Shown here: positions 1 through 64,000 of the stretch, in pieces | How positions within the stretch are numbered: the first letter of the stretch is position 1 | How the letters are laid out: every line of letters starts with the position of its first letter | The notes under the pieces: model-generated | Databases searched by the model: none | What the model was told of the DNA's origin: nothing | The model's input: the letters and a program-made list of their open reading frames with translations, nothing else | Translations under genes and position numbers: made by a program | Assembly (NCBI GenBank): GCA_000306725.1 | Contig: CP003083.1 | Span: 1,364,001-1,428,000, forward strand | Reading direction: 5' to 3' | Length of the DNA stretch: 64,000 bases | Origin: Methanolobus psychrophilus R15 | GTDB lineage: Archaea > Halobacteriota > Methanosarcinia > Methanosarcinales > Methanosarcinaceae

Positions 1-1
1 G

Positions 2-184
2 AACGATGCCAGGGAACTCAAAGTCAATACAGTTTTTACCCTGACATACGCCGTGCCCTTCTTTGAGAAAAAGGGATTCAATGTGGTGGATAAACAAACA
101 CTGCCCCACAAGATATGGAGCGGCTGCATAAAATGTCCCAAGTTCCCTAACTGCGATGAAGTTGCCATGGTAAGGAAACTCTAA
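2..184 (+). CDS. GNAT-family N-acetyltransferase, C-terminal end (partial)
   Basis: An open frame enters from the left edge and stops at TAA 182-184, giving the last 60 residues of a protein. The segment FFEKKGFNVVDKQTLPHK followed by a paired-Cys motif (C-I-K-C-P-K-F-P-N-C) is typical of the C-terminus of small GNAT acetyltransferases of methanogens that resemble the amino-acid N-acetyltransferase (ArgA-like) group. The acetyl-CoA binding motif lies outside the window, so substrate cannot be judged. The next gene is on the opposite strand (convergent). Confidence 0.7.
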   Translation, partial: NDARELKVNTVFTLTYAVPFFEKKGFNVVDKQTLPHKIWSGCIKCPKFPNCDEVAMVRKL

Positions 185-220
185 GCGGCTCTGTGACCAG
201 CCTGGGTAACCATGCGAATT

Positions 221-658
221 TCAGTAAAATATTTTTTCAAAATAGAGGACGCCACCCTCTTCTTTCACTATAATGAAACCATGCCTTATGTACATGCCTG
301 TTGCCGTATGCAGAGATAGGTCTGTTTTCAATACAGCTTTTTGATAATTTGCTGCTGCATAGGAAAGGGCTGCATTGAAAAGACCCCTGCCTATCCCCCT
401 CCCTCTCCAGTCCTTACGCACATATATCCTCTTTATCTCACATGTATCGGGTCCTGCTTTTTTGACTGCCGACGTACCTGTCAATTCATCGCCTTCCAGT
501 GCAATGAAAAAAGCACCGCCTTTTTCCACATAATTGGCCCGGATATTTTCAAGATCAGAGTCTTTTACCGGGTCGTATGCGAATCCTTCTTCCTGCAGTA
601 CTTTGAGAATCAGTGCCCTTGCTGAGCAGGAGTACTCATTTGAAAAAGGTATTATCAT
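221..658 (-). CDS. GNAT family N-acetyltransferase
   Basis: A 145-residue protein with the acetyl-CoA binding signature of the GNAT fold, RRGRGIG-like (R-G-R-G-I-G at residues 85-90), preceded by the beta strand CEIKRIYV. GNAT enzymes transfer acetyl from acetyl-CoA to an amine; the acceptor is not predictable here. Its start overlaps the stop of the upstream M20 amidohydrolase by 4 bases (ATGA, 655-658), so the two are translationally coupled and may act on the same amino-acid-like substrate (inference). Confidence 0.85.
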   Translation of the reverse strand: MIIPFSNEYSCSARALILKVLQEEGFAYDPVKDSDLENIRANYVEKGGAFFIALEGDELTGTSAVKKAGPDTCEIKRIYVRKDWRGRGIGRGLFNAALSYAAANYQKAVLKTDLSLHTATGMYIRHGFIIVKEEGGVLYFEKIFY

Positions 659-1872
659 GATGAGAGATATACTTCCGGAGCTTTAAGGAAATCGAGAGCA
701 ACAGTATGGAATGCTCTGGCACCAAGGGTCAGGACGTCTTCATCGATATCGAAACTGCTGGAGTGGTTGCCTTCAAGCATGCCTTTTTCAGGGTTCCGTG
801 TGCCAAGGATAGCGAAAATACCCGGTACTCTCTGCAGATAGAACGCGAAGTCCTCAGCGCCGAATATCCGATCAGCATTTTCATTGACAGCAAAGTTGTT
901 ACCTCTGAGCACTTGTGAAGCAGCCCCTGAAAACCTTACATCGTTCATCAGCACCGGATAGCCGGACTCTATTTCAAGCTCGTAACGCGGAAGACCGGCA
1001 AAACCTTCCCGTGAGTGCTTTGACATCAGCTGGTCAAGAACACTGCATATTATGCTCCCGATCTGTGCAGTATCCTGGTCATCGAATGTCCTGAAGCTTC
1101 CGTCAATCTCCAGCTCATCCGGAGTCCTGTTGAACTGACTGCCGGAGTTCAGAGCCCCGATACCAAAGACATAATTTGCAGGGTCCACACTTTTGGGTAG
1201 TTCTGAGTAAAGGGTTGAAATGAACTCTGATGCCACCAGAATAGGGTCGATGCAATATCCCGGAGTGGAATGATGACCTCCTTTTCCGAAGATTCGTATC
1301 CTGAAGCGGTTAGAGCTTGCCATGCATGGTCCCGCTTTGATGTTAAACACACCTGCCTCAACATCCCCGAATATATGGAGCCCTATGACAGCATCCACAC
1401 CTTCAAGCCCACCATGCTTTATCACACGCTGGGCGCCTCCGGGAGGGACCTCTTCAGCAGGCTGGAAGATGAGGCGAACGGTGCCATTGAAACTGTCCTG
1501 ACACTCTTTTAAAAGCCGGGCAGCACCAAGCAGGATAGCCATGTGGCCGTCATGACCGCATGCATGCATCACGCCTTTGTTGGAAGAGATATACTCTTTA
1601 TTGTAGTCAGTCTGATTTTCAGTTACAGCAAGGGCATCCATGTCCGAACGGATAGCGATGCAAGGCCCCTGGCCCCTGCCATGGATATTGGCTATCACTC
1701 CTGTATCGGCTATTTTCTGACAGTCTATTCCAAGTTCTCCAAGGACAGACATAATTCTCTCCTGGGTCCGGTATTCAGCATAACTTAGTTCCGGTTCCCG
1801 ATGGAATTCGCGCCTCAGATTTTTTATCCATTCATCAAGGGAGCTCAAAGGATTCACCCGAAGTATGATCAT
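655..1872 (-). CDS. M20 family metallopeptidase / amidohydrolase
   Basis: A 405-residue protein of the M20 amidohydrolase group (hippurate/IAA-amino-acid hydrolase and N-acyl amino acid deacetylase relatives). Metal-binding signatures are visible: the RSDMDA strand (75-80), HACGHDGH (103-110) and QPAEE (137-141), plus the dimerisation-domain motif GKGGHHSTP and a late GAEDF. Family members hydrolyse N-acyl or amide bonds of amino acid conjugates using two divalent metals in the cytosol. It is first in a two-gene operon with a GNAT acetyltransferase (4-base overlap), a pairing of deacylase and acetylase. Exact substrate unknown. Confidence 0.9.
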   Translation of the reverse strand: MIILRVNPLSSLDEWIKNLRREFHREPELSYAEYRTQERIMSVLGELGIDCQKIADTGVIANIHGRGQGPCIAIRSDMDALAVTENQTDYNKEYISSNKGVMHACGHDGHMAILLGAARLLKECQDSFNGTVRLIFQPAEEVPPGGAQRVIKHGGLEGVDAVIGLHIFGDVEAGVFNIKAGPCMASSNRFRIRIFGKGGHHSTPGYCIDPILVASEFISTLYSELPKSVDPANYVFGIGALNSGSQFNRTPDELEIDGSFRTFDDQDTAQIGSIICSVLDQLMSKHSREGFAGLPRYELEIESGYPVLMNDVRFSGAASQVLRGNNFAVNENADRIFGAEDFAFYLQRVPGIFAILGTRNPEKGMLEGNHSSSFDIDEDVLTLGARAFHTVALDFLKAPEVYLSS

Positions 1873-2003
1873 GCAATATTATTATGCAACAATGATACCG
1901 TAAAAGATAGAACCCGATGTATTTAACTCATATGAGTGATTCCTGAGATTGTTGCAAACCTTCCATATGTAAAAATGCAGCCCATTCACGAAAACACATC
2001 CGG

Positions 2004-2954
2004 ATGATGCAAATGATCAAAACAAGGATAAGGGATTTCCTGATAACAAAAAATGATTGGATATTCGCTGTTTCCGACTATTTCCACCCCCACGGGATCA
2101 GATCGACTTTAAGGTATGTGCCCGACAAGGAGGGAGAGAGAGAACTCAACGGCACCCGATATAAAAAATATGATTTTGATGTTTCCTTTGACTTCATGAG
2201 GCAGAACAGGCCTGAGTGGGTCGAGGATGTCCATGTTGTGCCTGAGAGTGAGGTAAAACAGGTCCTCAGGCCTACTGAGGCGATAGACGCACTTACCATC
2301 TGGGATAAGAGAGTATCCATAATTGTAAAGACCCTTGAGGATGCCGGTGTTCCCAGAAATAAGATGGGTGTCACGGGCTCATTCCTGCCCGGACTGCAAA
2401 ATGAGGGATCAGATATCGATTTTGTAGTATATGGCAAGGACTGGTTCACTGCCAGGGATGCCATAAGGGATGCAAAACTTGCGCAGGGACCAATAGAGGA
2501 TATTGATGAGGACATGTGGAGGAAGATATACAACAAGCGTATACCCGAGATCAGCTTTGAGGAATTCGTCCTCCATGAAAAAAGAAAAGGCAACAGAGGA
2601 ATAGTCGGAGGAACCTACTTTGACCTCCTGTTCGTGCGCGACTGGGAGCAGATCATGGCACCTGCCACCAGGGGAAAGGATACCCGGAGAATGAAGATTG
2701 AAGCAAGGGTCACCAATGCAGACCTTGCATTTGACAGTCCTTCGGTATACAAGGTAGACCATGAGGAGATCGACCACGTGCTTTCCTATACGCACACATA
2801 TGCAGGTCAGGCACTTGCCGGAGAGGTCATTGAGGCCAGCGGCATGGTGGAAGAAGTAGGAGGTTTCAAGAGGCTTGTGGTGGGCACCTCAAGGGAGCCA
2901 AAAGGAGAATGGATACGATCCCTTACGTTGCTAAAGGCAGAAGGCATGATCTGA
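2004..2954 (+). CDS. Predicted nucleotidyltransferase (Pol beta superfamily)
   Basis: A 316-residue archaeal protein with the minimal nucleotidyltransferase signature G-S-x9-G-S-D-I-D (residues 125-138), which supplies the metal-binding Asp pair that positions the nucleotide. The conserved N-terminal part (about 1-100) and a long C-terminal region have no recognisable catalytic motif. It resembles the archaeal conserved nucleotidyltransferase family COG1665; no substrate is known. ATG 2004 is followed by another ATG at 2013; the start is not certain. It stands alone, with about 130 bp to the divergent amidohydrolase. Confidence 0.75.
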   Translation: MMQMIKTRIRDFLITKNDWIFAVSDYFHPHGIRSTLRYVPDKEGERELNGTRYKKYDFDVSFDFMRQNRPEWVEDVHVVPESEVKQVLRPTEAIDALTIWDKRVSIIVKTLEDAGVPRNKMGVTGSFLPGLQNEGSDIDFVVYGKDWFTARDAIRDAKLAQGPIEDIDEDMWRKIYNKRIPEISFEEFVLHEKRKGNRGIVGGTYFDLLFVRDWEQIMAPATRGKDTRRMKIEARVTNADLAFDSPSVYKVDHEEIDHVLSYTHTYAGQALAGEVIEASGMVEEVGGFKRLVVGTSREPKGEWIRSLTLLKAEGMI

Positions 2955-3012
2955 GAATAAAAGAGAACAGGACCAGGTTAAAGGATAAATTAGGAAAAAA
3001 TGAAGTGTGTCC

Positions 3013-3327
3013 TTATCCGCCGCCGGTGACCTGTCCGATATCAACTGTCTGTGAGCCCCTTTGGGAATAGCTCTGTGCATATTCCTCTGCATTCATTCCT
3101 TTTTCAGCCTCTTTTTTCTCTTTCAGCTCACCTGGATCGATTATCAAAAGGACATCGACTTTATAGTAAAGACCTGTTGCGTCAATCTGCGCCCAGATAC
3201 CTTCGTCATCTTTCATGACATCCAGCACCCTTCCCGTGGTACCGGTGTTCAGGTAACTCACGGCGGCCCCGGCTACGATGCGGTCCCCGTTGATGTCCAG
3301 AGCTTCTAAATGTTCATTCTCGGCCAC
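3013..3327 (-). CDS. DUF2098 family protein
   Basis: A 104-residue soluble protein. Residues about 15-65 (DRIVAGAAVSYLNTGTTGRV, then IWAQIDATGLYYKVDVL) match the small beta-barrel-like DUF2098 domain common in methanogens, where it often sits near methanopterin or coenzyme genes. Here it lies 51 bp downstream of mptA on the same strand, so co-transcription is likely. Function is unknown. The C-terminus is charged and then Gly-rich. Confidence 0.75.
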   Translation of the reverse strand: MAENEHLEALDINGDRIVAGAAVSYLNTGTTGRVLDVMKDDEGIWAQIDATGLYYKVDVLLIIDPGELKEKKEAEKGMNAEEYAQSYSQRGSQTVDIGQVTGGG

Positions 3328-3378
3328 GCAATTGACTCCCTTTAAGTGATCCTTATGCGAAGTATGCGACTGACAGCA

Positions 3379-4356
3379 TTAATGCTTGACGATGTCTTTA
3401 ATATACTCCTGTGAGATCTCATTGCGCAGTTCTCCAAGGGTTGCGAGCCTTTCAGCAAAAGCATTGTGCCTGTGAATGCTTTCTTCATTGATCTGCTTGA
3501 TCGTCACAATGGCTTCATCAGGCAGGAGCGGGAAGTCCTTTACCACATTCTTGGCCATTGTCCGTACGCAGTCCTCGACGAACTTGGGATTGTTGTGTGC
3601 TCTCTGCACCACCATGGCCTCATCTGAACGCTTGAGGAGCTCAAAAACGCTGGAACTCATGGATCTCTCGATAATCTCGATGATCTTGTCAAGCGAAACG
3701 AACTTGCTTCCTTCCACTTCTATGGAGATGATCCCACGGCCGCGCTGGTTGTGGGTTGCCATGGGTACCCTGTGCAGGAACTCTGCGATCTTGATATCCT
3801 CGATCTTAAGGGATTCCAGCTCCTTGCGCGCATTGTCCCTCATAATTTCCTGTGCGCACGGGCAGGCGGTCATCCCTACAACCTCGGCACCTATGAGTTT
3901 CTTGACCACTATGTTCTCCACATCCTCGCGCATTGCTATGGCTTCTGCGAAGATATCCACAACCTCCTGACATTCCATCTTTGTAGAGGGGGATTCCCTT
4001 TTCACAACATATTCGCTCTTGAGGAGGACCTCCGCACGGGTGGCATACTCATGGCGGTTCAGGAGGCTTTGCGCAACATCGCTGCATAACTGCTCGATCT
4101 CATAGACGGGCATATTCACAGCTTTTTCAAGAACCTCATCAACAGCCTCAAAGTTACGCGAGAGGTTGGCGCCTTTCAGGTGAGATGGGAGGTCCACAAA
4201 AATGTCGAACGTAGCTATCAGAACGATAGGGCGCCTTTCTTTTCTCTTGACCTCCACAAGCTTCTTTACGTTAGTGACACCTACACGGGTAAGATTAATC
4301 GCGATCTGTGGCCTGTTTGCCTGTATATCCGGTAATTTAACGAGTGGAACTTCCAT
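3379..4356 (-). CDS. mptA: GTP cyclohydrolase MptA (methanopterin pathway)
   Basis: A 325-residue GTP cyclohydrolase of the FolE2/MptA (COG1469) family. In methanogens MptA converts GTP to 7,8-dihydroneopterin 2',3'-cyclic phosphate with Fe(II), the first step toward the pterin of tetrahydromethanopterin. The sequence has family features: [14 protein letters not shown] in the middle and the GMTACPCAQ motif bearing metal/substrate-binding residues. Full length for the family. DUF2098 gene follows on the same strand. The 424-bp gap upstream, shared with MC1, must hold both divergent promoters. Confidence 0.92.
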
Positions 4357-4710
4357 GATATTACCTCAAACTAAAATAGGAATTGAACTGTGTTCAGTAA
4401 TAGTGCAGATACCCTCCTGAAATGGACTCATTACATGTAAATGTTGTGTTGAAAGCAGCAAGGACTTAATTATTTTTACAAATATACAGAGGAGTTTTCT
4501 AAAAATATTGTCCATCCGTTAGTATCTTCCTCTGGCTGCCGAATATTAATTTGGGAAATAAAACAAGTAAAATTGTCTTGCTGCATGATATCGCTCGTTC
4601 CAAACTGAAACATTATAAAAAAATATTGAATTTACCTCTATTTCAGCATTTTCCACTACTAAAAATGCGCATATTGGGGTAAATCAGAAACAAAGGGCGA
4701 CATTAAAAGA

Positions 4711-4777
4711 AAAATATATATACTTCATACACTAAATACGATTAGCAGTGGTAATCATGGATTGATTACGAGGTGAC
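4711..4777 (+). promoter_or_regulatory. Promoter and leader of the MC1 gene
   Basis: An A/T-rich box (AAAAATATATATAC, 4711-4724) fits an archaeal TATA element about 55-60 bp before the MC1 start. The leader contains a short inverted repeat, GTAATC (4752-4757) / GATTAC (4765-4770), directly before a strong Shine-Dalgarno GAGGTGA (4771-4777). The rest of the 424-bp gap 4357-4710 has no gene that I can support; it is AT-rich and contains the mptA promoter. Confidence 0.6.
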
Positions 4778-4780
4778 AAT

Positions 4781-5071
4781 ATGTCTGAAACAAGAAATTT
4801 TGTGTTAAGAGACAAGAAGGGAAATGAGCATGGAGTATTCACCGGAAAACAGCCACGTCAGGCTGCACTGAAGGTAGCTAACCGTGGTAAGGGAACCAAA
4901 ACAAAGCCGGAGGAAATCAGGCTTCGCGAACGTGGGACAAAGAAGATCCACGTATTCAAGGGATGGAGAGAAATGGTCGCAGCACCCAAGAACAAACCAG
5001 ACTGGATGCCAGACAAGATCAACAAGCCATTCGTAAAGAAAGTCGGTATCGACAAACTGGAAAAGATTTAA
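4781..5071 (+). CDS. Chromosomal protein MC1
   Basis: A 96-residue basic protein matching methanogen chromosomal protein 1: the start SETRNFVLRDKKGNE, the central GKQPRQAALKVANRG and the RERGTKKIHVFKGW strand are all family hallmarks. MC1 is a monomeric DNA-bending architectural protein of Methanosarcinales that binds and sharply kinks DNA, replacing histone-like compaction functions. It has a strong ribosome-binding site, its own TATA box and its own terminator, as expected for an abundant single-gene transcript. Confidence 0.95.
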   Translation: MSETRNFVLRDKKGNEHGVFTGKQPRQAALKVANRGKGTKTKPEEIRLRERGTKKIHVFKGWREMVAAPKNKPDWMPDKINKPFVKKVGIDKLEKI

Positions 5072-5077
5072 GTACCC

Positions 5078-5106
5078 AACCCATGTTCCATGGGTTTCTT
5101 TTTTCT
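5078..5106 (+). terminator. Hairpin terminator after MC1
   Basis: Perfect stem AACCCATG (5078-5085) / CATGGGTT (5089-5096) with a 3-base loop, followed by a T-rich run (TTTCTTTTTTCTG), 6 bp after the MC1 stop codon. Fits an intrinsic-type archaeal terminator. Confidence 0.75.
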
Positions 5107-5231
5107 GTTGCGCAGCGCGTTTTCTGCTAAATAAGTTTTAAATCGTTTAAGCATCTTTTATATCATTTACGGATACGGGATAGTAAATGATTCCAGTCCT
5201 GCAGCAGTGCATGTAATACACAGGTAAGAAT

Positions 5232-6116
5232 ATGACACTTAAACGAGAGAACGTGTTGATAGAGGCCCTTCCGTACATAAGGGATTTCTACGATTCAGTG
5301 ATGATAATCAAGGTTGGCGGGCATGCCATGGTCAACCCACAGGTAATGAGCGATATAGTCCAGGACATCGTATTGCTCAGATTCGTTGGCATTCACCCCA
5401 TCATAGTCCACGGCGGAGGACCGGAGATAACTGAAAAGATGGAACGCATGGGAAAGAAACCCGAGTTTGTAGGCGGGTTGCGCATCACTGACGATGAGAC
5501 ACTGGAAATAGCAAGGATGGTGCTTGTGGGCAATATCAACACAGAGATCGTATCTCTAATAGGCAGACATGGCGGCAAGGGAATAGGCCTTTCCGGAAAG
5601 GATGGTAAGCTGATAATTGCCAAGAAGAAACCTTTCCAGAAAGTAATGATCGAGAATGTCGAGCACGAGGTAGACCTTGGATGGGTCGGGGATACAGAGA
5701 TAATCAATACGGAAATCCTGAACATAGTCACCCGGGAAGGCTACATCCCCGTTATATCCCCTATTGCCATGGATGTGAAAGGCAAGGCCCTAAACCTGAA
5801 CGCCGATACAATTGCAGGAGATATTGCCGCAGCCCTGAGTGCCAAGAAACTCATCCTGATGACAGATGTGCCAGGAGTGCTGAGGGACCCAAGCGACAGG
5901 TCATCACGTATATCCAGGGTAACCCTTGAGGATGTCGAGCACCTTATCCGGACAGGCGTTATCTCAGGCGGCATGATACCGAAGATGAGAGGTGCCGCAA
6001 CTGCAGTAGAGAGTGGTGTGGAGAACGTCCACATCATCGACGGAAGTATATCCCATTCCGTATTGCTTGAGCTGTTCACGGATTCAGGGATAGGTACAAT
6101 GGTCTGTAAAGACTGA
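5232..6116 (+). CDS. argB: Acetylglutamate kinase
   Basis: A 294-residue amino acid kinase-fold enzyme that phosphorylates N-acetyl-L-glutamate in arginine biosynthesis. Typical ArgB features are the N-terminal IIKVGGHAM phosphate loop, VHGGGPEITEKMERMG, the GLSGKDG segment, LNADTIAGDIAAAL and LTDVPGVL-like LMTDVPGVLRD. C-terminal GGMIPKM and ATAVESGVENVHIIDG are also conserved. Length is usual. A TATA-like TTTTATATC lies at 5156-5164. No other arg gene is adjacent. Confidence 0.96.
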   Translation: MTLKRENVLIEALPYIRDFYDSVMIIKVGGHAMVNPQVMSDIVQDIVLLRFVGIHPIIVHGGGPEITEKMERMGKKPEFVGGLRITDDETLEIARMVLVGNINTEIVSLIGRHGGKGIGLSGKDGKLIIAKKKPFQKVMIENVEHEVDLGWVGDTEIINTEILNIVTREGYIPVISPIAMDVKGKALNLNADTIAGDIAAALSAKKLILMTDVPGVLRDPSDRSSRISRVTLEDVEHLIRTGVISGGMIPKMRGAATAVESGVENVHIIDGSISHSVLLELFTDSGIGTMVCKD

Positions 6117-6147
6117 GACGGGATATAACCCGTCACATCTTATTTTT
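6117..6147. terminator. Terminator between argB and raSEA
   Basis: Stem GACGGG (6117-6122) / CCCGTC (6129-6134) with loop ATATAA, followed on the plus strand by a T-rich tract. It lies in the 39-bp gap between the convergent argB and raSEA genes and could serve argB. Confidence 0.65.
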
Positions 6148-6155
6148 CTCCGGCT

Positions 6156-7199
6156 TCAGTCAGTTATAGGCGCACCGAAGGTATGGTCATCCAGTTCCAG
6201 CACTGATTCCCACAGGCTCTTGCATCCACACTCCAGTGCATTCAGGCAGGCTATGTCCTGGGTTACCGAGAAAAGCCTTATTGAATCGGCCACATCGTGG
6301 CTGCATTCTTTGCAATTGTGCGGACCCCTTTTGGAACCTGCACCTACAGGGTCTGAAGTGATGACCTTATCAGGGAACTCTTCTTTGGCCTTCTTCAGCA
6401 CTTCAACGATACTCCACAGCCACGGAGGACGGTACTGGCCCTTCTGCCACAGGTTTTCAACAAATGTGCCGTTCTGTATATTGCACAGGTTGATGGAGAA
6501 GGTATCAGCGTATGCAGCAGCGTCCCTTATAGAACTTATCATGTCATCCATGGCCTCTTTCTCGGAAAGGAAAGGAGGCTTGAGCATAAGGTATGCTTTT
6601 ACCGTGGCACCGCTGTTCCTGGCAATGGTCGCAGCCCGCTTGAAATCATCAAATGTGAAACCCTTGTTTATGGAATCCCTGCGCACTATGTCGGAGCTTG
6701 TTTCAAGACCGACGGCGATTTCAAAAGGCTTGCCTCCCATTGAGTTGAGGCAATCGATCATCGCATCCTCTTTGACGAATTCCGGCCTGGTCTCCACTAG
6801 CACTTTTATGACCCTTGCATCACTTTTTAATGCTTCCAGTATCCTGTGCCTGACTTCCAGCGGTATCTCCCGCGTATCCAGGAAACTGCCGGAGGTGAAT
6901 ATCTTCACCATGAACTCGCTAAAACCGGATGCCTTCCTCATCGCTTTTCCAAGCTGGGAGAACAGATCTTCGTCAGAGGGAGAGACTTGCGCACTATCGT
7001 ACACATAGCCGCACATAGTGCAGCCGCCTGCCTTACCCCACCAGCAGCCGGAGGTACTGAAGATTATGGTGAGAGTATCTACTTTCTTCCCGTCGACCAG
7101 GTCGGCTCCGGTCCACATTGCACACGGTTCATCTGGGCGTGAGGATTTGGCCTTCTGTCGGTTCCGTATGTCAAGGACTATTTTATTGAGTGTCATCAT
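6156..7199 (-). CDS. raSEA: Archaeosine biosynthesis radical SAM protein RaSEA
   Basis: A 347-residue radical SAM protein. The cluster motif [12 protein letters not shown] near residue 52 has the spacing C-x7-C-x2-C used by Elp3-like enzymes and by RaSEA, which works with ArcS to convert the lysine adduct of preQ0 at tRNA position 15 into archaeosine. Additional Cys (NCKECSHD and [14 protein letters not shown]) near the C-terminus are typical. Its start overlaps the end of guaAB by 4 bases, so the two are co-translated. Identification by family resemblance, fairly sure. Confidence 0.85.
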
Positions 7200-8113
7200 T
7201 CGAACTCTATTGTAGCCGGTGGCTTTGGAGTGAGATCGTAAACAACCCTGGAAACAGTAGGCAAAGATGCCGATATCCGGGATTCTATCCTGTTAAGGAC
7301 TTCCCAGGGCAGCTCCATGGCTTCTGCGGTCATGCCGTCCCTTGAGCCGACAGCCCTTACTGCAACTATCCAGCCGTGGACCCTTACGTCACCCTTGACA
7401 CCAGTACCCTTGCCGATAATGGCTGCGAAGGTCTGCCACGGATGGAACTTTTCTACCAGTTCATCCTCTACGATGGCGTTTGCTTCCCTCACAATACTTA
7501 CAAGTTCTTCGGTAACCTCACCAACTATCCTGACGGACAGTCCCGGTCCCGGGAAGGGCATCCTCTCGGAAATCTCATGCGGCAGCTCAAGGGCACGCGC
7601 AAGTTCACGAACCTCGTCTTTGTATAGGTCCTCTACAGGCTCGACTATTGACTTAAAGTCCATTACAGAAGGAAGGCCGCCTACATTATGGTGGGACTTG
7701 ATGCCTCCCTCTGACTCTATCCTGTCCGGGTAGATGGTACCCTGGATCAGATAATCGGCCTTGAGCTCTTTTGCTTCCTTTTCAAAGACGCGGATGAATG
7801 TCTCCCCTACTGCCTTACGCTTCTCCTCAGGGTCCGTGATACCCTTAAGGGCGCCAAGGAAGCGGTCTTTCGCATCAATGACCATCAGGTTCATGTCACA
7901 GAATATTTCCTTTATCCTCTCTGTTTCGCCTTTTCTCATAAGGCCTGTGTCGATGTATATAGGAGTCAGCCTGTCTCCGATGGCGCGGTGGGCCAGGACA
8001 GCACATACAGAACTGTCAACGCCACCCGAAAGAGCGATTATCGCCCTGCCGCCTGTGACCTGCTGCTGTATCTTCTCAATTGCCTTAGGAATGAACTTAT
8101 CTGCTTTTACCAT
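7196..8113 (-). CDS. guaAB: GMP synthase subunit B (ATP pyrophosphatase)
   Basis: A 305-residue ATP-PPase/dimerisation subunit of the two-subunit archaeal GMP synthase. The PP-loop SGGVDSSV sits at residues 29-36, followed by the GuaA-type [13 protein letters not shown]-like [21 protein letters not shown] and the C-terminal dimerisation motif ending [11 protein letters not shown]. It adenylates XMP and uses ammonia passed from the glutaminase subunit, which is encoded 26 kb away (34381-34950). Operon: guaAB-raSEA. A TATA-like ACTTATATC lies on the minus strand at about 8163-8171. Confidence 0.96.
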
Positions 8114-8195
8114 AAATGTAAACTCCGAAAATAGGATTTTTGTTTCTGAGATTTTACTCTTGAGATATAAGTTTGTGCTTATTAATGCTCGCCTT

Positions 8196-8345
8196 GTGAA
8201 CTACCCTACCCTAAAGGGTCAGTGCTTCCTGCTCAATAGTAGCATCCTACTAAGTATCAACAGGCTATCCCCGCAGTTCCTGCGGTTTGTTGTATCATTG
8301 TCATTCCGTAGTTGCGGATATTGACAGCGGCATTAATATCTCGAT
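8196..8345 (-). ncRNA. Putative TnpB guide RNA (omegaRNA) scaffold
   Basis: In IS200/IS605 elements the guide RNA overlaps the 3' end of tnpB and the right end, and its guide comes from DNA just outside the element. Here the right-end region 8196-8256 carries the conserved-looking GAACTACCC tip and a hairpin ACCCT/AGGGT (8208-8219) in the plus-strand reading. The guide would be the minus-strand sequence from 8195 downward. This is inferred from position and family knowledge; extent is approximate. Confidence 0.4.
8208..8219. repeat. Right-end hairpin of the IS200/IS605 element
   Basis: Palindrome ACCCT-AA-AGGGT, 38 bp beyond the tnpB stop. It shares the core TACCCTAAAG with the left-end hairpin, the pattern expected for TnpA recognition structures. 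Confidence 0.65.
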
Positions 8346-9390
8346 CATGGAATGTTCCACAAGTGCAGGTCCATGTCCTGTCATCCAGAGTTAATCCTCT
8401 GTAGACTGTATTGCAGACAGAACATGTCATTGAACTGGGATAGAACCTTGGTATCTTTACAAGCTTCTTTCCAATTTCGTTCATCTTTTGTTCCATAATT
8501 GTCCGAAACATTCCGAATCCATTGTCGTTTGTTGATTTGCCCAGGTTCAGACTTCCTGCAAGTCCTCTCAGATGGATGTTTTCAACAAAGACATAATCAT
8601 ACTTTTTTGAAAGCGACAATGCTTCTTTTCGTATCCAGTCCAGCCGTTGGTTCGCAACCATTTCATGTACCTTGGCAACTTTCCTTTTCTGCTTCCGGTA
8701 GTTGTTGCTGTTAAGCTTCATTCTGGCCAGTTTCTGCTGTTCAGCTGCTAATTTCTTCTGTCCTTTTCGATAAAACCTTGGATAATTTGCTTCTCTGCCT
8801 TGGTCATCGACATAGAAGTTCGGACTGCTGTAATCCAGCCCAATTGAATTTTTCTTATCTAATGGCACTACGACTTCTTCTTCCTCAAATTCTACTAAAA
8901 AAGAAATGTAGAATTTTCCTGAACCTGTCTGGGAGATAGTAGCTGATTTGATCTTATGGTCTTCCGGAATTTGCCTGTGAACTCTGCAACGAACAATTCC
9001 AATCTTCGGTAACTTAGCATGTCGGTTATCAACAACAGCAACTGTTCCTTTCTGGTTGTTCGTGGTATATGTTCTTCTGGAATGTTTCTTGCTCTTGAAC
9101 TTTGGAAATCCTATCTTTTGATCACGGAAGAAGTTCCGGAATGCTTGCTGAAGGGTCAGCTGCTCATTGGCAAGTGCCAAGCTGTCCACTTCTTTAAGCC
9201 AGGGATACTCTTCCTTGTACTGAGCAGGAGTGTTATTGAGCATTGTTTTTGTTACTTGATAGTGCTCTATTTTGTCTCCAAGCATTTTGTTGAAAATGAA
9301 ACGACAGCATCCAAATGATTTTATAAAGAATTCGATCTGTTCAGGATTGGGATATAATCGAAACTTATATGCTTTGTTTTGTTTAGACAT
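8257..9390 (-). CDS. tnpB: RNA-guided endonuclease TnpB
   Basis: A 377-residue TnpB. N-terminal YKFRLYPNPEQ and FKSKKHSRRTYTT are typical of the helix-turn-helix and wedge region. The split RuvC site is complete: first Asp in IGLDYSS (about 189), Glu in YVFVENIHLRG (about 270) and last Asp in FHDRDINAAVNI (about 351). Between them is the four-Cys zinc ribbon (C-S-V-C ... C-T-C-G). TnpB proteins are guide-RNA-directed DNA nucleases, ancestors of Cas12, that promote retention of the element. Nothing suggests inactivation. Confidence 0.93.
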   Translation of the reverse strand: MSKQNKAYKFRLYPNPEQIEFFIKSFGCCRFIFNKMLGDKIEHYQVTKTMLNNTPAQYKEEYPWLKEVDSLALANEQLTLQQAFRNFFRDQKIGFPKFKSKKHSRRTYTTNNQKGTVAVVDNRHAKLPKIGIVRCRVHRQIPEDHKIKSATISQTGSGKFYISFLVEFEEEEVVVPLDKKNSIGLDYSSPNFYVDDQGREANYPRFYRKGQKKLAAEQQKLARMKLNSNNYRKQKRKVAKVHEMVANQRLDWIRKEALSLSKKYDYVFVENIHLRGLAGSLNLGKSTNDNGFGMFRTIMEQKMNEIGKKLVKIPRFYPSSMTCSVCNTVYRGLTLDDRTWTCTCGTFHDRDINAAVNIRNYGMTMIQQTAGTAGIAC

Positions 9391-9393
9391 ATT

Positions 9394-9795
9394 CTAACCC
9401 TGTTCTTCGATGTATTCTCGAAGAGTTTGTTCGCTGACGTTTCCAATGCTGCAAATGATATATCCATTCGTCCAGAAAGTGTGTTCTTTCCAGAAATGAA
9501 GAGACAATTCTTCTGGATATAATTTCCAGATGTGATATGTAGTATACGATTTGAATGTACTTATTATATTGGATACAGTTACATTAGGCTCAGTTTCAAG
9601 TTGATAATGTATGTGATCCTGATAAGTGTTTATTTTTTTGATGATAGTATGCTGTTTTCTACAGACATTATCAGATAGTCTTATGATGTCGGCTCTTATT
9701 GGTTCGTTTAATAATTTATTCCGATACTTACATACAAGGATCAGGCGGTATTGCAGCAAGTATTTGTGTCGGTTTTTTGATTTCCATGTATTCAT
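9394..9795 (-). CDS. tnpA: IS200/IS605 transposase TnpA (HUH/Y1)
   Basis: A 133-residue single-strand DNA transposase of the Y1 HUH class. The HUH pair is seen as D-H-I-H-Y near residue 66, and the C-terminal helix carries the catalytic Tyr in W-T-N-G-Y-I-I-C-S-I-G-N-V-S, followed by the usual TLREYIEEQG end. It cuts and joins the two ends of the element as single-stranded DNA. Length and motifs are normal. It is immediately upstream of tnpB. Confidence 0.92.
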   Translation of the reverse strand: MNTWKSKNRHKYLLQYRLILVCKYRNKLLNEPIRADIIRLSDNVCRKQHTIIKKINTYQDHIHYQLETEPNVTVSNIISTFKSYTTYHIWKLYPEELSLHFWKEHTFWTNGYIICSIGNVSEQTLREYIEEQG

Positions 9796-9810
9796 AATAT
9801 CGCCATTCAG

Positions 9811-9832
9811 CCCATACCCTAAAGAGTATGGG
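9811..9832. repeat. Left-end hairpin of the IS200/IS605 element
   Basis: Perfect 7-bp stem CCCATAC (9811-9817) / GTATGGG (9826-9832) with an 8-base loop CCTAAAGA, 16 bp upstream of the tnpA start. Fits the TnpA recognition hairpin of the left end. Confidence 0.7.
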
Positions 9833-9922
9833 ATTTTTGGCTAGTTCTTTTAAAGGCACTATAATAGAGCCGCCATAATTAAGAGTTATTGCGCATCTAT
9901 TACTTACACCCCGCTTACAAGG

Positions 9923-9936
9923 GAATTATATATACC
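9923..9936 (+). promoter_or_regulatory. recQ TATA box
   Basis: AATTATATATACC, about 40-50 bp before the recQ start codon at 9974, is a good archaeal TATA element and would place the transcript start near 9956, leaving a short leader. Confidence 0.6.
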
Positions 9937-9973
9937 GGGAACATAGGTCGAACAAAATAACTGCGGTAGTATA

Positions 9974-12091
9974 ATGTATCAAACTCTCCAGAAGTACTTC
10001 GGATATTCTGAGTTCCGCCCTCTTCAGAAAGACATAATCCAGGATGTGCTTGATGGAAAGGATACTTTCGTGCTTATGCCCACAGGAGGCGGGAAGTCTC
10101 TGTGCTATCAATTGCCTGCATTGCTGATGGACGGGCTGACGGTTGTGATCTCTCCCCTGATATCCCTCATGAAAGACCAGGTCGACAGCCTCAGGGCCAA
10201 CGGCGTCAATGCGGCATTCCTGAACAGCACCCAGAATTATACCGAATCCAGGAAGATCTGCGACGACATTGCCACAAACGACATCAAAATATTATATATG
10301 GCGCCGGAGAGACTTGCAATGTCCGGCACATTATCGATGATCACAAAGGCAAAGGTCAGCCTTTTCGCCATTGATGAGAGCCACTGCATATCTGAGTGGG
10401 GCCATGATTTCAGGCCTGAGTACCGCAAACTCAGTATGCTCAAAAAAAAGTTCCCCAAAGTGCCGATTATTGCCCTGACAGCTACCGCAACACCGAAGGT
10501 GAGAGAAGACACCCTCAACCAGCTGGGACTTACAAACCCCAAAACCTACATTGCAAGCTTCAACCGCAGCAATCTTCTTTACGAAATCAGGCCGAAAAAG
10601 GAAACCTATGACCAGATATTGCAGTACCTGAGAAGGAATAAGGGAAAGGGCGGAATAATCTACTGTCAGAGCCGCAAGAACGTAGACACAGTCACCGCAA
10701 AGCTCAGAAAAGCTGGTTTCAATGCACTTCCTTACCATGCAGGCTTGAGCGATACTCAGAGAGGGAGAAACCAGGAAGCTTTCATTAAGGACAAAGCAGA
10801 CATCATTGTCGCAACCATCGCTTTTGGAATGGGAATTGATAAGCCCAATGTGCGTTTTGTTATCCATTATGACCTTCCGAAGAACCTGGAAGGTTATTAC
10901 CAGGAAACCGGGAGAGGTGGCAGGGATGGGCTTGAATGTGAATGCATCCTCTTCTTCAGCCACGGCGACAGGTACCGTATAGAGTATTTTGTCAAGCAGA
11001 AGGGCAGGAAGGAAGAGCGGGATATCGCCCTGAAACAGCTTCAGGATATGGTGAATTACTGTGTGAGCACAACATGCCGCAGAAAAGCGCTTCTTAGCTA
11101 CTTTGGGGAAGAACTGGAAGAAGACAACTGCGGCGGATGTGATGCCTGTCTCAGGCCTAAGGAGACTGTGGATGGGACAGAAGAAGCAAAGCTGCTCATC
11201 AGCTGCGTAGGGGAGCTTGGCGAGCGCTATGGCATGAATCACGTTATAGACGTCCTGTGCGGTGCCAATATAAAAAAGATCAAGGAAAAGAAACACGACA
11301 AGCTGAAGACTTACAATTCAGGCTACCGCCACACCCGGCCCAGCTGGCAGGATATGGCACGCGAAATGGTGCAACAGGGAGTGGTCGCGGTAGAGGGCAT
11401 CAGGTATCCCCTTCTCAAGCTCAACAAGGCGAGCAGGGAAGTTATGCAGGGCTCACGTAAGGTAGCCTTTACAAGAATTGCGCCGCTTGAATTCCCTGAC
11501 ACTCAGACCTGTGAGGATGATGAGCCTTATGAACCGGATACAATAGCAAAGCCAGTGACACCGCCACGAGCCCGGAAAGCCGCACAGAACAGTGACAGTG
11601 AACTGTTCTCCAGGCTCAAGGACCTCAGGAAGGAAATGGCCAATCTTCAGGACGTCCCCCCCTACATAATATTCGCGGACACGAGCCTCAAGCAGATGGC
11701 TGCAAAAAAACCTTCCAGCAAGGAGGAGATGCTAAAGATAACAGGTGTCGGGGAGTACAAGCTGAAGAAGTACGGCGACATTTTCCTCAGGGAGATCGGC
11801 AGGTATTGTGAAGAGAAGAACGGCGGTTCTACAAAGACTCCAGAGGAAAAGGCTCCGTCATCACTTCAGAAAAAGACCATGCCGGACCTCGTGGAGCCGG
11901 AGCTGCCGGCAAAGGACATGGGAAAGGGAAATGATAAGCCCGGAAAGAAACACGAGACCATCTTGAAGACCATCAGCGGGCTTGAAAGGGAGATGGTCAT
12001 CCTGGCAAGGGCCAAACTCGGGGATTCCTTCTCGGAAGAGGAGATAAGGGAAGTGTGGGCGGAAGTGATCTCGGGAAGCAGGCAGGAATGA
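9974..12091 (+). CDS. recQ: ATP-dependent DNA helicase RecQ
   Basis: A 705-residue RecQ helicase. It has the N-terminal FRPLQKDII Q-motif region, Walker A PTGGGKS (36-42), DESH box (134-137), ALTATATP motif III, QETGRGGRDG motif VI, the RecQ zinc site (C-STTC-R ... C-G-G-C-D-A-C, about 370-400), an RQC segment and an HRDC domain (about 535-615). It unwinds DNA 3' to 5' in recombination and fork repair. A charged C-terminal tail of about 90 residues extends past HRDC. RecQ is patchy in archaea and is probably of bacterial origin (inference). Confidence 0.95.
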   Translation: MYQTLQKYFGYSEFRPLQKDIIQDVLDGKDTFVLMPTGGGKSLCYQLPALLMDGLTVVISPLISLMKDQVDSLRANGVNAAFLNSTQNYTESRKICDDIATNDIKILYMAPERLAMSGTLSMITKAKVSLFAIDESHCISEWGHDFRPEYRKLSMLKKKFPKVPIIALTATATPKVREDTLNQLGLTNPKTYIASFNRSNLLYEIRPKKETYDQILQYLRRNKGKGGIIYCQSRKNVDTVTAKLRKAGFNALPYHAGLSDTQRGRNQEAFIKDKADIIVATIAFGMGIDKPNVRFVIHYDLPKNLEGYYQETGRGGRDGLECECILFFSHGDRYRIEYFVKQKGRKEERDIALKQLQDMVNYCVSTTCRRKALLSYFGEELEEDNCGGCDACLRPKETVDGTEEAKLLISCVGELGERYGMNHVIDVLCGANIKKIKEKKHDKLKTYNSGYRHTRPSWQDMAREMVQQGVVAVEGIRYPLLKLNKASREVMQGSRKVAFTRIAPLEFPDTQTCEDDEPYEPDTIAKPVTPPRARKAAQNSDSELFSRLKDLRKEMANLQDVPPYIIFADTSLKQMAAKKPSSKEEMLKITGVGEYKLKKYGDIFLREIGRYCEEKNGGSTKTPEEKAPSSLQKKTMPDLVEPELPAKDMGKGNDKPGKKHETILKTISGLEREMVILARAKLGDSFSEEEIREVWAEVISGSRQE

Positions 12092-12145
12092 TAGTTTCCT
12101 GTGTTTCCTGTTTTATTATGTGCATAGATAATTGTTCAATGATAA

Positions 12146-12352
12146 TGGAAGTTTGATGAAGAACTGTATCATAACAGAAACCTGGTAGAAACGATGTTCT
12201 CTGTCCTAAAAAAGAAATATGGGGAAGGTCTCAAGGCAAAGAAGTACTGGAATCAGTTATTTGATTATTTTTTCCTGACACATGGAAAAAAGCTGACTGG
12301 AAAATTTCATACAGTTATTTCTCTTATTACTAGGGGATATTCTGAACTATAA
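12146..12352 (+). pseudogene. Transposase C-terminal remnant
   Basis: Reading the plus strand from 12146 in one frame to TAA 12350-12352 gives HNRNLVETMFSVLKKKYGEGL, then a degraded tail. The N-L-V-E-T-M-F-S-x-L-K-x-K-Y-G block is the C-terminal Glu-bearing region of IS4/IS5-type DDE transposases. There is no start and no catalytic Asp, so only the 3' end of an old insertion sequence is left, right after recQ. Confidence 0.6.
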
Positions 12353-12735
12353 TTATACAATATTATGTCAAAACTATTCCATAATCCCAAATCCATCTGA
12401 AATTTATTTGTAAGATTATCATCCAAAGTAACTTTTATTGTATATTCCTCTGTCCTTCCAGGAGGAAAAGAAAGTTTTAATGATAACCATGTTGGCTTTG
12501 ACCGAGTGATAGATTTGTCAGGGGTTAGCTCATACGCTTCTTTCAATAGTGATTTATTTGTGGAATCGAACATCTCAATTACAGCTTTATGTTCAATAAC
12601 ATCTTTGTTATCAATTGAAAAAAGAGGAAGAGGGGCCCCCAAAAAAAAGAAGGGCATCGTAGCAAAGCATATCGCAATTGCTGTTATCATAGCAAGAAAT
12701 ACATATGGCTTCTTCATTATTTTCCCTCTTATCAT
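12307..12735 (-). CDS. Hypothetical membrane-anchored protein
   Basis: A 142-residue protein (or 136 residues from the ATG at 12717). The N-terminus MKKPYVFLAM plus a hydrophobic run through PFFFLGAPL is a signal anchor or signal peptide; the rest is a polar, extracellular-looking beta-rich domain without Cys. I do not recognise the family. Its 3' end overlaps the transposase remnant on the other strand. It lies downstream of the broken metalloprotease and points the same way, so it may belong to that locus. Confidence 0.5.
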   Translation of the reverse strand: MIRGKIMKKPYVFLAMITAIAICFATMPFFFLGAPLPLFSIDNKDVIEHKAVIEMFDSTNKSLLKEAYELTPDKSITRSKPTWLSLKLSFPPGRTEEYTIKVTLDDNLTNKFQMDLGLWNSFDIILYNYSSEYPLVIREITV

Positions 12736-12773
12736 GTAAACAGCATATGTGTTTATGTTTTCAAAATAAAATG

Positions 12774-13861
12774 TTAATTATGTATTCCATTGTTCACGGT
12801 GTTCCCGCAAGAAGTACACCATACATCAATACCCGAATATGCAGATACATATTTCATTATGCAAGCAGGGTGCAATGCAGAATTTTGATCTGCTGCATCA
12901 AAATTATGAGATACTTCATGCTGAACAATGCTGTCATGCGGCCAATCCACGCCATCTGCAGTATCCGCACATATCGCAAAAGCCCAACTTCCATAAACAA
13001 TCCCATTGTGGTCCATGTTATGTGTCCACCCAATCACCATATCATTTGCATAGTTCCTGCGCCATGCTGTATCTTCATATAGATCAGCAATTGCCATACT
13101 AGCACTATTCGCTGGACTAACATCACTTGCATCCCAATAATTCCAATACCAGTAAACGTTTACCCCAATGCCAAAATCTTCAAACCTATAAAGTGCATTG
13201 TGAGTATCCGTGGTAATGGCTTGCGTTGGCTTGTGTCTTTTGCAACGAATATATATTCATTAATAATCCCATTTATAGCATACGGATTTGTGCCTACAGA
13301 TAATGTAGAAAATAAAGGAACGTTATCTAAATCGTCACTGACACTGTGCATTTCCTCTTCTGAAACTGCAGGCTCCATGGTTATTTTCCCACTTTCGACC
13401 AACTTTTTAACTTCACTTTTTGGAAGAGCATAACCATTGACAATATCAATCTTAGGATCTGCAGGGTCTACTCCATATTTTTTGAAATACTGAGATCTAG
13501 CTCCATCTATTATATCAAACATCTCTTTATGGCTTATCACCAAATCATAATCTTCCCCTTCTTTAGAACCTTCGGGAGGTTTACCAGTTTCGCTTGTTAT
13601 AATTCTCAAACCACTGTCTAGAATTGTTCCTTCTAGATAGTAAGGAAGTTTGTCATTAGCAAATTTCAAATCATTTTCAGTTATACTGTATTCCTCATAA
13701 AGAGTTCTTAGCTCACTTTCAGTATAGCTTATACTGTTATCTTTTGCAACTGCAGTAGAACTTTTCTCAGTGAGTCCACTTCCAAAAGACACAAAAATAG
13801 TACCCACCAATAACATAGATACAAGCAGCGCACCTATCCTAAATTTTGCATTCATTTTCAT
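12774..13861 (-). pseudogene. Secreted metzincin-like zinc protease, frameshifted
   Basis: Two minus-strand frames form one protein. The first (13861-13160) has a signal peptide and a propeptide-like charged region. The second, open from about 13225 down to the stop at 12774, continues with YWYWNYWDASDVS and carries the zinc motif H-E-V-S-H-N-F-D-A-A-D followed by H-P-A-C-I-M-K-Y and W-C-T-S-C, the layout of metzincin-type proteases (HExxH, third ligand, Met-turn). The frames differ as if one base were lost near 13205-13230. So the protein is intact in sequence but broken in frame; a sequencing error would also explain this. Confidence 0.65.
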
Positions 13862-13883
13862 TCTTTACCTCTGTTATTTACTC

Positions 13884-14010
13884 CAGAGGCAAGGCTACGG
13901 AAGCTTTAAACATCATCAAAGCCACCATTAACATGCCTCTGGGCAATGCCGGGGTTCAAGGGTACTTTGCAATTATCACTTGAACCTCGGTTCACATTAT
14001 TACAATGTGA
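13884..14010. repeat. Three consecutive hairpins upstream of the protease
   Basis: Three inverted repeats follow each other: CCAGAGGCA (13884-13892) / TGCCTCTGG (13934-13942), perfect 9 bp; CCGGGGTTCAAG (13949-13960) / CTTGAACCTCGG (13979-13990), 11 of 12 pairs; TCACATT (13992-13998) / AATGTGA (14004-14010), perfect. The rest of the gap 13862-14225 shows no gene. Could be a structured leader of the protease transcript, a small RNA or a remnant of a mobile element. Confidence 0.5.
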
Positions 14011-14225
14011 TAGAGAACACTAGAATTTTCTTTTATTTAAATGTTAGGTCCGTTAGTCAAATTATTATACTACAAACATAAACAAAAAATCCAGAAATTG
14101 GCGTATTTTTAGCTATAACAATGTCTCATGATAACGAATAATTCAGACAGTACCACGCTGTTAAAATAATATAGAATGATGAGGAAAAGACTATCCAGAT
14201 TTCAGTTGGACGTTATGGCCATAAC

Positions 14226-14287
14226 TATAGTGTTCAACGCAACTTACTCTTCACCGATTCAATTTATAGTGTTCAACGCAACTTACT
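14226..14287 (+). repeat. Doubled left end of the IS630 element
   Basis: The 23-bp sequence TATAGTGTTCAACGCAACTT+ACT occurs twice in direct orientation, at 14226-14248 and 14265-14287 (39-bp period). The inner copy pairs imperfectly with the right end (TATAGTCCCTAACTCAAC on the minus strand, ending at 15364). The outer copy directly abuts a 14-bp palindrome GTTATGGCCATAAC (14212-14225). Confidence 0.75.
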
Positions 14288-15364
14288 ACACGTATTAATG
14301 TTTATCTTATCTTATGGCGGGGAAAGAACAAATTCTGATTGACCGAAAGGTAATTCTCGACGAGATTAACGATTTGATCACACACGAGAACAATTCAAGA
14401 GTGTTGAAAAGGCTCTATTTTGTTAAATTTAGATATTTAGGGGATTCTGTAGAAGAAGCTGCTACTAAAGTAGGAGTGACTAAGAAAACAGGATATTGCT
14501 GGCAAGAAAGTTGGAATAAAGGCGGCTATGCCGCCTTAATGCCAAATTTTGGCGGAGGTAGGAAATCCAAACTTACTGATGAACAAAAAAAGGAATTAAG
14601 AGCTTTGTTGGAAAATAAGGATTACTGGACTACAAGAGAAGTCTGGAAGTTAATAAAGGAAAAATATGGCGTAGAATATTCAGAGAAACAAGTAGGAGTT
14701 ATACTTCACAGTTTTAACATGTATCACTCAAAGCCATATCCCCTTGACTACAGAAGACCTAAAAACGCTGAAGAGATCTTAAAAAAACTAACCGAAGCAA
14801 TTCCAAAACATATTGGTCAAGATGAGCAGTATATCATAGGTTTTCTGGATGAATCTTCACCACAAACAAAAGCAAACACGCAAAGATTATGGTCATTTAA
14901 AAAACCGTTGATAATAAAAAATACGGATTACGTTAAAGCAAATGCATTTGCGTTTTATTCGATCAACGGGAACAGTATCATTGATTTTATGAAAAGCTCA
15001 AAAACAGAAGATGTGTGTGAATTCCTGGAAAAAATTGTAGAGCAAAACCCAGGGAAAAGAATAATTCTTGTTCTCGATAATGCAAGATCGCATCATGCAA
15101 AGAAAACGATAAGTAAAGCGAGAGATTTAAAAATAACACTTGTGTTCCTACCACCTTATTCACCTGATCTAAATCCAGTAGAATTTGTCTGGAAAACAAT
15201 CAAAAGAGAAGTGTCAGTCAAATTTGTCAGATCAAAAGAACATTTGAGGGATATTATCAAAATGGAATTTATGAGGGTAGAGAGCTCATTATCGTTTGCA
15301 AAAAAATGGATAGAAACATTTAATGCACAAATAAAAAGTGTGATTTGTTGAGTTAGGGACTATA
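14265..15364 (+). mobile_element. IS630-family insertion sequence
   Basis: One transposase gene flanked by imperfect terminal inverted repeats starting TATAGT at both ends; the TA at each tip fits the TA target of the IS630/Tc1/mariner superfamily. The element is about 1.1 kb, the usual size. A second left-end copy lies 39 bp further out. The base composition of the gene is more AT-rich than neighbouring housekeeping genes, consistent with recent arrival. Confidence 0.8.
14314..15351 (+). CDS. IS630 family transposase
   Basis: A 345-residue DDE transposase. The N-terminal half holds two helix-turn-helix segments (about 35-130, including EEAATKVGVTKKTGYCW and the EYSEKQVGVILHSF region). The catalytic half shows IIGFLDESS (first Asp), VLDNARSHHAK (second Asp) and P-P-Y-S-P-D-L-N-P-V-E-F-V-W (final Glu), the classic IS630 signature. 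Full length, no frameshift, so probably active. The start ATG follows a short leader after the inner left end. Confidence 0.93.
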   Translation: MAGKEQILIDRKVILDEINDLITHENNSRVLKRLYFVKFRYLGDSVEEAATKVGVTKKTGYCWQESWNKGGYAALMPNFGGGRKSKLTDEQKKELRALLENKDYWTTREVWKLIKEKYGVEYSEKQVGVILHSFNMYHSKPYPLDYRRPKNAEEILKKLTEAIPKHIGQDEQYIIGFLDESSPQTKANTQRLWSFKKPLIIKNTDYVKANAFAFYSINGNSIIDFMKSSKTEDVCEFLEKIVEQNPGKRIILVLDNARSHHAKKTISKARDLKITLVFLPPYSPDLNPVEFVWKTIKREVSVKFVRSKEHLRDIIKMEFMRVESSLSFAKKWIETFNAQIKSVIC

Positions 15365-15721
15365 ATAAGTATAACAATTGTTTTCGATAACAAGAGATTT
15401 GTTAGTATTCCATCTCTAATACAGATACATACTAAGATTCACAGACTCATGATTCAAGCCTGAATTCTTGCTTCACGGAAGTTACAGTATACAAATTTAT
15501 GAAGGCTCTAATATCACTTATTAGGAATCATTGATTGAAACAGCCTATATGCCAAGTATTTTCCGGGGCCTGCCAATGAAATCACATATGGTGACAGATC
15601 TTACTTTTTATATTAATATCGCTTATATTTCAAGGATACAAGGAGTCATTAGGGGCAAGTTTGGTAGATGCCATGGTTGGACCCAAGAACAGCCACCAAA
15701 AACCGGACTTAAAAATGCAGT
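15365..15721. other. Intergenic stretch with no supported gene
   Basis: This 357-bp AT-rich stretch separates the IS630 right end from the convergent peptidase gene. A weak plus-strand frame (15531-15752) has no recognisable motif, no clear ribosome site and overlaps the peptidase end, so I do not call it. Confidence 0.5.
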
Positions 15722-16489
15722 TCACATCATCATGAACTGCATGGTCAGATAGAATATCAGGTCGCCGAACACGACTGCAGTGATAAATCCGGCTGTGATG
15801 GGTATCATGAAGGGAAGACCCGGTGTTACCCAGACGCTGTCATCCATCCTGCCTGCCTTGACGTGGCTTTTCAACTGAGCAACGACGTTTGAGGTAAGTT
15901 CGGTCCCGGCCCTTGTGAATCTGAACTTTACACCTTCCTCGGTTTCCTCATAGGATTCGATCATGCGGATATGATCTTTGCCAAGTCCGGATACAGATGT
16001 CCTGTAACCGATGAACATGTAGAAAGGTCTGCGCAGTGACTCCTTCAGTGGATTTTGCAGTAGATTGTAAATGAAAAGCCCGATTGGTACAACTATTGTG
16101 AGTATAATAGAGTTGCCGAAGACACTGAAGGCGAAAATATCAAAGATAGGAGTTCCCTGGAGAGGCAGGCTGGTGTTGAATACCATAATAGCCGGGAAGG
16201 TTGGGACTATTAACGATATGACCATGAGCGCCTTGGCATCGGCGCCACCAAATGCCCCGAACTGGAAAAGGATGTAAACGAAAAGGTAAACGAACGCGAA
16301 GGTCAGCAGGTTCCTGATAAGGTAAGGCATTCCAAGGGTCATGAAGTCGTACAGGATGAAAACGTAACAGACACCAAACATCGCCACCCATACTTCATTC
16401 ACAACCCTGCGGCTTTTTATGTCAGAATAGCAGGCATACAATAAGAAAGGCATGCAAGCAAGCACTTTAAGCAGTTCCATCATTTCCAT
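15722..16489 (-). CDS. A24 family peptidase (archaeal type IV prepilin / pre-archaellin peptidase)
   Basis: A 255-residue polytopic membrane aspartyl protease of the FlaK/PibD/EppA group, which trims class III signal peptides of archaellins and pilins at the membrane. Both catalytic Asp sites are present: YSDIKSRRV (D23) in the first cytoplasmic loop and GAFGGADAKA (D84). About five hydrophobic segments precede a roughly 75-residue soluble insert (about 150-225) and a last membrane helix. It ends convergently with the IS630 region; the next gene upstream on the same strand is the Hps-RraA fusion, 12 bp away. Confidence 0.88.
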   Translation of the reverse strand: MEMMELLKVLACMPFLLYACYSDIKSRRVVNEVWVAMFGVCYVFILYDFMTLGMPYLIRNLLTFAFVYLFVYILFQFGAFGGADAKALMVISLIVPTFPAIMVFNTSLPLQGTPIFDIFAFSVFGNSIILTIVVPIGLFIYNLLQNPLKESLRRPFYMFIGYRTSVSGLGKDHIRMIESYEETEEGVKFRFTRAGTELTSNVVAQLKSHVKAGRMDDSVWVTPGLPFMIPITAGFITAVVFGDLIFYLTMQFMMM

Positions 16490-16501
16490 TATCTCCGTTT
16501 T

Positions 16502-17782
16502 TCAATGTTTTTCCCATTTCCTGAGTTTCATGACCTCAGAGAGGGTCGCTCCTCTCCTTATCTCCTCGGACAGGCGTTGTTCTGTCTTCTCGACTTCCTT
16601 TGCCCGCCTTGCAATCTCATAGGCGCGCTCCCTCGGAATAACTACTACACCGTTATCGTCTCCCACTATGTAGTCTCCGGGCCTAACGGTCTGGTTGCCG
16701 CACACGATCTCGGAGTTGATCTCACCAAAACCCTTGGGTTCTCCTGCGTTGGGAACATTGCGGGTGGCAAATACAGGAAGGTCCATTGACCGGATGTCCT
16801 CTATATCCCTGACGGCACCATCGACAACGACGCCTGCTATCTCCTTGTTCAGGCAGCTCTGGGTCGCAAGGCCGCCCCATGGAGCCACATGACTGCTGCC
16901 GTTATAGATCACGATCACATCATTTTTCCCTGCCACATCAATGGCCTCAACGGGCTTTGCCCAGTCACCCCTGAAAGTCTGTACTGTAACAGCAGTGCCG
17001 ACCATTTTCCTGCCGGGCACCTGAGAGAATATGTTCTGCATAGCTCCCTTGCGGTGCATTGCATCGGAAATGTTAGGAGTGGAAACCGACAGGAGGATAT
17101 CCCGTATCTCGTCATCGCGGCTTTTTCCCGAATGGAATACCGTAGAAGGCGCATCCACACTGCTCCTTATGAACCTGGCGGAGGCTGTCACGTCAGATGA
17201 ACGGACTATGTTGCCCCCCACTATCACTATCTGAGCACCGGCTGTAACGGCCTGTGCACATGAAACCGAGTCCAGGCCGCCTGCGACAGCAACAGGTATG
17301 TTCACTTTCTTTATGACTTCTTTCATGATAGTGAGAGAATCGCGGCCAGTCATTTGCTGATCGATGCCGGCATGCACGTTTATGTAGTCAACACCCATGT
17401 ACTCAAGTTCCTTTGAACGGGATACCGGTTCGGATGAAGATATGAGATCAGCCATGACTCGGGCACCATATTTCTTTGCAGCCCTGACTGCTTCAAGTAC
17501 TGTGGAATCATCAGCACTTCCGAGAATGACTATTATATCCGCACCGGCCTTTGCTGCCATCTCTACTTCCATGGCTCCGGTGTCGGCTATCTTCATATCC
17601 GCCACCAGGGTCCTGTCAGGGAACGCTGCTTTGAGCCTCCGTATGGCATCCATTCCCTCGCTTTTGATAAGGGGAGTACCTGCCTCTATCCAGTCCGCAC
17701 CTCCCTCCAGGGCTTCTGCAGCGATCTGGATAGCGCGGTCCGTTTCCAGAATATCCAGGGCAACCTGGATTATGGGTCTGAT
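16502..17782 (-). CDS. Hexulose-6-phosphate synthase / RraA-like fusion
   Basis: The N-terminal OMP decarboxylase-fold half ([45 protein letters not shown]-like YINVHAGID) is 3-hexulose-6-phosphate synthase, joining formaldehyde and ribulose 5-phosphate. The C-terminal half (from about [41 protein letters not shown]) is RraA/HMG-aldolase-like. The open frame runs back to ATG 17914, but a TATA box (TTTATACG, minus strand, 17827-17834) and a Shine-Dalgarno AAGGTGAT (17793-17786) lie inside that extension, and homology starts near residue 46. I therefore put the start near 17782; no canonical start codon exists there (ATC 17782 or ATA 17773). Confidence 0.82.
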
Positions 17783-17785
17783 ATG

Positions 17786-17834
17786 ATCACCTTCATTTAT
17801 TTTCTGTATTACTAAATACTTTAGAGCGTATAAA
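17786..17834 (-). promoter_or_regulatory. Promoter and ribosome site of the Hps-RraA gene
   Basis: TATA-like TTTATACG at 17834-17827 and Shine-Dalgarno AAGGTGAT at 17793-17786 on the minus strand. They fix transcription and translation of the fusion gene downstream of the first in-frame ATG (17914). The gap up to pyrB (17943) would otherwise be 28 bp, too short for two divergent promoters. Confidence 0.6.
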
Positions 17835-17942
17835 TCTAATCTCAATAAAACATGGATAAGATTAAAAAAAGGTCTGATGAGAATGTCAGCAAAGGGAATC
17901 CTATCAGTAAACATTTATCTCATGTAATTCCTTTATTGTCCG

Positions 17943-18872
17943 ATGAAATTTAAGGGCCACCACATCATCTCAATGACATCTTTCTCGAAGGATATGATTG
18001 ACATTATCCTGGAGACAGCAGAAGGAATGGAGCCGATAGCTCTTGGAAAACAAAAGTCGGACCTGCTCAGTGGCAAGGTTCTGGCAGTGCTATTCTTTGA
18101 ACCAAGCACAAGAACCCGCATGTCATTTGAAACAGCCATGTATCGCCTGGGAGGAGATGTGCTTAACCTGGGATCCATAGATGCCAGTTCGATCGCCAAG
18201 GGCGAAACCCTTGCAGATACGATAAGGGTCGTGGACGGTTATGCAGATGCAATCGTGTTGCGCCATCCAAAAGAAGGAGCAGCATTACTTGCATCCGAGT
18301 TCTCTACTGTGCCTATACTGAATGCAGGAGATGGCGCAGGTCACCATCCCACACAAACTCTCCTGGACCTCTATACCATAAAAAGGGAAAGTCACCTTGA
18401 GGGATTGAGAATAGCACTTGCAGGGGACCTGAAATATGGCAGGACAGTGCATTCCCTGTGTTACGCGCTGTCCCTGTATGGTGCAGATATCACCCTGATA
18501 TCGCCAATGGAGCTTAGAATGCCTGAAGAGATAATAAAGGACCTTGAAAAAAGGGGTGCAAAGGTCACCGAGACAAACTCCATAGAAAATGCCATTAACG
18601 AGGTTGATGTGCTATACATGACCCGCATACAAAAGGAGAGGTTCCTTGACCCGACAGAATACGAGAGAGTAGCTAACAAGTTAAAGATCACACCGGAACT
18701 CCTGACAAATGTCAAATCTGAGCTTAAGATATTACATCCGCTTCCCAGGGTAAACGAAATACATACCGGAGTGGATGAAACGGCGCATGCATGCTACTTC
18801 AGGCAGGCCTTCTACGGTGTGCCGGTAAGAATGGCGCTGCTTGCACTTGTGCTGGGGGCAATAGAAGTATGA
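17943..18872 (+). CDS. pyrB: Aspartate carbamoyltransferase catalytic subunit
   Basis: A 309-residue ATCase catalytic chain that condenses carbamoyl phosphate and aspartate in pyrimidine synthesis. Carbamoyl-phosphate motif F-E-P-S-T-R-T-R near residue 50, HPTQTLLDLYT in the middle and HPLPRVNEI near the C-terminus are all present. Overlaps the regulatory-chain gene by 4 bases (ATGA), the standard archaeal pyrBI arrangement. Confidence 0.97.
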   Translation: MKFKGHHIISMTSFSKDMIDIILETAEGMEPIALGKQKSDLLSGKVLAVLFFEPSTRTRMSFETAMYRLGGDVLNLGSIDASSIAKGETLADTIRVVDGYADAIVLRHPKEGAALLASEFSTVPILNAGDGAGHHPTQTLLDLYTIKRESHLEGLRIALAGDLKYGRTVHSLCYALSLYGADITLISPMELRMPEEIIKDLEKRGAKVTETNSIENAINEVDVLYMTRIQKERFLDPTEYERVANKLKITPELLTNVKSELKILHPLPRVNEIHTGVDETAHACYFRQAFYGVPVRMALLALVLGAIEV

Positions 18873-19333
18873 ACGAAGAGCAGGAACTCAGGGTCAAGAG
18901 GATAGAAAATGGTACCGTGATAGACCATATCACTGCGGGCCAGGCCCTTAATGTGTTAAAGATACTCGGAATCCCGGACTCTTCACAAGGGGTTGTGAGT
19001 GTGCTTCTTAACTCTCCGGGAAAGTTTGGGATAAAAGATGTTGTCAAGATCGAGAAACGGGAGCTGAACGTCCGTGAGGTGGACAGGATAGCACTAATAG
19101 CACCCAATGCAACTATCAATATCATCCGGAATTTCAACGTGTCCCAGAAAAAGAAGGTTCATATTCCCATTTTTGTCGAAGGTGTCGTCCGGTGTGTGAA
19201 TCCGAATTGTATCTCCAACAGTAACGAACCTGTCACATCAAAGTTCAATGTTTCTGTAGATGGATGTTTACGGCTAAGATGCACATATTGCGGTAGATTC
19301 ATTTCTGAAGATATTGCAAAGCATTTACTATGA
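18869..19333 (+). CDS. pyrI: Aspartate carbamoyltransferase regulatory subunit
   Basis: A 154-residue regulatory chain. I use ATG 18869, which overlaps the pyrB stop, although the frame is open further upstream inside pyrB. The N-terminal allosteric domain (KRIENGTVIDHITAG, then VSVLLNSPGK) binds nucleotides; the C-terminal zinc domain shows C-V-N-P-N-C and C-T-Y-C, the four Cys that hold Zn and contact PyrB. Usual length. Confidence 0.96.
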   Translation: MNEEQELRVKRIENGTVIDHITAGQALNVLKILGIPDSSQGVVSVLLNSPGKFGIKDVVKIEKRELNVREVDRIALIAPNATINIIRNFNVSQKKKVHIPIFVEGVVRCVNPNCISNSNEPVTSKFNVSVDGCLRLRCTYCGRFISEDIAKHLL

Positions 19334-19578
19334 ATTGTGATAATAAATAAAAAAGAACATAAGAGATAGCCAACAGATATAGCACCCTGAGGTGGAGATG
19401 GATACTATAATAGAAGATATATTATAACAAATATATAATATATGCGGCTATAAATAAGGAGTTATCATTCACTTTTATGACCACATAGTAAAATATCTAT
19501 GCCCTGTTTGGCCACAAAATGCATGTAAGAATACAACATGTGCAAAAATAAGGTTAAAACAATGGAAGCCGATGAGTA

Positions 19579-20370
19579 TTATAACCCAAGGATGTCTTCC
19601 ATTGTATAAAGACCAGGTTTTGCACGGGCGATCCACATAGCGGCTTTTACTGCACCGCCTGCAAATGCCTGGCGGGAATGAGCCTGGTGTTTTATCTCGA
19701 TCCTTTCACCGTCGCCTGCGAAAAGCACTGTGTGGTCCCCTATTATATCCCCGCCGCGCACAGCGTGAATACCAATCTCCCTGCCCCTTGGGGCCAGTCC
19801 CTCACGGCCGCAGACATATTCCTTGCCGCCAAGGGCCTCACTGATAATGTCAGCAGCCTTTTTTGCAGTGCCGCTTGGAGCATCTTTCTTCTGATTGTGA
19901 TGGGCTTCGATGATCTCGACATCCATCTCACCAAGATACCTGGCAGCTTCCCTGAGCACCTTGAAGAAGACGTTGACACCCACGGAATAGTTAGGGGATA
20001 TTATCCCTGCCACATTGTTTTTTAGGATGGCAGCCTCAATAATTGCTTTCTGGTCATCGGTAAAGCCGGTGGTACCAATGACAAGATTTACACCGCAATT
20101 TGCCCCCTTTGGGGCGTTTACAACAGTTGCCCCTGCAATTGTGAAATCAACCAGCACATTAGTACCTGATGACTTTAGTACGGACTCTATATCCTTTATG
20201 TCAGAGATTGGAACATTAAGAGTACCTAACTGGGCAACCTCTCCCACATCCAGTCCTATATTCACAAGGTCAAATGCTGCTGAAAGCCTGGCACCTTCTA
20301 CTTTGAGGATGTTGGAGATGATGAGTTTACCCATCTTTCCTGATGCGCCTGTAACTGCTATATTGATCAT
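19579..20370 (-). CDS. dapB: 4-hydroxy-tetrahydrodipicolinate reductase
   Basis: A 263-residue NAD(P)H-dependent reductase of lysine/diaminopimelate synthesis. Rossmann motif AVTGASGKMGK at the start, DFTIAGATV, GTTGFT and the catalytic E-A-H-H-N-Q-K-K-D-A-P-S-G-T-A block are visible. ATG 20370 overlaps the dapA stop (ATGA), so I prefer it to the GTG 9 bases upstream. Last gene of rps17e-dapA-dapB. The 245-bp gap up to pyrI (19334-19578) is AT-rich and shows no gene. Confidence 0.96.
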   Translation of the reverse strand: MINIAVTGASGKMGKLIISNILKVEGARLSAAFDLVNIGLDVGEVAQLGTLNVPISDIKDIESVLKSSGTNVLVDFTIAGATVVNAPKGANCGVNLVIGTTGFTDDQKAIIEAAILKNNVAGIISPNYSVGVNVFFKVLREAARYLGEMDVEIIEAHHNQKKDAPSGTAKKAADIISEALGGKEYVCGREGLAPRGREIGIHAVRGGDIIGDHTVLFAGDGERIEIKHQAHSRQAFAGGAVKAAMWIARAKPGLYTMEDILGL

Positions 20371-21242
20371 GCTATACACCCGAGTTCACGAAGTACGTTT
20401 TTCAGGATCATGTCATTCCCTTCGCTTAGTTGCGCCAGCGGCAGCCTTAGATCCCCTCTTGCAAGACCCATGAGTTCCACAGCACGCTTAACAGGGATAG
20501 GATTTGTCTCTGAGAACAGGGCACGTGTGAGTGGCGCCATCCTGAAGTGCATTTCCCTTGCAGTCTTCAGATCGCCCTTGCGGGCTGCTTCCACGAGCTT
20601 TACCATCATCCCCGGAACAACGTTCGCGACCACCGAGATAACACCGACACCGCCAAGAGATATAATTGGCAGTGTCAGACCATCCTCGCCGGAAAGGACT
20701 TCAAAGTCCTCATCCGCAGTCAGCTCAAGGATACGAGAAACCTTCTCGACACTTCCGCTTGCTTCCTTGACAGCTACGATGTTGCCCACCTTTGCAAGTT
20801 CGGCTATGATCTCTGCCGAAACATCCTGTCCGGTGCGGGAGGGTACATTATACAGAATGATAGGAATATCAGCGGAATCCGCAATAGTCTTAAAATGAGC
20901 AAGAAGCCCTGCTTTATTGGACTTGTTGTAATAGGGGGAGATTACAAGAGCCGCATCGGCCCCTGCATCTGCCGCATGCCTTGTCAGTTCGACAGCTTCG
21001 ACCGTGTTGTTGGAACCCGTGCCGGCGATTACCGGGACATTGGCGCAATCCATGGAAAGGTTAATGAGCTGTTTATGCTCCGCCATCGCGAGGGTTGCCG
21101 ACTCGCCAGTTGTGCCACAGGCCACAATACCTGAAACACCGCCTTCTTCAACAAATGTGACAATCTTCCGGAAACTTTCGGAGTCAATTGTATTGTCCTT
21201 TGAGAATGGGGTTACAAGCGCAGGTAAAACTCCTTCGAACAT
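20367..21242 (-). CDS. dapA: 4-hydroxy-tetrahydrodipicolinate synthase
   Basis: Schiff-base class I aldolase-fold enzyme condensing pyruvate and aspartate semialdehyde. MFEGVLPALVTPF start, CGTTGESATL, YNVPSRTGQD and the lysine-bearing VAVKEASG are DapA hallmarks. The start at ATG 21242 fits homologues better than the ATG at 21257, which adds five residues. Lies 20 bp after rps17e in the same operon. Confidence 0.96.
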   Translation of the reverse strand: MFEGVLPALVTPFSKDNTIDSESFRKIVTFVEEGGVSGIVACGTTGESATLAMAEHKQLINLSMDCANVPVIAGTGSNNTVEAVELTRHAADAGADAALVISPYYNKSNKAGLLAHFKTIADSADIPIILYNVPSRTGQDVSAEIIAELAKVGNIVAVKEASGSVEKVSRILELTADEDFEVLSGEDGLTLPIISLGGVGVISVVANVVPGMMVKLVEAARKGDLKTAREMHFRMAPLTRALFSETNPIPVKRAVELMGLARGDLRLPLAQLSEGNDMILKNVLRELGCIA

Positions 21243-21261
21243 GGGACATCCCTTCAAAGGA

Positions 21262-21456
21262 TTACTCTTTGGGCTTGTGTGTGATCTTTCTTGTCACGTA
21301 ACCTGCAACACGGTTCCTGATAACTTTACTCTCTATGGTGGTGTACTTTGTTACAAGGAGCTTGTTTGCGTCAAAGTCCCCTGTAAAGGAGTCGCTATAC
21401 TTGTCAACTAAGCGTAGTGAGATAGTCTTGATGTTGTTCTGTCTAATATTTCCCAT
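21262..21456 (-). CDS. rps17e: 30S ribosomal protein S17e
   Basis: A 64-residue archaeal/eukaryotic-type ribosomal protein. [32 protein letters not shown] and [15 protein letters not shown] match S17e along the whole length. It heads the operon with dapA and dapB, an arrangement seen in other methanogens (from memory). Confidence 0.95.
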
Positions 21457-21577
21457 GATGATTCTCCATTGATATGTAATAAGACTGTAAACTTTATGAC
21501 AATAAGTTGTAACGGCTTATAATAAATACCCTTACATTTATATCTTTTGGATTGCCGGAATAGACCTTCAACCTTAA

Positions 21578-21865
21578 TTAAATGTCGGTCTTGCCAAGCA
21601 GCCGGTCCGTAGTACCTGCATCCCTGAATACTTTTTCCCTGATGCCCTTGCGGTTTATGAAAAGCCCGATAAAGACTACAAGAAGCCCCGGATTCGGGAA
21701 CATGGAAGTAAGCAGGACACCGAGGAGCACAACAGTTGAGGCTATAAGCCCCTTAAAGGCTCCTTTACGATACGAAGCCAGACCCGTGCGCCTGTAGATG
21801 CGGATATCGCGCAGGGTGAGGAAAAGGACAACAATATAAGCTGACATTGCGATATATAGATACAT
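21578..21865 (-). CDS. Small multi-pass membrane protein
   Basis: A 95-residue protein with three hydrophobic segments (about 2-16, 37-53 and 57-71) and a basic loop IRIYRRTGLASYRKG. No family recognised. It is upstream of rps17e on the same strand with 121 bp between. The ATG follows a GGTGA ribosome site (minus strand, just upstream of 21865). Confidence 0.6.
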   Translation of the reverse strand: MYLYIAMSAYIVVLFLTLRDIRIYRRTGLASYRKGAFKGLIASTVVLLGVLLTSMFPNPGLLVVFIGLFINRKGIREKVFRDAGTTDRLLGKTDI

Positions 21866-21974
21866 TCTTCACCTGATGATTAATTCAATCGGTAGATTCC
21901 AGTACCTTTAGGGAATACTTTCATTGCGCTACCAATAGCTTAATAAAAGTACTTATTATATAAAAATAATCTCA

Positions 21975-23063
21975 ATGAACAGGTCACCGCACAGCAGGAT
22001 AACGATGCATGTGGATATGGACAGTTTTTATTCTTCCGTTGAGGTAAGGGAGCAGCCTGAACTTAAGGGTTTGCCTGTGGTCGTAGGCTCCGATCCAAAA
22101 GGAGGGAAAGGAAGAGGAGTTGTCAGCACCTGTTCATATGAAGCCCGAAAATTCGGAATCCATTCAGCAATGCCCATATCCAGAGCCTACAGGCTCTGCC
22201 CTGGGGCCATCTACCTGCCTGTTAATATGAGTCTTTACAAAGAAACATCGGACAACATAATGGAAATACTGCGTATATTTGCAGACAGGTTCCAGCAGGT
22301 CAGCGTTGATGAGGCCTACCTGGATGTAGGGGACAGCATAGAGGATTACCTGTCAGCTACCCTGCTTGCGCGAAAAATCAAGTGCGAGGTGCTTTCTAAG
22401 CAGGGCCTGACCTGTTCTATTGGGGTCGCACCCAATAAGGTCATTGCCAAAATAGCTTCCGATATCAACAAGCCCGACGGACTGACGGTTGTAAGACCTG
22501 AGGAAACAGAAAGTTTCCTCCATCCCCTTTGCGTGTCCAGAATACCCGGGATTGGAAAAAAGACGCAACCATTATTGAAAGAGATTGGTATAGACACGAT
22601 AGGACAGCTTGCAACAGCTGATGTGCAGCTCCTGATATCACGTTTCGGGAAATATGGCCTTGTAATGCACCAGCTTGCAAACGGCATTGATCCCAGGCAA
22701 GTAAAAGAGAAGGAAGAGGTAAAGTCCATCAGTACAGAGGATACCTTTGACGAAGACATTTCCGATCCTGGACTAATAAAAAGCGTGTTCTGTGAGCTTG
22801 CTGAGAAAGTGCATACCGAACTTACAAAAAAGAAGTTTCGCTTCAGGACGGTTGGCATAAGGGTCCGCTTTGATGATTTCAGGACCTATACAAGAGCTAA
22901 GACCCTGCATGCAGCAACGACCGATAAGATGTCAATAACAAAAGTGGCTGTTGAGCTGATGGAAGAGTTCATGGGCCGTGGCAGGTTCAGGTTGCTTGGG
23001 GTGGGGGTCAGCAAACTCGAAAAAATCGATGAGAGGCAGACATTCCTGAGCGATTTTTTATGA
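21975..23063 (+). CDS. dinB: DNA polymerase IV (Y family)
   Basis: A 362-residue translesion polymerase. Palm motifs MHVDMDSFYSSVE and VSVDEAYLD carry the metal-binding acidic residues; YEARKFGIHSAMP and CSIGVAPNKVIAKIASD are family blocks; RIPGIGKKT is the HhH of the thumb, and a little-finger domain follows. Ends at residue 362 without an obvious PIP-like tail, although QTFLSDFL at the very end resembles a PCNA-binding peptide. Confidence 0.95.
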   Translation: MNRSPHSRITMHVDMDSFYSSVEVREQPELKGLPVVVGSDPKGGKGRGVVSTCSYEARKFGIHSAMPISRAYRLCPGAIYLPVNMSLYKETSDNIMEILRIFADRFQQVSVDEAYLDVGDSIEDYLSATLLARKIKCEVLSKQGLTCSIGVAPNKVIAKIASDINKPDGLTVVRPEETESFLHPLCVSRIPGIGKKTQPLLKEIGIDTIGQLATADVQLLISRFGKYGLVMHQLANGIDPRQVKEKEEVKSISTEDTFDEDISDPGLIKSVFCELAEKVHTELTKKKFRFRTVGIRVRFDDFRTYTRAKTLHAATTDKMSITKVAVELMEEFMGRGRFRLLGVGVSKLEKIDERQTFLSDFL

Positions 23064-23253
23064 CGCGGGGCAACTGCGGATTGAAAGCCTAAAACGGCAG
23101 CCATATTTGGGCTTATTTAAAAAATATAATTAATATAAAATATGCAGTACCAGCAAAAAGTCTTGTGCAGACATAGATTTTTATTCTTAAGATATCTATT
23201 TTCAGCTTAAATGTATCGATAGATACAGCCCATAGTTCAGAGGGAAATACCTG

Positions 23254-25170
23254 ATGAAAAATAAAGCCAAAAACTACCAGAACAAATGCAAAAGCAGACC
23301 AAGGACACTCGGGCCTGTCTCACGTCTTGAAGAACATGTGAATCCGGAATGGTGGAAAAAGATATTCAATTCCCTTTACCTGAAAACAGATGCAGATATA
23401 GTGGATGATGCCTCCATCACCAGGCAGGAGATAGACACTTTTCACAACATTCTCAAACTAACGCCTGAGAGTCACGTGCTTGACCTGTGCTGCGGGCAGG
23501 GAAGGCATACACTGGAACTTGCAAGAAGAGGGGTCAAGAATGTGGAAGGGCTGGACAGGTCCCACTATCTTATCCAGAGGGCAAAGGCATCTGCAAAAAA
23601 AGAGGGACTGAATGCTAAGTTCAGGGAAGGCGACGCCAGGAAAACCCCCTATGTAACGGATAATTTCGATGCGGTCATGCTTCTGGGAAACAGTTTTGGT
23701 TATTTTGAGACAGCTGAAGAAGACCTGAGAGTATTAAAAGAAGTCAAGCGGATACTCAAGCCCTGGGGTAAGATCCTGCTTGATGTGGCAGATGGTTCTT
23801 ACCTTAAGGAGAATTACCAGCCAAGGTCCTGGGAATGGATCGATAAGCACAATTTTGTGTGCAGGGAGCGGTCCATATCCATCGACGGTCAGAAGCTTAT
23901 ATCAAGAGAGGTTATCGTCAACGAAACCTCGGGTGTTATTGCAGATCAGTTCTACGCAGAGCGACTTTATACTAACGAAGGCCTCATTGAACTTCTGAAG
24001 GAGGCAGGATTCACAGATATAGAGATAGTGGACTCCATTAAGTCCGAGACCCTCCGCAACCAAGACCTGGGAATGATGGAAAGGCGCATATTCGTAACTG
24101 CATCTATCAAGAAGGAATGGACACCTAAGAAGAAGAAGATAAAAGATGTTGAAAAGAACGTAGTGGTCGTTTTCGGAGATCCCAAGAAGAGAGATGAACT
24201 AAAACCCTGTGGCGTCTTTGATGATGACGACCTGTATACCATTGATCAGCTGAAAGGCAGTATCCAGCCAGCCGAAGGTTACTCTTTCAAATACCTGAAC
24301 AACCACGATACGCTCATCCCTGACCTTGCAAAGCTCAAAGGCAAGGTAGATTTCGTATTCAATCTGTGTGACGAGGGTTACAGCAACGATCCCAGAAGGG
24401 AACTACATGTACCCGCACTGCTGGAGATGCTGGGTATCCCCTACACCGGATCAGGGCCTCAATGTCTTGCATTCTGTTATGATAAGGCACTTGTCAGGGG
24501 AATTGCAAAGGATCTGGGAGTGCCGGTGCCTGAAGGTATAATCGTAAAGGCGGAGGACAGCATGTTTGAGCTGCCACTGGGCTTTCCGGTTATTGTAAAA
24601 CCCAACTTTGGCGATTCGAGTTTCGGACTTAACCAGCGCAGCGTATGTAACAGCTATGATGAAGTTGTCAGGGCCATCTACGACATAAGAGAGGGTCTGG
24701 GATACGATAAACCGATACTCATTGAAGAGTTCCTGACAGGAAAGGACCTGAGCATAGGTATCATCGGCAACCCTCCTGAGAACTACACAGTCCTTCCTAT
24801 CATTCAGGAGGACTACTCCGAGCTTCCAGAGGACCTGCCAAAGGTGTGCGGATATGAGGCAAAGTGGATACCGGAATCGCCATACTGGAAAATAAAATCT
24901 GTTTCTGCGGACCTGCCACGGGACATAGAAGAAAAGATCATAGAGTGCAGCCTGAAGCTTATCAACCGGCTTGAATGCAGGGATTACACCCGCCTTGACT
25001 GGAGACTTGATGCCGCAGGCAACCCTAAGCTTCTGGAAGTGAACCCAAATCCCGGCTGGTGCTGGGACGGCCACCTGGCTAAAATGGCAAAGCTTGCTGG
25101 CATGTCATACGAAGAGATGCTGGGGCATATACTTAAGAGCGCGGATGAGAGGATTTCTGCACAGAAATGA
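23254..25170 (+). CDS. SAM methyltransferase fused to D-Ala-D-Ala ligase-like ATP-grasp enzyme
   Basis: A 638-residue two-domain protein. Residues about 35-290 are a class I methyltransferase: SAM motif VLDLCCGQGRHTLELA near residue 72, LDVADGSY and a C-terminal EAGFTDIEIVDS. After a Lys-rich linker (about 290-305) comes an ATP-grasp ligase: FNLCDEGYSNDP..HVPALLEMLGIPYTGSGP, VIVKPNFGDSSFG for ATP and E-V-N-P-N-P-G-W for Mg, as in D-Ala-D-Ala ligases. Archaea lack murein, so the ligase likely makes another peptide-like bond. It stands alone with 190 and 252 bp gaps; the downstream gap 25171-25422 shows no gene. Confidence 0.85.
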   Translation: MKNKAKNYQNKCKSRPRTLGPVSRLEEHVNPEWWKKIFNSLYLKTDADIVDDASITRQEIDTFHNILKLTPESHVLDLCCGQGRHTLELARRGVKNVEGLDRSHYLIQRAKASAKKEGLNAKFREGDARKTPYVTDNFDAVMLLGNSFGYFETAEEDLRVLKEVKRILKPWGKILLDVADGSYLKENYQPRSWEWIDKHNFVCRERSISIDGQKLISREVIVNETSGVIADQFYAERLYTNEGLIELLKEAGFTDIEIVDSIKSETLRNQDLGMMERRIFVTASIKKEWTPKKKKIKDVEKNVVVVFGDPKKRDELKPCGVFDDDDLYTIDQLKGSIQPAEGYSFKYLNNHDTLIPDLAKLKGKVDFVFNLCDEGYSNDPRRELHVPALLEMLGIPYTGSGPQCLAFCYDKALVRGIAKDLGVPVPEGIIVKAEDSMFELPLGFPVIVKPNFGDSSFGLNQRSVCNSYDEVVRAIYDIREGLGYDKPILIEEFLTGKDLSIGIIGNPPENYTVLPIIQEDYSELPEDLPKVCGYEAKWIPESPYWKIKSVSADLPRDIEEKIIECSLKLINRLECRDYTRLDWRLDAAGNPKLLEVNPNPGWCWDGHLAKMAKLAGMSYEEMLGHILKSADERISAQK

Positions 25171-25422
25171 GCAGTCCAAGATAGTGATGTAGCAGAACGC
25201 CACAAAAGAACATTTTATTCATGTGGGGACAATAAATCATACGCTAGTGTTTTGTCAGGAGAGGCCGTTGAAGTGTATTATCATCATAATTAGCACTTTT
25301 GCACAGATAAGAAAAGTATAATAAGAGGAAGAGATATAAGTAATATAGTTCTGAACATAGCCTGCTCTGTATACCTGGTTTGTCGTGTGATCAGAACAAA
25401 AAGAATTGGTGGTAGATACACT

Positions 25423-26472
25423 ATGATTAAAAAAACACTACTAGTACTTGTAGTATTGTCCCTGCTCCTTGCAGGAACTGCGAGTGCATCTGATATTGGC
25501 ACCGTGCCTCCAAGCATGGGCCCTATGACTATGTCGATGTCCCTGGCTTCCGCTACATCTGAAAATGTAGTTGATAACGGTGACGGGACTTTCACATACA
25601 CACAGACTATTGACCAATACAGTACCGCTCCTCACTACACAGCACCTCCCAATGGAGGCGGATTTGGAATTTACAGCTGGTACGATGAGGATTATGGCTG
25701 GAAACACACTTTTGATAAGTGCGGTGAACCTAACCTGACCATATACTCTGTGGAACTTGAGATACGTGCCTGGGATGTGGATGCTGAACCATACCACGGA
25801 TTGGATGGCGAATATGATCATATTACGGCTGATGGGGTAGACCTCGATCCAGTGTACCTTCAGGGAAATGATGGACAGTGGTCCCTAACAACCTTTGATG
25901 TCAACCCTGCTCTGCTGATGGATGACTGCGCCCTTAACATCTGGATAGATATAGACATGTACCATGACTCAGACTACTGGGCAACTGAACTTGATTACAG
26001 CAAACTTATCGTCACCTATACCCTTGATGGCTCTAACAGGGTACCATATGAGCCTGTAGTGGAGAAAACACCTTCAGGATGCGTCGCCACAACAGATGAT
26101 CTCATAGCTATGGTAACAGGCCCAAACCCTTCAGACCCTGATGAAGACAATGTGACCTACACTTACAGATGGTTTGTCGACATCGGCACAGGCGGATTCC
26201 TGGATGATGAATTCGCAAAGGGCATTGACCATACCGGTAATAACGTACCTGCAGCTGACACTGAGGTCGGAGAGATCTGGATGGTCAGGATCACACCGGT
26301 TGATGAACATGGAGCACGTGGACCATTCGTAGAAGTGGTATTCAATGAGATAGTCGAAGACTGCCCCACTGGTGGCAGCAACGGAGAGATTCCGGAGTTC
26401 CCGACTGTGATGCTGCCAATGGCTGCAATCATAGGACTGGCACTGATATTCCAGAACCGCAGGAAAGAGTAA
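25423..26472 (+). CDS. PEF-CTERM surface protein
   Basis: A 349-residue secreted protein from ATG 25423 (the frame is open 12 codons upstream). Signal peptide MIKKTLLVLVVLSLLLAGTASA; then a beta-rich domain with a Cys-Gly-Glu segment; from about 215 an Ig/fibronectin-like domain (VEKTPSGCVATTDDL). The C-terminus I-P-E-F-P-T-V followed by a hydrophobic helix and N-R-R-K-E is the PEF-CTERM archaeal sorting signal, which is processed by an archaeosortase and anchors proteins to the cell surface. Two isolated Cys may form disulfides. Monocistronic. Confidence 0.85.
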   Translation: MIKKTLLVLVVLSLLLAGTASASDIGTVPPSMGPMTMSMSLASATSENVVDNGDGTFTYTQTIDQYSTAPHYTAPPNGGGFGIYSWYDEDYGWKHTFDKCGEPNLTIYSVELEIRAWDVDAEPYHGLDGEYDHITADGVDLDPVYLQGNDGQWSLTTFDVNPALLMDDCALNIWIDIDMYHDSDYWATELDYSKLIVTYTLDGSNRVPYEPVVEKTPSGCVATTDDLIAMVTGPNPSDPDEDNVTYTYRWFVDIGTGGFLDDEFAKGIDHTGNNVPAADTEVGEIWMVRITPVDEHGARGPFVEVVFNEIVEDCPTGGSNGEIPEFPTVMLPMAAIIGLALIFQNRRKE

Positions 26473-26492
26473 GTTATGACTTACTCTCTCCT

Positions 26493-26687
26493 TTAACTTT
26501 TTTTCTCATTAACCGGTCTCAGGAGAGTCTGCCTGTCCTTTGCTGCGCTGAAAACCCCAAGCTCTATGCGTGCTGCTGCAGCGTAGACATGTCCTCCGCC
26601 AGCCTCCTCTCCAAAGGCACGTTTCATGACATCTTCCAGGTTAATACGGATGTCATTGCTTCTGCCGGAGATGAATCTCAATGGCAA
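26493..26687 (-). pseudogene. DHHA1 domain remnant of a DHH phosphoesterase
   Basis: A 64-codon frame reads LRFISGRSNDIRINLEDVMKR and G-G-G-H-V-Y-A-A-A-A-R-I, the C-terminal DHHA1 substrate-binding part of DHH-family exonucleases/phosphoesterases. An in-frame stop (TAA) lies just upstream and the DHH catalytic domain is missing. It is a 5'-truncated fragment, not a working enzyme, wedged between the PEF-CTERM and GpgS-like genes. Confidence 0.65.
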
Positions 26688-26832
26688 TTATTTGGGCATT
26701 CTCTGGAATAAAGTTAGTCCATCATTTTTTAGAAGGGTTTATTTAAGTAGGAGTCGGAGCAAAAACTAATTGAATTGATGCTGGCTATCGGCGCAAACCT
26801 AAAATCAGTCAAAAAAACACACGGTGAATAAC

Positions 26833-28032
26833 ATGGAAGTAAATCGCGGCATAGGGGAACAACTGGAAGACATTGGAGAGATAGATGTTGTTGTGGGAAT
26901 CCTTACAAAGAATGTAGAACCCACTATATTGCATGTAATGAATGTTGTAAGAGAGGGGATATTGCAATACCTTTCTCCCTACAATACACTGGTTGTTGTC
27001 TCAGATGGCTTTTCAACTGACAGGACAGCGGAACTTGCAGGCCTGTTCGAGCTGTCCCCGGTGAAAAAGATAGTTGTCGAGCAGATGGGAGTCCCTGGTA
27101 AGGGAGATGGAATACGCACGGTCATGGAAATTGCGCACAAGCTCAATTCCAAAGCGATTGCTTTTGTTGACGGGGACTTACTGTCGGTCAAGGGAGAATG
27201 GATACAGGAGATGGTCCGGCCTGTACTTTATGGCAGGACGGACCTTGTGGTGCCTTTCTATGTGCGCGACAAGTTCGACGGGGTTATCACGAACAACCTT
27301 GCATATCCTTTCACAAGAGCTTACTATGGTGCCGATATCCGGCAACCCATCGGAGGAGAATTCTGCATATCCAGCAAACTCATGGAAATATTACGCACCC
27401 ACCCTCTTTTTCCTTCGGACTTCGGAATAGACATATTCATTACTACCGTAGCATCCGCAGAGAAACGCAGGATAAGGGAGGCCATGCTTGGGTTAAAACT
27501 ACATGAATCAACTACAAAGTATGTAGACCCCGAATCCTCCCTGATACCAATGTTCAGGCAGGTGGTCAAAACAATGTTTGACCTTGCCGTTTACTATGAC
27601 GGAAAGAATCACAGGCCTGTGCCAACGGAAATTGCAGAAGTATCCGAATACTATGGGCCTGTGCCTGTTCCTGTGACTGTCAACAGGGAGAAAATGCTTG
27701 AGACAGTATCCAAAAGATACGGAGAATATTCCGATATTTACGAGAAACTGCTGCCAAAGGATGTCCTGAATCATCTGGGAGCTTTCCTTGAGGGAGAACA
27801 ATACCTTGATGCAGAGAGGTGGTCACGCATTGTATGGCTTATCTACAATGAATATTCAACGACATATGATGTCCGCCTGGTGGATGCGTTGAGGGTTATG
27901 TGGCTTACAAGGTTCATAGGGTTCTATAACGAGTGCAAGGACCTCAACTTCTCTGAAGCTGAAGCCTGGATCAGAGAGAACGCCATAATATTCGAAGAGA
28001 TAAAGAGCGAGGTAGCCGAAGAGGCAGCCTGA
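26833..28032 (+). CDS. gpgS: GpgS-like glycosyltransferase (glucosyl-3-phosphoglycerate synthase)
   Basis: A 399-residue GT-A fold glycosyltransferase (GT81-like). VVVSDGFSTDRTAEL, VPGKGDGIRTVM, A-F-V-D-G-D-L (metal-binding DxD) and QPIGGEFCIS are the hallmarks of glucosyl-3-phosphoglycerate synthases, which join NDP-glucose to 3-phosphoglycerate as the first step toward glucosylglycerate, a compatible solute of halotolerant methanogens such as Methanococcoides. The phosphatase GpgP is not next door. Mannosyl-3-phosphoglycerate synthase is a less likely alternative. Start ATG 26833; GTG 26824 is also open. Confidence 0.78.
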   Translation: MEVNRGIGEQLEDIGEIDVVVGILTKNVEPTILHVMNVVREGILQYLSPYNTLVVVSDGFSTDRTAELAGLFELSPVKKIVVEQMGVPGKGDGIRTVMEIAHKLNSKAIAFVDGDLLSVKGEWIQEMVRPVLYGRTDLVVPFYVRDKFDGVITNNLAYPFTRAYYGADIRQPIGGEFCISSKLMEILRTHPLFPSDFGIDIFITTVASAEKRRIREAMLGLKLHESTTKYVDPESSLIPMFRQVVKTMFDLAVYYDGKNHRPVPTEIAEVSEYYGPVPVPVTVNREKMLETVSKRYGEYSDIYEKLLPKDVLNHLGAFLEGEQYLDAERWSRIVWLIYNEYSTTYDVRLVDALRVMWLTRFIGFYNECKDLNFSEAEAWIRENAIIFEEIKSEVAEEAA

Positions 28033-28063
28033 GCAACGGCTTCAGTTGCATTATGAAAAAGGC

Positions 28064-28774
28064 CTACTTTTCCATTGCCTTTTTTCTCAGATCTTCCGGG
28101 AACTTCTCGATGGCATACCTCAAAGAGGTTCTCGGCATGACCGTCTTGTTTTTCAGCACATATTCGAATATTTCCTGCTGGTGCGCTTTACCTGCTTCCT
28201 TGAGCATCCACCCATAACCCTTGCACACAAGATCATCCTTATCCTCGAGTAGCCTGTCGGCTATCTCCAGGACATCTTCCAGGAATTTCCCGTTCCTGGC
28301 TGGCAGCACAAGAGTAACAGCTGCAGCCCTCCTGAACCATCGGTTCTCCGAGTCGGTCCACTGTTTGAGCCTGCCTATGTAGACTGGATAGGCTTCGATG
28401 AAAGCGGCAACCGAGTGATTGCAGAAGGTGTCGCATTTTGCCCAGTTGTTAACATATTTACCGATCCATTCTTCAAATATCTCAAAATCTTTTGGCTCAT
28501 AGGATTCCCTTAAATGGTAAACCCAGTCAAAAGCAACAGAGGATTCTTCAAAGATGTCTGATTCCAGAAGACGTTCGCATTGGGAGAATATATCCTGTTT
28601 GTTTTGGTCCTTTATCTGCCTGTAGTATTTATCTGCGATCCTGAGGACAATTGCAGCCTTTACACCATAACAGTTTATCCCTTCCTTGAAAAAACGTGCA
28701 GCTGAAGCTTTTGTCTTTTCATCTGCGTTTTGGGCCAGTTCCGCCCTTATACTCGATATGAGATCTTCATGCAT
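28064..28774 (-). CDS. DNA alkylation repair protein (AlkD-like)
   Basis: A 236-residue all-helical HEAT-like repeat protein of the AlkC/AlkD glycosylase superfamily. Recognisable blocks are YGVKAAIVLRIADKYY, WAKCDTFCNHSVAAF (the W-D/C-D segment lining the cleft), RRAAAVTLVLPAR, and WMLKEAGKAHQQEIFEYV near the C-terminus. AlkD flips and excises N3/N7 alkylated bases without a binding pocket. Convergent with the GpgS-like gene. Confidence 0.87.
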   Translation of the reverse strand: MHEDLISSIRAELAQNADEKTKASAARFFKEGINCYGVKAAIVLRIADKYYRQIKDQNKQDIFSQCERLLESDIFEESSVAFDWVYHLRESYEPKDFEIFEEWIGKYVNNWAKCDTFCNHSVAAFIEAYPVYIGRLKQWTDSENRWFRRAAAVTLVLPARNGKFLEDVLEIADRLLEDKDDLVCKGYGWMLKEAGKAHQQEIFEYVLKNKTVMPRTSLRYAIEKFPEDLRKKAMEK

Positions 28775-28856
28775 TTACTCGCCAGCCATGGTTTCTTTTG
28801 TAAAGATATGAGAAAGATGACACAAATGGTTAATACGGCTGACGGACGATATCCAC

Positions 28857-29771
28857 ATGGGGGAAACAATGGACAATACCAGCGAAATGAGGAGCAATAC
28901 CAGTAATGTCAGACAGATACTGAAGAGCGTACCAATCACCGAAGGAGCCGGAGTGCATCTGAAAAGGGCGTTCACTTCAAGCAGAGGTCCGGACCTGGAC
29001 CCGTTCCTTATGCTTGATGATTTCCACTCGGGCAATCAGAATGATTACAGGATGGGGTTCCCGTGGCATCCCCATCGTGGTATGGAAACGATAACCTATA
29101 TGATTTCCGGGATTGTGGAGCACAGGGACAGCCTCGGGAACAAAGGCACGATAGGCCCCGGCGACATACAGTGGATGACCGCGGGCAGCGGCATAATACA
29201 CCAGGAAATGCCAAAAGGAAATGAGAAAGGCGAACTGTGGGGACTGCAATTGTGGACCAACCTTCCTGCAACTCATAAGATGATGCCTCCCAGATACAGG
29301 GAAATTAAAAGCGAACAGATACCCTCAGTGCATACAATGAACGGCACCGTGGTCAAAGTGATATGCGGAAATGTCGATGGGATGCACGGCCCTGTTAAGG
29401 ATATCATGACTGAGATAGAATATCTGGACGTGAATATCCCTGCTGATGCCTCCTTCAGGCATCCCACGCAGCCGGAAAATACTATTCTGGCATACGTTCT
29501 GGAAGGAGAGGGTTATTTCGATCCGGAAAGTATCTCATTTGCAGGGAGTGAGAGCCTTGTCATATTTAAGAGCGATTACTGGATAGAAGTAAAAGCAGCA
29601 GACAAAGGCGTAAGGTTCCTGCTGCTTTCCGGCAAACCACTGAATGAGCCTGTGGCATGGCGCGGGCCGGTAGTGATGAATACGGAAGAAGAGTTAAGGC
29701 AGGCTTTTGAGGACTATAGGGAGGACAGGTTCGTAAAGGGGGAAGCCCATTTTACAGAAAGCTCACAATAA
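28857..29771 (+). CDS. Pirin family protein
   Basis: A 304-residue bicupin. The metal-binding signature is present: G-F-P-W-H-P-H-R-G-M-E-T-I-T-Y near residue 63 and H-Q-E-M-P near 120; SSRGPDLDPFLMLDDF matches the pirin N-terminus. Bacterial and archaeal pirins act as quercetinases or redox regulators; the role here is unknown. It is divergent from the AlkD-like gene (82 bp). Confidence 0.92.
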   Translation: MGETMDNTSEMRSNTSNVRQILKSVPITEGAGVHLKRAFTSSRGPDLDPFLMLDDFHSGNQNDYRMGFPWHPHRGMETITYMISGIVEHRDSLGNKGTIGPGDIQWMTAGSGIIHQEMPKGNEKGELWGLQLWTNLPATHKMMPPRYREIKSEQIPSVHTMNGTVVKVICGNVDGMHGPVKDIMTEIEYLDVNIPADASFRHPTQPENTILAYVLEGEGYFDPESISFAGSESLVIFKSDYWIEVKAADKGVRFLLLSGKPLNEPVAWRGPVVMNTEEELRQAFEDYREDRFVKGEAHFTESSQ

Positions 29772-29779
29772 AGCTCCCA

Positions 29780-30556
29780 TCAAAACCAAGATGGCATAAA
29801 ATCAATATTCGTAAATCCTCCAAGTATCAGGAAGCCTATGATCAATGGTTGATGCACCAGGTAAATAAAAAGTGAGTTCCTGCCCAGGTAACCAAACAGT
29901 CTCACCAGAGGATAATTTTCAAGGTCACGTATCCTGAACTGCCTCCTATAACCACGGTACAGGATGTTTCCGGCTGAAACACCCAGGAGGACCAGGCCAA
30001 ACCAGGGAATTAAAGGAACGTAATCTATGGAATAAAAACCGTAGGGCCTGAAGCCAAGCCAGAGCAGCCAGGGAAAATCAACATATGCACCTTCTGCAAA
30101 AAAACCTATGAAAAGGATTGCCAGACCTACGAACAGAGGCTTCAGCTGAAATTTGAGAAAAGGATATGCCAAGATAATAGAAACGCCTATCAGGTGGAGT
30201 ATCCCGAAATAGATGGTGCCGCGGGGAAGCAATGTGCCTGTGACAAAGGTAATGACAAGTCCCCATGAGAATATAGCAGCACCCCTTCTAACATATTTGG
30301 GAAATAGACTACGATTTTCACTTTTACGATTCTTTTCCCGGGAATAACTAAGAGTGAGGGACAGACCTACAAGGAAAATGAAAGTCATAGAAGCACTTCT
30401 TCCTATTATCAGCAGGATACCTGAATTTACATCCAGTTCGTATATGCCTAAAGATCTCAGATCATAAAAAAAGTGGTATATAACCATCAGGATAATTGCA
30501 ACACCACGGAAAGCATCAACCTCCCAGAAGCGAGTTTGGAGAGTGTTGTCCATGGT
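29780..30556 (-). CDS. DUF1624 / HGSNAT-like membrane acyltransferase
   Basis: A multi-pass membrane protein of about 258 residues. FWEVDAFRGVAIILMVIYHFFYDL is the signature of the heparan-alpha-glucosaminide N-acetyltransferase catalytic domain family (DUF1624), with the conserved R-G and Y-H-x-x-Y-D. Seven or so hydrophobic helices follow and IYLVHQPLIIGFL near the end is also conserved. Probably acylates cell-envelope sugars from the cytoplasmic side (inference). The start at ATG 30556 is preferred to the frame opening at 30589, which would nearly touch the upstream gene. Confidence 0.8.
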   Translation of the reverse strand, partial: TMDNTLQTRFWEVDAFRGVAIILMVIYHFFYDLRSLGIYELDVNSGILLIIGRSASMTFIFLVGLSLTLSYSREKNRKSENRSLFPKYVRRGAAIFSWGLVITFVTGTLLPRGTIYFGILHLIGVSIILAYPFLKFQLKPLFVGLAILFIGFFAEGAYVDFPWLLWLGFRPYGFYSIDYVPLIPWFGLVLLGVSAGNILYRGYRRQFRIRDLENYPLVRLFGYLGRNSLFIYLVHQPLIIGFLILGGFTNIDFMPSWF

Positions 30557-30591
30557 TTGCCTCGGTATTGATGAACCTGGCACTGTCATCT

Positions 30592-31062
30592 TTACTTTCG
30601 GTCCTTGTCTTTGTCCCTTTTGAACATGGAAGACAGATGCAGCGCATAGGTGCCATCTTCTTTTATCGCCATTACTATTTCCTTGCGATCGAAAAGGGAT
30701 TCAAGGTTCAGCTCGTAGGAACCCGGGCCCAGTATGCGCACGGATTCCACACGTTCGCCTTCATCTTCCGAGATGCTTCGGTCTTTTTTCTCAGGACCGA
30801 TTATCTCATCGATCTCCCGTATTATCTTCCCTGCAGACTTATCTTCAGGCTTGTGTCCTGAACTCTCATCTATTATTGCATGGTGTCCGGTCTCTTTCTC
30901 AGCCTCACCTGCATCATCTTCAGATGCCTCTTTTTCAGCTGGCTCCGTTTCTTCCTCCTTTACATAGAGGAACTTGTTCCAACCGCAGCTAGGACAGCCG
31001 CTAAGTATAACGGGAGCACCGTCGTCGAATATAGATTCACATCGTGTGCACTTGTGAGGCAT
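30592..31062 (-). CDS. Zinc-ribbon protein (OapC/COG3364-like)
   Basis: A 156-residue protein. The N-terminus PHKCTRCESIFDDGA..LSGCPSCGWNKFLYV is a four-Cys zinc ribbon found in an archaea-specific family (COG3364, named OapC/ArvC in haloarchaea). A strongly acidic, Glu-rich middle (about 36-95) links to a conserved C-terminal domain (RILGPGSYELNLESLFDRKEIVMA). It may act with origin- or RNA-binding partners, but this is knowledge of the family in haloarchaea and not shown here. Same strand as the next gene. Confidence 0.75.
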   Translation of the reverse strand: MPHKCTRCESIFDDGAPVILSGCPSCGWNKFLYVKEEETEPAEKEASEDDAGEAEKETGHHAIIDESSGHKPEDKSAGKIIREIDEIIGPEKKDRSISEDEGERVESVRILGPGSYELNLESLFDRKEIVMAIKEDGTYALHLSSMFKRDKDKDRK

Positions 31063-31132
31063 GGTTCACCGGATTATATAAGCACTATGTAGATTAAAAT
31101 CCTTGCGATAATCTGCAAATCAGGATAAGACA

Positions 31133-31996
31133 TCACTTTTTAAGGTATCTTCCTATAAGCAGATCGAGTTTTCTCCTGGTTTCATAAGATATCACCTCTG
31201 GAGATGTTGTGATGGCTCCTGCCAGGGCATTCTTGCACATGCAGTTCTGCTGCAGGCTTATCTTTTCGATGGCTTCCACAATGATATCCTTTACAGCGAC
31301 TTCGTTTCTTACAGCGTTCTCAATGACCTTTTCGATTGTGACATCTTCCTCGCTCCACACATCGTAGTCTGTCACGGTGGCTATCATGGAATAGCATATC
31401 TCTGCCTCACGTGCCAGTTTAGCCTCAGGTATTGCTGTCATGCCTATAATATCAAAGCCCAAAGACTGGTACACCCTGGACTCTGCCCGTGTCGAGAACT
31501 GTGGGCCTTCCATGCACACGTAAGTTCCACCTTCTTTTACACTATAGCCTTTGGACCTGGCAATATCCACAAGGGAGGATGACATCTCAGGGCAGAAAGG
31601 GTCGGCAAAACCTATGTGTGCTACGATGCCATCTTCAAAGAATGTGGAAGGCCTTGATCTTGTGCGGTCATATATCTGATCCGGAATGACAATGTCCAGC
31701 GGAGCCAGTTCCTTTTTCAGGCTCCCAACAGCAGATGCGGCTATTATGCGTCTGACACCCAGTTTCTTCAGCGCAAAGATATTTGCTCTTGAGTTGAGCT
31801 CGGACGGAGATATCCTGTGCCCGGTGCCATGCCTTGGCAGAAAACACACATTCTTGTCACCATGTTCACCTATAGTGATCGAGTCAGATGGCTTTCCAAA
31901 GGGAGTGTCGATATCGACAGTTCGAACCTTGTCCAGCATATTGGTATCGTAGATACCGCTTCCACCTATGATTGCAATATCGGCTTTTTCATTCAT
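31133..31996 (-). CDS. mtnP: S-methyl-5'-thioadenosine/thioinosine phosphorylase
   Basis: A 287-residue nucleoside phosphorylase. ADIAIIGGSGIYD at the start, F-L-P-R-H-G-x-G-H, ICTG-like CMEGPQFSTRAES (purine site) and IGMTAIPEAKLAREAEICY (ribose/phosphate site) define the MTAP branch. In methanogens the enzyme often prefers methylthioinosine. ATG 31996 is preferred; the upstream 20 residues overlap the preceding gene's region and do not resemble the family. It follows the phosphoribosyltransferase by 31 bp, a purine salvage pair. Confidence 0.9.
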   Translation of the reverse strand: MNEKADIAIIGGSGIYDTNMLDKVRTVDIDTPFGKPSDSITIGEHGDKNVCFLPRHGTGHRISPSELNSRANIFALKKLGVRRIIAASAVGSLKKELAPLDIVIPDQIYDRTRSRPSTFFEDGIVAHIGFADPFCPEMSSSLVDIARSKGYSVKEGGTYVCMEGPQFSTRAESRVYQSLGFDIIGMTAIPEAKLAREAEICYSMIATVTDYDVWSEEDVTIEKVIENAVRNEVAVKDIIVEAIEKISLQQNCMCKNALAGAITTSPEVISYETRRKLDLLIGRYLKK

Positions 31997-32027
31997 GAAA
32001 TTCCTTTCCTTTTGCTTCCTGGAACGC

Positions 32028-32732
32028 TCAGGCCAGTCCCCAGGTATGTTTCCCATTCTCCACTGTTTGCTTTACAATTCCCCTGCGGGTCATCTCGGCC
32101 ATGATCTCCGGGAGCCTGCCGGGCTGCGCTATCTCAAAAGAGAAGGAATCCAGCGAATGATACACATAAAGTCCATGCCTTATCGAAGGGATGTCCCATG
32201 ACGATCGGTTTTCCTTTGCCATGAGCCTGGAGATGATGTCCATCATGTCCTCCATAAAGTTCCACGGATAGACTACCCAGGCCCACTCCTCAAGGCGCTC
32301 ACCACAGTAATCAGGGTCAAAAACAGAGCACTCAAGATATTGCAGTGTTGCTGTCCTGACCTCCTTTGGATGCTGCTTCATAACATATTCCCTAGAATGC
32401 AGGAGACTTTTGCCAGTGTCAGCTATATCGTCAACAATGAGCACGTTCTTTCCCATCACGGAATTATCTGCCAGAGGGTATCTTATCAGTGGCTCATTGC
32501 CTGCGAGTGCTGTCCCGATGTAGTGCTCTATCTTAAGACTTGTCAGGTCATCCAGTCCCAGGAAGTCACATAGCACACGCCCGCCAAACCAGCCGCCTCT
32601 TGCAAGAGCGATTATCATGTCGGGCTGGTAGCCAGAAGTTTTTACCTGGTCTGCAACTTCTCTGCACAGGTCGTAAATATAATCCCAGTTAGTAACTACA
32701 CATTTGAACTTATCAGGCAATGCCATTTCCAT
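32028..32732 (-). CDS. Purine phosphoribosyltransferase
   Basis: A 234-residue type I phosphoribosyltransferase. The PRPP motif is V-L-I-V-D-D-I-A-D-T-G-K-S (about 119-131); MIIALARGGWFGGRVLCDFLG is the loop typical of the archaeal hypoxanthine/xanthine-guanine branch. It salvages a free purine base with PRPP. Paired with mtnP, so the base released from methylthioinosine or methylthioadenosine is the likely substrate (inference). The C-terminal 50 residues form an extra winged-helix-like segment (LPEIMAEMTRRGIVKQT). Confidence 0.88.
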   Translation of the reverse strand: MEMALPDKFKCVVTNWDYIYDLCREVADQVKTSGYQPDMIIALARGGWFGGRVLCDFLGLDDLTSLKIEHYIGTALAGNEPLIRYPLADNSVMGKNVLIVDDIADTGKSLLHSREYVMKQHPKEVRTATLQYLECSVFDPDYCGERLEEWAWVVYPWNFMEDMMDIISRLMAKENRSSWDIPSIRHGLYVYHSLDSFSFEIAQPGRLPEIMAEMTRRGIVKQTVENGKHTWGLA

Positions 32733-32861
32733 TTCCTCCGGATTTAGATATATTTAGACAGAAATTGCATATATTCTTTCGCTTTTCCTTAATCATACGC
32801 AACCTTTATCTGTAATGATACTCTTTTTAGGGGTACTCTTACGAATTGAAGCAATAACCGA

Positions 32862-32936
32862 AGCGGGGTGGGGTAGCCAGGAGATCCCGACGGGCTCATA
32901 ACCCGTAGACCGATGGTTCGAATCCATCCCCCGCTA
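32862..32936 (+). tRNA. Initiator tRNA-Met (CAT)
   Basis: A full cloverleaf: acceptor AGCGGGG (32862-32868) / CCCCGCT, anticodon stem ACGGG / CCCGT around loop CTCATAA, T stem GATGG / CCATC with loop TTCGAAT, discriminator A at 32936; CCA not encoded. The A1-U72 acceptor pair and the GGG/CCC in the anticodon stem mark it as the archaeal initiator. A TATA-like AACCTTTATC lies at 32801-32810. Confidence 0.95.
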
Positions 32937-33065
32937 CTTCTTTTCAATTCCTTGTTTTTTGGTACCATGTAATCTGCAGTACAGGGACTGGTTTCACAAC
33001 AATGTTAAATATGAACTGCCCATTTATTAGAACTAAAAGAGAGACAGGATGATCCTTAAATGGTT

Positions 33066-34379
33066 ATGGATAAATTAGGGAGTTCCTTGCAGGATGCCCT
33101 CAAGAAACTGGTAAAATCAGGACGTATTGATGAACGAACTGTGACCGAGGTAGTCAAGGACATTCAGAGAGCCCTGCTCCAGGCAGATGTCAATGTCAAG
33201 CTAGTTATGGAGATGTCAAAGCACATCAAAGAGCGTGCGCTCCATGAAGAGGTCCCATCGGGCATGAGCCCGCGGGAGCACGTGCTGAGGATCGTCTACC
33301 AGGAACTCATCAATATCATCGGAAAAAGCACAGATATCCCCCTCAAGCCCCAGAAGATAATGATGATAGGGCTGCAGGGTAGCGGTAAGACCACAACCAC
33401 ATCCAAGCTGGCCCGCTATTTCCAGAGAAAAGGACTGAGACCTGCAGTTATATGCGCCGATACGTTCAGGCCGGGTGCTTACCAGCAACTTAAGACACTA
33501 TGTACCAAACTCGATGTCGCATTCTACGGAGAAGAGGGCAATCCTGATGCTGTAGGCATAGTTGAAAGAGGCCTTAAGGAATTCCATAAATCCGACGTCA
33601 TCATTGTAGACACTGCGGGACGGCACTCCCTTGAGAAAGACCTTATCAAGGAAATGGAAGACATACATGCAATGGCACAGCCGGATTATAAGTTGCTTGT
33701 GCTTGATGGTGCTATCGGGCAACAGGCTAGCGAGCAGGCCCGTACGTTCAATGAATCTATCGGGATATCCGGAGTTATAATTTCCAAGCTCGATGGTACC
33801 GCAAAGGGTGGCGGTGCTCTTTCCGCAGTATCCGAGACAAATTCCTCAATAGCCTTTATCGGAGTCGGGGAAACGCCTGAGGACCTTGAGAAGTTCGAAC
33901 CTGACAGGTTCATCTCTAGGTTACTTGGGATGGGCGATATCAAGAGCCTTATCGAAAAAGCAGAAGAGACACTGGCAGACGAGGAACTCGATGTACAGTC
34001 CATGATGATGGGCCGGTTCACTCTCAAGGACATGTACAAGCAGCTCGAGAGTCTGAATAAGCTCGGACCCATGAAGCAGATCATGCAGATGCTCCCTCTT
34101 GGAGGACTCGGGGCAAAGATACCCGAGGACGCGTACCAGGTCACTGGTGACAAGCTCAAGCGCTACAGGATATTGATGGACTCCATGACCGAAGAGGAAA
34201 TGCTCAATCCCAGGGTTATTGGCAGTTCCCGCATAAAGAGGATAGCCATTGGTTCAGGATCCAGTGCAGAGGATGTGAGGGAACTTCTCAAGTATCACAA
34301 GATGATGCAGACCGCCATGAAAGGATTCCGCGGCGGCAAGTTCAACATGCAGAAAATGATGAAGAAAATGGGAATGTGA
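33066..34379 (+). CDS. srp54: Signal recognition particle protein SRP54
   Basis: A 437-residue SRP GTPase. N domain (1-90), G domain with G1 [31 protein letters not shown] (G3) and [10 protein letters not shown] (G4/closing), and a Met-rich M domain from about 295 ([16 protein letters not shown]-terminal [10 protein letters not shown]) that binds 7S RNA helix 8 and signal peptides. ATG 33060 and 33066 are both possible. It targets ribosomes to the membrane. Convergent with guaAA, with 1 bp between stops. Confidence 0.97.
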
Positions 34380-34380
34380 G

Positions 34381-34950
34381 TTAATATTTCTCACATACCT
34401 CAAGGAAATTCGTCAGAAGCTTTTCCCCTTTTTCAGTATGTGCGACTTCGGGATGCCACTGCACTCCGTAAATAGGCCTTTCAGAATGTTTCATGGCCTC
34501 GATCTCGCAGATCGGGGACCTTGCGAGCCTTATGAAATCCTCTGGCAGCACGCTTACCTCATCTGCATGGGAAGCCCATACATGCGTTCTGGGGCCAAGC
34601 CCTCTGAGGATATCATCCTCGTCAATGATCTCAATCTCCACATCAGCATACCCTCCCGAGCTACCCTGACGGACCTCGCCGCCGAATGTGCTGGCTATTA
34701 CCTGGTGACCAAGGCAAATGCCCAGTATAGGAATGTCGATACTTTCCAGATACTCCGCACAGTTGCCAGCCCGCTCCATGGTGGGCCCGCCGCTCAATAT
34801 TAATCCGTCCGGCTCCAAGTCCAGTATATCTTCAACCGAAGTTGTGTTTGTGATCATCCCGGTCTCCATATCAAGGTCTCGGACCGCACGGTGAATAAGA
34901 TGGCAGAACTGGCCATAATTGTTGATTACAAGGATCTTCAATGTTCTCAT
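34381..34950 (-). CDS. guaAA: GMP synthase subunit A (glutamine amidotransferase)
   Basis: A 189-residue class I glutamine amidotransferase. Catalytic Cys in L-G-I-C-L-G-H-Q, catalytic His-x-Glu in W-H-P-E-V near the C-terminus, and [10 protein letters not shown] oxyanion loop. It feeds ammonia to GuaAB (7196-8113). The split and distant layout is normal in archaea. The 219-bp gap upstream (34951-35169) contains promoters for both divergent genes and no gene. Confidence 0.95.
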
Positions 34951-35169
34951 GTGTTCGACCTTTTTTATGATAATATTATGAGGATATTTAAAGATGATAG
35001 GATAATATTGTTGCTATTGTAACTCACGATATAAGACAGTTTCATATTCCACCTATCTAAGAAACATAGTATTAAGTAAATCGAGATACAAACTATATCA
35101 GGAAGAGATTTTCCATATAATGGTAAATATAATTAGTCTATTTACCGTACGATATAGAGAGGAATTGTT

Positions 35170-36537
35170 TTGGAAATAAGAACCACAGGTATTCCTGGTC
35201 TGGATAAGGTACTCGGGGGAGGTATTCCCCGGCCTTCAACCCTGCTTATCGCCGGAAACCCTGGTACCGGAAGAACCACACTGGGGATACAGAGCCTTTG
35301 CTATGCCGCCGCAAGAGGAGAAAAGGTACTGTATGTGTGTCCTACATCAAGATCAGAAAAATCCGTAAGAGAAGCATTATCAGGATATGATTTCTATGAT
35401 GATTCACTCAATATCCGTACCTATAGTATAGGGTCGGTCGAAAGAGACCCTCTTACAATGTTGGTCGACCTTGGAAACGCTGTCGCAAATATGAAGCCAG
35501 ACATGGTAATGATAGACCCGGTTACTCCGATAGGCTTTGGTTTCGCTGAAGCGGAGAGAAGAAGGTTCATGTATTCACTCAACACCGCCATGAACGAGTG
35601 GAACGCTATTGTATTCATGACAGGCACGATGACAACCACTGAGGTCTGCAGGTCGGTCATCAGTGATATCGCTGATGGCGTGATATACCTGTCCCAGAAG
35701 ATAGGGCGGGTGCACAATGACCGCCGCCTCAAAGTGGTCAAGTTCAGTAGTGTCAATTACCTTGATGGAGAGCACTCTTTTGAGATAACTGGCTCAGGAG
35801 CAAACATCTATCCCCGGATGGAATACCTGGTTACCGATAATTACACAGATTCAGAGAGGACAGGATTTGGAATACCTCTGCTGGATGGATTTCTCGGGGG
35901 AGGACTTTTTAAGGGATCTTCGACGCTCCTGGCAGGTAACACAGGCACTGGTAAGACCTTGTTCGGACTGCAGTTCATTGTGCATGGCGCGATGAACGGG
36001 GAACCCGGGATAATAAGCAGTTTCGAGGAAACTCCCCAGGAATTGAGACGTTATGCGGCAAATGCAGGAATGGACCTTAAAGGGCTGGAGGAAACGGGCA
36101 TGATAAGTATAATACATACTTCCCCTTCAGAGGTCAATGCATGCAAGCAGGCAATACAGCTTAAGGAAGCCATTGAAGAAACAGGCGCAAAGAGGATACT
36201 CCTTGACGATATCTCAGGTTTTGACTACATTTTTAAAGACAGCATTGAGAAGAGAGAGCATATCTCAAACCTCATCCGACTCTTTAAGAACAAGGAAGTG
36301 ACTTCCATGTTCATCAGCAGCAACCAGGCAACAGGGACCGATTCACTTGCTCCGTCAACTCCCATTTCAGCAATCGTTGATAATCTTCTACTTCTCAGGC
36401 ATACGGAAGATATGGAAGAGATAAAAAAATCATTCTACATTTTAAAGAGCCATGGCACCGACCATGAAAAGCGCCTTATAGGATATGATGTCACTGGAGA
36501 AGGGATCAGAATCTCCGATTTTCAAAAAGATGCCTGA
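35170..36537 (+). CDS. KaiC-like RecA-superfamily ATPase (two domains)
   Basis: A 455-residue tandem KaiC-type ATPase starting at a TTG (Shine-Dalgarno GAGG at 35158-35161). Domain 1 begins TGIPGLDKVLGGGIP with a Walker A G-N-P-G-T-G-R-T in which the invariant Lys is Arg. Domain 2 begins GFGIPLLDGFLGGGLF with canonical G-N-T-G-T-G-K-T and the catalytic-Glu pair in SFEETPQEL. Archaeal KaiC paralogues act in signalling and archaellum control. The clock phospho-sites are not recognisable. Monocistronic. Confidence 0.88.
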   Translation: MEIRTTGIPGLDKVLGGGIPRPSTLLIAGNPGTGRTTLGIQSLCYAAARGEKVLYVCPTSRSEKSVREALSGYDFYDDSLNIRTYSIGSVERDPLTMLVDLGNAVANMKPDMVMIDPVTPIGFGFAEAERRRFMYSLNTAMNEWNAIVFMTGTMTTTEVCRSVISDIADGVIYLSQKIGRVHNDRRLKVVKFSSVNYLDGEHSFEITGSGANIYPRMEYLVTDNYTDSERTGFGIPLLDGFLGGGLFKGSSTLLAGNTGTGKTLFGLQFIVHGAMNGEPGIISSFEETPQELRRYAANAGMDLKGLEETGMISIIHTSPSEVNACKQAIQLKEAIEETGAKRILLDDISGFDYIFKDSIEKREHISNLIRLFKNKEVTSMFISSNQATGTDSLAPSTPISAIVDNLLLLRHTEDMEEIKKSFYILKSHGTDHEKRLIGYDVTGEGIRISDFQKDA

Positions 36538-36578
36538 AAGGTAGTTTATCAAAGCCTTCTGCAGTACTGCGCAAAAGA

Positions 36579-36633
36579 TTTAAATAGTTCACCGTGCTAC
36601 TATGTCACACACTAGCACGGATGCATTGCATCC
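36579..36633 (+). promoter_or_regulatory. Promoter with overlapping palindromes before the aro operon
   Basis: A TATA-like TTTAAATA (36579-36586) puts the transcript start near 36607. A 29-bp palindrome, CCGTGCTA (36592-36599) / TAGCACGG (36613-36620), brackets that start. A second one, GGATGCA-T-TGCATCC (36619-36633), shares its first two bases with the first. Both are perfect. The position suggests operators for a dimeric regulator; as RNA, the second hairpin would lie in the leader. Confidence 0.65.
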
Positions 36634-36669
36634 TGCTTACCATTCACAAATAAAGGAAGGCATAAGACA

Positions 36670-37467
36670 ATGACGGGAATCGGAAAGAAAATTCGCATCG
36701 AAAGGATAATGCACAGGGAAAGCAGGAACATGGTCGTTATCCCCATGGATCACGGCATATCCAACGGACCTATCAAAGGACTGATAGATGTCCCTGAATC
36801 GATAAACAAGGTTGCTGAAGGCGGAGCGGATGCAGTTCTGATGCAAAAAGGTATTATCATACATGGTCACAGAGGATACGGGCACGATGTGGGACTCATT
36901 GTACACATCAGCGCCTCAACTGCCCTCGGACCTGATCCAAACGATAAGGTGCAGGTGTGCTCGGTGGAAGAAGTGGTGAAGATGGGCGCTGACGCTGTAT
37001 CCATCCACATAAACGTAGGTTCTGTAACTGAGTCTGATCAGCTAAGGCAGCTTGGGGAGGTATCTGAGCAGTGCACTTACTGGGGAATGCCTTTACTGGC
37101 TATGATGTACCCGCGGGGGAAGGATATAGAGAATCCCCATGATGCAGAGCTTGTGGCCCATGTGGCAAGGGTTGGTGCCGAGCTTGGAGCAGATGTTGTC
37201 AAAACCCTTTACACAGGAGACCCCGACACATTCAGGGATGTTGTAAGAGGATGTCCTGTGCCTGTAGTTATAGCAGGCGGACCGAAGACGAACACAGACC
37301 AGGAATTCCTCGAGATGATCAGGGGCGCAATGGATGGTGGCGCACGGGGTGTCGCAATAGGAAGGAACGTGTTCCAGCATGAGAATCCCACAAAAATTAC
37401 AAAAGCTATAACAGAGATAGTGCACTTCAACAGGAGTGTAGAAGAAGCGCTGGAAATGCTCAAGTAA
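36670..37467 (+). CDS. 2-amino-3,7-dideoxy-D-threo-hept-6-ulosonate synthase (ADH synthase)
   Basis: A 265-residue DhnA-type class I aldolase. [13 protein letters not shown] at the start, [15 protein letters not shown] and the Schiff-base Lys in G-A-D-V-V-K-T-L-Y are visible. In methanogens this enzyme condenses 6-deoxy-5-ketofructose 1-phosphate with aspartate semialdehyde, the first step of the alternative shikimate route. It heads a five-gene aromatic operon, which supports this role over fructose-bisphosphate aldolase. A second paralogue is at 63316. Confidence 0.92.
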
Positions 37468-37499
37468 GAGATAAAGCCAGTACATCTGGAAGTGCTCAT

Positions 37500-38642
37500 A
37501 TGAAGGATAAGATGATTTGGATAAAGGCCGATGAAGGAAACTGGGACGACAGGAAAATCGTGATCACAACAGGTATTGAATCTGGTGCAGATTGCATTCT
37601 TGTCAATGGTGCGGACGTCAGCAAGGTCAAAGAACTGGGAAATGTGAAAGTTGCTGCCTTTGCCTATGATAACAAATCAGAGGCTGATATTATCGTAGTG
37701 GGAAAGGGAGGGGAAGGAGATGGCACAAAGCCGCTTCCACCTGACTACGGAGGATCCCTTGATGTCACAACGGCCATCCGGCTAAAGGAGAAGGGAATCA
37801 AGGTTGCCGGATACGTCATCATCCGCAACAAGGAATATGAGAACTTTGCCGCAGAGCTGGGTAACATCTGTGATTACCTTATCACTGTGGGAACAGACTG
37901 GCAGGTCATCCCACTGGAGAACCTTATAGCAGGACTGCAGAAGAAGAACGTGAAACTGATATCCGGTGTGAAGAACTCCGAACAGGCAAAGCTTGCCTTT
38001 GAGACCATGGAACACGGTTCCGACGGAGTGCTTCTGGACACCAAAGATCTCAACCAGATAAAGAAGACTGCCGTCCTTGCGGAAAGCGCAGGTGTCAAAG
38101 ACATTGAGCTTAAGGCTGCAGTGGTCACAAGGGTTGATCCTATAGGCATGGGAGACCGGGTCTGTGTGGACACCTGTAATCTGATGGTCAGGGGCGAGGG
38201 CATGCTTGTGGGCTCGCAATCAAACGGTATGTTCCTGGTGCACTCTGAATCCGAAGAAAGTCCCTACGTGGCATCCCGTCCGTTCAGGGTCAATGCCGGT
38301 GCTGTGCATGCCTATATAAAGGTGGGCGAGAAGACCCGCTACCTCTCCGAACTGAAGGCCGGGGATGAGGTCACTATCGTGGATGCCGATGGCGGGCAGA
38401 GGACAGGAGTTGTAGGCAGGGTCAAGATAGAGAGAAGGCCGCTGGTACTTGTGGAAGCAGACATCGACGGCAAGATAGTCAAGAACATATTGCAGAATGC
38501 TGAAACAATAAAACTTGTGACCAAAGATAAAAAGCCCGTATCTGTGACCGACCTTAAAGTTGGTGACGAGATACTCGTGCACTCAGAGGATATCGGTCGC
38601 CACTTCGGGATGAAGATCGAAGAAACTATCATTGAAAAATAA
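37500..38642 (+). CDS. 3-dehydroquinate synthase II
   Basis: A 380-residue archaeal DHQ synthase II (AroB'), unrelated to classic AroB, which oxidatively deaminates and cyclises ADH to 3-dehydroquinate with NAD. MIWIKADEGNWDDRKIVITTGIESG, VDPIGMGDRVCVDTCNLM and G-M-L-V-G-S-Q-S-N-G-M-F-L-V-H-S-E are family blocks. Second gene of the aromatic operon, 32 bp after ADH synthase. Confidence 0.95.
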   Translation: MKDKMIWIKADEGNWDDRKIVITTGIESGADCILVNGADVSKVKELGNVKVAAFAYDNKSEADIIVVGKGGEGDGTKPLPPDYGGSLDVTTAIRLKEKGIKVAGYVIIRNKEYENFAAELGNICDYLITVGTDWQVIPLENLIAGLQKKNVKLISGVKNSEQAKLAFETMEHGSDGVLLDTKDLNQIKKTAVLAESAGVKDIELKAAVVTRVDPIGMGDRVCVDTCNLMVRGEGMLVGSQSNGMFLVHSESEESPYVASRPFRVNAGAVHAYIKVGEKTRYLSELKAGDEVTIVDADGGQRTGVVGRVKIERRPLVLVEADIDGKIVKNILQNAETIKLVTKDKKPVSVTDLKVGDEILVHSEDIGRHFGMKIEETIIEK

Positions 38643-38663
38643 TCACATAGTGACAGGTGGGCA

Positions 38664-39368
38664 ATGGTGCATATAGGCAGTTTTGACCTTGGGAAGAAAC
38701 CGGGAATCGTAGCAGTCATTTCTGAAGAACCTGTGGAAAGCGCCAAGGCCGCTAAATGGCTGGGTGCCGACCTGCTGGAACTTCGCCTTGATATGCTGAG
38801 TTTCAGCAGCCCGGATGAAATGAAGAAGGCCATTGAAAAGATAAAGGCTATCACAGGCCTCGCGTGTATTGCAACCAATAGATTACAGGCTGATGGCGGC
38901 AAATGGACAAGAAGTGACGAGGCTAGAATAGAATTACTGGACCTGGCTCTCCTCACGGCCGATGCAGTCGATATAGAACTTGCCGCGGATGCAGGCCTGA
39001 GAGACTCACTCATAAGAAAGGTAAAGGATGCCGGAAAGATAGTCATCGTATCCTCACATGATTTCAAATCCACGCCTTCCCTGGCAGATATGAAGGAAAT
39101 CCTTGACAGTTCTTTTAAAGCAGGCGCGGACATCGCAAAACTGGCGGTCACACCTGTATCCATGCAGGATACGCTTAACCTGCTGCAGGTTACCCTGGAT
39201 TCAGGCGGGCCGGTCTGCACAATAGCAATGGGAGATAACGGCAGGCATACAAGGATAGTTGCACCCTGCTATGGTTCAGTGCTTACATACGGCTCCATCG
39301 GCAAAGCAGTGGCATCCGGACAGATACAGATCCATCAACTCAAGTCAGCCCTGGAGATACTCTTTTGA
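38664..39368 (+). CDS. aroD: 3-dehydroquinate dehydratase, type I
   Basis: A 234-residue class I dehydroquinase. LLELRLDML carries the substrate Glu/Arg, IVSSHDFKSTPS the catalytic His, and GADIAKLAVTP the Schiff-base Lys. It dehydrates 3-dehydroquinate to 3-dehydroshikimate. Overlaps aroE by 4 bases. Confidence 0.95.
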   Translation: MVHIGSFDLGKKPGIVAVISEEPVESAKAAKWLGADLLELRLDMLSFSSPDEMKKAIEKIKAITGLACIATNRLQADGGKWTRSDEARIELLDLALLTADAVDIELAADAGLRDSLIRKVKDAGKIVIVSSHDFKSTPSLADMKEILDSSFKAGADIAKLAVTPVSMQDTLNLLQVTLDSGGPVCTIAMGDNGRHTRIVAPCYGSVLTYGSIGKAVASGQIQIHQLKSALEILF

Positions 39369-40186
39369 GAACCGTGTTCGCTGTTTTCGGAGACCCTGTG
39401 GGTCATTCCCTGTCGCCTGCAATGCACAACGCAGCATTCGAGGCCCTTGGCATGGAGTGTACGTACCATGCCTTCAAAGTAGGAAGAGAGAACCTGAAAG
39501 ATGCACTTGCAGGTGCAAAGGCAATGGGATTTGGAGGTGTCAACCTTACAGTGCCCCTGAAGCAGGAAGCCCTGAGCATAGCAGATGCTGACCCGCTGGC
39601 TGCGGCTATCGGAGCTGTGAATACGATTGATTTCAAGGAAGGCATGAAGGGGTACAATACTGATGGTTTAGGTGCTAAACGAGCACTTGAAGAGGAAGGT
39701 GTGGATATCCGGGGCTCGGAAGTACTTATCGCTGGCGCAGGTGGCGCAGCCCGTGCTATCGCTTTCCAGTTTGCCAGGGATGGTGCCAGTGTTACCATAG
39801 CCAACAGGACGCCGGAAAAGGCACTTGAGCTGGCAGCTGATGTCTCACCTGTCGGAAAGGTCAGGGGCTGTGGCTTTGAGAACCTTCGGGCACTTATAGG
39901 AGAAAGTGACACCCTGGTGAACTGCACGGTCCTGGGGATGCATCCTGATACTGAGAGGACCATAGCGACCTCAGAGGATATGCACCCTGACCTCACCGTT
40001 TTTGATATTGTTTACAATCCTCTGGAAACCCGCCTGCTCAAAGAGGCAAGGCTTGCCGGCGCCAAACGCGTCAACGGTGTCATGATGCTTGTTTATCAGG
40101 GAGCTGAGGCTTTCAGGATATGGACAGGAGTTGAACCTCCTGTGGATATTATGAAAAGGGCAGTCCTGGAGGGGTTGCAGACTTGA
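39365..40186 (+). CDS. aroE: Shikimate dehydrogenase
   Basis: A 273-residue NADP enzyme. FGDPVGHSLSPAMHNAAF, N-L-T-V-P-L-K (catalytic Lys), GYNTDGLGA and the nucleotide loop LIAGAGGAARAI are diagnostic. The start is TTG or GTG-like at 39365, overlapping the aroD stop. Overlaps tyrA by 4 bases at its end. Confidence 0.95.
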   Translation: MRTVFAVFGDPVGHSLSPAMHNAAFEALGMECTYHAFKVGRENLKDALAGAKAMGFGGVNLTVPLKQEALSIADADPLAAAIGAVNTIDFKEGMKGYNTDGLGAKRALEEEGVDIRGSEVLIAGAGGAARAIAFQFARDGASVTIANRTPEKALELAADVSPVGKVRGCGFENLRALIGESDTLVNCTVLGMHPDTERTIATSEDMHPDLTVFDIVYNPLETRLLKEARLAGAKRVNGVMMLVYQGAEAFRIWTGVEPPVDIMKRAVLEGLQT

Positions 40187-41499
40187 AGGTACTCATCATC
40201 GGCGGCACCGGGGAAATGGGACAGTGGTTCACCCGTTTCTTCAAAAATAACGGTTATGAGGTAACGGTCTGGGGCAGCGGAGGTAAGCTGGAGATAGCCC
40301 GGAAGATGGGTGTTGATTTTGCCCCGGACCTTGACATAGCAATATCGGAGAGCGATATCGTCATAGTTACAGTTCCAATTGACATCACAGAACAGGTTAT
40401 CCAGGAAACTGCACCGAAGATGAAAAGTGGCAGTCTCCTGATGGACCTGACATCACTCAAGGTCAAACCTACGGAAGTCATGAAAGAGTACGCACCTTTG
40501 GATGTGGAGATACTGGGTACTCATCCCATGTTCGGCCCTTCCATACCCAGCCTTCATGGTCAGATATTCATACTAACGCCTATCGAAGGAAGATGCAGGA
40601 AGTGGTTCCCTGTGATCAGGGCCCTGCTGGAAGATAACGGGGCTCACATAGAGATCATCAGTGCACAGGAGCATGACCGTATTGTATCTGTTGTCCAGGG
40701 GCTTACACACTTTGCTTACATAACCATAGGCACCACTTTCAACAGGCTGGACTTCAGCGTCGCGCAGTCCAGAAGGTTCATGAGCCCTGTGTATGACATC
40801 ATGGTGGATTTCGTTGGCAGGATACTGGGCCAGAACCCTTACCTTTATGCCTTCATCCAGATGGAGAACCCGGAAGTGTTGAAAGTGCATGAGACATTCA
40901 TGCAGGAATGCAGAGAGATGTCGGCAATAGTGCGAGAGCATGATGTGGAGAGCTTCATCTCCAGAATGAAGGATGCTTCAGCCCATTTAGGGGACACCGC
41001 GGCAGCACTGCGTCGCTCTGATAAGCTCATAAACTTCAAGATAGCTGAGCTTGACGAGCTGGTAAATTCCATCGGTATGGAGAAAGGGCTCAGGCACATA
41101 TATTCAAATGTGATCCATGTAGGAACTGTAAAAAAAGTCTCGCCAAGAAATGTTATACTCTCCACAGGCACCAAACTAGTTTCACTGAAACTGGAGAACA
41201 TCCGCCTGTTATCCCCGGAAGAGCTCAGAGAATGGAAAACAAAAAATCTCAGGGGGCATTCAAGGGATATATCCGTCATTATTCCAAAGGGTGCCGACCC
41301 GGAGGTCATACGCAGCATCATTAGCAATAACATGAACGTCATCTCAGTCCGGTTAATAGATACATATACATGTGCTAAGAGTGATACCGGATCAAGCGTG
41401 ACTTATCGAGTAGGTATAATAGGAGATGCCAACGCCACAGTGACGAGCAATGAGATAGCAGCACTGCTAACAGGCATAGGCTGTAAACTCAGAGGATAA
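40183..41499 (+). CDS. tyrA: Prephenate dehydrogenase with C-terminal extension
   Basis: A 438-residue protein. Residues 1-280: NAD-binding IIGGTGEMGQWF, DLTSLK, LGTHPMFGPS and the helical dimer domain of prephenate dehydrogenases (tyrosine branch). Residues about 300-438 (LRHIYSNVIHVGTVKK... VISVRLIDTYTCAK... ATVTSNEIAALLTGIGCKLRG) form an extra domain resembling a phenylalanine-tRNA-synthetase-type or ACT-like regulatory fold (inference). Last gene of the operon; it starts with TTG overlapping aroE. Confidence 0.88.
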   Translation: MKVLIIGGTGEMGQWFTRFFKNNGYEVTVWGSGGKLEIARKMGVDFAPDLDIAISESDIVIVTVPIDITEQVIQETAPKMKSGSLLMDLTSLKVKPTEVMKEYAPLDVEILGTHPMFGPSIPSLHGQIFILTPIEGRCRKWFPVIRALLEDNGAHIEIISAQEHDRIVSVVQGLTHFAYITIGTTFNRLDFSVAQSRRFMSPVYDIMVDFVGRILGQNPYLYAFIQMENPEVLKVHETFMQECREMSAIVREHDVESFISRMKDASAHLGDTAAALRRSDKLINFKIAELDELVNSIGMEKGLRHIYSNVIHVGTVKKVSPRNVILSTGTKLVSLKLENIRLLSPEELREWKTKNLRGHSRDISVIIPKGADPEVIRSIISNNMNVISVRLIDTYTCAKSDTGSSVTYRVGIIGDANATVTSNEIAALLTGIGCKLRG

Positions 41500-41608
41500 C
41501 ACTGCCGTCCAGACTTTAACATCATTTGAACCTGACTAGCACATTTTTATACATGGTGCTGGGACAAACATTATCAAGCACCTGTGCTTACACTAATTCT
41601 GTGATAGT

Positions 41609-41899
41609 TTGAACAGAACACCCGCAACCCCACAACAATATATAAGATTCCTTAAGATAGGCATATTCTTTACAGCCCTTTTCGGAATGTATCTGGGAAT
41701 CCAGGGGCTTTACCTGATGTTAGTAGAGAAGAATTTCGTCACCGGAGCATCTCTGTTCCTTGCAGCCCTCCTGATAGCTCCCCCACCGATCGGCATATCC
41801 AGGATGGTAAAGGAACAATTCGGTATAGATCTTTCCATACCCGTGAGAATGGTGGCTACAACCGTGCTACTGCTTATAGCATGGCTGAGCCTTCCTTAA
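41609..41899 (+). CDS. Small membrane protein
   Basis: A 96-residue protein with three or four hydrophobic segments (about 16-36, 39-60, 77-95). Start TTG at 41609 after GTGATAG. The family is not recognised. Convergent with tpiA. Confidence 0.55.
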   Translation: MNRTPATPQQYIRFLKIGIFFTALFGMYLGIQGLYLMLVEKNFVTGASLFLAALLIAPPPIGISRMVKEQFGIDLSIPVRMVATTVLLLIAWLSLP

Positions 41900-41914
41900 A
41901 GCGGACGAAAATAG

Positions 41915-42586
41915 TTATCTGATCTTGCTTACAAGGTCTTCAAGCGCAACCTTGGGATCCTTAGCTTTAACAATGCCTGAGGCCAGCAGGACACCCACGG
42001 AACCAAGCTCAAGAGCTGCAAGGAGATCCTCTCCTTTTGATATGCCTGCCCCACACAGCACTTTAACGGCAGGGTTCACTCTTTTGACAGCTTCCACGGA
42101 ACCTGTGATCACCTGCGGGTCTGCTTTTGACACCGGTATTCCGCTGCCGATAAGTTCCGGCGGCTCCACTGCCACGTAATCAGGACCCAGAGCTGCGGCT
42201 GCTGCAGAAGTAGGCACATTGTTAGTACATACGATACTTGTAAGGCCGGTTTCTTTAACTCTGCTTACAGATGCATCAATGTTTGCCAGTGTCAGGCGGT
42301 ATTCGGAGTGGTTAATGAGAGTGCCAACTGCCCCCGCATCCTTTATGCACTGAGCGAAAGCATGTCCTGTAAAACCCCCTGCTCCTACGCTATCCAGATG
42401 CTGCGCATAAACAGGGATATCCACCTGCGAGGATACACGATAAATATCACAGAACTGGGGTGCCACCGCAATATCTATGCCGGAATCTTCAGCAACTTGC
42501 CTGCATGCCTGCGCTATCTTTACGGCGCCTTCGCCTGTGCCTTCAAGGTATGTCTTCAGGTTCAAAACTATCAGTGTGGAACTCAT
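41915..42586 (-). CDS. tpiA: Triose-phosphate isomerase (archaeal short form)
   Basis: A 223-residue TIM, the compact archaeal type. LIVLNLKTYLEGTG with the N-x-K catalytic Lys, INHSEYRLT with catalytic His, Y-V-A-V-E-P-P-E-L-I-G-S-G catalytic Glu loop and C-G-A-G-I-S-K-G-E-D. Interconverts DHAP and glyceraldehyde 3-phosphate. Same strand as fae-hps, 82 bp downstream. Confidence 0.95.
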   Translation of the reverse strand: MSSTLIVLNLKTYLEGTGEGAVKIAQACRQVAEDSGIDIAVAPQFCDIYRVSSQVDIPVYAQHLDSVGAGGFTGHAFAQCIKDAGAVGTLINHSEYRLTLANIDASVSRVKETGLTSIVCTNNVPTSAAAAALGPDYVAVEPPELIGSGIPVSKADPQVITGSVEAVKRVNPAVKVLCGAGISKGEDLLAALELGSVGVLLASGIVKAKDPKVALEDLVSKIR

Positions 42587-42668
42587 ATGATCTCTCCGGT
42601 GAGAGATAATACCTCAAAATAGAAAAAAGCGTGTGTCGATTTGCTGAACACACGCACAAAATACATGT

Positions 42669-43850
42669 TTAGAAGTCGGTCATTACCCTGAACTGGTCGA
42701 TCTCAGGGTTGTTAAGGCCTTCAATGAACTTCTCGGCAACCTGCCTTACATCCTTGGCATTGGTGATTGCCCTGCCTACTACAAGGACATCAGCGCCTGC
42801 CTTAAGTGCGTCAGGCATTGTGTCGATGCGGATACCGCCGGCAACTGCCACAAGGATCTTTGGTGAGAGAGCCTTTATGTCCTGGATGTTACCCCATGCA
42901 TGAGCAGTTTCCTCAATATCGATAGCACGGTGCAGTTCCACAACGTCAGGCAGCTCCTTGAGCTGCTTGAGGATTGCTATAGGGTCAGGACAGTTCAGAG
43001 TGTCCATTACAGCGTATATTCCGGTCTTGTGGGCCTCTTCGATGGCTTTATTGAGGGTTGCCACAGGTGCCAGTGCTGAGACTACGATAGCATCTGCTGT
43101 TGCGTCTGCAACCATGCGGGCTTCCAGGTTACCGGTGTCAAGGGTCTTGAGGTCAGCAACTATGAATGCGTCGGGACGAACCTCCCTGAGCCTGGAGATG
43201 ACGTCAACACCATAGCGCTTGATAAGAGGTGTGCCTGCTTCAAGGATAACGTGGTCGCTCTTTGGCAGCTGGCTCACTATACTGAGAATAGCCTCGATAT
43301 TGGGGTTATCCAGCGCAACCTGCAGGTATGGCGGGTTCCAGAGTCTGGAGACCTTGAATCCCATTACTGCGTGTCCCATCCTGTCCTTCTCCTTGAGCAC
43401 TGTGCCTACGTCCGGGAATCCTTCCAGCGCGCGCTTGACTGCCAGCTTGGTTGCCCCGTAATTGTACCTGAAAATCCGGTTGTAATCTTTGGCTTCAGGA
43501 TGGATGAAAACGCTTGCAATGACAACGATATCCTCGATATCCATGTCACCGAACACGCCCTCTTCAAGGGCATCGGCGACCGCCTTTGCCACAGCGGCCT
43601 GCGCAGGACCAAATATCTGGGCTGCCTGATCCATATTCTTTACAGTAACCTTTGGGACTATCAGTGTAGCAGGTTTTGTAGGAAGGTTTGGGCGTATCAC
43701 CGAAAGCAGAGGAGTATGTCCTACTGACAGTTGTGCTAGACCATTTGCAAATGCCTGACCTACAGGACCGTTCTTGTTCCCGATTAAAAGGTCAACGTGC
43801 GCGAGTTCTGGTGCCTCGCCAATTAGAGCTTCTCCGATTAAAAACATCAA
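42669..43850 (-). CDS. fae-hps: Bifunctional formaldehyde-activating enzyme / 3-hexulose-6-phosphate synthase
   Basis: A 393-residue fusion. Residues 1-160 are Fae ([26 protein letters not shown] with the catalytic His; [15 protein letters not shown]), which joins formaldehyde to tetrahydromethanopterin. Residues 165-393 are Hps ([48 protein letters not shown]). In methanogens without a transketolase route, Hps running in reverse yields ribulose 5-phosphate and formaldehyde that Fae captures. Start at one of two adjacent ATGs. Confidence 0.95.
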
Positions 43851-44012
43851 TTCACCTACATAGATTAATGTAAATTTATCATTCCCTGCGCAATTGTCAA
43901 TTCCTGTTTGGTAGTTGCGGCACAGGGCGTGTTATGCGTGCTATATCTAGTATTATGATAAATACCTTTTTAAAAAGGAGGATGCTAACGGGCTAAAAAT
44001 ACTAGCTATTCC

Positions 44013-44627
44013 TTACAATATCCGGGGACAGATATCGTTAAGCCTGCATTCTCCACATCTGGGAGACATCGGACGGCATACATTCTGGCCAAAAAGAACC
44101 ATCAAACCGTTGATATCTTTCCAGTCCTGCCTTGATACAACCTTTTCGAGTTCCTTTTCAGTCTCATCCGGCGATGATGTTTTCACCAATCCAAAACGAT
44201 TGGATATCCTGTGTACATGAGTATCCACAGCAATTACATCTTTTTCAAAAGCATAACCAAGCACGCAATTGGCAGTCTTCCTGCCGACTCCGGGTAATTT
44301 GAGCAGCTCGTTCATGCTATCAGGGACGATACCTCCATAGTCCTTCAACATGATTCGGGATATGTCAATAATTCTCTGTGCCTTCACCCTGTAGAAACCC
44401 ACATCCTTTATAAGTACCTGTATTTCATCGATTTCAGCCGATGCCATCTTTAGAGGGCTATCAAATGCTTCAAAAAGCCTCCGGGTTGCAGGAATGGTCA
44501 CCTCATCACGAGTACGCTGGGACAGCACTGTGGATATGAGCATATAGTAAGGATCCCTGTTTACGTGAAAATACCCACAGGGGTACATTTCCCGGAGGCG
44601 GGAGATCATCTCTTCAACAGACATCAT
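44013..44627 (-). CDS. nth: Endonuclease III
   Basis: A 204-residue DNA glycosylase/AP lyase. HhH L-P-G-V-G-R-K-T-A with the catalytic Lys, V-D-T-H-V with the catalytic Asp, and the C-terminal 4Fe-4S loop C-x6-C-x2-C-x5-C (CRPMSPRCGECRLNDIC). It removes oxidised pyrimidines. Usual length. Monocistronic. Confidence 0.95.
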   Translation of the reverse strand: MMSVEEMISRLREMYPCGYFHVNRDPYYMLISTVLSQRTRDEVTIPATRRLFEAFDSPLKMASAEIDEIQVLIKDVGFYRVKAQRIIDISRIMLKDYGGIVPDSMNELLKLPGVGRKTANCVLGYAFEKDVIAVDTHVHRISNRFGLVKTSSPDETEKELEKVVSRQDWKDINGLMVLFGQNVCRPMSPRCGECRLNDICPRIL

Positions 44628-44749
44628 TGAATGTAGTTAACCAACTTATAAACTGTTTTCTGTGGATCGAAAGAGAAGGATGCCGCTTAAGGTAAACAGT
44701 TCAGGAGCTAAAGGAATAGGTTTTATACTTGCAGGCCGCACTTTTATTT

Positions 44750-46171
44750 ATGGGAGTGAATAAATTAGTTACTTACACATTAATGTTCATTGTTTTTCTT
44801 GCAACCCTTTCTTTGCTGCCTGCGCATGGAATATCAGCAGATGAACAGCTGATCGGCACTGCTTCTGCACAGAATATGAGCGATGGTACCGAACTCACAA
44901 TATACTCACAGGATATTGCACTTATCAGGGAAACCAGGGAATTCGACTTTCAGGAAGGTGTTAATCTTATTAAGGTCAGTGACATTGCTTCCCGCATAGA
45001 TCCAAGCACTGTCATTTTTGAAGATACCGAACATCCTGGAACTTATATTATCGAGCAACAGTACATGCGGGATGCTGCCAGCATCAACAAACTACTGGAA
45101 AGACATCTTGGTGAGGAGATAAACGTCATCGATGAAGAAGGTAATTCCTATACAGGGATACTGCTAAGCCATGAGAACGGTAACATTATCCTGAGCACAT
45201 CAGGGAATATCATTGCACTCATGAACATCTCAAGGATAGAATTTCAGGATACCAATGATGGCCTGACGGGACCTGCACTCACATGGATGATATATTCGCC
45301 AGAGGCGGGGTCCAGAGTCGTATCAACTTCATACCTGACAGAAGGGCTGAGCTGGAAGGCAGATTATATTGTTATGGTGGATGATAATGAAACTCAAGCC
45401 AGTATCAATGGATGGGGCACTATAGATAATCAGGCAGGCGCCAGTTTCAATAATGCAAGTTTGAAGCTTGTCGCAGGAGATGTGCGCAGAGTCTCCGGAC
45501 AGCTACCGTCTCCGGAGATCGCAACTGATGATGCGGCTGTTGACCAGCCGGCTGAACAGTTCATAGAGGGAGAGTTGTTCGACTATCATATCTACACCCT
45601 GAACAGGACCACCAGTTTAATGGACGGTGAAATAAAACAGATATCACTGTTGTCTGAAGACTCTGTACCTGTAGAGAGAGAGTATATATTCGAAAGTGCT
45701 ACAGGCGATAAAGTAAAAGTTGTGATGAATACTGAGAACACGGAAGACAACGGGCTTGGGATACCGTTGCCACAGGGTGTTGTCAGGGCATATGCAGAAG
45801 ACCCCGATGGAACGCTGCAGTTTGTCGGAGAGGATACGATAGACCATACAGCCAGAAGTGAGGAAATACGTATCTTTGTAGGATATGCTTTTGATATCAC
45901 AGGAGAAAAGACTCAGACAGACTACCAGAACCTGGGCGAGACCGCTGAAAGGCGCAGTTATAGCATAAACCTGACAAACCAGAAATCAGAGGATGTGAAT
46001 GTCACTGTTGTGGAGAATATATACGGCGACTGGGAGATTACCAATTCCTCGCACGAGTATACAGTAGTTGATGCGTTCACTGCAGAGTTCGATGTGAGAG
46101 TGCCGGCAAACGGAGAGGAATCTATAACATACACGGTAGAGGTACGCTATCCCAGGTCAATCCCTTACTGA
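44750..46171 (+). CDS. Secreted DUF4139 protein
   Basis: A 473-residue protein from ATG 44750. Signal peptide KLVTYTLMFIVFLATLSLLPAHGISA; then a beta-rich DUF4139-like body: ELTIYSQDIALIRETREFDF, VRVVST-like SRVVSTSYLTEGLSWKADYIVMVDDNE and a C-terminal immunoglobulin-like finish (NVTVVENIYGDWEITNSSHEY). No membrane anchor at the C-terminus. Function of the family is unknown; the protein is exported and probably envelope-associated. Confidence 0.75.
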   Translation: MGVNKLVTYTLMFIVFLATLSLLPAHGISADEQLIGTASAQNMSDGTELTIYSQDIALIRETREFDFQEGVNLIKVSDIASRIDPSTVIFEDTEHPGTYIIEQQYMRDAASINKLLERHLGEEINVIDEEGNSYTGILLSHENGNIILSTSGNIIALMNISRIEFQDTNDGLTGPALTWMIYSPEAGSRVVSTSYLTEGLSWKADYIVMVDDNETQASINGWGTIDNQAGASFNNASLKLVAGDVRRVSGQLPSPEIATDDAAVDQPAEQFIEGELFDYHIYTLNRTTSLMDGEIKQISLLSEDSVPVEREYIFESATGDKVKVVMNTENTEDNGLGIPLPQGVVRAYAEDPDGTLQFVGEDTIDHTARSEEIRIFVGYAFDITGEKTQTDYQNLGETAERRSYSINLTNQKSEDVNVTVVENIYGDWEITNSSHEYTVVDAFTAEFDVRVPANGEESITYTVEVRYPRSIPY

Positions 46172-46189
46172 TACGGAATCCGGGAAACC

Positions 46190-48502
46190 CTATTTAGTTC
46201 CTGTGTGGGAAGGAGAATAAGATGGGAATGACACATGCACTGCAGTGCCTTTTCCCTCTTCACTTTCAATCCAGATACTCCCGCTGTGAACCTCGGTGAT
46301 CGTTTTGCTTACATGCAATCCCAACCCACTGCCTCCGTATCTCCTTGTCAGGGAACTGTCCACCTGGTAAAAGGGGTTGAAGATATTGGAAAACTCAGCC
46401 TTGGGGATGCCTATGCCATTATCTTTTACTACCACATGCACATTCCCATCATCCCTGTAAGCTGAAACTTCGATGACTCCCTCACTCTTGCTGAACTTGA
46501 TGGCGTTGTCTATAACGGACCTGAAAATATAAGGAATATACTCCACGTCACCTTTAACAAGCGGCAGGCCACTTTCAAAATTGCGGACCAGCTTTATGTT
46601 CTTGTCTGTTGCCTTAAAGGAGAAGTAATCCATGACTTTTTTCAAAGCATCTTCTATCCGGAGCGGGTCGAACCTGTAATTGACTTTGCCGGACCTTGCA
46701 ATACTTATGTAGATAAGGGAATCAAGCAAAAAACTCAGGTGATCATATTTGTCAAGAACTATATGCATAGCATTTTTCTGCTTATCGGTGAGTGGACCCA
46801 GCACTTCATCGTGCACAAGTTCACTGTACCCTTTTATGGATATAAGGGGAGTCTTTAGTTCATGGCTGAGATTTGAGATAAACTCATCCTTCATCCTATC
46901 CAGAGAATGAAGTGATTCATTTGCCTTACCCAGGTCATGAACATATTTCTGGATAGCTTCCTGAGATTTTTTACGCTCACTTATATCGCGAGTGACACCC
47001 ACGAAAAATTTGAAATTCCCGTTCTTGTCAAATAACGGGGTTGCAAGTGCTTCGGTCCAAACTGTGTAACCCTGTTTATGGAGTTGTTCAAGCTCCATGA
47101 TTTCTGTGCGGTTGGTTATCTTTGCATATTGGACATCTGAGAAAAAAGCATCCATAGCCAACCTGATTTTTAAAATGCTGTCCTGTGAGAATATTTCCGG
47201 AAAACATTGGTTCATTACCTCCTCTGGAGTATAACCCCGCAATTTGATCACAGATGGACTGACATACAGTAGCTTACCCTCTTTGTCCATGGTCCAGATG
47301 ACATCATTGGCATTTTCTGCCAGCATGCGGTACTTTTCCTCGCTTTCCTGAAGAGTTCTTTCAGATTGTTTCCTTTCGGTTATATCACGCCCATTGCTAA
47401 GAATTGCAGGTTTCCCTTCATATTCTATCACCTTGATGCTCATTTCAACAGGAACCCTGGAACCGTCTTTTTTCAGGCACTCCGTTTCAAATACACTATG
47501 CTCTTTCTCCAGGGCAGAGACAAGGTATTCTTTATACTTGTGCAAGTACTCAGGTGCAATGAGATCGGATCTTGATAGTTGCAGCATCTCATCTTTCCGG
47601 TACAATAACAGATCGCATAGTGAAGGATTCACTTCCAGGATATTGTGATCCATATCAAGGATCATAATGGAATCGACAGCATTCTCAAAAAGTGCCCTGA
47701 ATTTTTCCTCTGAGACCTTTATCTTTTGTTCGGATTGCCTTTGCTCAGTGATGTCCGAGCCGGAGCTGAGAATAGTTGTGATCTTACCTGTGGAATCCTT
47801 TACGTATGAATTGCGCCAGGAAATGAGCTTTTTTTGCCCTGTTTTTGTCAATACATTGCTTTCAAAACTTTCAACCGATCTGACATCATCCTTAAGGATA
47901 TTTCTGAAAAGAGATTCAACCCTCTCTCTTTCATCTGCCGGCACTGCCTTTTCTAACCAACTGGAACCAATAAGTTCCCCCTCGGCATAGCCAAGCACCT
48001 CATTGCATTTTGCATTGGCAATGGTCACAGTAAGATCGACATCAAATGCCACTATAATACATCCGGCGATATCAAGATACTTTTTTGTCCTGTCACCCTC
48101 CGCAATCAGCTCATCATACAATTGCTTGCTCTTCAAAAGAGTCCTGACGCGGGTTAGAACCTCAAACCGGTCAAAAGGTTTTGTAAGGAATTCATCGGCT
48201 CCGGCCATGATACCTTCCATGCGGTCATTCCTTGAAGAAAGTGCAGTGACAATTATAACCGGTATAAAACATGTATCCTTGGAGGACTTCATTCTTCTGC
48301 AGACATCATATCCGCTCATGCCGGGCATCATAACATCAAGAATGACAAGGTCAGGTTTGTCAGAATCGATGAGATCAAGAGCTTCTTCCCCGCTATAAGC
48401 AGCCCTTATATCGTACTCTGTCATGAGCTGAGCTTCAATTAACCTTACATTAAGGACATCGTCGTCAACAACTAGTATTTTTGATCTGTGTTTTTCGCTC
48501 AT
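46190..48502 (-). CDS. Hybrid response regulator / PAS histidine kinase
   Basis: A 770-residue soluble sensor kinase. Residues 1-125: receiver domain with phospho-Asp in L-V-I-L-D-V-M-M-P-G. About 140-520: three PAS/PAC domains (LFENAVDSIMILDMDHN; MLAENANDVIWTMD). About 535-600: HisKA with phospho-His in N-L-S-H-E-L-K-T-P. About 640-765: HATPase (N-box SVIDNAIKFSK, G1 DNGIGIP, G2 GGSGLGL). There are no membrane helices, so the signal is intracellular. The partner regulator is not adjacent. Confidence 0.93.
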   Translation of the reverse strand: MSEKHRSKILVVDDDVLNVRLIEAQLMTEYDIRAAYSGEEALDLIDSDKPDLVILDVMMPGMSGYDVCRRMKSSKDTCFIPVIIVTALSSRNDRMEGIMAGADEFLTKPFDRFEVLTRVRTLLKSKQLYDELIAEGDRTKKYLDIAGCIIVAFDVDLTVTIANAKCNEVLGYAEGELIGSSWLEKAVPADERERVESLFRNILKDDVRSVESFESNVLTKTGQKKLISWRNSYVKDSTGKITTILSSGSDITEQRQSEQKIKVSEEKFRALFENAVDSIMILDMDHNILEVNPSLCDLLLYRKDEMLQLSRSDLIAPEYLHKYKEYLVSALEKEHSVFETECLKKDGSRVPVEMSIKVIEYEGKPAILSNGRDITERKQSERTLQESEEKYRMLAENANDVIWTMDKEGKLLYVSPSVIKLRGYTPEEVMNQCFPEIFSQDSILKIRLAMDAFFSDVQYAKITNRTEIMELEQLHKQGYTVWTEALATPLFDKNGNFKFFVGVTRDISERKKSQEAIQKYVHDLGKANESLHSLDRMKDEFISNLSHELKTPLISIKGYSELVHDEVLGPLTDKQKNAMHIVLDKYDHLSFLLDSLIYISIARSGKVNYRFDPLRIEDALKKVMDYFSFKATDKNIKLVRNFESGLPLVKGDVEYIPYIFRSVIDNAIKFSKSEGVIEVSAYRDDGNVHVVVKDNGIGIPKAEFSNIFNPFYQVDSSLTRRYGGSGLGLHVSKTITEVHSGSIWIESEEGKGTAVHVSFPSYSPSHTGTK

Positions 48503-48708
48503 GATGCGTACCGCTTGGTTTTGCCCTGAGATGTATTCTAGGCGCTATAATAGCACCATCAGATATATAATAAATTTTCCTTTATCAAACCATTAATTTA
48601 TGGACGCAGAAAGTATACTCCTCTCCAGAAGTTATTCTTATGATGTGGTCAACTTCCATAGAATAACAGGAATACATTCTTAATGTATATATGACCAAAG
48701 GGGAGTAA

Positions 48709-49161
48709 ATGTTTGAGCAGCTAATCGTCCCAGTATCTATCTATACATACCTGAGCCTTTTTATTACAAGTTTCCTGGCATCAACTGTGCTCCCAATGGG
48801 GTCTGAAGCTCTTGTGGTCCTGCTTATAAAATCGGACCATAACTTTTATGCAGTGGTCTTATTAGCTACAATTGGAAATTACCTTGGCGCTTGCACGACC
48901 TATTATCTAGGTCTGAAAGGACGCAGCGGAGTTATAGAAAAATATATGTCCATCTCAAAGAAGGATCTTGAGAAAGCGGACAAGTGGTTCACACGGTATG
49001 GATCATATGCCCTGCTGTTTACCTGGCTACCTCTGGCAGGAGACGCCATTACAGCCATGGGCGGTCTTTTAAAACTGGACTTCAGGATATTCTCGTTTTA
49101 CGTTTTCATCGGAAAGTTTGCGCGCTACCTGGCGCTGGCATATATCGCTACAAGCATATGA
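48709..49161 (+). CDS. YqaA-like DedA/SNARE-associated membrane protein
   Basis: A 150-residue membrane protein. Four hydrophobic segments; LASTVLPMGSEALVVLL, TIGNYLGACTTYYLG and WFTRYGSYALLFTWLPLAGDAITAMGGLL match the VTT/DedA family of the YqaA branch, with the conserved glycine-rich reentrant segments. Such proteins take part in lipid flipping or membrane homeostasis. Monocistronic, 206 bp from the divergent kinase. Confidence 0.8.
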   Translation: MFEQLIVPVSIYTYLSLFITSFLASTVLPMGSEALVVLLIKSDHNFYAVVLLATIGNYLGACTTYYLGLKGRSGVIEKYMSISKKDLEKADKWFTRYGSYALLFTWLPLAGDAITAMGGLLKLDFRIFSFYVFIGKFARYLALAYIATSI

Positions 49162-49314
49162 GAAAGTAACCTTAAGAATCTCCTAATGGAACGCATTTTA
49201 GACAATTTCATTCCAAACATTTTTGGGCCACCGTCTTAGATAACTATATATACACTTACATCAATATTATCTTAAATATATAATAGATGTTACAAAACAT
49301 GGGCCGGATGAAAC

Positions 49315-49512
49315 ATGACCACGTTCGATATAAACCAGAAAGAACTTGTTAAGAACTCAGTTCTGATACCCGTTGCATTCGTAGCCGGAACACTGATAGC
49401 GATTTTAGCCTACAATTATTTACCCCACGAAGTTGCCCTTATATCAGTAATCGGCGGCGCAATACTGGTATCACTGATCACATATGCCCTTGTAAAGGCA
49501 AAGTCCAACTAA
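49315..49512 (+). CDS. Small two-helix membrane protein
   Basis: A 65-residue protein with two hydrophobic helices (about 16-32 and 40-60) linked by YNYLPHEVALI. Family not recognised. The preceding 150 bp carry a TATA-like ATATATAATAG near 49277. It ends 66 bp before tRNA-Val. Confidence 0.55.
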   Translation: MTTFDINQKELVKNSVLIPVAFVAGTLIAILAYNYLPHEVALISVIGGAILVSLITYALVKAKSN

Positions 49513-49577
49513 ACTCTGCATCATTTTCGATGCGATAATTATATAGCCTTGCATATCCATTCACATCTCTTGCCTTT

Positions 49578-49651
49578 GGGCTCGTGGTCTAGCTGGTCAT
49601 GACGTCGCCTTCACACGGCGGAGGTCCTGGATTCGAATTCCAGCGGGCCCA
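49578..49651 (+). tRNA. tRNA-Val (CAC)
   Basis: Complete cloverleaf: acceptor GGGCTCG / CGGGCCC, anticodon stem TCGCC / GGCGG with loop TTCACAC (anticodon CAC), T arm CTGGA-TTCGAAT-TCCAG, discriminator A. Its 3' half recurs, with a different T stem, at 56033-56074 and 59606-59626, so this gene is the attachment target of integrating elements. Confidence 0.95.
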
Positions 49652-49688
49652 CTACTTGTTTTACATCTTATCACTGTCTTTACATTCA
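49597..49688 (-). pseudogene. Possible N-terminal piece of a partitioned integrase gene
   Basis: On the minus strand an open frame from ATG near 49688 (or TTG 49782) reads MNVKTVIRCKTSSGPAGIR and then through the tRNA. The integrase at the other end of the island reads SSL..SGPAEIRTPDL through its tRNA copy in the same frame. If the island circularised at the tRNA copies, this frame would become the start of the integrase. Could be coincidence, since any protein-like reading of a tRNA 3' end looks alike. Confidence 0.35.
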
Positions 49689-49774
49689 TCGTTTTGCGGT
49701 ATTGAGCGTAGTGACATACCTCAACTCGCGCTCCAGAAACGTAATCCGGATTCTGAACCTCGGCGGTACCAAAA

Positions 49775-49860
49775 TCTACCAATTTTCACCAGATTGGTAG
49801 TAACTCTTTTATCCCAATAACTACCAATAGCTACCAAAAAGTAACGGATTGGTAGTTATT
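49775..49860 (+). repeat. Inverted repeats in front of the fic gene
   Basis: Two nested sets of the same word: TCTACCAAT (49775-49783) -N9- ATTGGTAGT (49793-49801), and a perfect 13-bp pair AATAACTACCAAT (49816-49828) / ATTGGTAGTTATT (49848-49860) with a 19-base spacer that contains another CTACCAA. The same word pair with N9 spacing occurs again directly after fic. Confidence 0.85.
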
Positions 49861-49884
49861 AAGATTCCACAGAAGGCGCCGGAC

Positions 49885-51153
49885 ATGTGGGAGATAGTCG
49901 GGAAGCATCCTGAGATGCTCTACATGTTCGTTGATCCGCAGATTCAGGAGCTGGTTGCAAAGTACAACCGGGAATATGCACATTGGGAAGAGCTCCGGCA
50001 CCGCAAACTGCCTGTGGAGGCTAAACAACTGTGGGCTCTGATTAAAAGCGCAAGAACATTGCAAGCTAAGCGTGTCGAGTTTGGAGAGTGGACCTTCGGG
50101 TATGTCTTATCCGGCGATACACTCAGGAGATTGCACCTGCTGGACACAAAAGGTGCCGGATACCTTGAAAGCGGGCCTGGGGGTGTGAGTACTGCGGACA
50201 GGAAGCGATACATTGTTAACTCGCTCATGGAAGAAGCCATCGCATCAAGCCAGCTGGAAGGAGCCGCAACCACACGTAAAGCAGCCAAGAAGATGCTGCG
50301 TCAAGAGCGAAAACCCAGGGACTACTCGGAAAAGATGATTCTTAATGGCTATCAGACCATGTGCAGGATAGCAGGAATGAAGGATAGGTCTATTGATGTG
50401 GAAACACTGCTTGAGATTCACCGGGAGATCACACACGATACGCTTGATGATCCCGAACATGAAGGCAAGTTCAGGGACAACAACGAAATAGTCGTGGCAG
50501 ACCCCCAAGAAGGTAGCAAGATCTATCATATCCCGCCTGACTACCACAAGATCCCTTCACTCATGGAAGAGTTCTGCAGGTTCGCCAGCAACGATGAAGA
50601 AGATTTCATCCATCCCCTCATCAAAGGCATAATACTCCACTTCCTGATAGGTTATATCCACCCCTTCACCGATGGGAACGGACGGTCTGCAAGGTCGATT
50701 TTCTACTGGTACATGCTCAGCCGGGGCTACTGGCTCTTTGAGTACATGCCGATATCCAGGATACTGCTGCGCTCCAAAACAAGCTATTCACTGGCCTATC
50801 TGTATACGGAAACCGATGAGAATGACCTTACATACTTCATAAACTACAACCTCTCAGCAATAGAAAAGGCATTGAAGGATCTGGAAGAGTATATCGCTCT
50901 CAAAAAGCAGGAGAATTATGATACAATGCACATCATCGAAACCTCTGAGAACCTGAATCTCAGACAGGCCGACATACTCAAGAACCTGCTCAAAGAACCT
51001 GACAGGTATTTCTCAATTGCTGAGATCAAAGGGAAGTACAATGTTGCCTATGACACCGCAAGGAACGACATGCAGCATCTCGTCAAACTGGGATATGTCG
51101 AGAGAATAGAAAGAGGCAAGAGTTATATGTACAGGTATAAAGGAGTGAAATGA
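49885..51153 (+). CDS. Fic family protein with C-terminal winged helix
   Basis: A 422-residue protein from ATG 49885; a TTG at 49849 lies inside the inverted repeat, so it is less likely. The inhibitory-helix motif S-S-Q-L-E-G (about residue 125 of the long form) is present, then the catalytic H-P-F-T-D-G-N-G-R-S-A-R. It should transfer AMP from ATP to Ser/Thr/Tyr of a target protein, held off by the N-terminal helix. The last 65 residues (LNLRQADILKNLL... SIAEIKGKYNVAYDTARNDMQHLVKLGYVERI) form a winged helix likely to bind DNA, possibly the flanking repeats. Confidence 0.92.
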   Translation: MWEIVGKHPEMLYMFVDPQIQELVAKYNREYAHWEELRHRKLPVEAKQLWALIKSARTLQAKRVEFGEWTFGYVLSGDTLRRLHLLDTKGAGYLESGPGGVSTADRKRYIVNSLMEEAIASSQLEGAATTRKAAKKMLRQERKPRDYSEKMILNGYQTMCRIAGMKDRSIDVETLLEIHREITHDTLDDPEHEGKFRDNNEIVVADPQEGSKIYHIPPDYHKIPSLMEEFCRFASNDEEDFIHPLIKGIILHFLIGYIHPFTDGNGRSARSIFYWYMLSRGYWLFEYMPISRILLRSKTSYSLAYLYTETDENDLTYFINYNLSAIEKALKDLEEYIALKKQENYDTMHIIETSENLNLRQADILKNLLKEPDRYFSIAEIKGKYNVAYDTARNDMQHLVKLGYVERIERGKSYMYRYKGVK

Positions 51154-51166
51154 GAAATTGAATACC

Positions 51167-51198
51167 AATAACTACCAATGTATACCGGATTGGTAGTA
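51167..51198 (+). repeat. Inverted repeat behind the fic gene
   Basis: AATAACTACCAAT (51167-51179) -N9- ATTGGTAGTA (51189-51198), 14 bp after the fic stop. The 9-bp arms and 9-base spacing equal those of the first upstream repeat. Confidence 0.85.
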
Positions 51199-51286
51199 GG
51201 GCGGAGTTGATACGTATAACAAGCTTTATCTTGTTTCAACAATAACTTTTGAATTATCAGACAGAAATCGGAGTGGAGGGACAAAG

Positions 51287-51844
51287 TTGGTAAAAGTACA
51301 TCTAGCAATCTTTATCTTTATTGGAATAATACTAGCAACATCTGGCTGTATAAATCATATGGGTGACTACTATAATGGGCCAGATCAAGCATATAGATGG
51401 CATGAACCTGGCTACACATATCCTGAGCAGTATGATCCTTCAGTGGATGCAAACGAGATTACTGATTTTGAATCCAATGGCGAAATGATATACTATACAG
51501 GCTTTAATGAAAGTGGCCAACAAATACCTTTTAGAGGTGGCCCTCATTGGCTATATGTCCATGGAGGTAGTTGCGTCAGTTGCCACGGTACGGATGGCGA
51601 GGGTGGAGTACCTATAATGATGGGTACCGTTATCCCTCCGAACATTACCTATGAGGCATTGACATCTGAACAGCACGAAATGGGAGAGGATGAAGAACAC
51701 CCTCCTTATACCGATGAGACCATCAAAATAGCCATAAGACAGGGAGAAGATCCTTCGGGTGAAGAACTTGATTATACAATGCCAAGATGGGACATGTCGG
51801 ATGAAGCCGTAAATGATCTGATTGAATATTTGAAGACACTCTAA
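51287..51844 (+). CDS. Monohaem cytochrome c-like lipoprotein
   Basis: A 185-residue protein beginning at TTG 51287 (Shine-Dalgarno GGAGGGA upstream). Signal sequence VKVHLAIFIFIGIILATSGC ends in a lipobox (A-T-S-G-C), so it is anchored outside the membrane. One haem site C-V-S-C-H near residue 100 and a late Met in TMPRWDMSDEAV that could be the sixth haem ligand; VNDLIEYLKTL is the class I cytochrome c end helix. A haem protein carried on an integrated element beside a copper pump is unusual. Confidence 0.85.
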   Translation: MVKVHLAIFIFIGIILATSGCINHMGDYYNGPDQAYRWHEPGYTYPEQYDPSVDANEITDFESNGEMIYYTGFNESGQQIPFRGGPHWLYVHGGSCVSCHGTDGEGGVPIMMGTVIPPNITYEALTSEQHEMGEDEEHPPYTDETIKIAIRQGEDPSGEELDYTMPRWDMSDEAVNDLIEYLKTL

Positions 51845-51908
51845 AAGGTATCTTCTTTCAATGAGCGGAAGGAATTCGCTCAATTTTTATCAGACTAGGA
51901 TAACAAAA

Positions 51909-52245
51909 CTATCCATACTTACTTTCCAAGGCCTCAGGATTCACGATGTTCTGTGCTTGTCCCTTGGCAAACATATGTACATTTTCAACGCATACGTAGG
52001 TGCACTCTTCGAGGGATTCCTCAGATAGGAATGCAAATATGCGGAGTCAACATCACATTGTCCAGACACATGAGTGGATTGTCTGCAGGAGGAGGGGTTT
52101 TTTCAAACACATCCAACCGGTTCCTTTGATCTTTCTTTCCTTTAAGGCCTTGATCAGAGCACTCTCGCCAACTACTTTTCCCCTTGCTGTGTTTATCAGG
52201 ATCGCAGTTGATTTCATCTTGTCGAGTTCTACTTCACCTATCATC
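51909..52245 (-). pseudogene. D-2-hydroxyacid dehydrogenase fragment (SerA-like)
   Basis: The minus strand reads [38 protein letters not shown], the C-terminal part of NAD-dependent 2-hydroxyacid dehydrogenases of the phosphoglycerate dehydrogenase type. After KGTG one base is missing; the other frame continues [17 protein letters not shown], then TPH-like and VENVHMFAKGQAQNIVNPEAL to TAG 51909-51911. The 5' part is lost at the end of the copper ATPase gene. Truncated and frameshifted. Confidence 0.75.
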
Positions 52246-52248
52246 GTT

Positions 52249-54690
52249 TTACTTTTCTGATTCAGGGTCAATGTTTGCGCGTCTGAGTCTCAATGAGTTG
52301 AGTACGACGGTCAATGAGCTCAGTGCCATTGCAGCAGCTCCTATCATGGGATGGAGCAATCCAAAGAATGCTGCAGGGATAGCTATAGCATTATACACCC
52401 ATGCCCAGAAATAGTTCTCTTTGATCTTACGGAACGTCGATTTTGATAATTTTATAGCAGAAACAACTGATTTAAGATCCCCCCGTACCAGCGTGATATC
52501 AGAAGATTCAATTGCTATGTCAGTGCCTGTACCTATTGCAATACCGATGTTTGACTGTTTAAGTGCAGGAGCATCATTGATCCCATCCCCTACCATTGCA
52601 ACTACATCATACACTGATTGCAGCTTCTTGATCTCATCCACTTTCCCTCCGGGCAGGACATCGGATATCACATAACTGATCCCAACCATCTTTGCAACGG
52701 CTTCTGCTGTCTTTTTGTTGTCGCCGGTGATCATTGCAGTTTTTATGCCCATTTTTTCTATCTCACGGATTGCCAGAATAGAATCTTCCTTGATCGTATC
52801 TGCAATTGCAATGGTTCCAATTACTTTCCTGTCCATTACAACCAATACAACGGTCTTGGCGTCAGCTTCAAGCTCACCCATTTTCTCCTCGAACTCCTGA
52901 TAATCCACATTGAACATGGAAAGGATCTTGCGGCTTCCTACAATGACTTCATGAGTGCCGATAGATCCTTTGACACCTTTACCTGTTACAGATTCAAAAT
53001 CCTTGATTTCATGGACAGTCACTTCACTTTCCTTGGCTTTGCGGATGATGGCAGATGCCAAAGGATGTTCTGATACTGCCTCCAGACTTGCTGCATAGGA
53101 GATTACTTCTTCTGAAGACAAAGAGCCAGAAGCCAAGACATCAGTCACCTGAGGCTTACCTTTAGTTATTGTACCTGTCTTGTCAAAAGCAATGATCTTT
53201 ACATCCTTCATCGTCTGTATTGCCTCACCGCTTCGAATCAGAATACCTCTCTGGGCCCCTCTTCCACTCCCGACCATCAGGGCTGTGGGAGTTGCCAGTC
53301 CAAGAGCACAGGGGCAGGAAATGACGAGTACTGCTGTTGTGGCAAGGAGTGAAAGTGTGAAAAGAGGAACATCGGTATTGCTCCAAGGGAAGTTGAAATA
53401 CTCGACTATCGAGATATGAAACTCAGGGAATAGTAGCCATGAGATCGATGCAGCTACAGCAGTGATAATCACAGCCGGTACGAAGTATCCGGTAACCCTA
53501 TCGGCAAACTCCTGGATTGGCACCTTTGACCCCTGTGCCTGCTCGACCAAGGTTATAACCTGAGACAGGAAAGTATCCTTTCCGATCTTTGTGACTCTCA
53601 CATGCAGGAAGCCATGCTGGTTAATGGTGGACCCGATAACCTCATCGCCCTCTTTCCTTTCAACAGGCATCGACTCTCCTGTTGCCATTGACTCATCCAC
53701 GGTACTGCTGCCGGAAACTACAACGCCGTCAGTCGGTATTTTCTCTCCGGGCTTTATGAGCATTATATCGTCTATATTAAGCTCTTTGACGGGTACTTCT
53801 CTTTCAGTTCCATTCTCAATAATACGGGCATTCTTGGCTTCCAGGGCGATCAGTTTTTTAATAGCTTGGGAGGCCCTGCCACGAGCTTTGGTTTCCAGAT
53901 ATCTCCCAACGAGGTGCAAGGCCATGATTGTAGCTGCCATTTCTACAAACGTGGTCACCGGGAACCATAAGCCAAGCATGCTCAGGAAATAAGGTATAAG
54001 AGACCCCATTGTTATGAGCGTATCCATGTTGACAGTTCTGTGCTGCAAAGCTTTCCAGGTATTCCTGTGTGTATCAGCGCCTGCTATGAAAACAGAGGGA
54101 ATTGCAAGTATCAATGTTATGAAGAAATAATATGGAATGGGCATAAAGAACATATGGATCGTCATAAGTACCATGATCAAGCCGGCGGAAGACGCTGCAA
54201 TCCACATCTTTCGTGCTGCCTTGTTGATAGTGAGCTGTTCACGGTCAACCTCTTCCTCTTCCTCAAAACTCATCGTATAGCCTGATTCATCAACAGCCGC
54301 TTTCATATCGTCGATGGATGCAACGGAAGGGTCGTAAGAAATTGTGACCTTGGATGCAGCAAAGTTGACGTTTGCTTCATGAATCCCAGGAGTTGAAGAA
54401 AGCACTTTTTCAATCGTTTGTGCGCATGATATGCAGGTCATGTCAGTAATATTGGCAGTGATTATTTTCGTTCTCTGACCTGCAGGAGTTGCACTGTATC
54501 CTGTACTATCAACAGCTTTAATCAGAGAGTCCACATTTGTGACATTGGGATCATATTCCACAAACGCTTTTTCTGCAGGCAGGCTGACACTTACGGATGC
54601 AACACCTTTTGTTTTCCTTAATGTATCTTCAACTCTTCTTGCACACGAGGCGCAAGTCATTCCTTCAATCTCTAATACAGTCTTTGTCAC
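52249..54690 (-). CDS. copA: Copper-translocating P-type ATPase
   Basis: An 813-residue P1B-type ATPase. Two N-terminal heavy-metal domains (G-M-T-C-A-S-C near residue 9; D-M-T-C-I-S-C near 77), eight membrane helices, transport motif S-C-P-C-A-L-G, phosphorylation site D-K-T-G-T, S-E-H-P-L in the nucleotide domain, and G-D-G-I-N-D-A-P hinge. These mark a Cu(I) exporter. Its promoter region (54691-54830) has a TATA-like TTTTTAATAG on the minus strand near 54797; no clear operator seen. Confidence 0.95.
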
Positions 54691-54958
54691 CCTTTCACAC
54701 CATTCATAATCTGGTCTTTTTCTGCCATATAATATGCAGAGAAGCTCATTGTTGTCAAAAGCCGGATGATCTGTGCCGATAGAACATTTAACTATTAAAA
54801 AGTGGTCTGCTCTATTATTAGTAGGTTACCATTAAAGCAACACATACACATTAGAGTTTGATGCTGTTGAAAGATTTTGCAGGTCTATATGACATGGGAG
54901 TTAATCCAAATTCAATACCTCGCTAATTTCATCTTTATTTTGTTCTACTGCTATCATT

Positions 54959-55166
54959 CTACCTTAAACACTGCAATACTAACTGAATTCTTAACTTTCT
55001 CCTAAGCCATTCTTCAACAAACAAAATAAATCTGGCAAACCTGAACTTGTCCTCATCAATGGCCAATGCACCTGGTCTTACTATTGTGAAATGCTTTTTC
55101 TGGAGGTAGAGCCATGCATTTCTGAGCAGGAATGATATTAAGGTAAAGAAGTACTGAACTTTTACA
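54959..55166 (-). pseudogene. Transposase C-terminal remnant
   Basis: The minus strand from about 55166 to TAG 54959-54961 reads YFFTLISFLLRNAWLYLQ and then FRFARFILFVEEWLRR, the C-terminal end of an IS4/ISH-type transposase. No catalytic part remains. It begins right at the integrase stop codon. The rest of the gap between copA and the integrase (54691-54958) holds no gene. Confidence 0.6.
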
Positions 55167-56118
55167 AATCAAATGAAAAGTTTGCGAGTATTCTTCTGTA
55201 CTCTTCCTTTGCCTGCTGCACTTTATTCAGATAATGAGCACTTCCCACAGTTGCAGGCGCTCTTCCCTGTATGAAGTCAGCCAGACTCTCAGTGACTCCC
55301 TCTTTGATCATAACATTGAGATGCCACTTGCGGATAGTTTTAGCTGAAACTCTCCTCACTTGTAGTTTCTTGCTTACTGTTTTATATTTATCAGGAGATT
55401 GGAACGATTTTATATCCAGTATGTATGCAGTCGGGAAGAAGATCTGAAAAGTCCTCTTGTTGCCAGAGGAAAACTCAGAGGACGGATAGTGAGCAATGTC
55501 ACCATCGATTACAACTTTTTTCTCATCAAAACGCTGAAGCATTAGATAAAGATGAGCTAATAGGTTTCCCGAACAGATCAACAGCTTGAACAGTATTTTC
55601 AGCTCGCTGGGACAGGACACATATGCCTCGTGTACCTCTTCATCGGTAATGTAAACTTCTGTCACTCCTGACTTGGGGATCTTGACGAAACGCCTCCACT
55701 TTTCGAGTGCGTGTCCTGCTAAGATATCAATCTCTTCATCTTCACAATAATTAAACAGGTTCCATAAGCCACGTGACTCCTTATCCTTAAACTTAAGTTT
55801 TCTGAAGTCGTTGGGCCTATACACATCATTATCCTTGAAGAAGCCCACTAGTGCATTATAATAGATGTTCTTTGTCGGTTTCGAAATGTCCCTGTGCTGC
55901 AACCAGTTTTTAAAAGCGACCTCATTAGAGTTCCAAAAGTGCTGAGGCCCAGTACATTGCACCTGATTATTGAGTGCAGAGTCGCCACTCGTGACGTTTG
56001 CTGGTGCGTTCACGTCGATAGTGCCTGAAATATTCACACGGTGGAGGTCCGGAGTTCGAATCTCCGCGGGCCCACTAACATCTAAAGAGGAGGCTGCTGG
56101 TTCTTGCATCAATGCCAA
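55162..56118 (-). CDS. SSV/SNJ2-like tyrosine recombinase (integrase)
   Basis: A 318-codon frame. The C-terminal catalytic part shows V-S-A-K-T-I-R-K-W-H (Arg-x-x-His) and Q-G-R-A-P-A-T-V-G-S-A-H-Y (Arg, His and probable nucleophilic Tyr), the pattern of archaeal SSV-type integrases. The core-binding domain starts near FKNWLQHRDISKPTKN. The first about 45 residues read through the tRNA-Val copy 56033-56074 (GPAEIRTPDLHRVNISG) and into chromosome; the true start in this integrated form may be one of the in-frame GTG codons downstream. It would recombine the tRNA copies. Confidence 0.82.
   Translation of the reverse strand: MALMQEPAASSLDVSGPAEIRTPDLHRVNISGTIDVNAPANVTSGDSALNNQVQCTGPQHFWNSNEVAFKNWLQHRDISKPTKNIYYNALVGFFKDNDVYRPNDFRKLKFKDKESRGLWNLFNYCEDEEIDILAGHALEKWRRFVKIPKSGVTEVYITDEEVHEAYVSCPSELKILFKLLICSGNLLAHLYLMLQRFDEKKVVIDGDIAHYPSSEFSSGNKRTFQIFFPTAYILDIKSFQSPDKYKTVSKKLQVRRVSAKTIRKWHLNVMIKEGVTESLADFIQGRAPATVGSAHYLNKVQQAKEEYRRILANFSFDL
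56033..56074 (+). repeat. attR-like copy of tRNA-Val 3' half
   Basis: From anticodon loop (TTCACAC) to discriminator A: matches tRNA-Val(CAC) except for one base in the anticodon stem and a different but fully paired T stem (CGGAG / CTCCG). The 5' half is missing. It marks the right border of the first island. Confidence 0.85.
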
Positions 56119-56193
56119 CTGTTTTTCAAGTGATCCAACTCCTGAAGTAATTATGCTGTTATCGCTTGGATATCAAGGATTTCTAGAGGGTCA

Positions 56194-56526
56194 TTAATGA
56201 GTATAATCAATTAATCGTATCGAATCACCTATCTTCTTTTCAATTGCTGTCTTTATCTGTTCGGCATGCGGACAGGCAAATCCAATGGGATTTCCTCGTG
56301 TGATACATGAAGCAAGGGCAATTGTATCAGCTCCACGTCTGACCATTTCAGCAGCCCTCCAAACTGCTTTCTTTCCGGGGCAACCACCGCATGAAACAAC
56401 ACCGATCACTTCAATTTCACCCTCGATGCCCTCGAATGCAAGTTTTTTCTCCTTCATAACCTTCAAATCCGTTGTTGCAGGACATATGTCCTCTGTTTGC
56501 ATACACCTGATCAATCCTACTATCAT
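56194..56526 (-). CDS. CGGC domain protein
   Basis: A 110-residue protein with the C-G-G-C motif (V-S-C-G-G-C-P-G-K-K) that names the family, plus Cys in IRCMQTEDICPATTD, LASCITRGNP and FACPHAEQ. The six or seven Cys probably bind a metal or an Fe-S cluster. Function is unknown; such proteins are common in anaerobes. It points away from the editing-domain gene only by a 72-bp gap on the same strand. Confidence 0.85.
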   Translation of the reverse strand: MIVGLIRCMQTEDICPATTDLKVMKEKKLAFEGIEGEIEVIGVVSCGGCPGKKAVWRAAEMVRRGADTIALASCITRGNPIGFACPHAEQIKTAIEKKIGDSIRLIDYTH

Positions 56527-56598
56527 GATTTCGCCTCTTTCATATTTACAAATATACCTTCGCCAGCAAAACTGAAATGTCCGTCATGTCCAGCCTGT

Positions 56599-57009
56599 TC
56601 AAATCTCAACGAAAACCTTTGCAAGGGATTCACCCTTGACATGGATGGAGAATTGGTAAAGATATCCAAAAGGTACTGTAGAAACGTTTATACCTTTGTT
56701 TCTCAGTTTCTCCTCAATTGATACGATAACTTCCATTGCGAATTCCGGTGATGATTTACTGGACGACAGATGAGCAAAGGAATGTAATACAATTTTATCC
56801 TTGTTTACTTTATTCAAATACCATTTGATGTTCCCCACTGCGCTTTTGACGATTTTGCTCTTTCTCTCTTCGTCTTCTGATTCAGCATGGATGAAAACAA
56901 CAGCAGTATTTTCGATCCTTTCTTCAATTTCGACATCTTCCACGCTTTCAATTGTCTTGCAATGAGTGTCGAACCAAAAATATTCTACATCAAATAGTAA
57001 CAACTTCAT
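56599..57009 (-). CDS. Free-standing archaeal ThrRS editing-domain protein
   Basis: A 136-residue protein from ATG 57009 (ribosome site GGAGTG just upstream; a GTG three codons before is less likely). MKLLLFDVEYFWFD, VLHSFAHLSSSKSSPEFAMEV and V-P-F-G-Y-L-Y-Q-F-S-I-H-V-K-G match the N-terminal editing domain of archaeal threonyl-tRNA synthetase, which removes Ser from tRNA-Thr and has the D-aminoacyl-tRNA deacylase fold. Here it has no synthetase attached. It could edit mischarged or D-aminoacyl tRNAs in trans. Confidence 0.82.
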   Translation of the reverse strand: MKLLLFDVEYFWFDTHCKTIESVEDVEIEERIENTAVVFIHAESEDEERKSKIVKSAVGNIKWYLNKVNKDKIVLHSFAHLSSSKSSPEFAMEVIVSIEEKLRNKGINVSTVPFGYLYQFSIHVKGESLAKVFVEI

Positions 57010-57045
57010 GTGCCCCACTCCTTTTAAAATTGAAAACTGGATAGA

Positions 57046-57351
57046 TTAGGGATATATTGATAGATTCACATCTTTCCCAAAAGCAACATAATTTGCAAAA
57101 TCTGAGCTGATGGCCTTGATAGCCTCTTCCGTTGGCTCGGAATAATACCAGGCTGCATCTTTGTTCACTTTACCATTGACAAATATATCGTAATAATTGA
57201 TCTTTCCCTTTGGAGATGATTTCTGATTCCCATTGTTTTTGAAGTATTCCATATTCAATGTCTCCAGAGCGAAGTATTTTTCTCCGTCGATCATGAAGAA
57301 CTTCTTGCTTTTACCAAGCAGTGCTCCATTCCATTTGATATACCATGCCAT
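57046..57351 (-). CDS. DUF427 domain protein
   Basis: A 101-residue protein from ATG 57351. The pattern W-N-G..L, then MEYFKNN, KGKINYYDIFVNGKVNKDAAWYY and Y-V-A-F-G-K-D-V is the DUF427 beta fold, a small domain of unknown function more common in bacteria. It is 36 bp upstream of the editing-domain gene on the same strand, so the two are probably one operon. Confidence 0.75.
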   Translation of the reverse strand: MAWYIKWNGALLGKSKKFFMIDGEKYFALETLNMEYFKNNGNQKSSPKGKINYYDIFVNGKVNKDAAWYYSEPTEEAIKAISSDFANYVAFGKDVNLSIYP

Positions 57352-57613
57352 TATTACCATAATATCAGTTCCATCATTTTATTATTGCAAGAATAAGGAG
57401 CGGACTTTTTTCATATATACATATTCTGCATATTATATTCATGGCATTACCATTGTCGAAGGCGTTGATAATTCTCTTATCAGTATTTTCTTTGCCTTGG
57501 ATTCAGGAAATCAAGAGTATGGCGGATATACGTAGAAGACATCCTGAAATTAGTATATAACAAGTAATCCTCAAAAGGCTTAATATTGGTTAAGGACAAA
57601 GCCTGAAGAGACC

Positions 57614-58759
57614 ATGCAGCGCTTTAAAACTCTTGAGGATCTCAAAAACTCATATAGTGAGCGTATTCGCCAGATAGCAGATGAAAGAAAATCGGGAAAG
57701 AAATTAGTCGGCACTTTCTGTCTCTTCGTACCCGACGAGATCATTTTTGCAGCAGGGGCTGACCGTGTAATACTCTGCGGAGGCAAGAATGACACGGTAT
57801 CGATAGCGGAACAGTATCTGCCAAGGAACATCTGCCCACTGGTCAAATCTTCTTTTGGCTCAATCATCAATGACGGCTGTTCAGGAGTAAAATCCTGCTC
57901 TCACTTCAGCATGGTAGATATGATCGTAGCCGAGAATACCTGTGACAGTAAGAAGAAGATGTATGAATTACTGGGGGACTACGTTCCAACCTACGTAATT
58001 GATCTTCCTCAAAGACCTGACACTCCTGAAGCCCTTAAATACTTTTTATCTGAGCTCGAAAAGTTCAGAGATGCTATGGAACAGCTTACAGGCAACAAAG
58101 TAACTACCGAAGGATTAAGACAGGAGATCAAATCCTCGAATGAAACAAGAGAGCTGCTTCACAGGCTCTATGAACTACGTAAAAGGGACCCAAGCCCCAT
58201 AAGTGGTTCCCATGTGCTGAAAATCCTTCAAAAGCAGTATTTCTTATCACCAGATAAGCTTAAGGAATACCTCCGGATGCTTATCACGGAAGTGGAGAAC
58301 ATTGAGCCAGAGCAGGTTCACAAGCCCAGGATAATGATCTCCGGTTGCCCAATGCCAGGTGGTAACACTAAAGTAACTGAGATCATAGAGAGCAAAGGCG
58401 GTGTCATTGTTGCAGAGGAAAGCTGCACCGGCACGAGATCTTTCTGGGACCTAATAGATGAGAATAAGGAACCTATGACCGCACTGGCAGAAAGATACAT
58501 AAAAATACCCTGCTCCTGCATGAGCCCCAATGACAGGCGTATAGACAATATCCTCGAACTTGCCAGAGAGTTCAGGGTCAATGGTGTGATCTACTACACA
58601 TTGCAGTTCTGCCACGGGTACAATATCGAAAAACAAAAGATACAGAAAGCGCTGAAGGAGGCCGGGATTCCGATGCTCTCTATTGAGACGGATTACAGTG
58701 ACTCTGACGTTGAGCAGATCGGACTTCGTGTAGATGCATTTATGGAGATGATCTCATGA
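57614..58759 (+). CDS. 2-hydroxyacyl-CoA dehydratase family / double-cubane cluster protein
   Basis: A 381-residue protein of the HgdB/FldC superfamily, single-subunit type. Cluster Cys occur in RNICPLVKSS (about 77), AENTCDSKK (about 115) and TLQFCHGYN (about 337), with SCSHF and SCTGTRSFW as further conserved spots. One-subunit members with a partner activase are double-cubane cluster proteins that do hard low-potential reductions of small molecules. No CoA-transferase is nearby, so an acyl-CoA substrate is not supported. Overlaps the activase by 4 bases. Confidence 0.85.
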   Translation: MQRFKTLEDLKNSYSERIRQIADERKSGKKLVGTFCLFVPDEIIFAAGADRVILCGGKNDTVSIAEQYLPRNICPLVKSSFGSIINDGCSGVKSCSHFSMVDMIVAENTCDSKKKMYELLGDYVPTYVIDLPQRPDTPEALKYFLSELEKFRDAMEQLTGNKVTTEGLRQEIKSSNETRELLHRLYELRKRDPSPISGSHVLKILQKQYFLSPDKLKEYLRMLITEVENIEPEQVHKPRIMISGCPMPGGNTKVTEIIESKGGVIVAEESCTGTRSFWDLIDENKEPMTALAERYIKIPCSCMSPNDRRIDNILELAREFRVNGVIYYTLQFCHGYNIEKQKIQKALKEAGIPMLSIETDYSDSDVEQIGLRVDAFMEMIS

Positions 58760-59517
58760 TCTCAGTGGGAATTGATGCAGGTTCGGCCACAACCAAGGCA
58801 GTGCTTGTCAAAGATGACAGCAGCATTATTCAATCCATACGGCCCACTGAATTTGATTTTGTTTCTGCGGCGGAAAAGGCATACGAAGACGTACTTGGAA
58901 TTGTCGGAATTGACAGAAAAGAAGTCGATCATGTATATTCAACAGGATATGGCAGGAACAGCATAAAATTTGCCGACGGGTCCATCAGCGAGATAACTGC
59001 CCATGCAAAGGGCGTACATCATCTCTATCCAGATGTCGAAGGCATAATAGATATTGGAGGTCAGGACAGCAAGGTAATATCGGTCAACAACGGAAAAGTA
59101 ACTGACTTCCTGATGAACGACAAATGCGCTGCCGGCACAGGCAAATTCGTGGAGTACACTGCAAGGGCACTTGAAGTGCCAATAGAAGAACTTGCAAAGA
59201 TGGCACTTGCTTCAAAATCACCTGCAGGTATAAGCAGTATGTGTACCGTTTTTGCTGAATCGGAAGTTATATCGCTGCGTGCAAAAGGTTACTCAAAAGA
59301 GGATATCGCAGCCGGACTCGTTGAAAGCATTGCCAGGAGGGTCGCTGTCATGGCCAGGCAGATCGGGCTGAAAAGAAATGTAGCTTTTGTGGGAGGAGTG
59401 GCAAAGAACGCCGCCATCAAAGCATCACTTGAGAAGGAATTAGGAATATCACTCTATGTGCTTCCGGAACCGCAGATCACAGGAGCACTTGGAGCGGCAC
59501 TGCACGGTATCAATTGA
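58756..59517 (+). CDS. Dehydratase activase (BadF/HgdC ATPase)
   Basis: A 253-residue ASKHA-fold ATPase. GIDAGSATTKAVL phosphate-1 motif, IDIGGQDSK phosphate-2, and the two bridging-cluster Cys in N-D-K-C-A-A-G-T-G and S-M-C-T-V-F-A-E-S-E-V. A homodimer with one 4Fe-4S cluster uses ATP to drive electrons into the partner encoded just upstream (ATGA overlap). Confidence 0.93.
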   Translation: MISVGIDAGSATTKAVLVKDDSSIIQSIRPTEFDFVSAAEKAYEDVLGIVGIDRKEVDHVYSTGYGRNSIKFADGSISEITAHAKGVHHLYPDVEGIIDIGGQDSKVISVNNGKVTDFLMNDKCAAGTGKFVEYTARALEVPIEELAKMALASKSPAGISSMCTVFAESEVISLRAKGYSKEDIAAGLVESIARRVAVMARQIGLKRNVAFVGGVAKNAAIKASLEKELGISLYVLPEPQITGALGAALHGIN

Positions 59518-59605
59518 ACACATGACTTCTATTTCCCAAATGATAGACTCTGTAGGGATTCTCATTAGAATAACATAGGCAACCCTGATACATTCATTAT
59601 AATCG

Positions 59606-59626
59606 TCGAATCTCCGCGGGACCACT
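59606..59626 (+). repeat. Third copy of the tRNA-Val 3' end
   Basis: TCGAATCTCCGCGGG at 59606-59620, then ACCACT, repeats the last 21 bases of the 56033-56074 copy with one mismatch. It carries the same T-arm variant (CTCCG). The rest of the gap 59518-59693 shows no gene. Confidence 0.75.
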
Positions 59627-59693
59627 CTTATTTCTTCATACTCCTGGAGGTATCGAGAGCAGAGAGTTTTCTTCTACCAATGAATCCTTCTGT

Positions 59694-60548
59694 TCATGCT
59701 TCAAGAAGCCTCATCAATAAAAAAACCAGCAGCCCCAGTGTTGAACCCAGATATATCCAGCGTATATATTTCCTTCCTGCATCCTTCCTGCCATCGGATC
59801 TCAATAATCTAAAAGATGGATAAGCAATCGAAACATCCATTATTGTAATCGGAATCAAATAAATGGCAGGCAGCCACCCAAATATGAAAGGAACGAATGT
59901 CAGCAGAGTCACAAAAAAGAAGATGTAACTGCTTATCTTCAGAGCAGCTTGGTCTCCATATTTGATTGCCAGGGATTTTGAACTGATAAGAAGATCTCCC
60001 TGTGTATCCATAGCATCGGCAGCGATCTCTTCTCCCAGATTAATCAATGCGGCAATCACAGCAAAAAGCCAGACAATATTGTTTAAGGGTAGACCTACAG
60101 ATACGCCTCCATAAATAAACGTCATCCCAACAGAAAAACTCACCATCAGATTCCCGGGAAGGCCACTTTTCTTGTAGTTTCGATTATATAGAAATCCAAT
60201 AATTAGTAAGAGAATTGATAATAGCAATGCTATAGAGCTCATCAAATAGCTAAGCACAAGACCAGAGAGCATAAGACATAGTGACAGCAATAACGCTTCT
60301 GATGTAGTGACAAGGTTTGAGGGGATTGGACGGTCGGGCGCATTGAGCCTATCGGTCTCGACATCAAAATAATCATTTAATACTAAGATCGAAGCTGAAA
60401 TGAAGAATACTGATAAAAAACCCAATGTAGTTTCGTAGGCGGACGCGAACTCACCAAGGGCCAGGATCTGTCCCATTACAACGCATACTCCGGCGGAGAA
60501 GGGGAGTTCAAATCTTAATAACCTTAGAAGCCCTTTTACTTTTTTCAT
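59694..60548 (-). CDS. UbiA family prenyltransferase
   Basis: A 284-residue membrane protein with about eight helices. The two Asp-rich motifs are N-D-Y-F-D-V-E-T-D (about 58-66) and D-A-M-D-T-Q-G-D (about 178-185), which bind Mg-prenyl diphosphate. Members in methanogens include geranylgeranylglyceryl phosphate transferase (DGGGP synthase) and others; this one may be the former, but the acceptor cannot be told from sequence. Monocistronic. The gap 60549-60734 to the cupin terminator has no gene. Confidence 0.85.
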   Translation of the reverse strand: MKKVKGLLRLLRFELPFSAGVCVVMGQILALGEFASAYETTLGFLSVFFISASILVLNDYFDVETDRLNAPDRPIPSNLVTTSEALLLSLCLMLSGLVLSYLMSSIALLLSILLLIIGFLYNRNYKKSGLPGNLMVSFSVGMTFIYGGVSVGLPLNNIVWLFAVIAALINLGEEIAADAMDTQGDLLISSKSLAIKYGDQAALKISSYIFFFVTLLTFVPFIFGWLPAIYLIPITIMDVSIAYPSFRLLRSDGRKDAGRKYIRWIYLGSTLGLLVFLLMRLLEA

Positions 60549-60723
60549 AGTAAGTAATAGATACTATCCATCAAGCTTTTTAAAGAGATGCAATACATAT
60601 GCAGCATCCTGTTATAAATGCTATCGATATAGCTCCGTAGAATCTTCATTTGGGCAATAATTACAGCCTTGGCAAAGATGTCGAGGTCATGTAAAATTTG
60701 CAGAGAATAGGTTTCTACATAGT

Positions 60724-60756
60724 CAAAAACAGAAGCGCTTTATTTTCATAAAGCGC
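60724..60756 (-). terminator. Hairpin terminator of the cupin gene
   Basis: Perfect 9-bp stem GCGCTTTAT (60735-60743) / ATAAAGCGC (60748-60756) with a 4-base loop, followed on the minus strand by TTTTT at about 60729-60725, 48 bp after the cupin stop. Confidence 0.75.
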
Positions 60757-60803
60757 AGCAATTCCCAGCGTGGAACAGATTGTTATCCCCGCTCCTTAGA
60801 ATC

Positions 60804-61202
60804 TTATTCCGTGGTCGTTCCGTCGAAGTCCGCTTCATTGGCTTCGGCTTCTTCCTTGGTGGAGCGAACGATTCCATCCTTGTGATGCGCCGGAGAGTAG
60901 ATTGTATAGAGTTTCAGTTCCTCTGTTGCCGAAGTGTTGATGACGTTGTGCTGCGCGCCTGCTGGCACTACCACTGCCACACCATCAGAGAGCTCATACT
61001 CGTTGCCATCAATTATGCATTTTCCCTGTCCGCTCTCAAAACGGAAGAACTGGTCATTCTCCTCATGAACTTCCATTCCGATCTCTTCCCTGGGCCTGAG
61101 GCTCATAAGTACCAGCTGGCTGTGCTTTGAAGTATAGAGAACTTTGCGGAAATTGTTGTTCTCCAAAGTCGCGTCTTCAATATTAATAGAGAATCCTTTC
61201 AT
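60804..61202 (-). CDS. Cupin domain protein
   Basis: A 132-residue single cupin. Motif 1 (V-H-E-E-N-D-Q-F-F-R-F-E-S-G-x-G) and motif 2 (V-P-A-G-A-Q-H-N-V-I-N) show the metal-binding His/Glu set of small mannose-6-phosphate isomerase-like cupins. I start at ATG 61202, because the upstream in-frame ATG 61238 is inside a TATA box (TTTTATATACA, minus strand, about 61230) that would start transcription right before 61202. Substrate unknown. Confidence 0.85.
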   Translation of the reverse strand: MKGFSINIEDATLENNNFRKVLYTSKHSQLVLMSLRPREEIGMEVHEENDQFFRFESGQGKCIIDGNEYELSDGVAVVVPAGAQHNVINTSATEELKLYTIYSPAHHKDGIVRSTKEEAEANEADFDGTTTE

Positions 61203-61436
61203 ATTCTTAAATGGGGAGTTGATTGTATATAAAATCATTCGAAAGTATAAATCAGTTTTAAAATACTTTTAAACTTTTAGTTATATTGATTTGTTTCATT
61301 ACAGCCTGACTTATCTGGCCATGATAATTAGCATCTACTCATAGACTTGACGCCTGGAGAAAATTTCCCTATCAGACCGGTCATAAAAAGTATTAAAAGC
61401 AATTTTAAAAAATAGATTTAAAGGATATTGAAGGCG

Positions 61437-61646
61437 TTATTCTTCAATGATGAAGTTACATTTCATCTCACTTGGGCCACGACTCTCCATTTCAGCCTGG
61501 TATTCTTCTTTATACCGAGGCAGGTCTGCACTTGCATACTTTGGGAAGACGAGATAGATTTCTTTTTGATATGTCTCACCGTCCGTGGCCACACGGAACA
61601 AGAGTTCGGGCCTGCCACCATCTTTTACTAGATCTGTACTTCGCAT
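61437..61646 (-). CDS. Small conserved-looking hypothetical protein
   Basis: A 69-residue acidic soluble protein with a good Shine-Dalgarno GGAGTGAT 8 bases before ATG 61646. It contains VKDGGRPELLFRVATDGETYQKEIYLVFPKYAS; no motif recognised. The gaps on either side (61203-61436 and 61647-61905) hold no further gene that I can support. Confidence 0.55.
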   Translation of the reverse strand: MRSTDLVKDGGRPELLFRVATDGETYQKEIYLVFPKYASADLPRYKEEYQAEMESRGPSEMKCNFIIEE

Positions 61647-61905
61647 AAATATATCACTCCTTTTCTGTCAGTATGTTTTACGATGAATATCGGCTATCAT
61701 CCACAGAGCCCCCAAAGAGAACTCTTCTTTAGATATAGACTCGATTCAGATAGTATTACATTAAATGCTAACGTATATTAATCAATCTGTTTACAATACT
61801 CAGCCTTTGTAATTATACGTAAACGCACTAATCACACAAGTATTCAAAGTTGCACTCCAAAAACAACAGCTAACTCCTGAATCTTCCAGAACACGCAACC
61901 ATAGT

Positions 61906-62358
61906 CTACACCCACAGGTATTTGCACGGATGGAACTGCGCCTGATCGCCGAAGCGTACCGCACTATAAGTTACAAAAGGCAAGGGCAGGGTTTCCTCGA
62001 AAGAAGCTGGAATATCAGACTTTGAGCTGCCTCTACTTCCCTGTGTATATTTTCCACTGATTCCCTGGAGCCTGCGTAGACGTATGCAGGCTTGCGAAGA
62101 AAATCGCAATCGATACTATGGATTTTATCAAGGGGGCAATCTTCATTATAGCTGCCTGATTTGATTCAGCGTATTGAAGTGCCTGTTGTTTACCAAAAAC
62201 AGAGCAGAAGTAATTCCAACTATGCCGCCTCCGATAATCGCCACATCGACTTCAACGTCTTCCGCCTGGATAGGATAATGAGATTCCGGTGTTGTGGCTA
62301 TTCAGTATTATTCTGGCGTACCAGGCAGGCTGTAATGTGCTTCCTGCTTGCTGGCCAT
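61906..62358 (-). pseudogene. FAD-dependent oxidoreductase, decayed
   Basis: From ATG 62358 the minus strand reads MASKQEAHYSLPGTPE, stop, Y, stop, IATTPESHYPIQAEDVEVD and then V-A-I-I-G-G-G-I-V-G-I-T-S-A, the FAD-binding start of DAO-type oxidoreductases. After about 20 more residues it ends (TAA 62146-62148). Further on, DCDFLRKPAYVYAGS, EVEAAQSL and, in another frame, PASFEETLPLPFV and F-G-D-Q-A-Q-F-H-P continue the same family. So: two nonsense codons, an internal deletion, a frameshift and a missing C-terminal half. Confidence 0.75.
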
Positions 62359-62368
62359 TGGTAACACC

Positions 62369-62530
62369 TTACTGCGTATACGATATCACTATAGTATTAG
62401 CCGGACCTTCGAAAACTGACAGCAGTTGGTAGATTAGTTTGATCTTCCCGTCAATCTCGTCAAAATCGATTCTGTAACCCATGATTGTATCCATGCAGGA
62501 TGCTAGCTTTGCAATTATGGCCTTATCCAT
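62369..62530 (-). CDS. Small hypothetical protein (53 residues)
   Basis: A 53-codon frame, MDKAIIAKLASCMDTIMGYR... ending VFEGPANTIVISYTQ. A TATA box GTATATAAA (minus strand, 62597-62589) lies 59-67 bp upstream and would give a leader of about 38 bases with a GGGGGA that could serve as a weak ribosome site. It sits 10 bp upstream of the decayed oxidoreductase in the same direction. No family recognised; could be a leftover leader ORF. Confidence 0.45.
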   Translation of the reverse strand: MDKAIIAKLASCMDTIMGYRIDFDEIDGKIKLIYQLLSVFEGPANTIVISYTQ

Positions 62531-62737
62531 TGAAAGTTTCCCCCGATGTCCCTGTTCAATACCCTTATTTAAAACATCACTTACAAGGTTTATATACGTT
62601 TTTAATTCTCTTTAAAACAATATTAGCAGACACGTTGAATTGGACAGTCCATACATGAGGGACTTGTACCCGTCACTGCATCCCGACCCTAAGTAATGCC
62701 GCAATTATAATATCCTATCATTCAAAAGATAAAGCCC

Positions 62738-63250
62738 ATGACCATGTTATCAAGAGACGAACTCAGGGAGCGGATAGAAAGGGAAACTCCGCTTATCGAG
62801 AATATAATCGATAAGGAAATACAGTTGCAGCCAAATAGCGTGGAACTGACGCTCAGGGGCATCGAAGCATTGAGAAACTCAGGGGCTGTCGACTTTGACA
62901 ACAGCCAGAGGCATGTCCCGCAGAGCGAGAATATCGGTTTTGACAGTGAGGACTGGGTATTGCTTGCTCCCGGGGCATATAAGGTTACATTCAATGAGAT
63001 AGTGAACATACCCCTGGATCTTGCTGCAATTGCAAGGCCAAGATCAAGCCTGCTCAGGTGCGGCGTGACTGTGGAGTCGGCAGTATGGGATTCGGGGTAC
63101 AGGGGAAGAAGTGAATCAATGCTCGTGGTACACAACCCTTATGGTTTCAGGGTTAGAAGGAATGCACGCCTGCTGCAGCTCGTGTTCTTTAGTCTCCGCA
63201 GGGAGGTCAGCCAGGGATACAACGGACGATACCAGAACGAGAATGTATGA
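62738..63250 (+). CDS. dUTPase / dCTP deaminase family protein
   Basis: A 170-residue trimeric dUTPase-fold protein. Conserved motifs: LQPNSVELTLRGIEAL (motif 1-like), I-A-R-P-R-S-S-L-L-R-C-G (motif 2), V-W-D-S-G-Y-R-G-R-S-E-S (motif 3) and N-A-R-L-L-Q-L-V-F (motif 4). It hydrolyses dUTP, or deaminates dCTP, to keep uracil out of DNA; the residues seen favour dUTP diphosphatase of the archaeal Dcd-like branch. A second ATG at 62744 could be the start. Confidence 0.88.
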   Translation: MTMLSRDELRERIERETPLIENIIDKEIQLQPNSVELTLRGIEALRNSGAVDFDNSQRHVPQSENIGFDSEDWVLLAPGAYKVTFNEIVNIPLDLAAIARPRSSLLRCGVTVESAVWDSGYRGRSESMLVVHNPYGFRVRRNARLLQLVFFSLRREVSQGYNGRYQNENV

Positions 63251-63315
63251 TTATATTATAAGTAACAACTTTTATCCGCGTAAAAATTATGTAGAATCAG
63301 ACCTATGAGGGATGC

Positions 63316-64000
63316 ATGAGCGAAATTGGAAAATCCGTAAGACTGGAAAGAATACTTGACCGTAATACACGTCGTGCAATCATAATCCCAATGGACCATG
63401 GAGTAGGGGCAGGACCCATAAAAGGGATAATCGATATGCCTGAAACCGTCAACAGGGTTGCTGAGGGCGGGGCTAATGCCGTGCTTGGACATATGGGGCT
63501 TCCCAAGCATGGGCACAGAGGTTACGGGCGAGATGTAGGGCTTATCATCCACCTGTCTGCTTCCACGTCCCTTGGACCCGACCCCAATCATAAGGTGCTT
63601 GTAACGACCATAGAAGAAGCAATAAAAGTAGGTGCTGATGCTGTGTCTGTGCATATTAACGTAGGTGCGGAAGATGAGGCTGAGATGTTGCAGGATCTTG
63701 GTAAGGTAGCACGTCAATGCGATGAATGGGGAATGCCATTGCTTGCAATGATGTACCCGCGCGGGGCAAAAGTCACTTCCGAACATGATGTCGAATATGT
63801 CAAGCACGCAGCAAGGATAGGCGCCGAACTTGGAGCAGACATCGTCAAGACAAATTATACCGGAGATATCGATTCCTTCAAAGAGGTTGTGAAAGGTTGC
63901 CCGGTGCCTGTGATCATAGCGGGCGGCCCACGCATGGATACAGAGAAAGAACTACTGGAAATGGTCTACGACTCCATCCAGGCTGGTGGAAAAGGTGTTG
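63316..64000 (+). CDS. ADH synthase / class I aldolase paralogue (partial)
   Basis: The first 228 residues of a DhnA-type aldolase; the gene runs off the right edge. [28 protein letters not shown] and catalytic G-A-D-I-V-K-T-N-Y match the enzyme at 36670 along the whole length. Outside the aromatic operon it may be a fructose-bisphosphate aldolase or the second ADH-synthase-like enzyme of methanogens (as with MJ0400 and MJ1585). Shine-Dalgarno GAGGGAT just before ATG 63316. Confidence 0.88.

Follow-up and report, generated by a model that had tools for sequence, protein, structure and literature searches.

Site-specific integration into a tRNA gene is assumed to restore the tRNA. A tRNA-Val(CAC) gene of a Methanolobus genome, followed downstream by two further copies of its own 3′ end, raises the question of what the inserted DNA did to this gene. 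The locus lies in a window of 64,000 nucleotides, the whole stretch of DNA analyzed (bases 1364001–1428000 of the 3,072,769-bp single-contig genome, G000; positions given without a prefix are those of the window). The intact gene was called by ARAGORN at 49578–49652; it occupies 49578–49651 on the + strand and has the T arm CTGGA/TCCAG. Copy 2 is a 3′ half with the T arm CGGAG/CTCCG (56033–56074, +), and copy 3 is a decayed 3′ end of 21 bp of the CTCCG type (59606–59626, +). A 20-mer of the tRNA 3′ end matched at 49633, 56056, and 59606, all on the + strand, and a 43-mer of the CGGAG-type 3′ half had a single match, with one mismatch, at 56033–56075. Shuffled sequence gave no such matches for either probe (0 expected), which rules out a chance origin of the repeats. 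The earlier note on this DNA had described an intact tRNA-Val(CAC) with two downstream 3′ copies in the same orientation, and the ARAGORN call, the k-mer matches, and the shuffles bear this out. It had also stated that copies 2 and 3 share a T stem and that both stems pair fully. Pairing is indeed full in the intact gene and in copy 2, but copy 3 contains only the 3′ strand CTCCG, which it has in common with copy 2, and is too short for a whole stem; it has one mismatch to the CGGAG type and four to the CTGGA type. A candidate fourth copy at 49754–49774 was dropped, as the same sequence stands before a fic cassette in the related genome G022 with no tRNA there.

The closest relatives, assigned by the identity of the flank and of genes rather than by a species tree and compared from genomes that are in part drafts, bear on the state before the last insertion. 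The flank 49200–49577 is 96% identical to the window in G022 and 93% in G016, and in both genomes a tRNA-Val(CAC) gene with the arm CGGAG/CTCCG runs directly into the homologue of window position 56075 onward. Judged from these sequences, G022 and G016 are empty sites for an island A (49652–56074) and would show the T arm that the host originally had. A CGGAG/CTCCG arm in relatives free of the island had been predicted, and the two genomes, which join 49577 to 56075, confirm it. The synteny from 49577 to 59627 that was also expected, a doubly empty junction with neither island A nor the segment between copies 2 and 3 (island B), did not turn up in any congener examined.

Four main T-arm types occur in tRNA-Val(CAC) across the genus. 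The CGGAG arm was found in eight relatives (G006, G012, G013, G016, G018, G021, G022, and G024), and the CTGGA arm occurs in the genus only in the window and in G009 (M. psychrotolerans). Because the empty sites have the CGGAG arm and CTGGA is found elsewhere only in M. psychrotolerans, the newest insert appears to have swapped the 3′ half of the gene. The block of identity between the intact gene and copy 2 starts exactly at base 1 of the 7-nt anticodon loop (TTCACAC) and ends with CCACTA, and the newest inserted DNA is read as having replaced everything 3′ of the anticodon loop, with the putative imported half running from 49610, in that loop, to the 3′ end (+, T arm CTGGA/TCCAG). The T stem lies with both of its strands 3′ of the anticodon loop, so that the swapped tRNA still pairs and folds. 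The arrangement is that of an integration from the 3′ side, in which attL takes the 3′ half of the element and attR that of the host: the intact gene is the reconstituted target at attL, and copy 2, read as the displaced original, is attR of island A as well as a former attL half of island B. The claim that the newest element brought its own 3′ half and displaced the original agrees with the T arms and the empty sites, and the carrier would be either island A or a small repeat at its left end, considered below. A CTGGA arm without an island, which the earlier note had named as evidence against its model, exists only in the more distant M. psychrotolerans and fits a donor rather than a refutation.

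The M. psychrotolerans gene has no adjacent integrase, and its CTGGA arm could also be taken to favor gene conversion, in which homologous recombination with the tRNA DNA of a different species would have altered the T arm and the island would have played no part. We find this hardly credible, as the 96% identity of the upstream DNA to G022 extends as far as the tRNA itself, the shared stretch begins at the anticodon loop, and the displaced original half lies exactly where site-specific integration would put it. Elements at tRNA-Val(TAC) offer a comparison for the swap by integration. Among seven related elements compared there, the att block starts at the TTTACAC loop in six, the G020 copy being cut short. 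In the six att copies at tRNA-Val(TAC) that can be compared, the T arm is that of the resident tRNA or, for G010 (M. bombayensis), the genus-typical one, which makes the window swap exceptional; the window would be an unusual case in which the T-arm types of donor and host differed. A second T-arm swap was considered for G011 at tRNA-Val(TAC), but the att fragment there has seven mismatches from both the CAC-CGGAG and the TAC-AGGAG types and favors neither. In the same genome, a contig stops exactly after base 46 of tRNA-Val(CAC) (G011:C64:1–46), which is what a break of the assembly at a repeated att sequence would produce. The T arms of all three Val isoacceptors show compensatory differences between congeners, some of which may also be integration imports.

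Island A begins, to the right of the tRNA, with a mini-element of ~100 bp that lies between tRNA-Val(CAC) and a fic cassette. Its core (49694–49755, +, ~62 nt) has two small hairpins, with a GGTAT..ATACC hairpin and CGCGCTCCAGAAGCG. This mini-element may itself have been the last insertion, bringing the CTGGA/TCCAG half after island A had brought a half of the CGGAG type. It sits directly against the tRNA, several copies in congeners precede a repeat of the 3′ end of their own tRNA, and the degenerate piece at 49754–49774 is by our own count nearer to the CTCCG than to the TCCAG type. Moreover, no recognizable IntN(A) domain is visible beside the tRNA-Val gene at attL, the place being occupied by the mini-element. 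On the other hand, G006 and G018 have the mini-element together with a CGGAG arm, at ~100 bp the element lacks its own integrase, and the degenerate piece, standing before the fic cassette elsewhere in G022 where no tRNA is present, may for that reason not be a tRNA copy. We regard the mini-element as an unlikely carrier and infer that island A brought the new half.

The mini-element is itself widespread at tRNA genes. Compensatory changes are seen in 19 copies, in which 98.4% of cells are paired and 14 cells have two-sided changes, compared with 4.2 in shuffles; these copies were hand-picked before the covariance model was built, and the fit of the model to them is thus expected. The model found the mini-element in 44 of 112 Methanosarcinaceae genomes, distributed over seven genera. 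Every strong Methanolobus copy that was checked lies either just downstream of tRNA-Pro(GGG), Val(CAC), Val(TAC), or Ile(GAT) or next to an int at a displaced attR. In the genome of the window, another copy is found behind tRNA-Pro(GGG) (G000:C1:1898214–1898275), and half a core to the right of copy 3 (59641–59666, +) is read as the old host side. A genome of another genus (G132) has the mini-element behind tRNA-Val(GAC), and in genus g13 some copies are away from any tRNA. At several loci the mini-element is followed by a repeat of the 3′ end of its own tRNA, and tandem arrays with units of 81–163 bp are formed. Tandem units with a tRNA 3′ end recall the tyrT repeats of E. coli. A comparison with Rfam did not supply a usable name for it, and a literature search with poor coverage of subscription papers gave nothing relevant.

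The fic cassette (49790–51198, +) has TACCAA/TTGGTA repeats at both ends and encodes a Fic/DOC protein (49849–51153, +). As a block it is found elsewhere in G022, G016, G011, G009, G012, and G040, which indicates that island A itself is composite, and the block with its TACCAA/TTGGTA ends may move on its own. In G011 it lies behind tRNA-Val(TAC). The remaining cargo of island A comprises a cytochrome c-type lipoprotein with one CxxCH (51287–51844, +) and a CopA-like heavy-metal P-type ATPase with two HMA domains (52249–54690, −).

At the far end of island A, copy 2 sits within an integrase ORF (55162–56118, −) that the earlier note had missed. The ORF has the Phage_integr_3 domain (PF16795, E = 6.7e-36), and a phmmer search of the PDB matched it to 3uxu, 3vcf, and 4dks (“Probable integrase”). 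Its best annotated matches are the integrases of Archaeoglobus profundus pleomorphic provirus 1 (BK065154; 41.9% identity, 63% of the query) and of the Thermococcus sp. 26/2 plasmid GU056179 (t26-1p; 29.9% identity, 94% of the query), and the integrases of two relatives, M. halotolerans (G013) and a Methanolobus MAG, are 83–84% identical to it. The att site lies inside the int gene: copy 2 is translated as SGPAEIRTPDLHRVN in the ORF, and 12 relatives have a corresponding stretch. The catalytic set R..K..KxxR..Y is incomplete, as Arg I of the SG[NS]R motif is replaced by Leu186 through the codon CTA at 55561–55563 (−), while the other residues are kept. Arg I is retained in 12 of the 13 aligned integrases, the window being the exception. 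The loss of Arg I makes integrase activity and present mobility doubtful, and the island A integrase is probably dead, a relic of the family rather than an active member. At the junction expected after excision of island A, the int frame stays open (MNVKTVIRCKTS-SGP). No close match to a free virus or plasmid with this integrase was found in viral contigs, phages, or plasmids, and no hallmark gene of a virus or plasmid was detected in either island.

Island B (56075–59605) is interpreted as an older, decayed element of the SSV type. In the window, copy 2 is followed on its right by the end of an IntN domain (SIITSGVGSLEKQLALMQ...), as is the tRNA in G022 (SIIVSRVESLEKQLALMQ...). The coiled-coil remnant in the window (YPSDNSIITSGVGSLEKQLALMQEPAASSLDV; 56077–56172, −), like the remnant in G022, matches the complete IntN at attL of G002 and G020. 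The remnants in the window and G022 are in frame with the tRNA segment, and the G016 version is frame-shifted. At the position of copy 3, which would be attR of island B, G022 and G016 have IntC pseudogenes. An IntN remnant on the tRNA side and IntC on the far side mark island B as a putative partitioned SSV-type element whose right end appears to have decayed differently in different species. In G013, where the cargo genes of island B adjoin the tRNA, reading of the sequence revealed no recognizable remnant of IntN or IntC. Because no doubly empty site was seen among the congeners examined, the outer boundary of island B is a putative one, placed by copy 3 and the Int remnants. The UbiA gene to the right of copy 3 was rejected as host flank, being patchy and, in G015, near tRNA-Val(TAC).

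The cargo of island B consists of a CGGC-domain protein (56194–56526, −), a free-standing archaeal threonyl-tRNA synthetase editing domain (56599–57018, −), a DUF427 protein (57046–57360, −), a 2-hydroxyacyl-CoA dehydratase D-component-like protein (HGD-D; 57614–58759, +), and a BcrAD/BadFG-type activator ATPase (58756–59517, +). Close homologues of the editing domain are present in only part of the genus. The distribution of these genes bears on whether 56075–59605 is an element at all, or ordinary host DNA in which copy 3 is a stray remnant and into which only island A ever integrated. Genes of the segment lie near the tRNA in G022, G016, G006, and G013, and no congener showed the site without the segment on the same right flank, as would be expected of host DNA. 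However, the Int halves flank the segment just as the partition of an SSV-type element would arrange them, and the HGD-D gene is patchy: its strong homologues are confined to part of the genus, where they lie next to tRNA-Val(CAC) in G000, G022, G016, G006, and G013 but elsewhere in G024, G019, G008, G012, and G021. We consider a host origin of the segment very unlikely.

Taken together, these results support the interpretation of the earlier note that two islands landed successively in one tRNA-Val gene; the newer integration is backed by the empty site and the older by integrase halves at both ends, which that note had not described. It is likely that the locus represents stacked SSV-type elements at a tRNA-Val(CAC) hot spot and that the newer one swapped the 3′ half of the tRNA. 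We hypothesize that the site is a hot spot for archaeal SSV-type tyrosine-integrase elements with att inside int. Element B would have entered first, giving the order tRNA, IntN(B), cargo, IntC(B), and attR (copy 3), and would then have decayed. Element A would have recombined next at the same tRNA, its integrase probably exchanging strands within the 7-nt anticodon loop. The gene on the left would have kept the 5′ half of the host and taken the 3′ half of element A (CTGGA/TCCAG), the former 3′ half of the host (CGGAG/CTCCG) being pushed to the far end of A as copy 2. We infer the crossover inside the loop, the order of the integrations, an M. psychrotolerans-like donor, and the loss of present mobility.

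With element A placed in front of B, IntC(A) would have been fused in frame with the IntN remnant of B by way of the tRNA segment, and the ORF 55162–56118 is read as this fusion. At tRNA-Val(TAC), the attL side of the elements in G002, G020, and G001 encodes a complete IntN of roughly 85–120 aa with a coiled coil. In G002, two stacked elements lie behind tRNA-Val(TAC), each with a complete int and a perfect 45-bp tRNA copy (L201:2636–2680 and 10340–10384). In G001, the position that corresponds to the fused ORF, at attR, is taken by a complete int of 436 aa with Arg I intact (L204:11490–12800); some 16 kb from it, a different IntN adjoins the tRNA. The 436-aa int is at the far end of the integrated element, about 500 bp from gyrB. 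We tentatively suggest, as a possibility somewhat short of probable, that stacking undoes the “suicide” of these integrases by joining the IntC of the new element in frame to the IntN of the old one via the tRNA segment, so that a complete integrase is regenerated. If true, only the last arrival would be able to leave by itself, integrase N-termini would be reshuffled at each stacking, and the 436-aa integrase of G001 would illustrate the working state and the window the decayed state.

Systems of this kind are already known. Island A shares with the SSV-type (type I, “suicidal”) integrases of the SSV1/SSV2, pTN3, and pT26-2 families the Phage_integr_3 domain, an att site inside int, and a tRNA target, and the decayed island B shares with them the int(N)/int(C) partition (PMC8371274); the window differs in that the int ORF is open in the integrated state, with a foreign IntN remnant supplied by stacking, and in that Arg I is lost. 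tRNA-Val(CAC) is among the most used archaeal integration sites, the persistence of self-splitting integrases has been discussed as a paradox, and chimeric suicidal integrases have been derived from homologous recombination between elements at different loci (PMC8371274). Chimeric integrases would arise more simply by stacking at one tRNA than by such recombination, and the window locus and its Methanolobus counterparts suggest this direct route. As in the tandem islands of Islander, whose catalogue lists 125 tandems of two or more, the regenerated target gene and the displaced fragments mark successive islands (PMC4383910). However, Islander requires an integrase for each member (PMC4383910), whereas island B keeps only remnants, and in the window the displaced and regenerated halves differ in T-arm type. 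Integration of SSVK1 converts a tRNA-Glu gene into tRNA-Asp (cited in PMC8371274). The target tRNA gene is altered in both cases, but the tRNA in the window keeps its anticodon and has a different T arm, whose stem still pairs. The points of interest are thus the replacement of a tRNA half and the fusion of integrase halves by stacking. The state before (sister species), the state after (window), and the displaced original (copy 2) are all readable at one locus, and the survival of the original half next to the one that replaced it documents the swap with unusual clarity. On this reading, an element can exchange the 3′ half of a tRNA gene for a variant otherwise known only from another species with the fold unbroken.

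Other insertions, or possible insertions, were noted at tRNA-Val(CAC) in the genus. In G006, an independent insertion before the genes of island B (L045, from about 13619 down to 11500) contains a mini-element, a gluconate-permease-like gene (assigned by eye), and an integrase remnant. In G018, a fluoride riboswitch truncated by the contig end (L126:2136–2202; Rfam RF01734, 38.4 bits) lies a few hundred bases behind tRNA-Val(CAC) and is possibly the cargo of another insertion.
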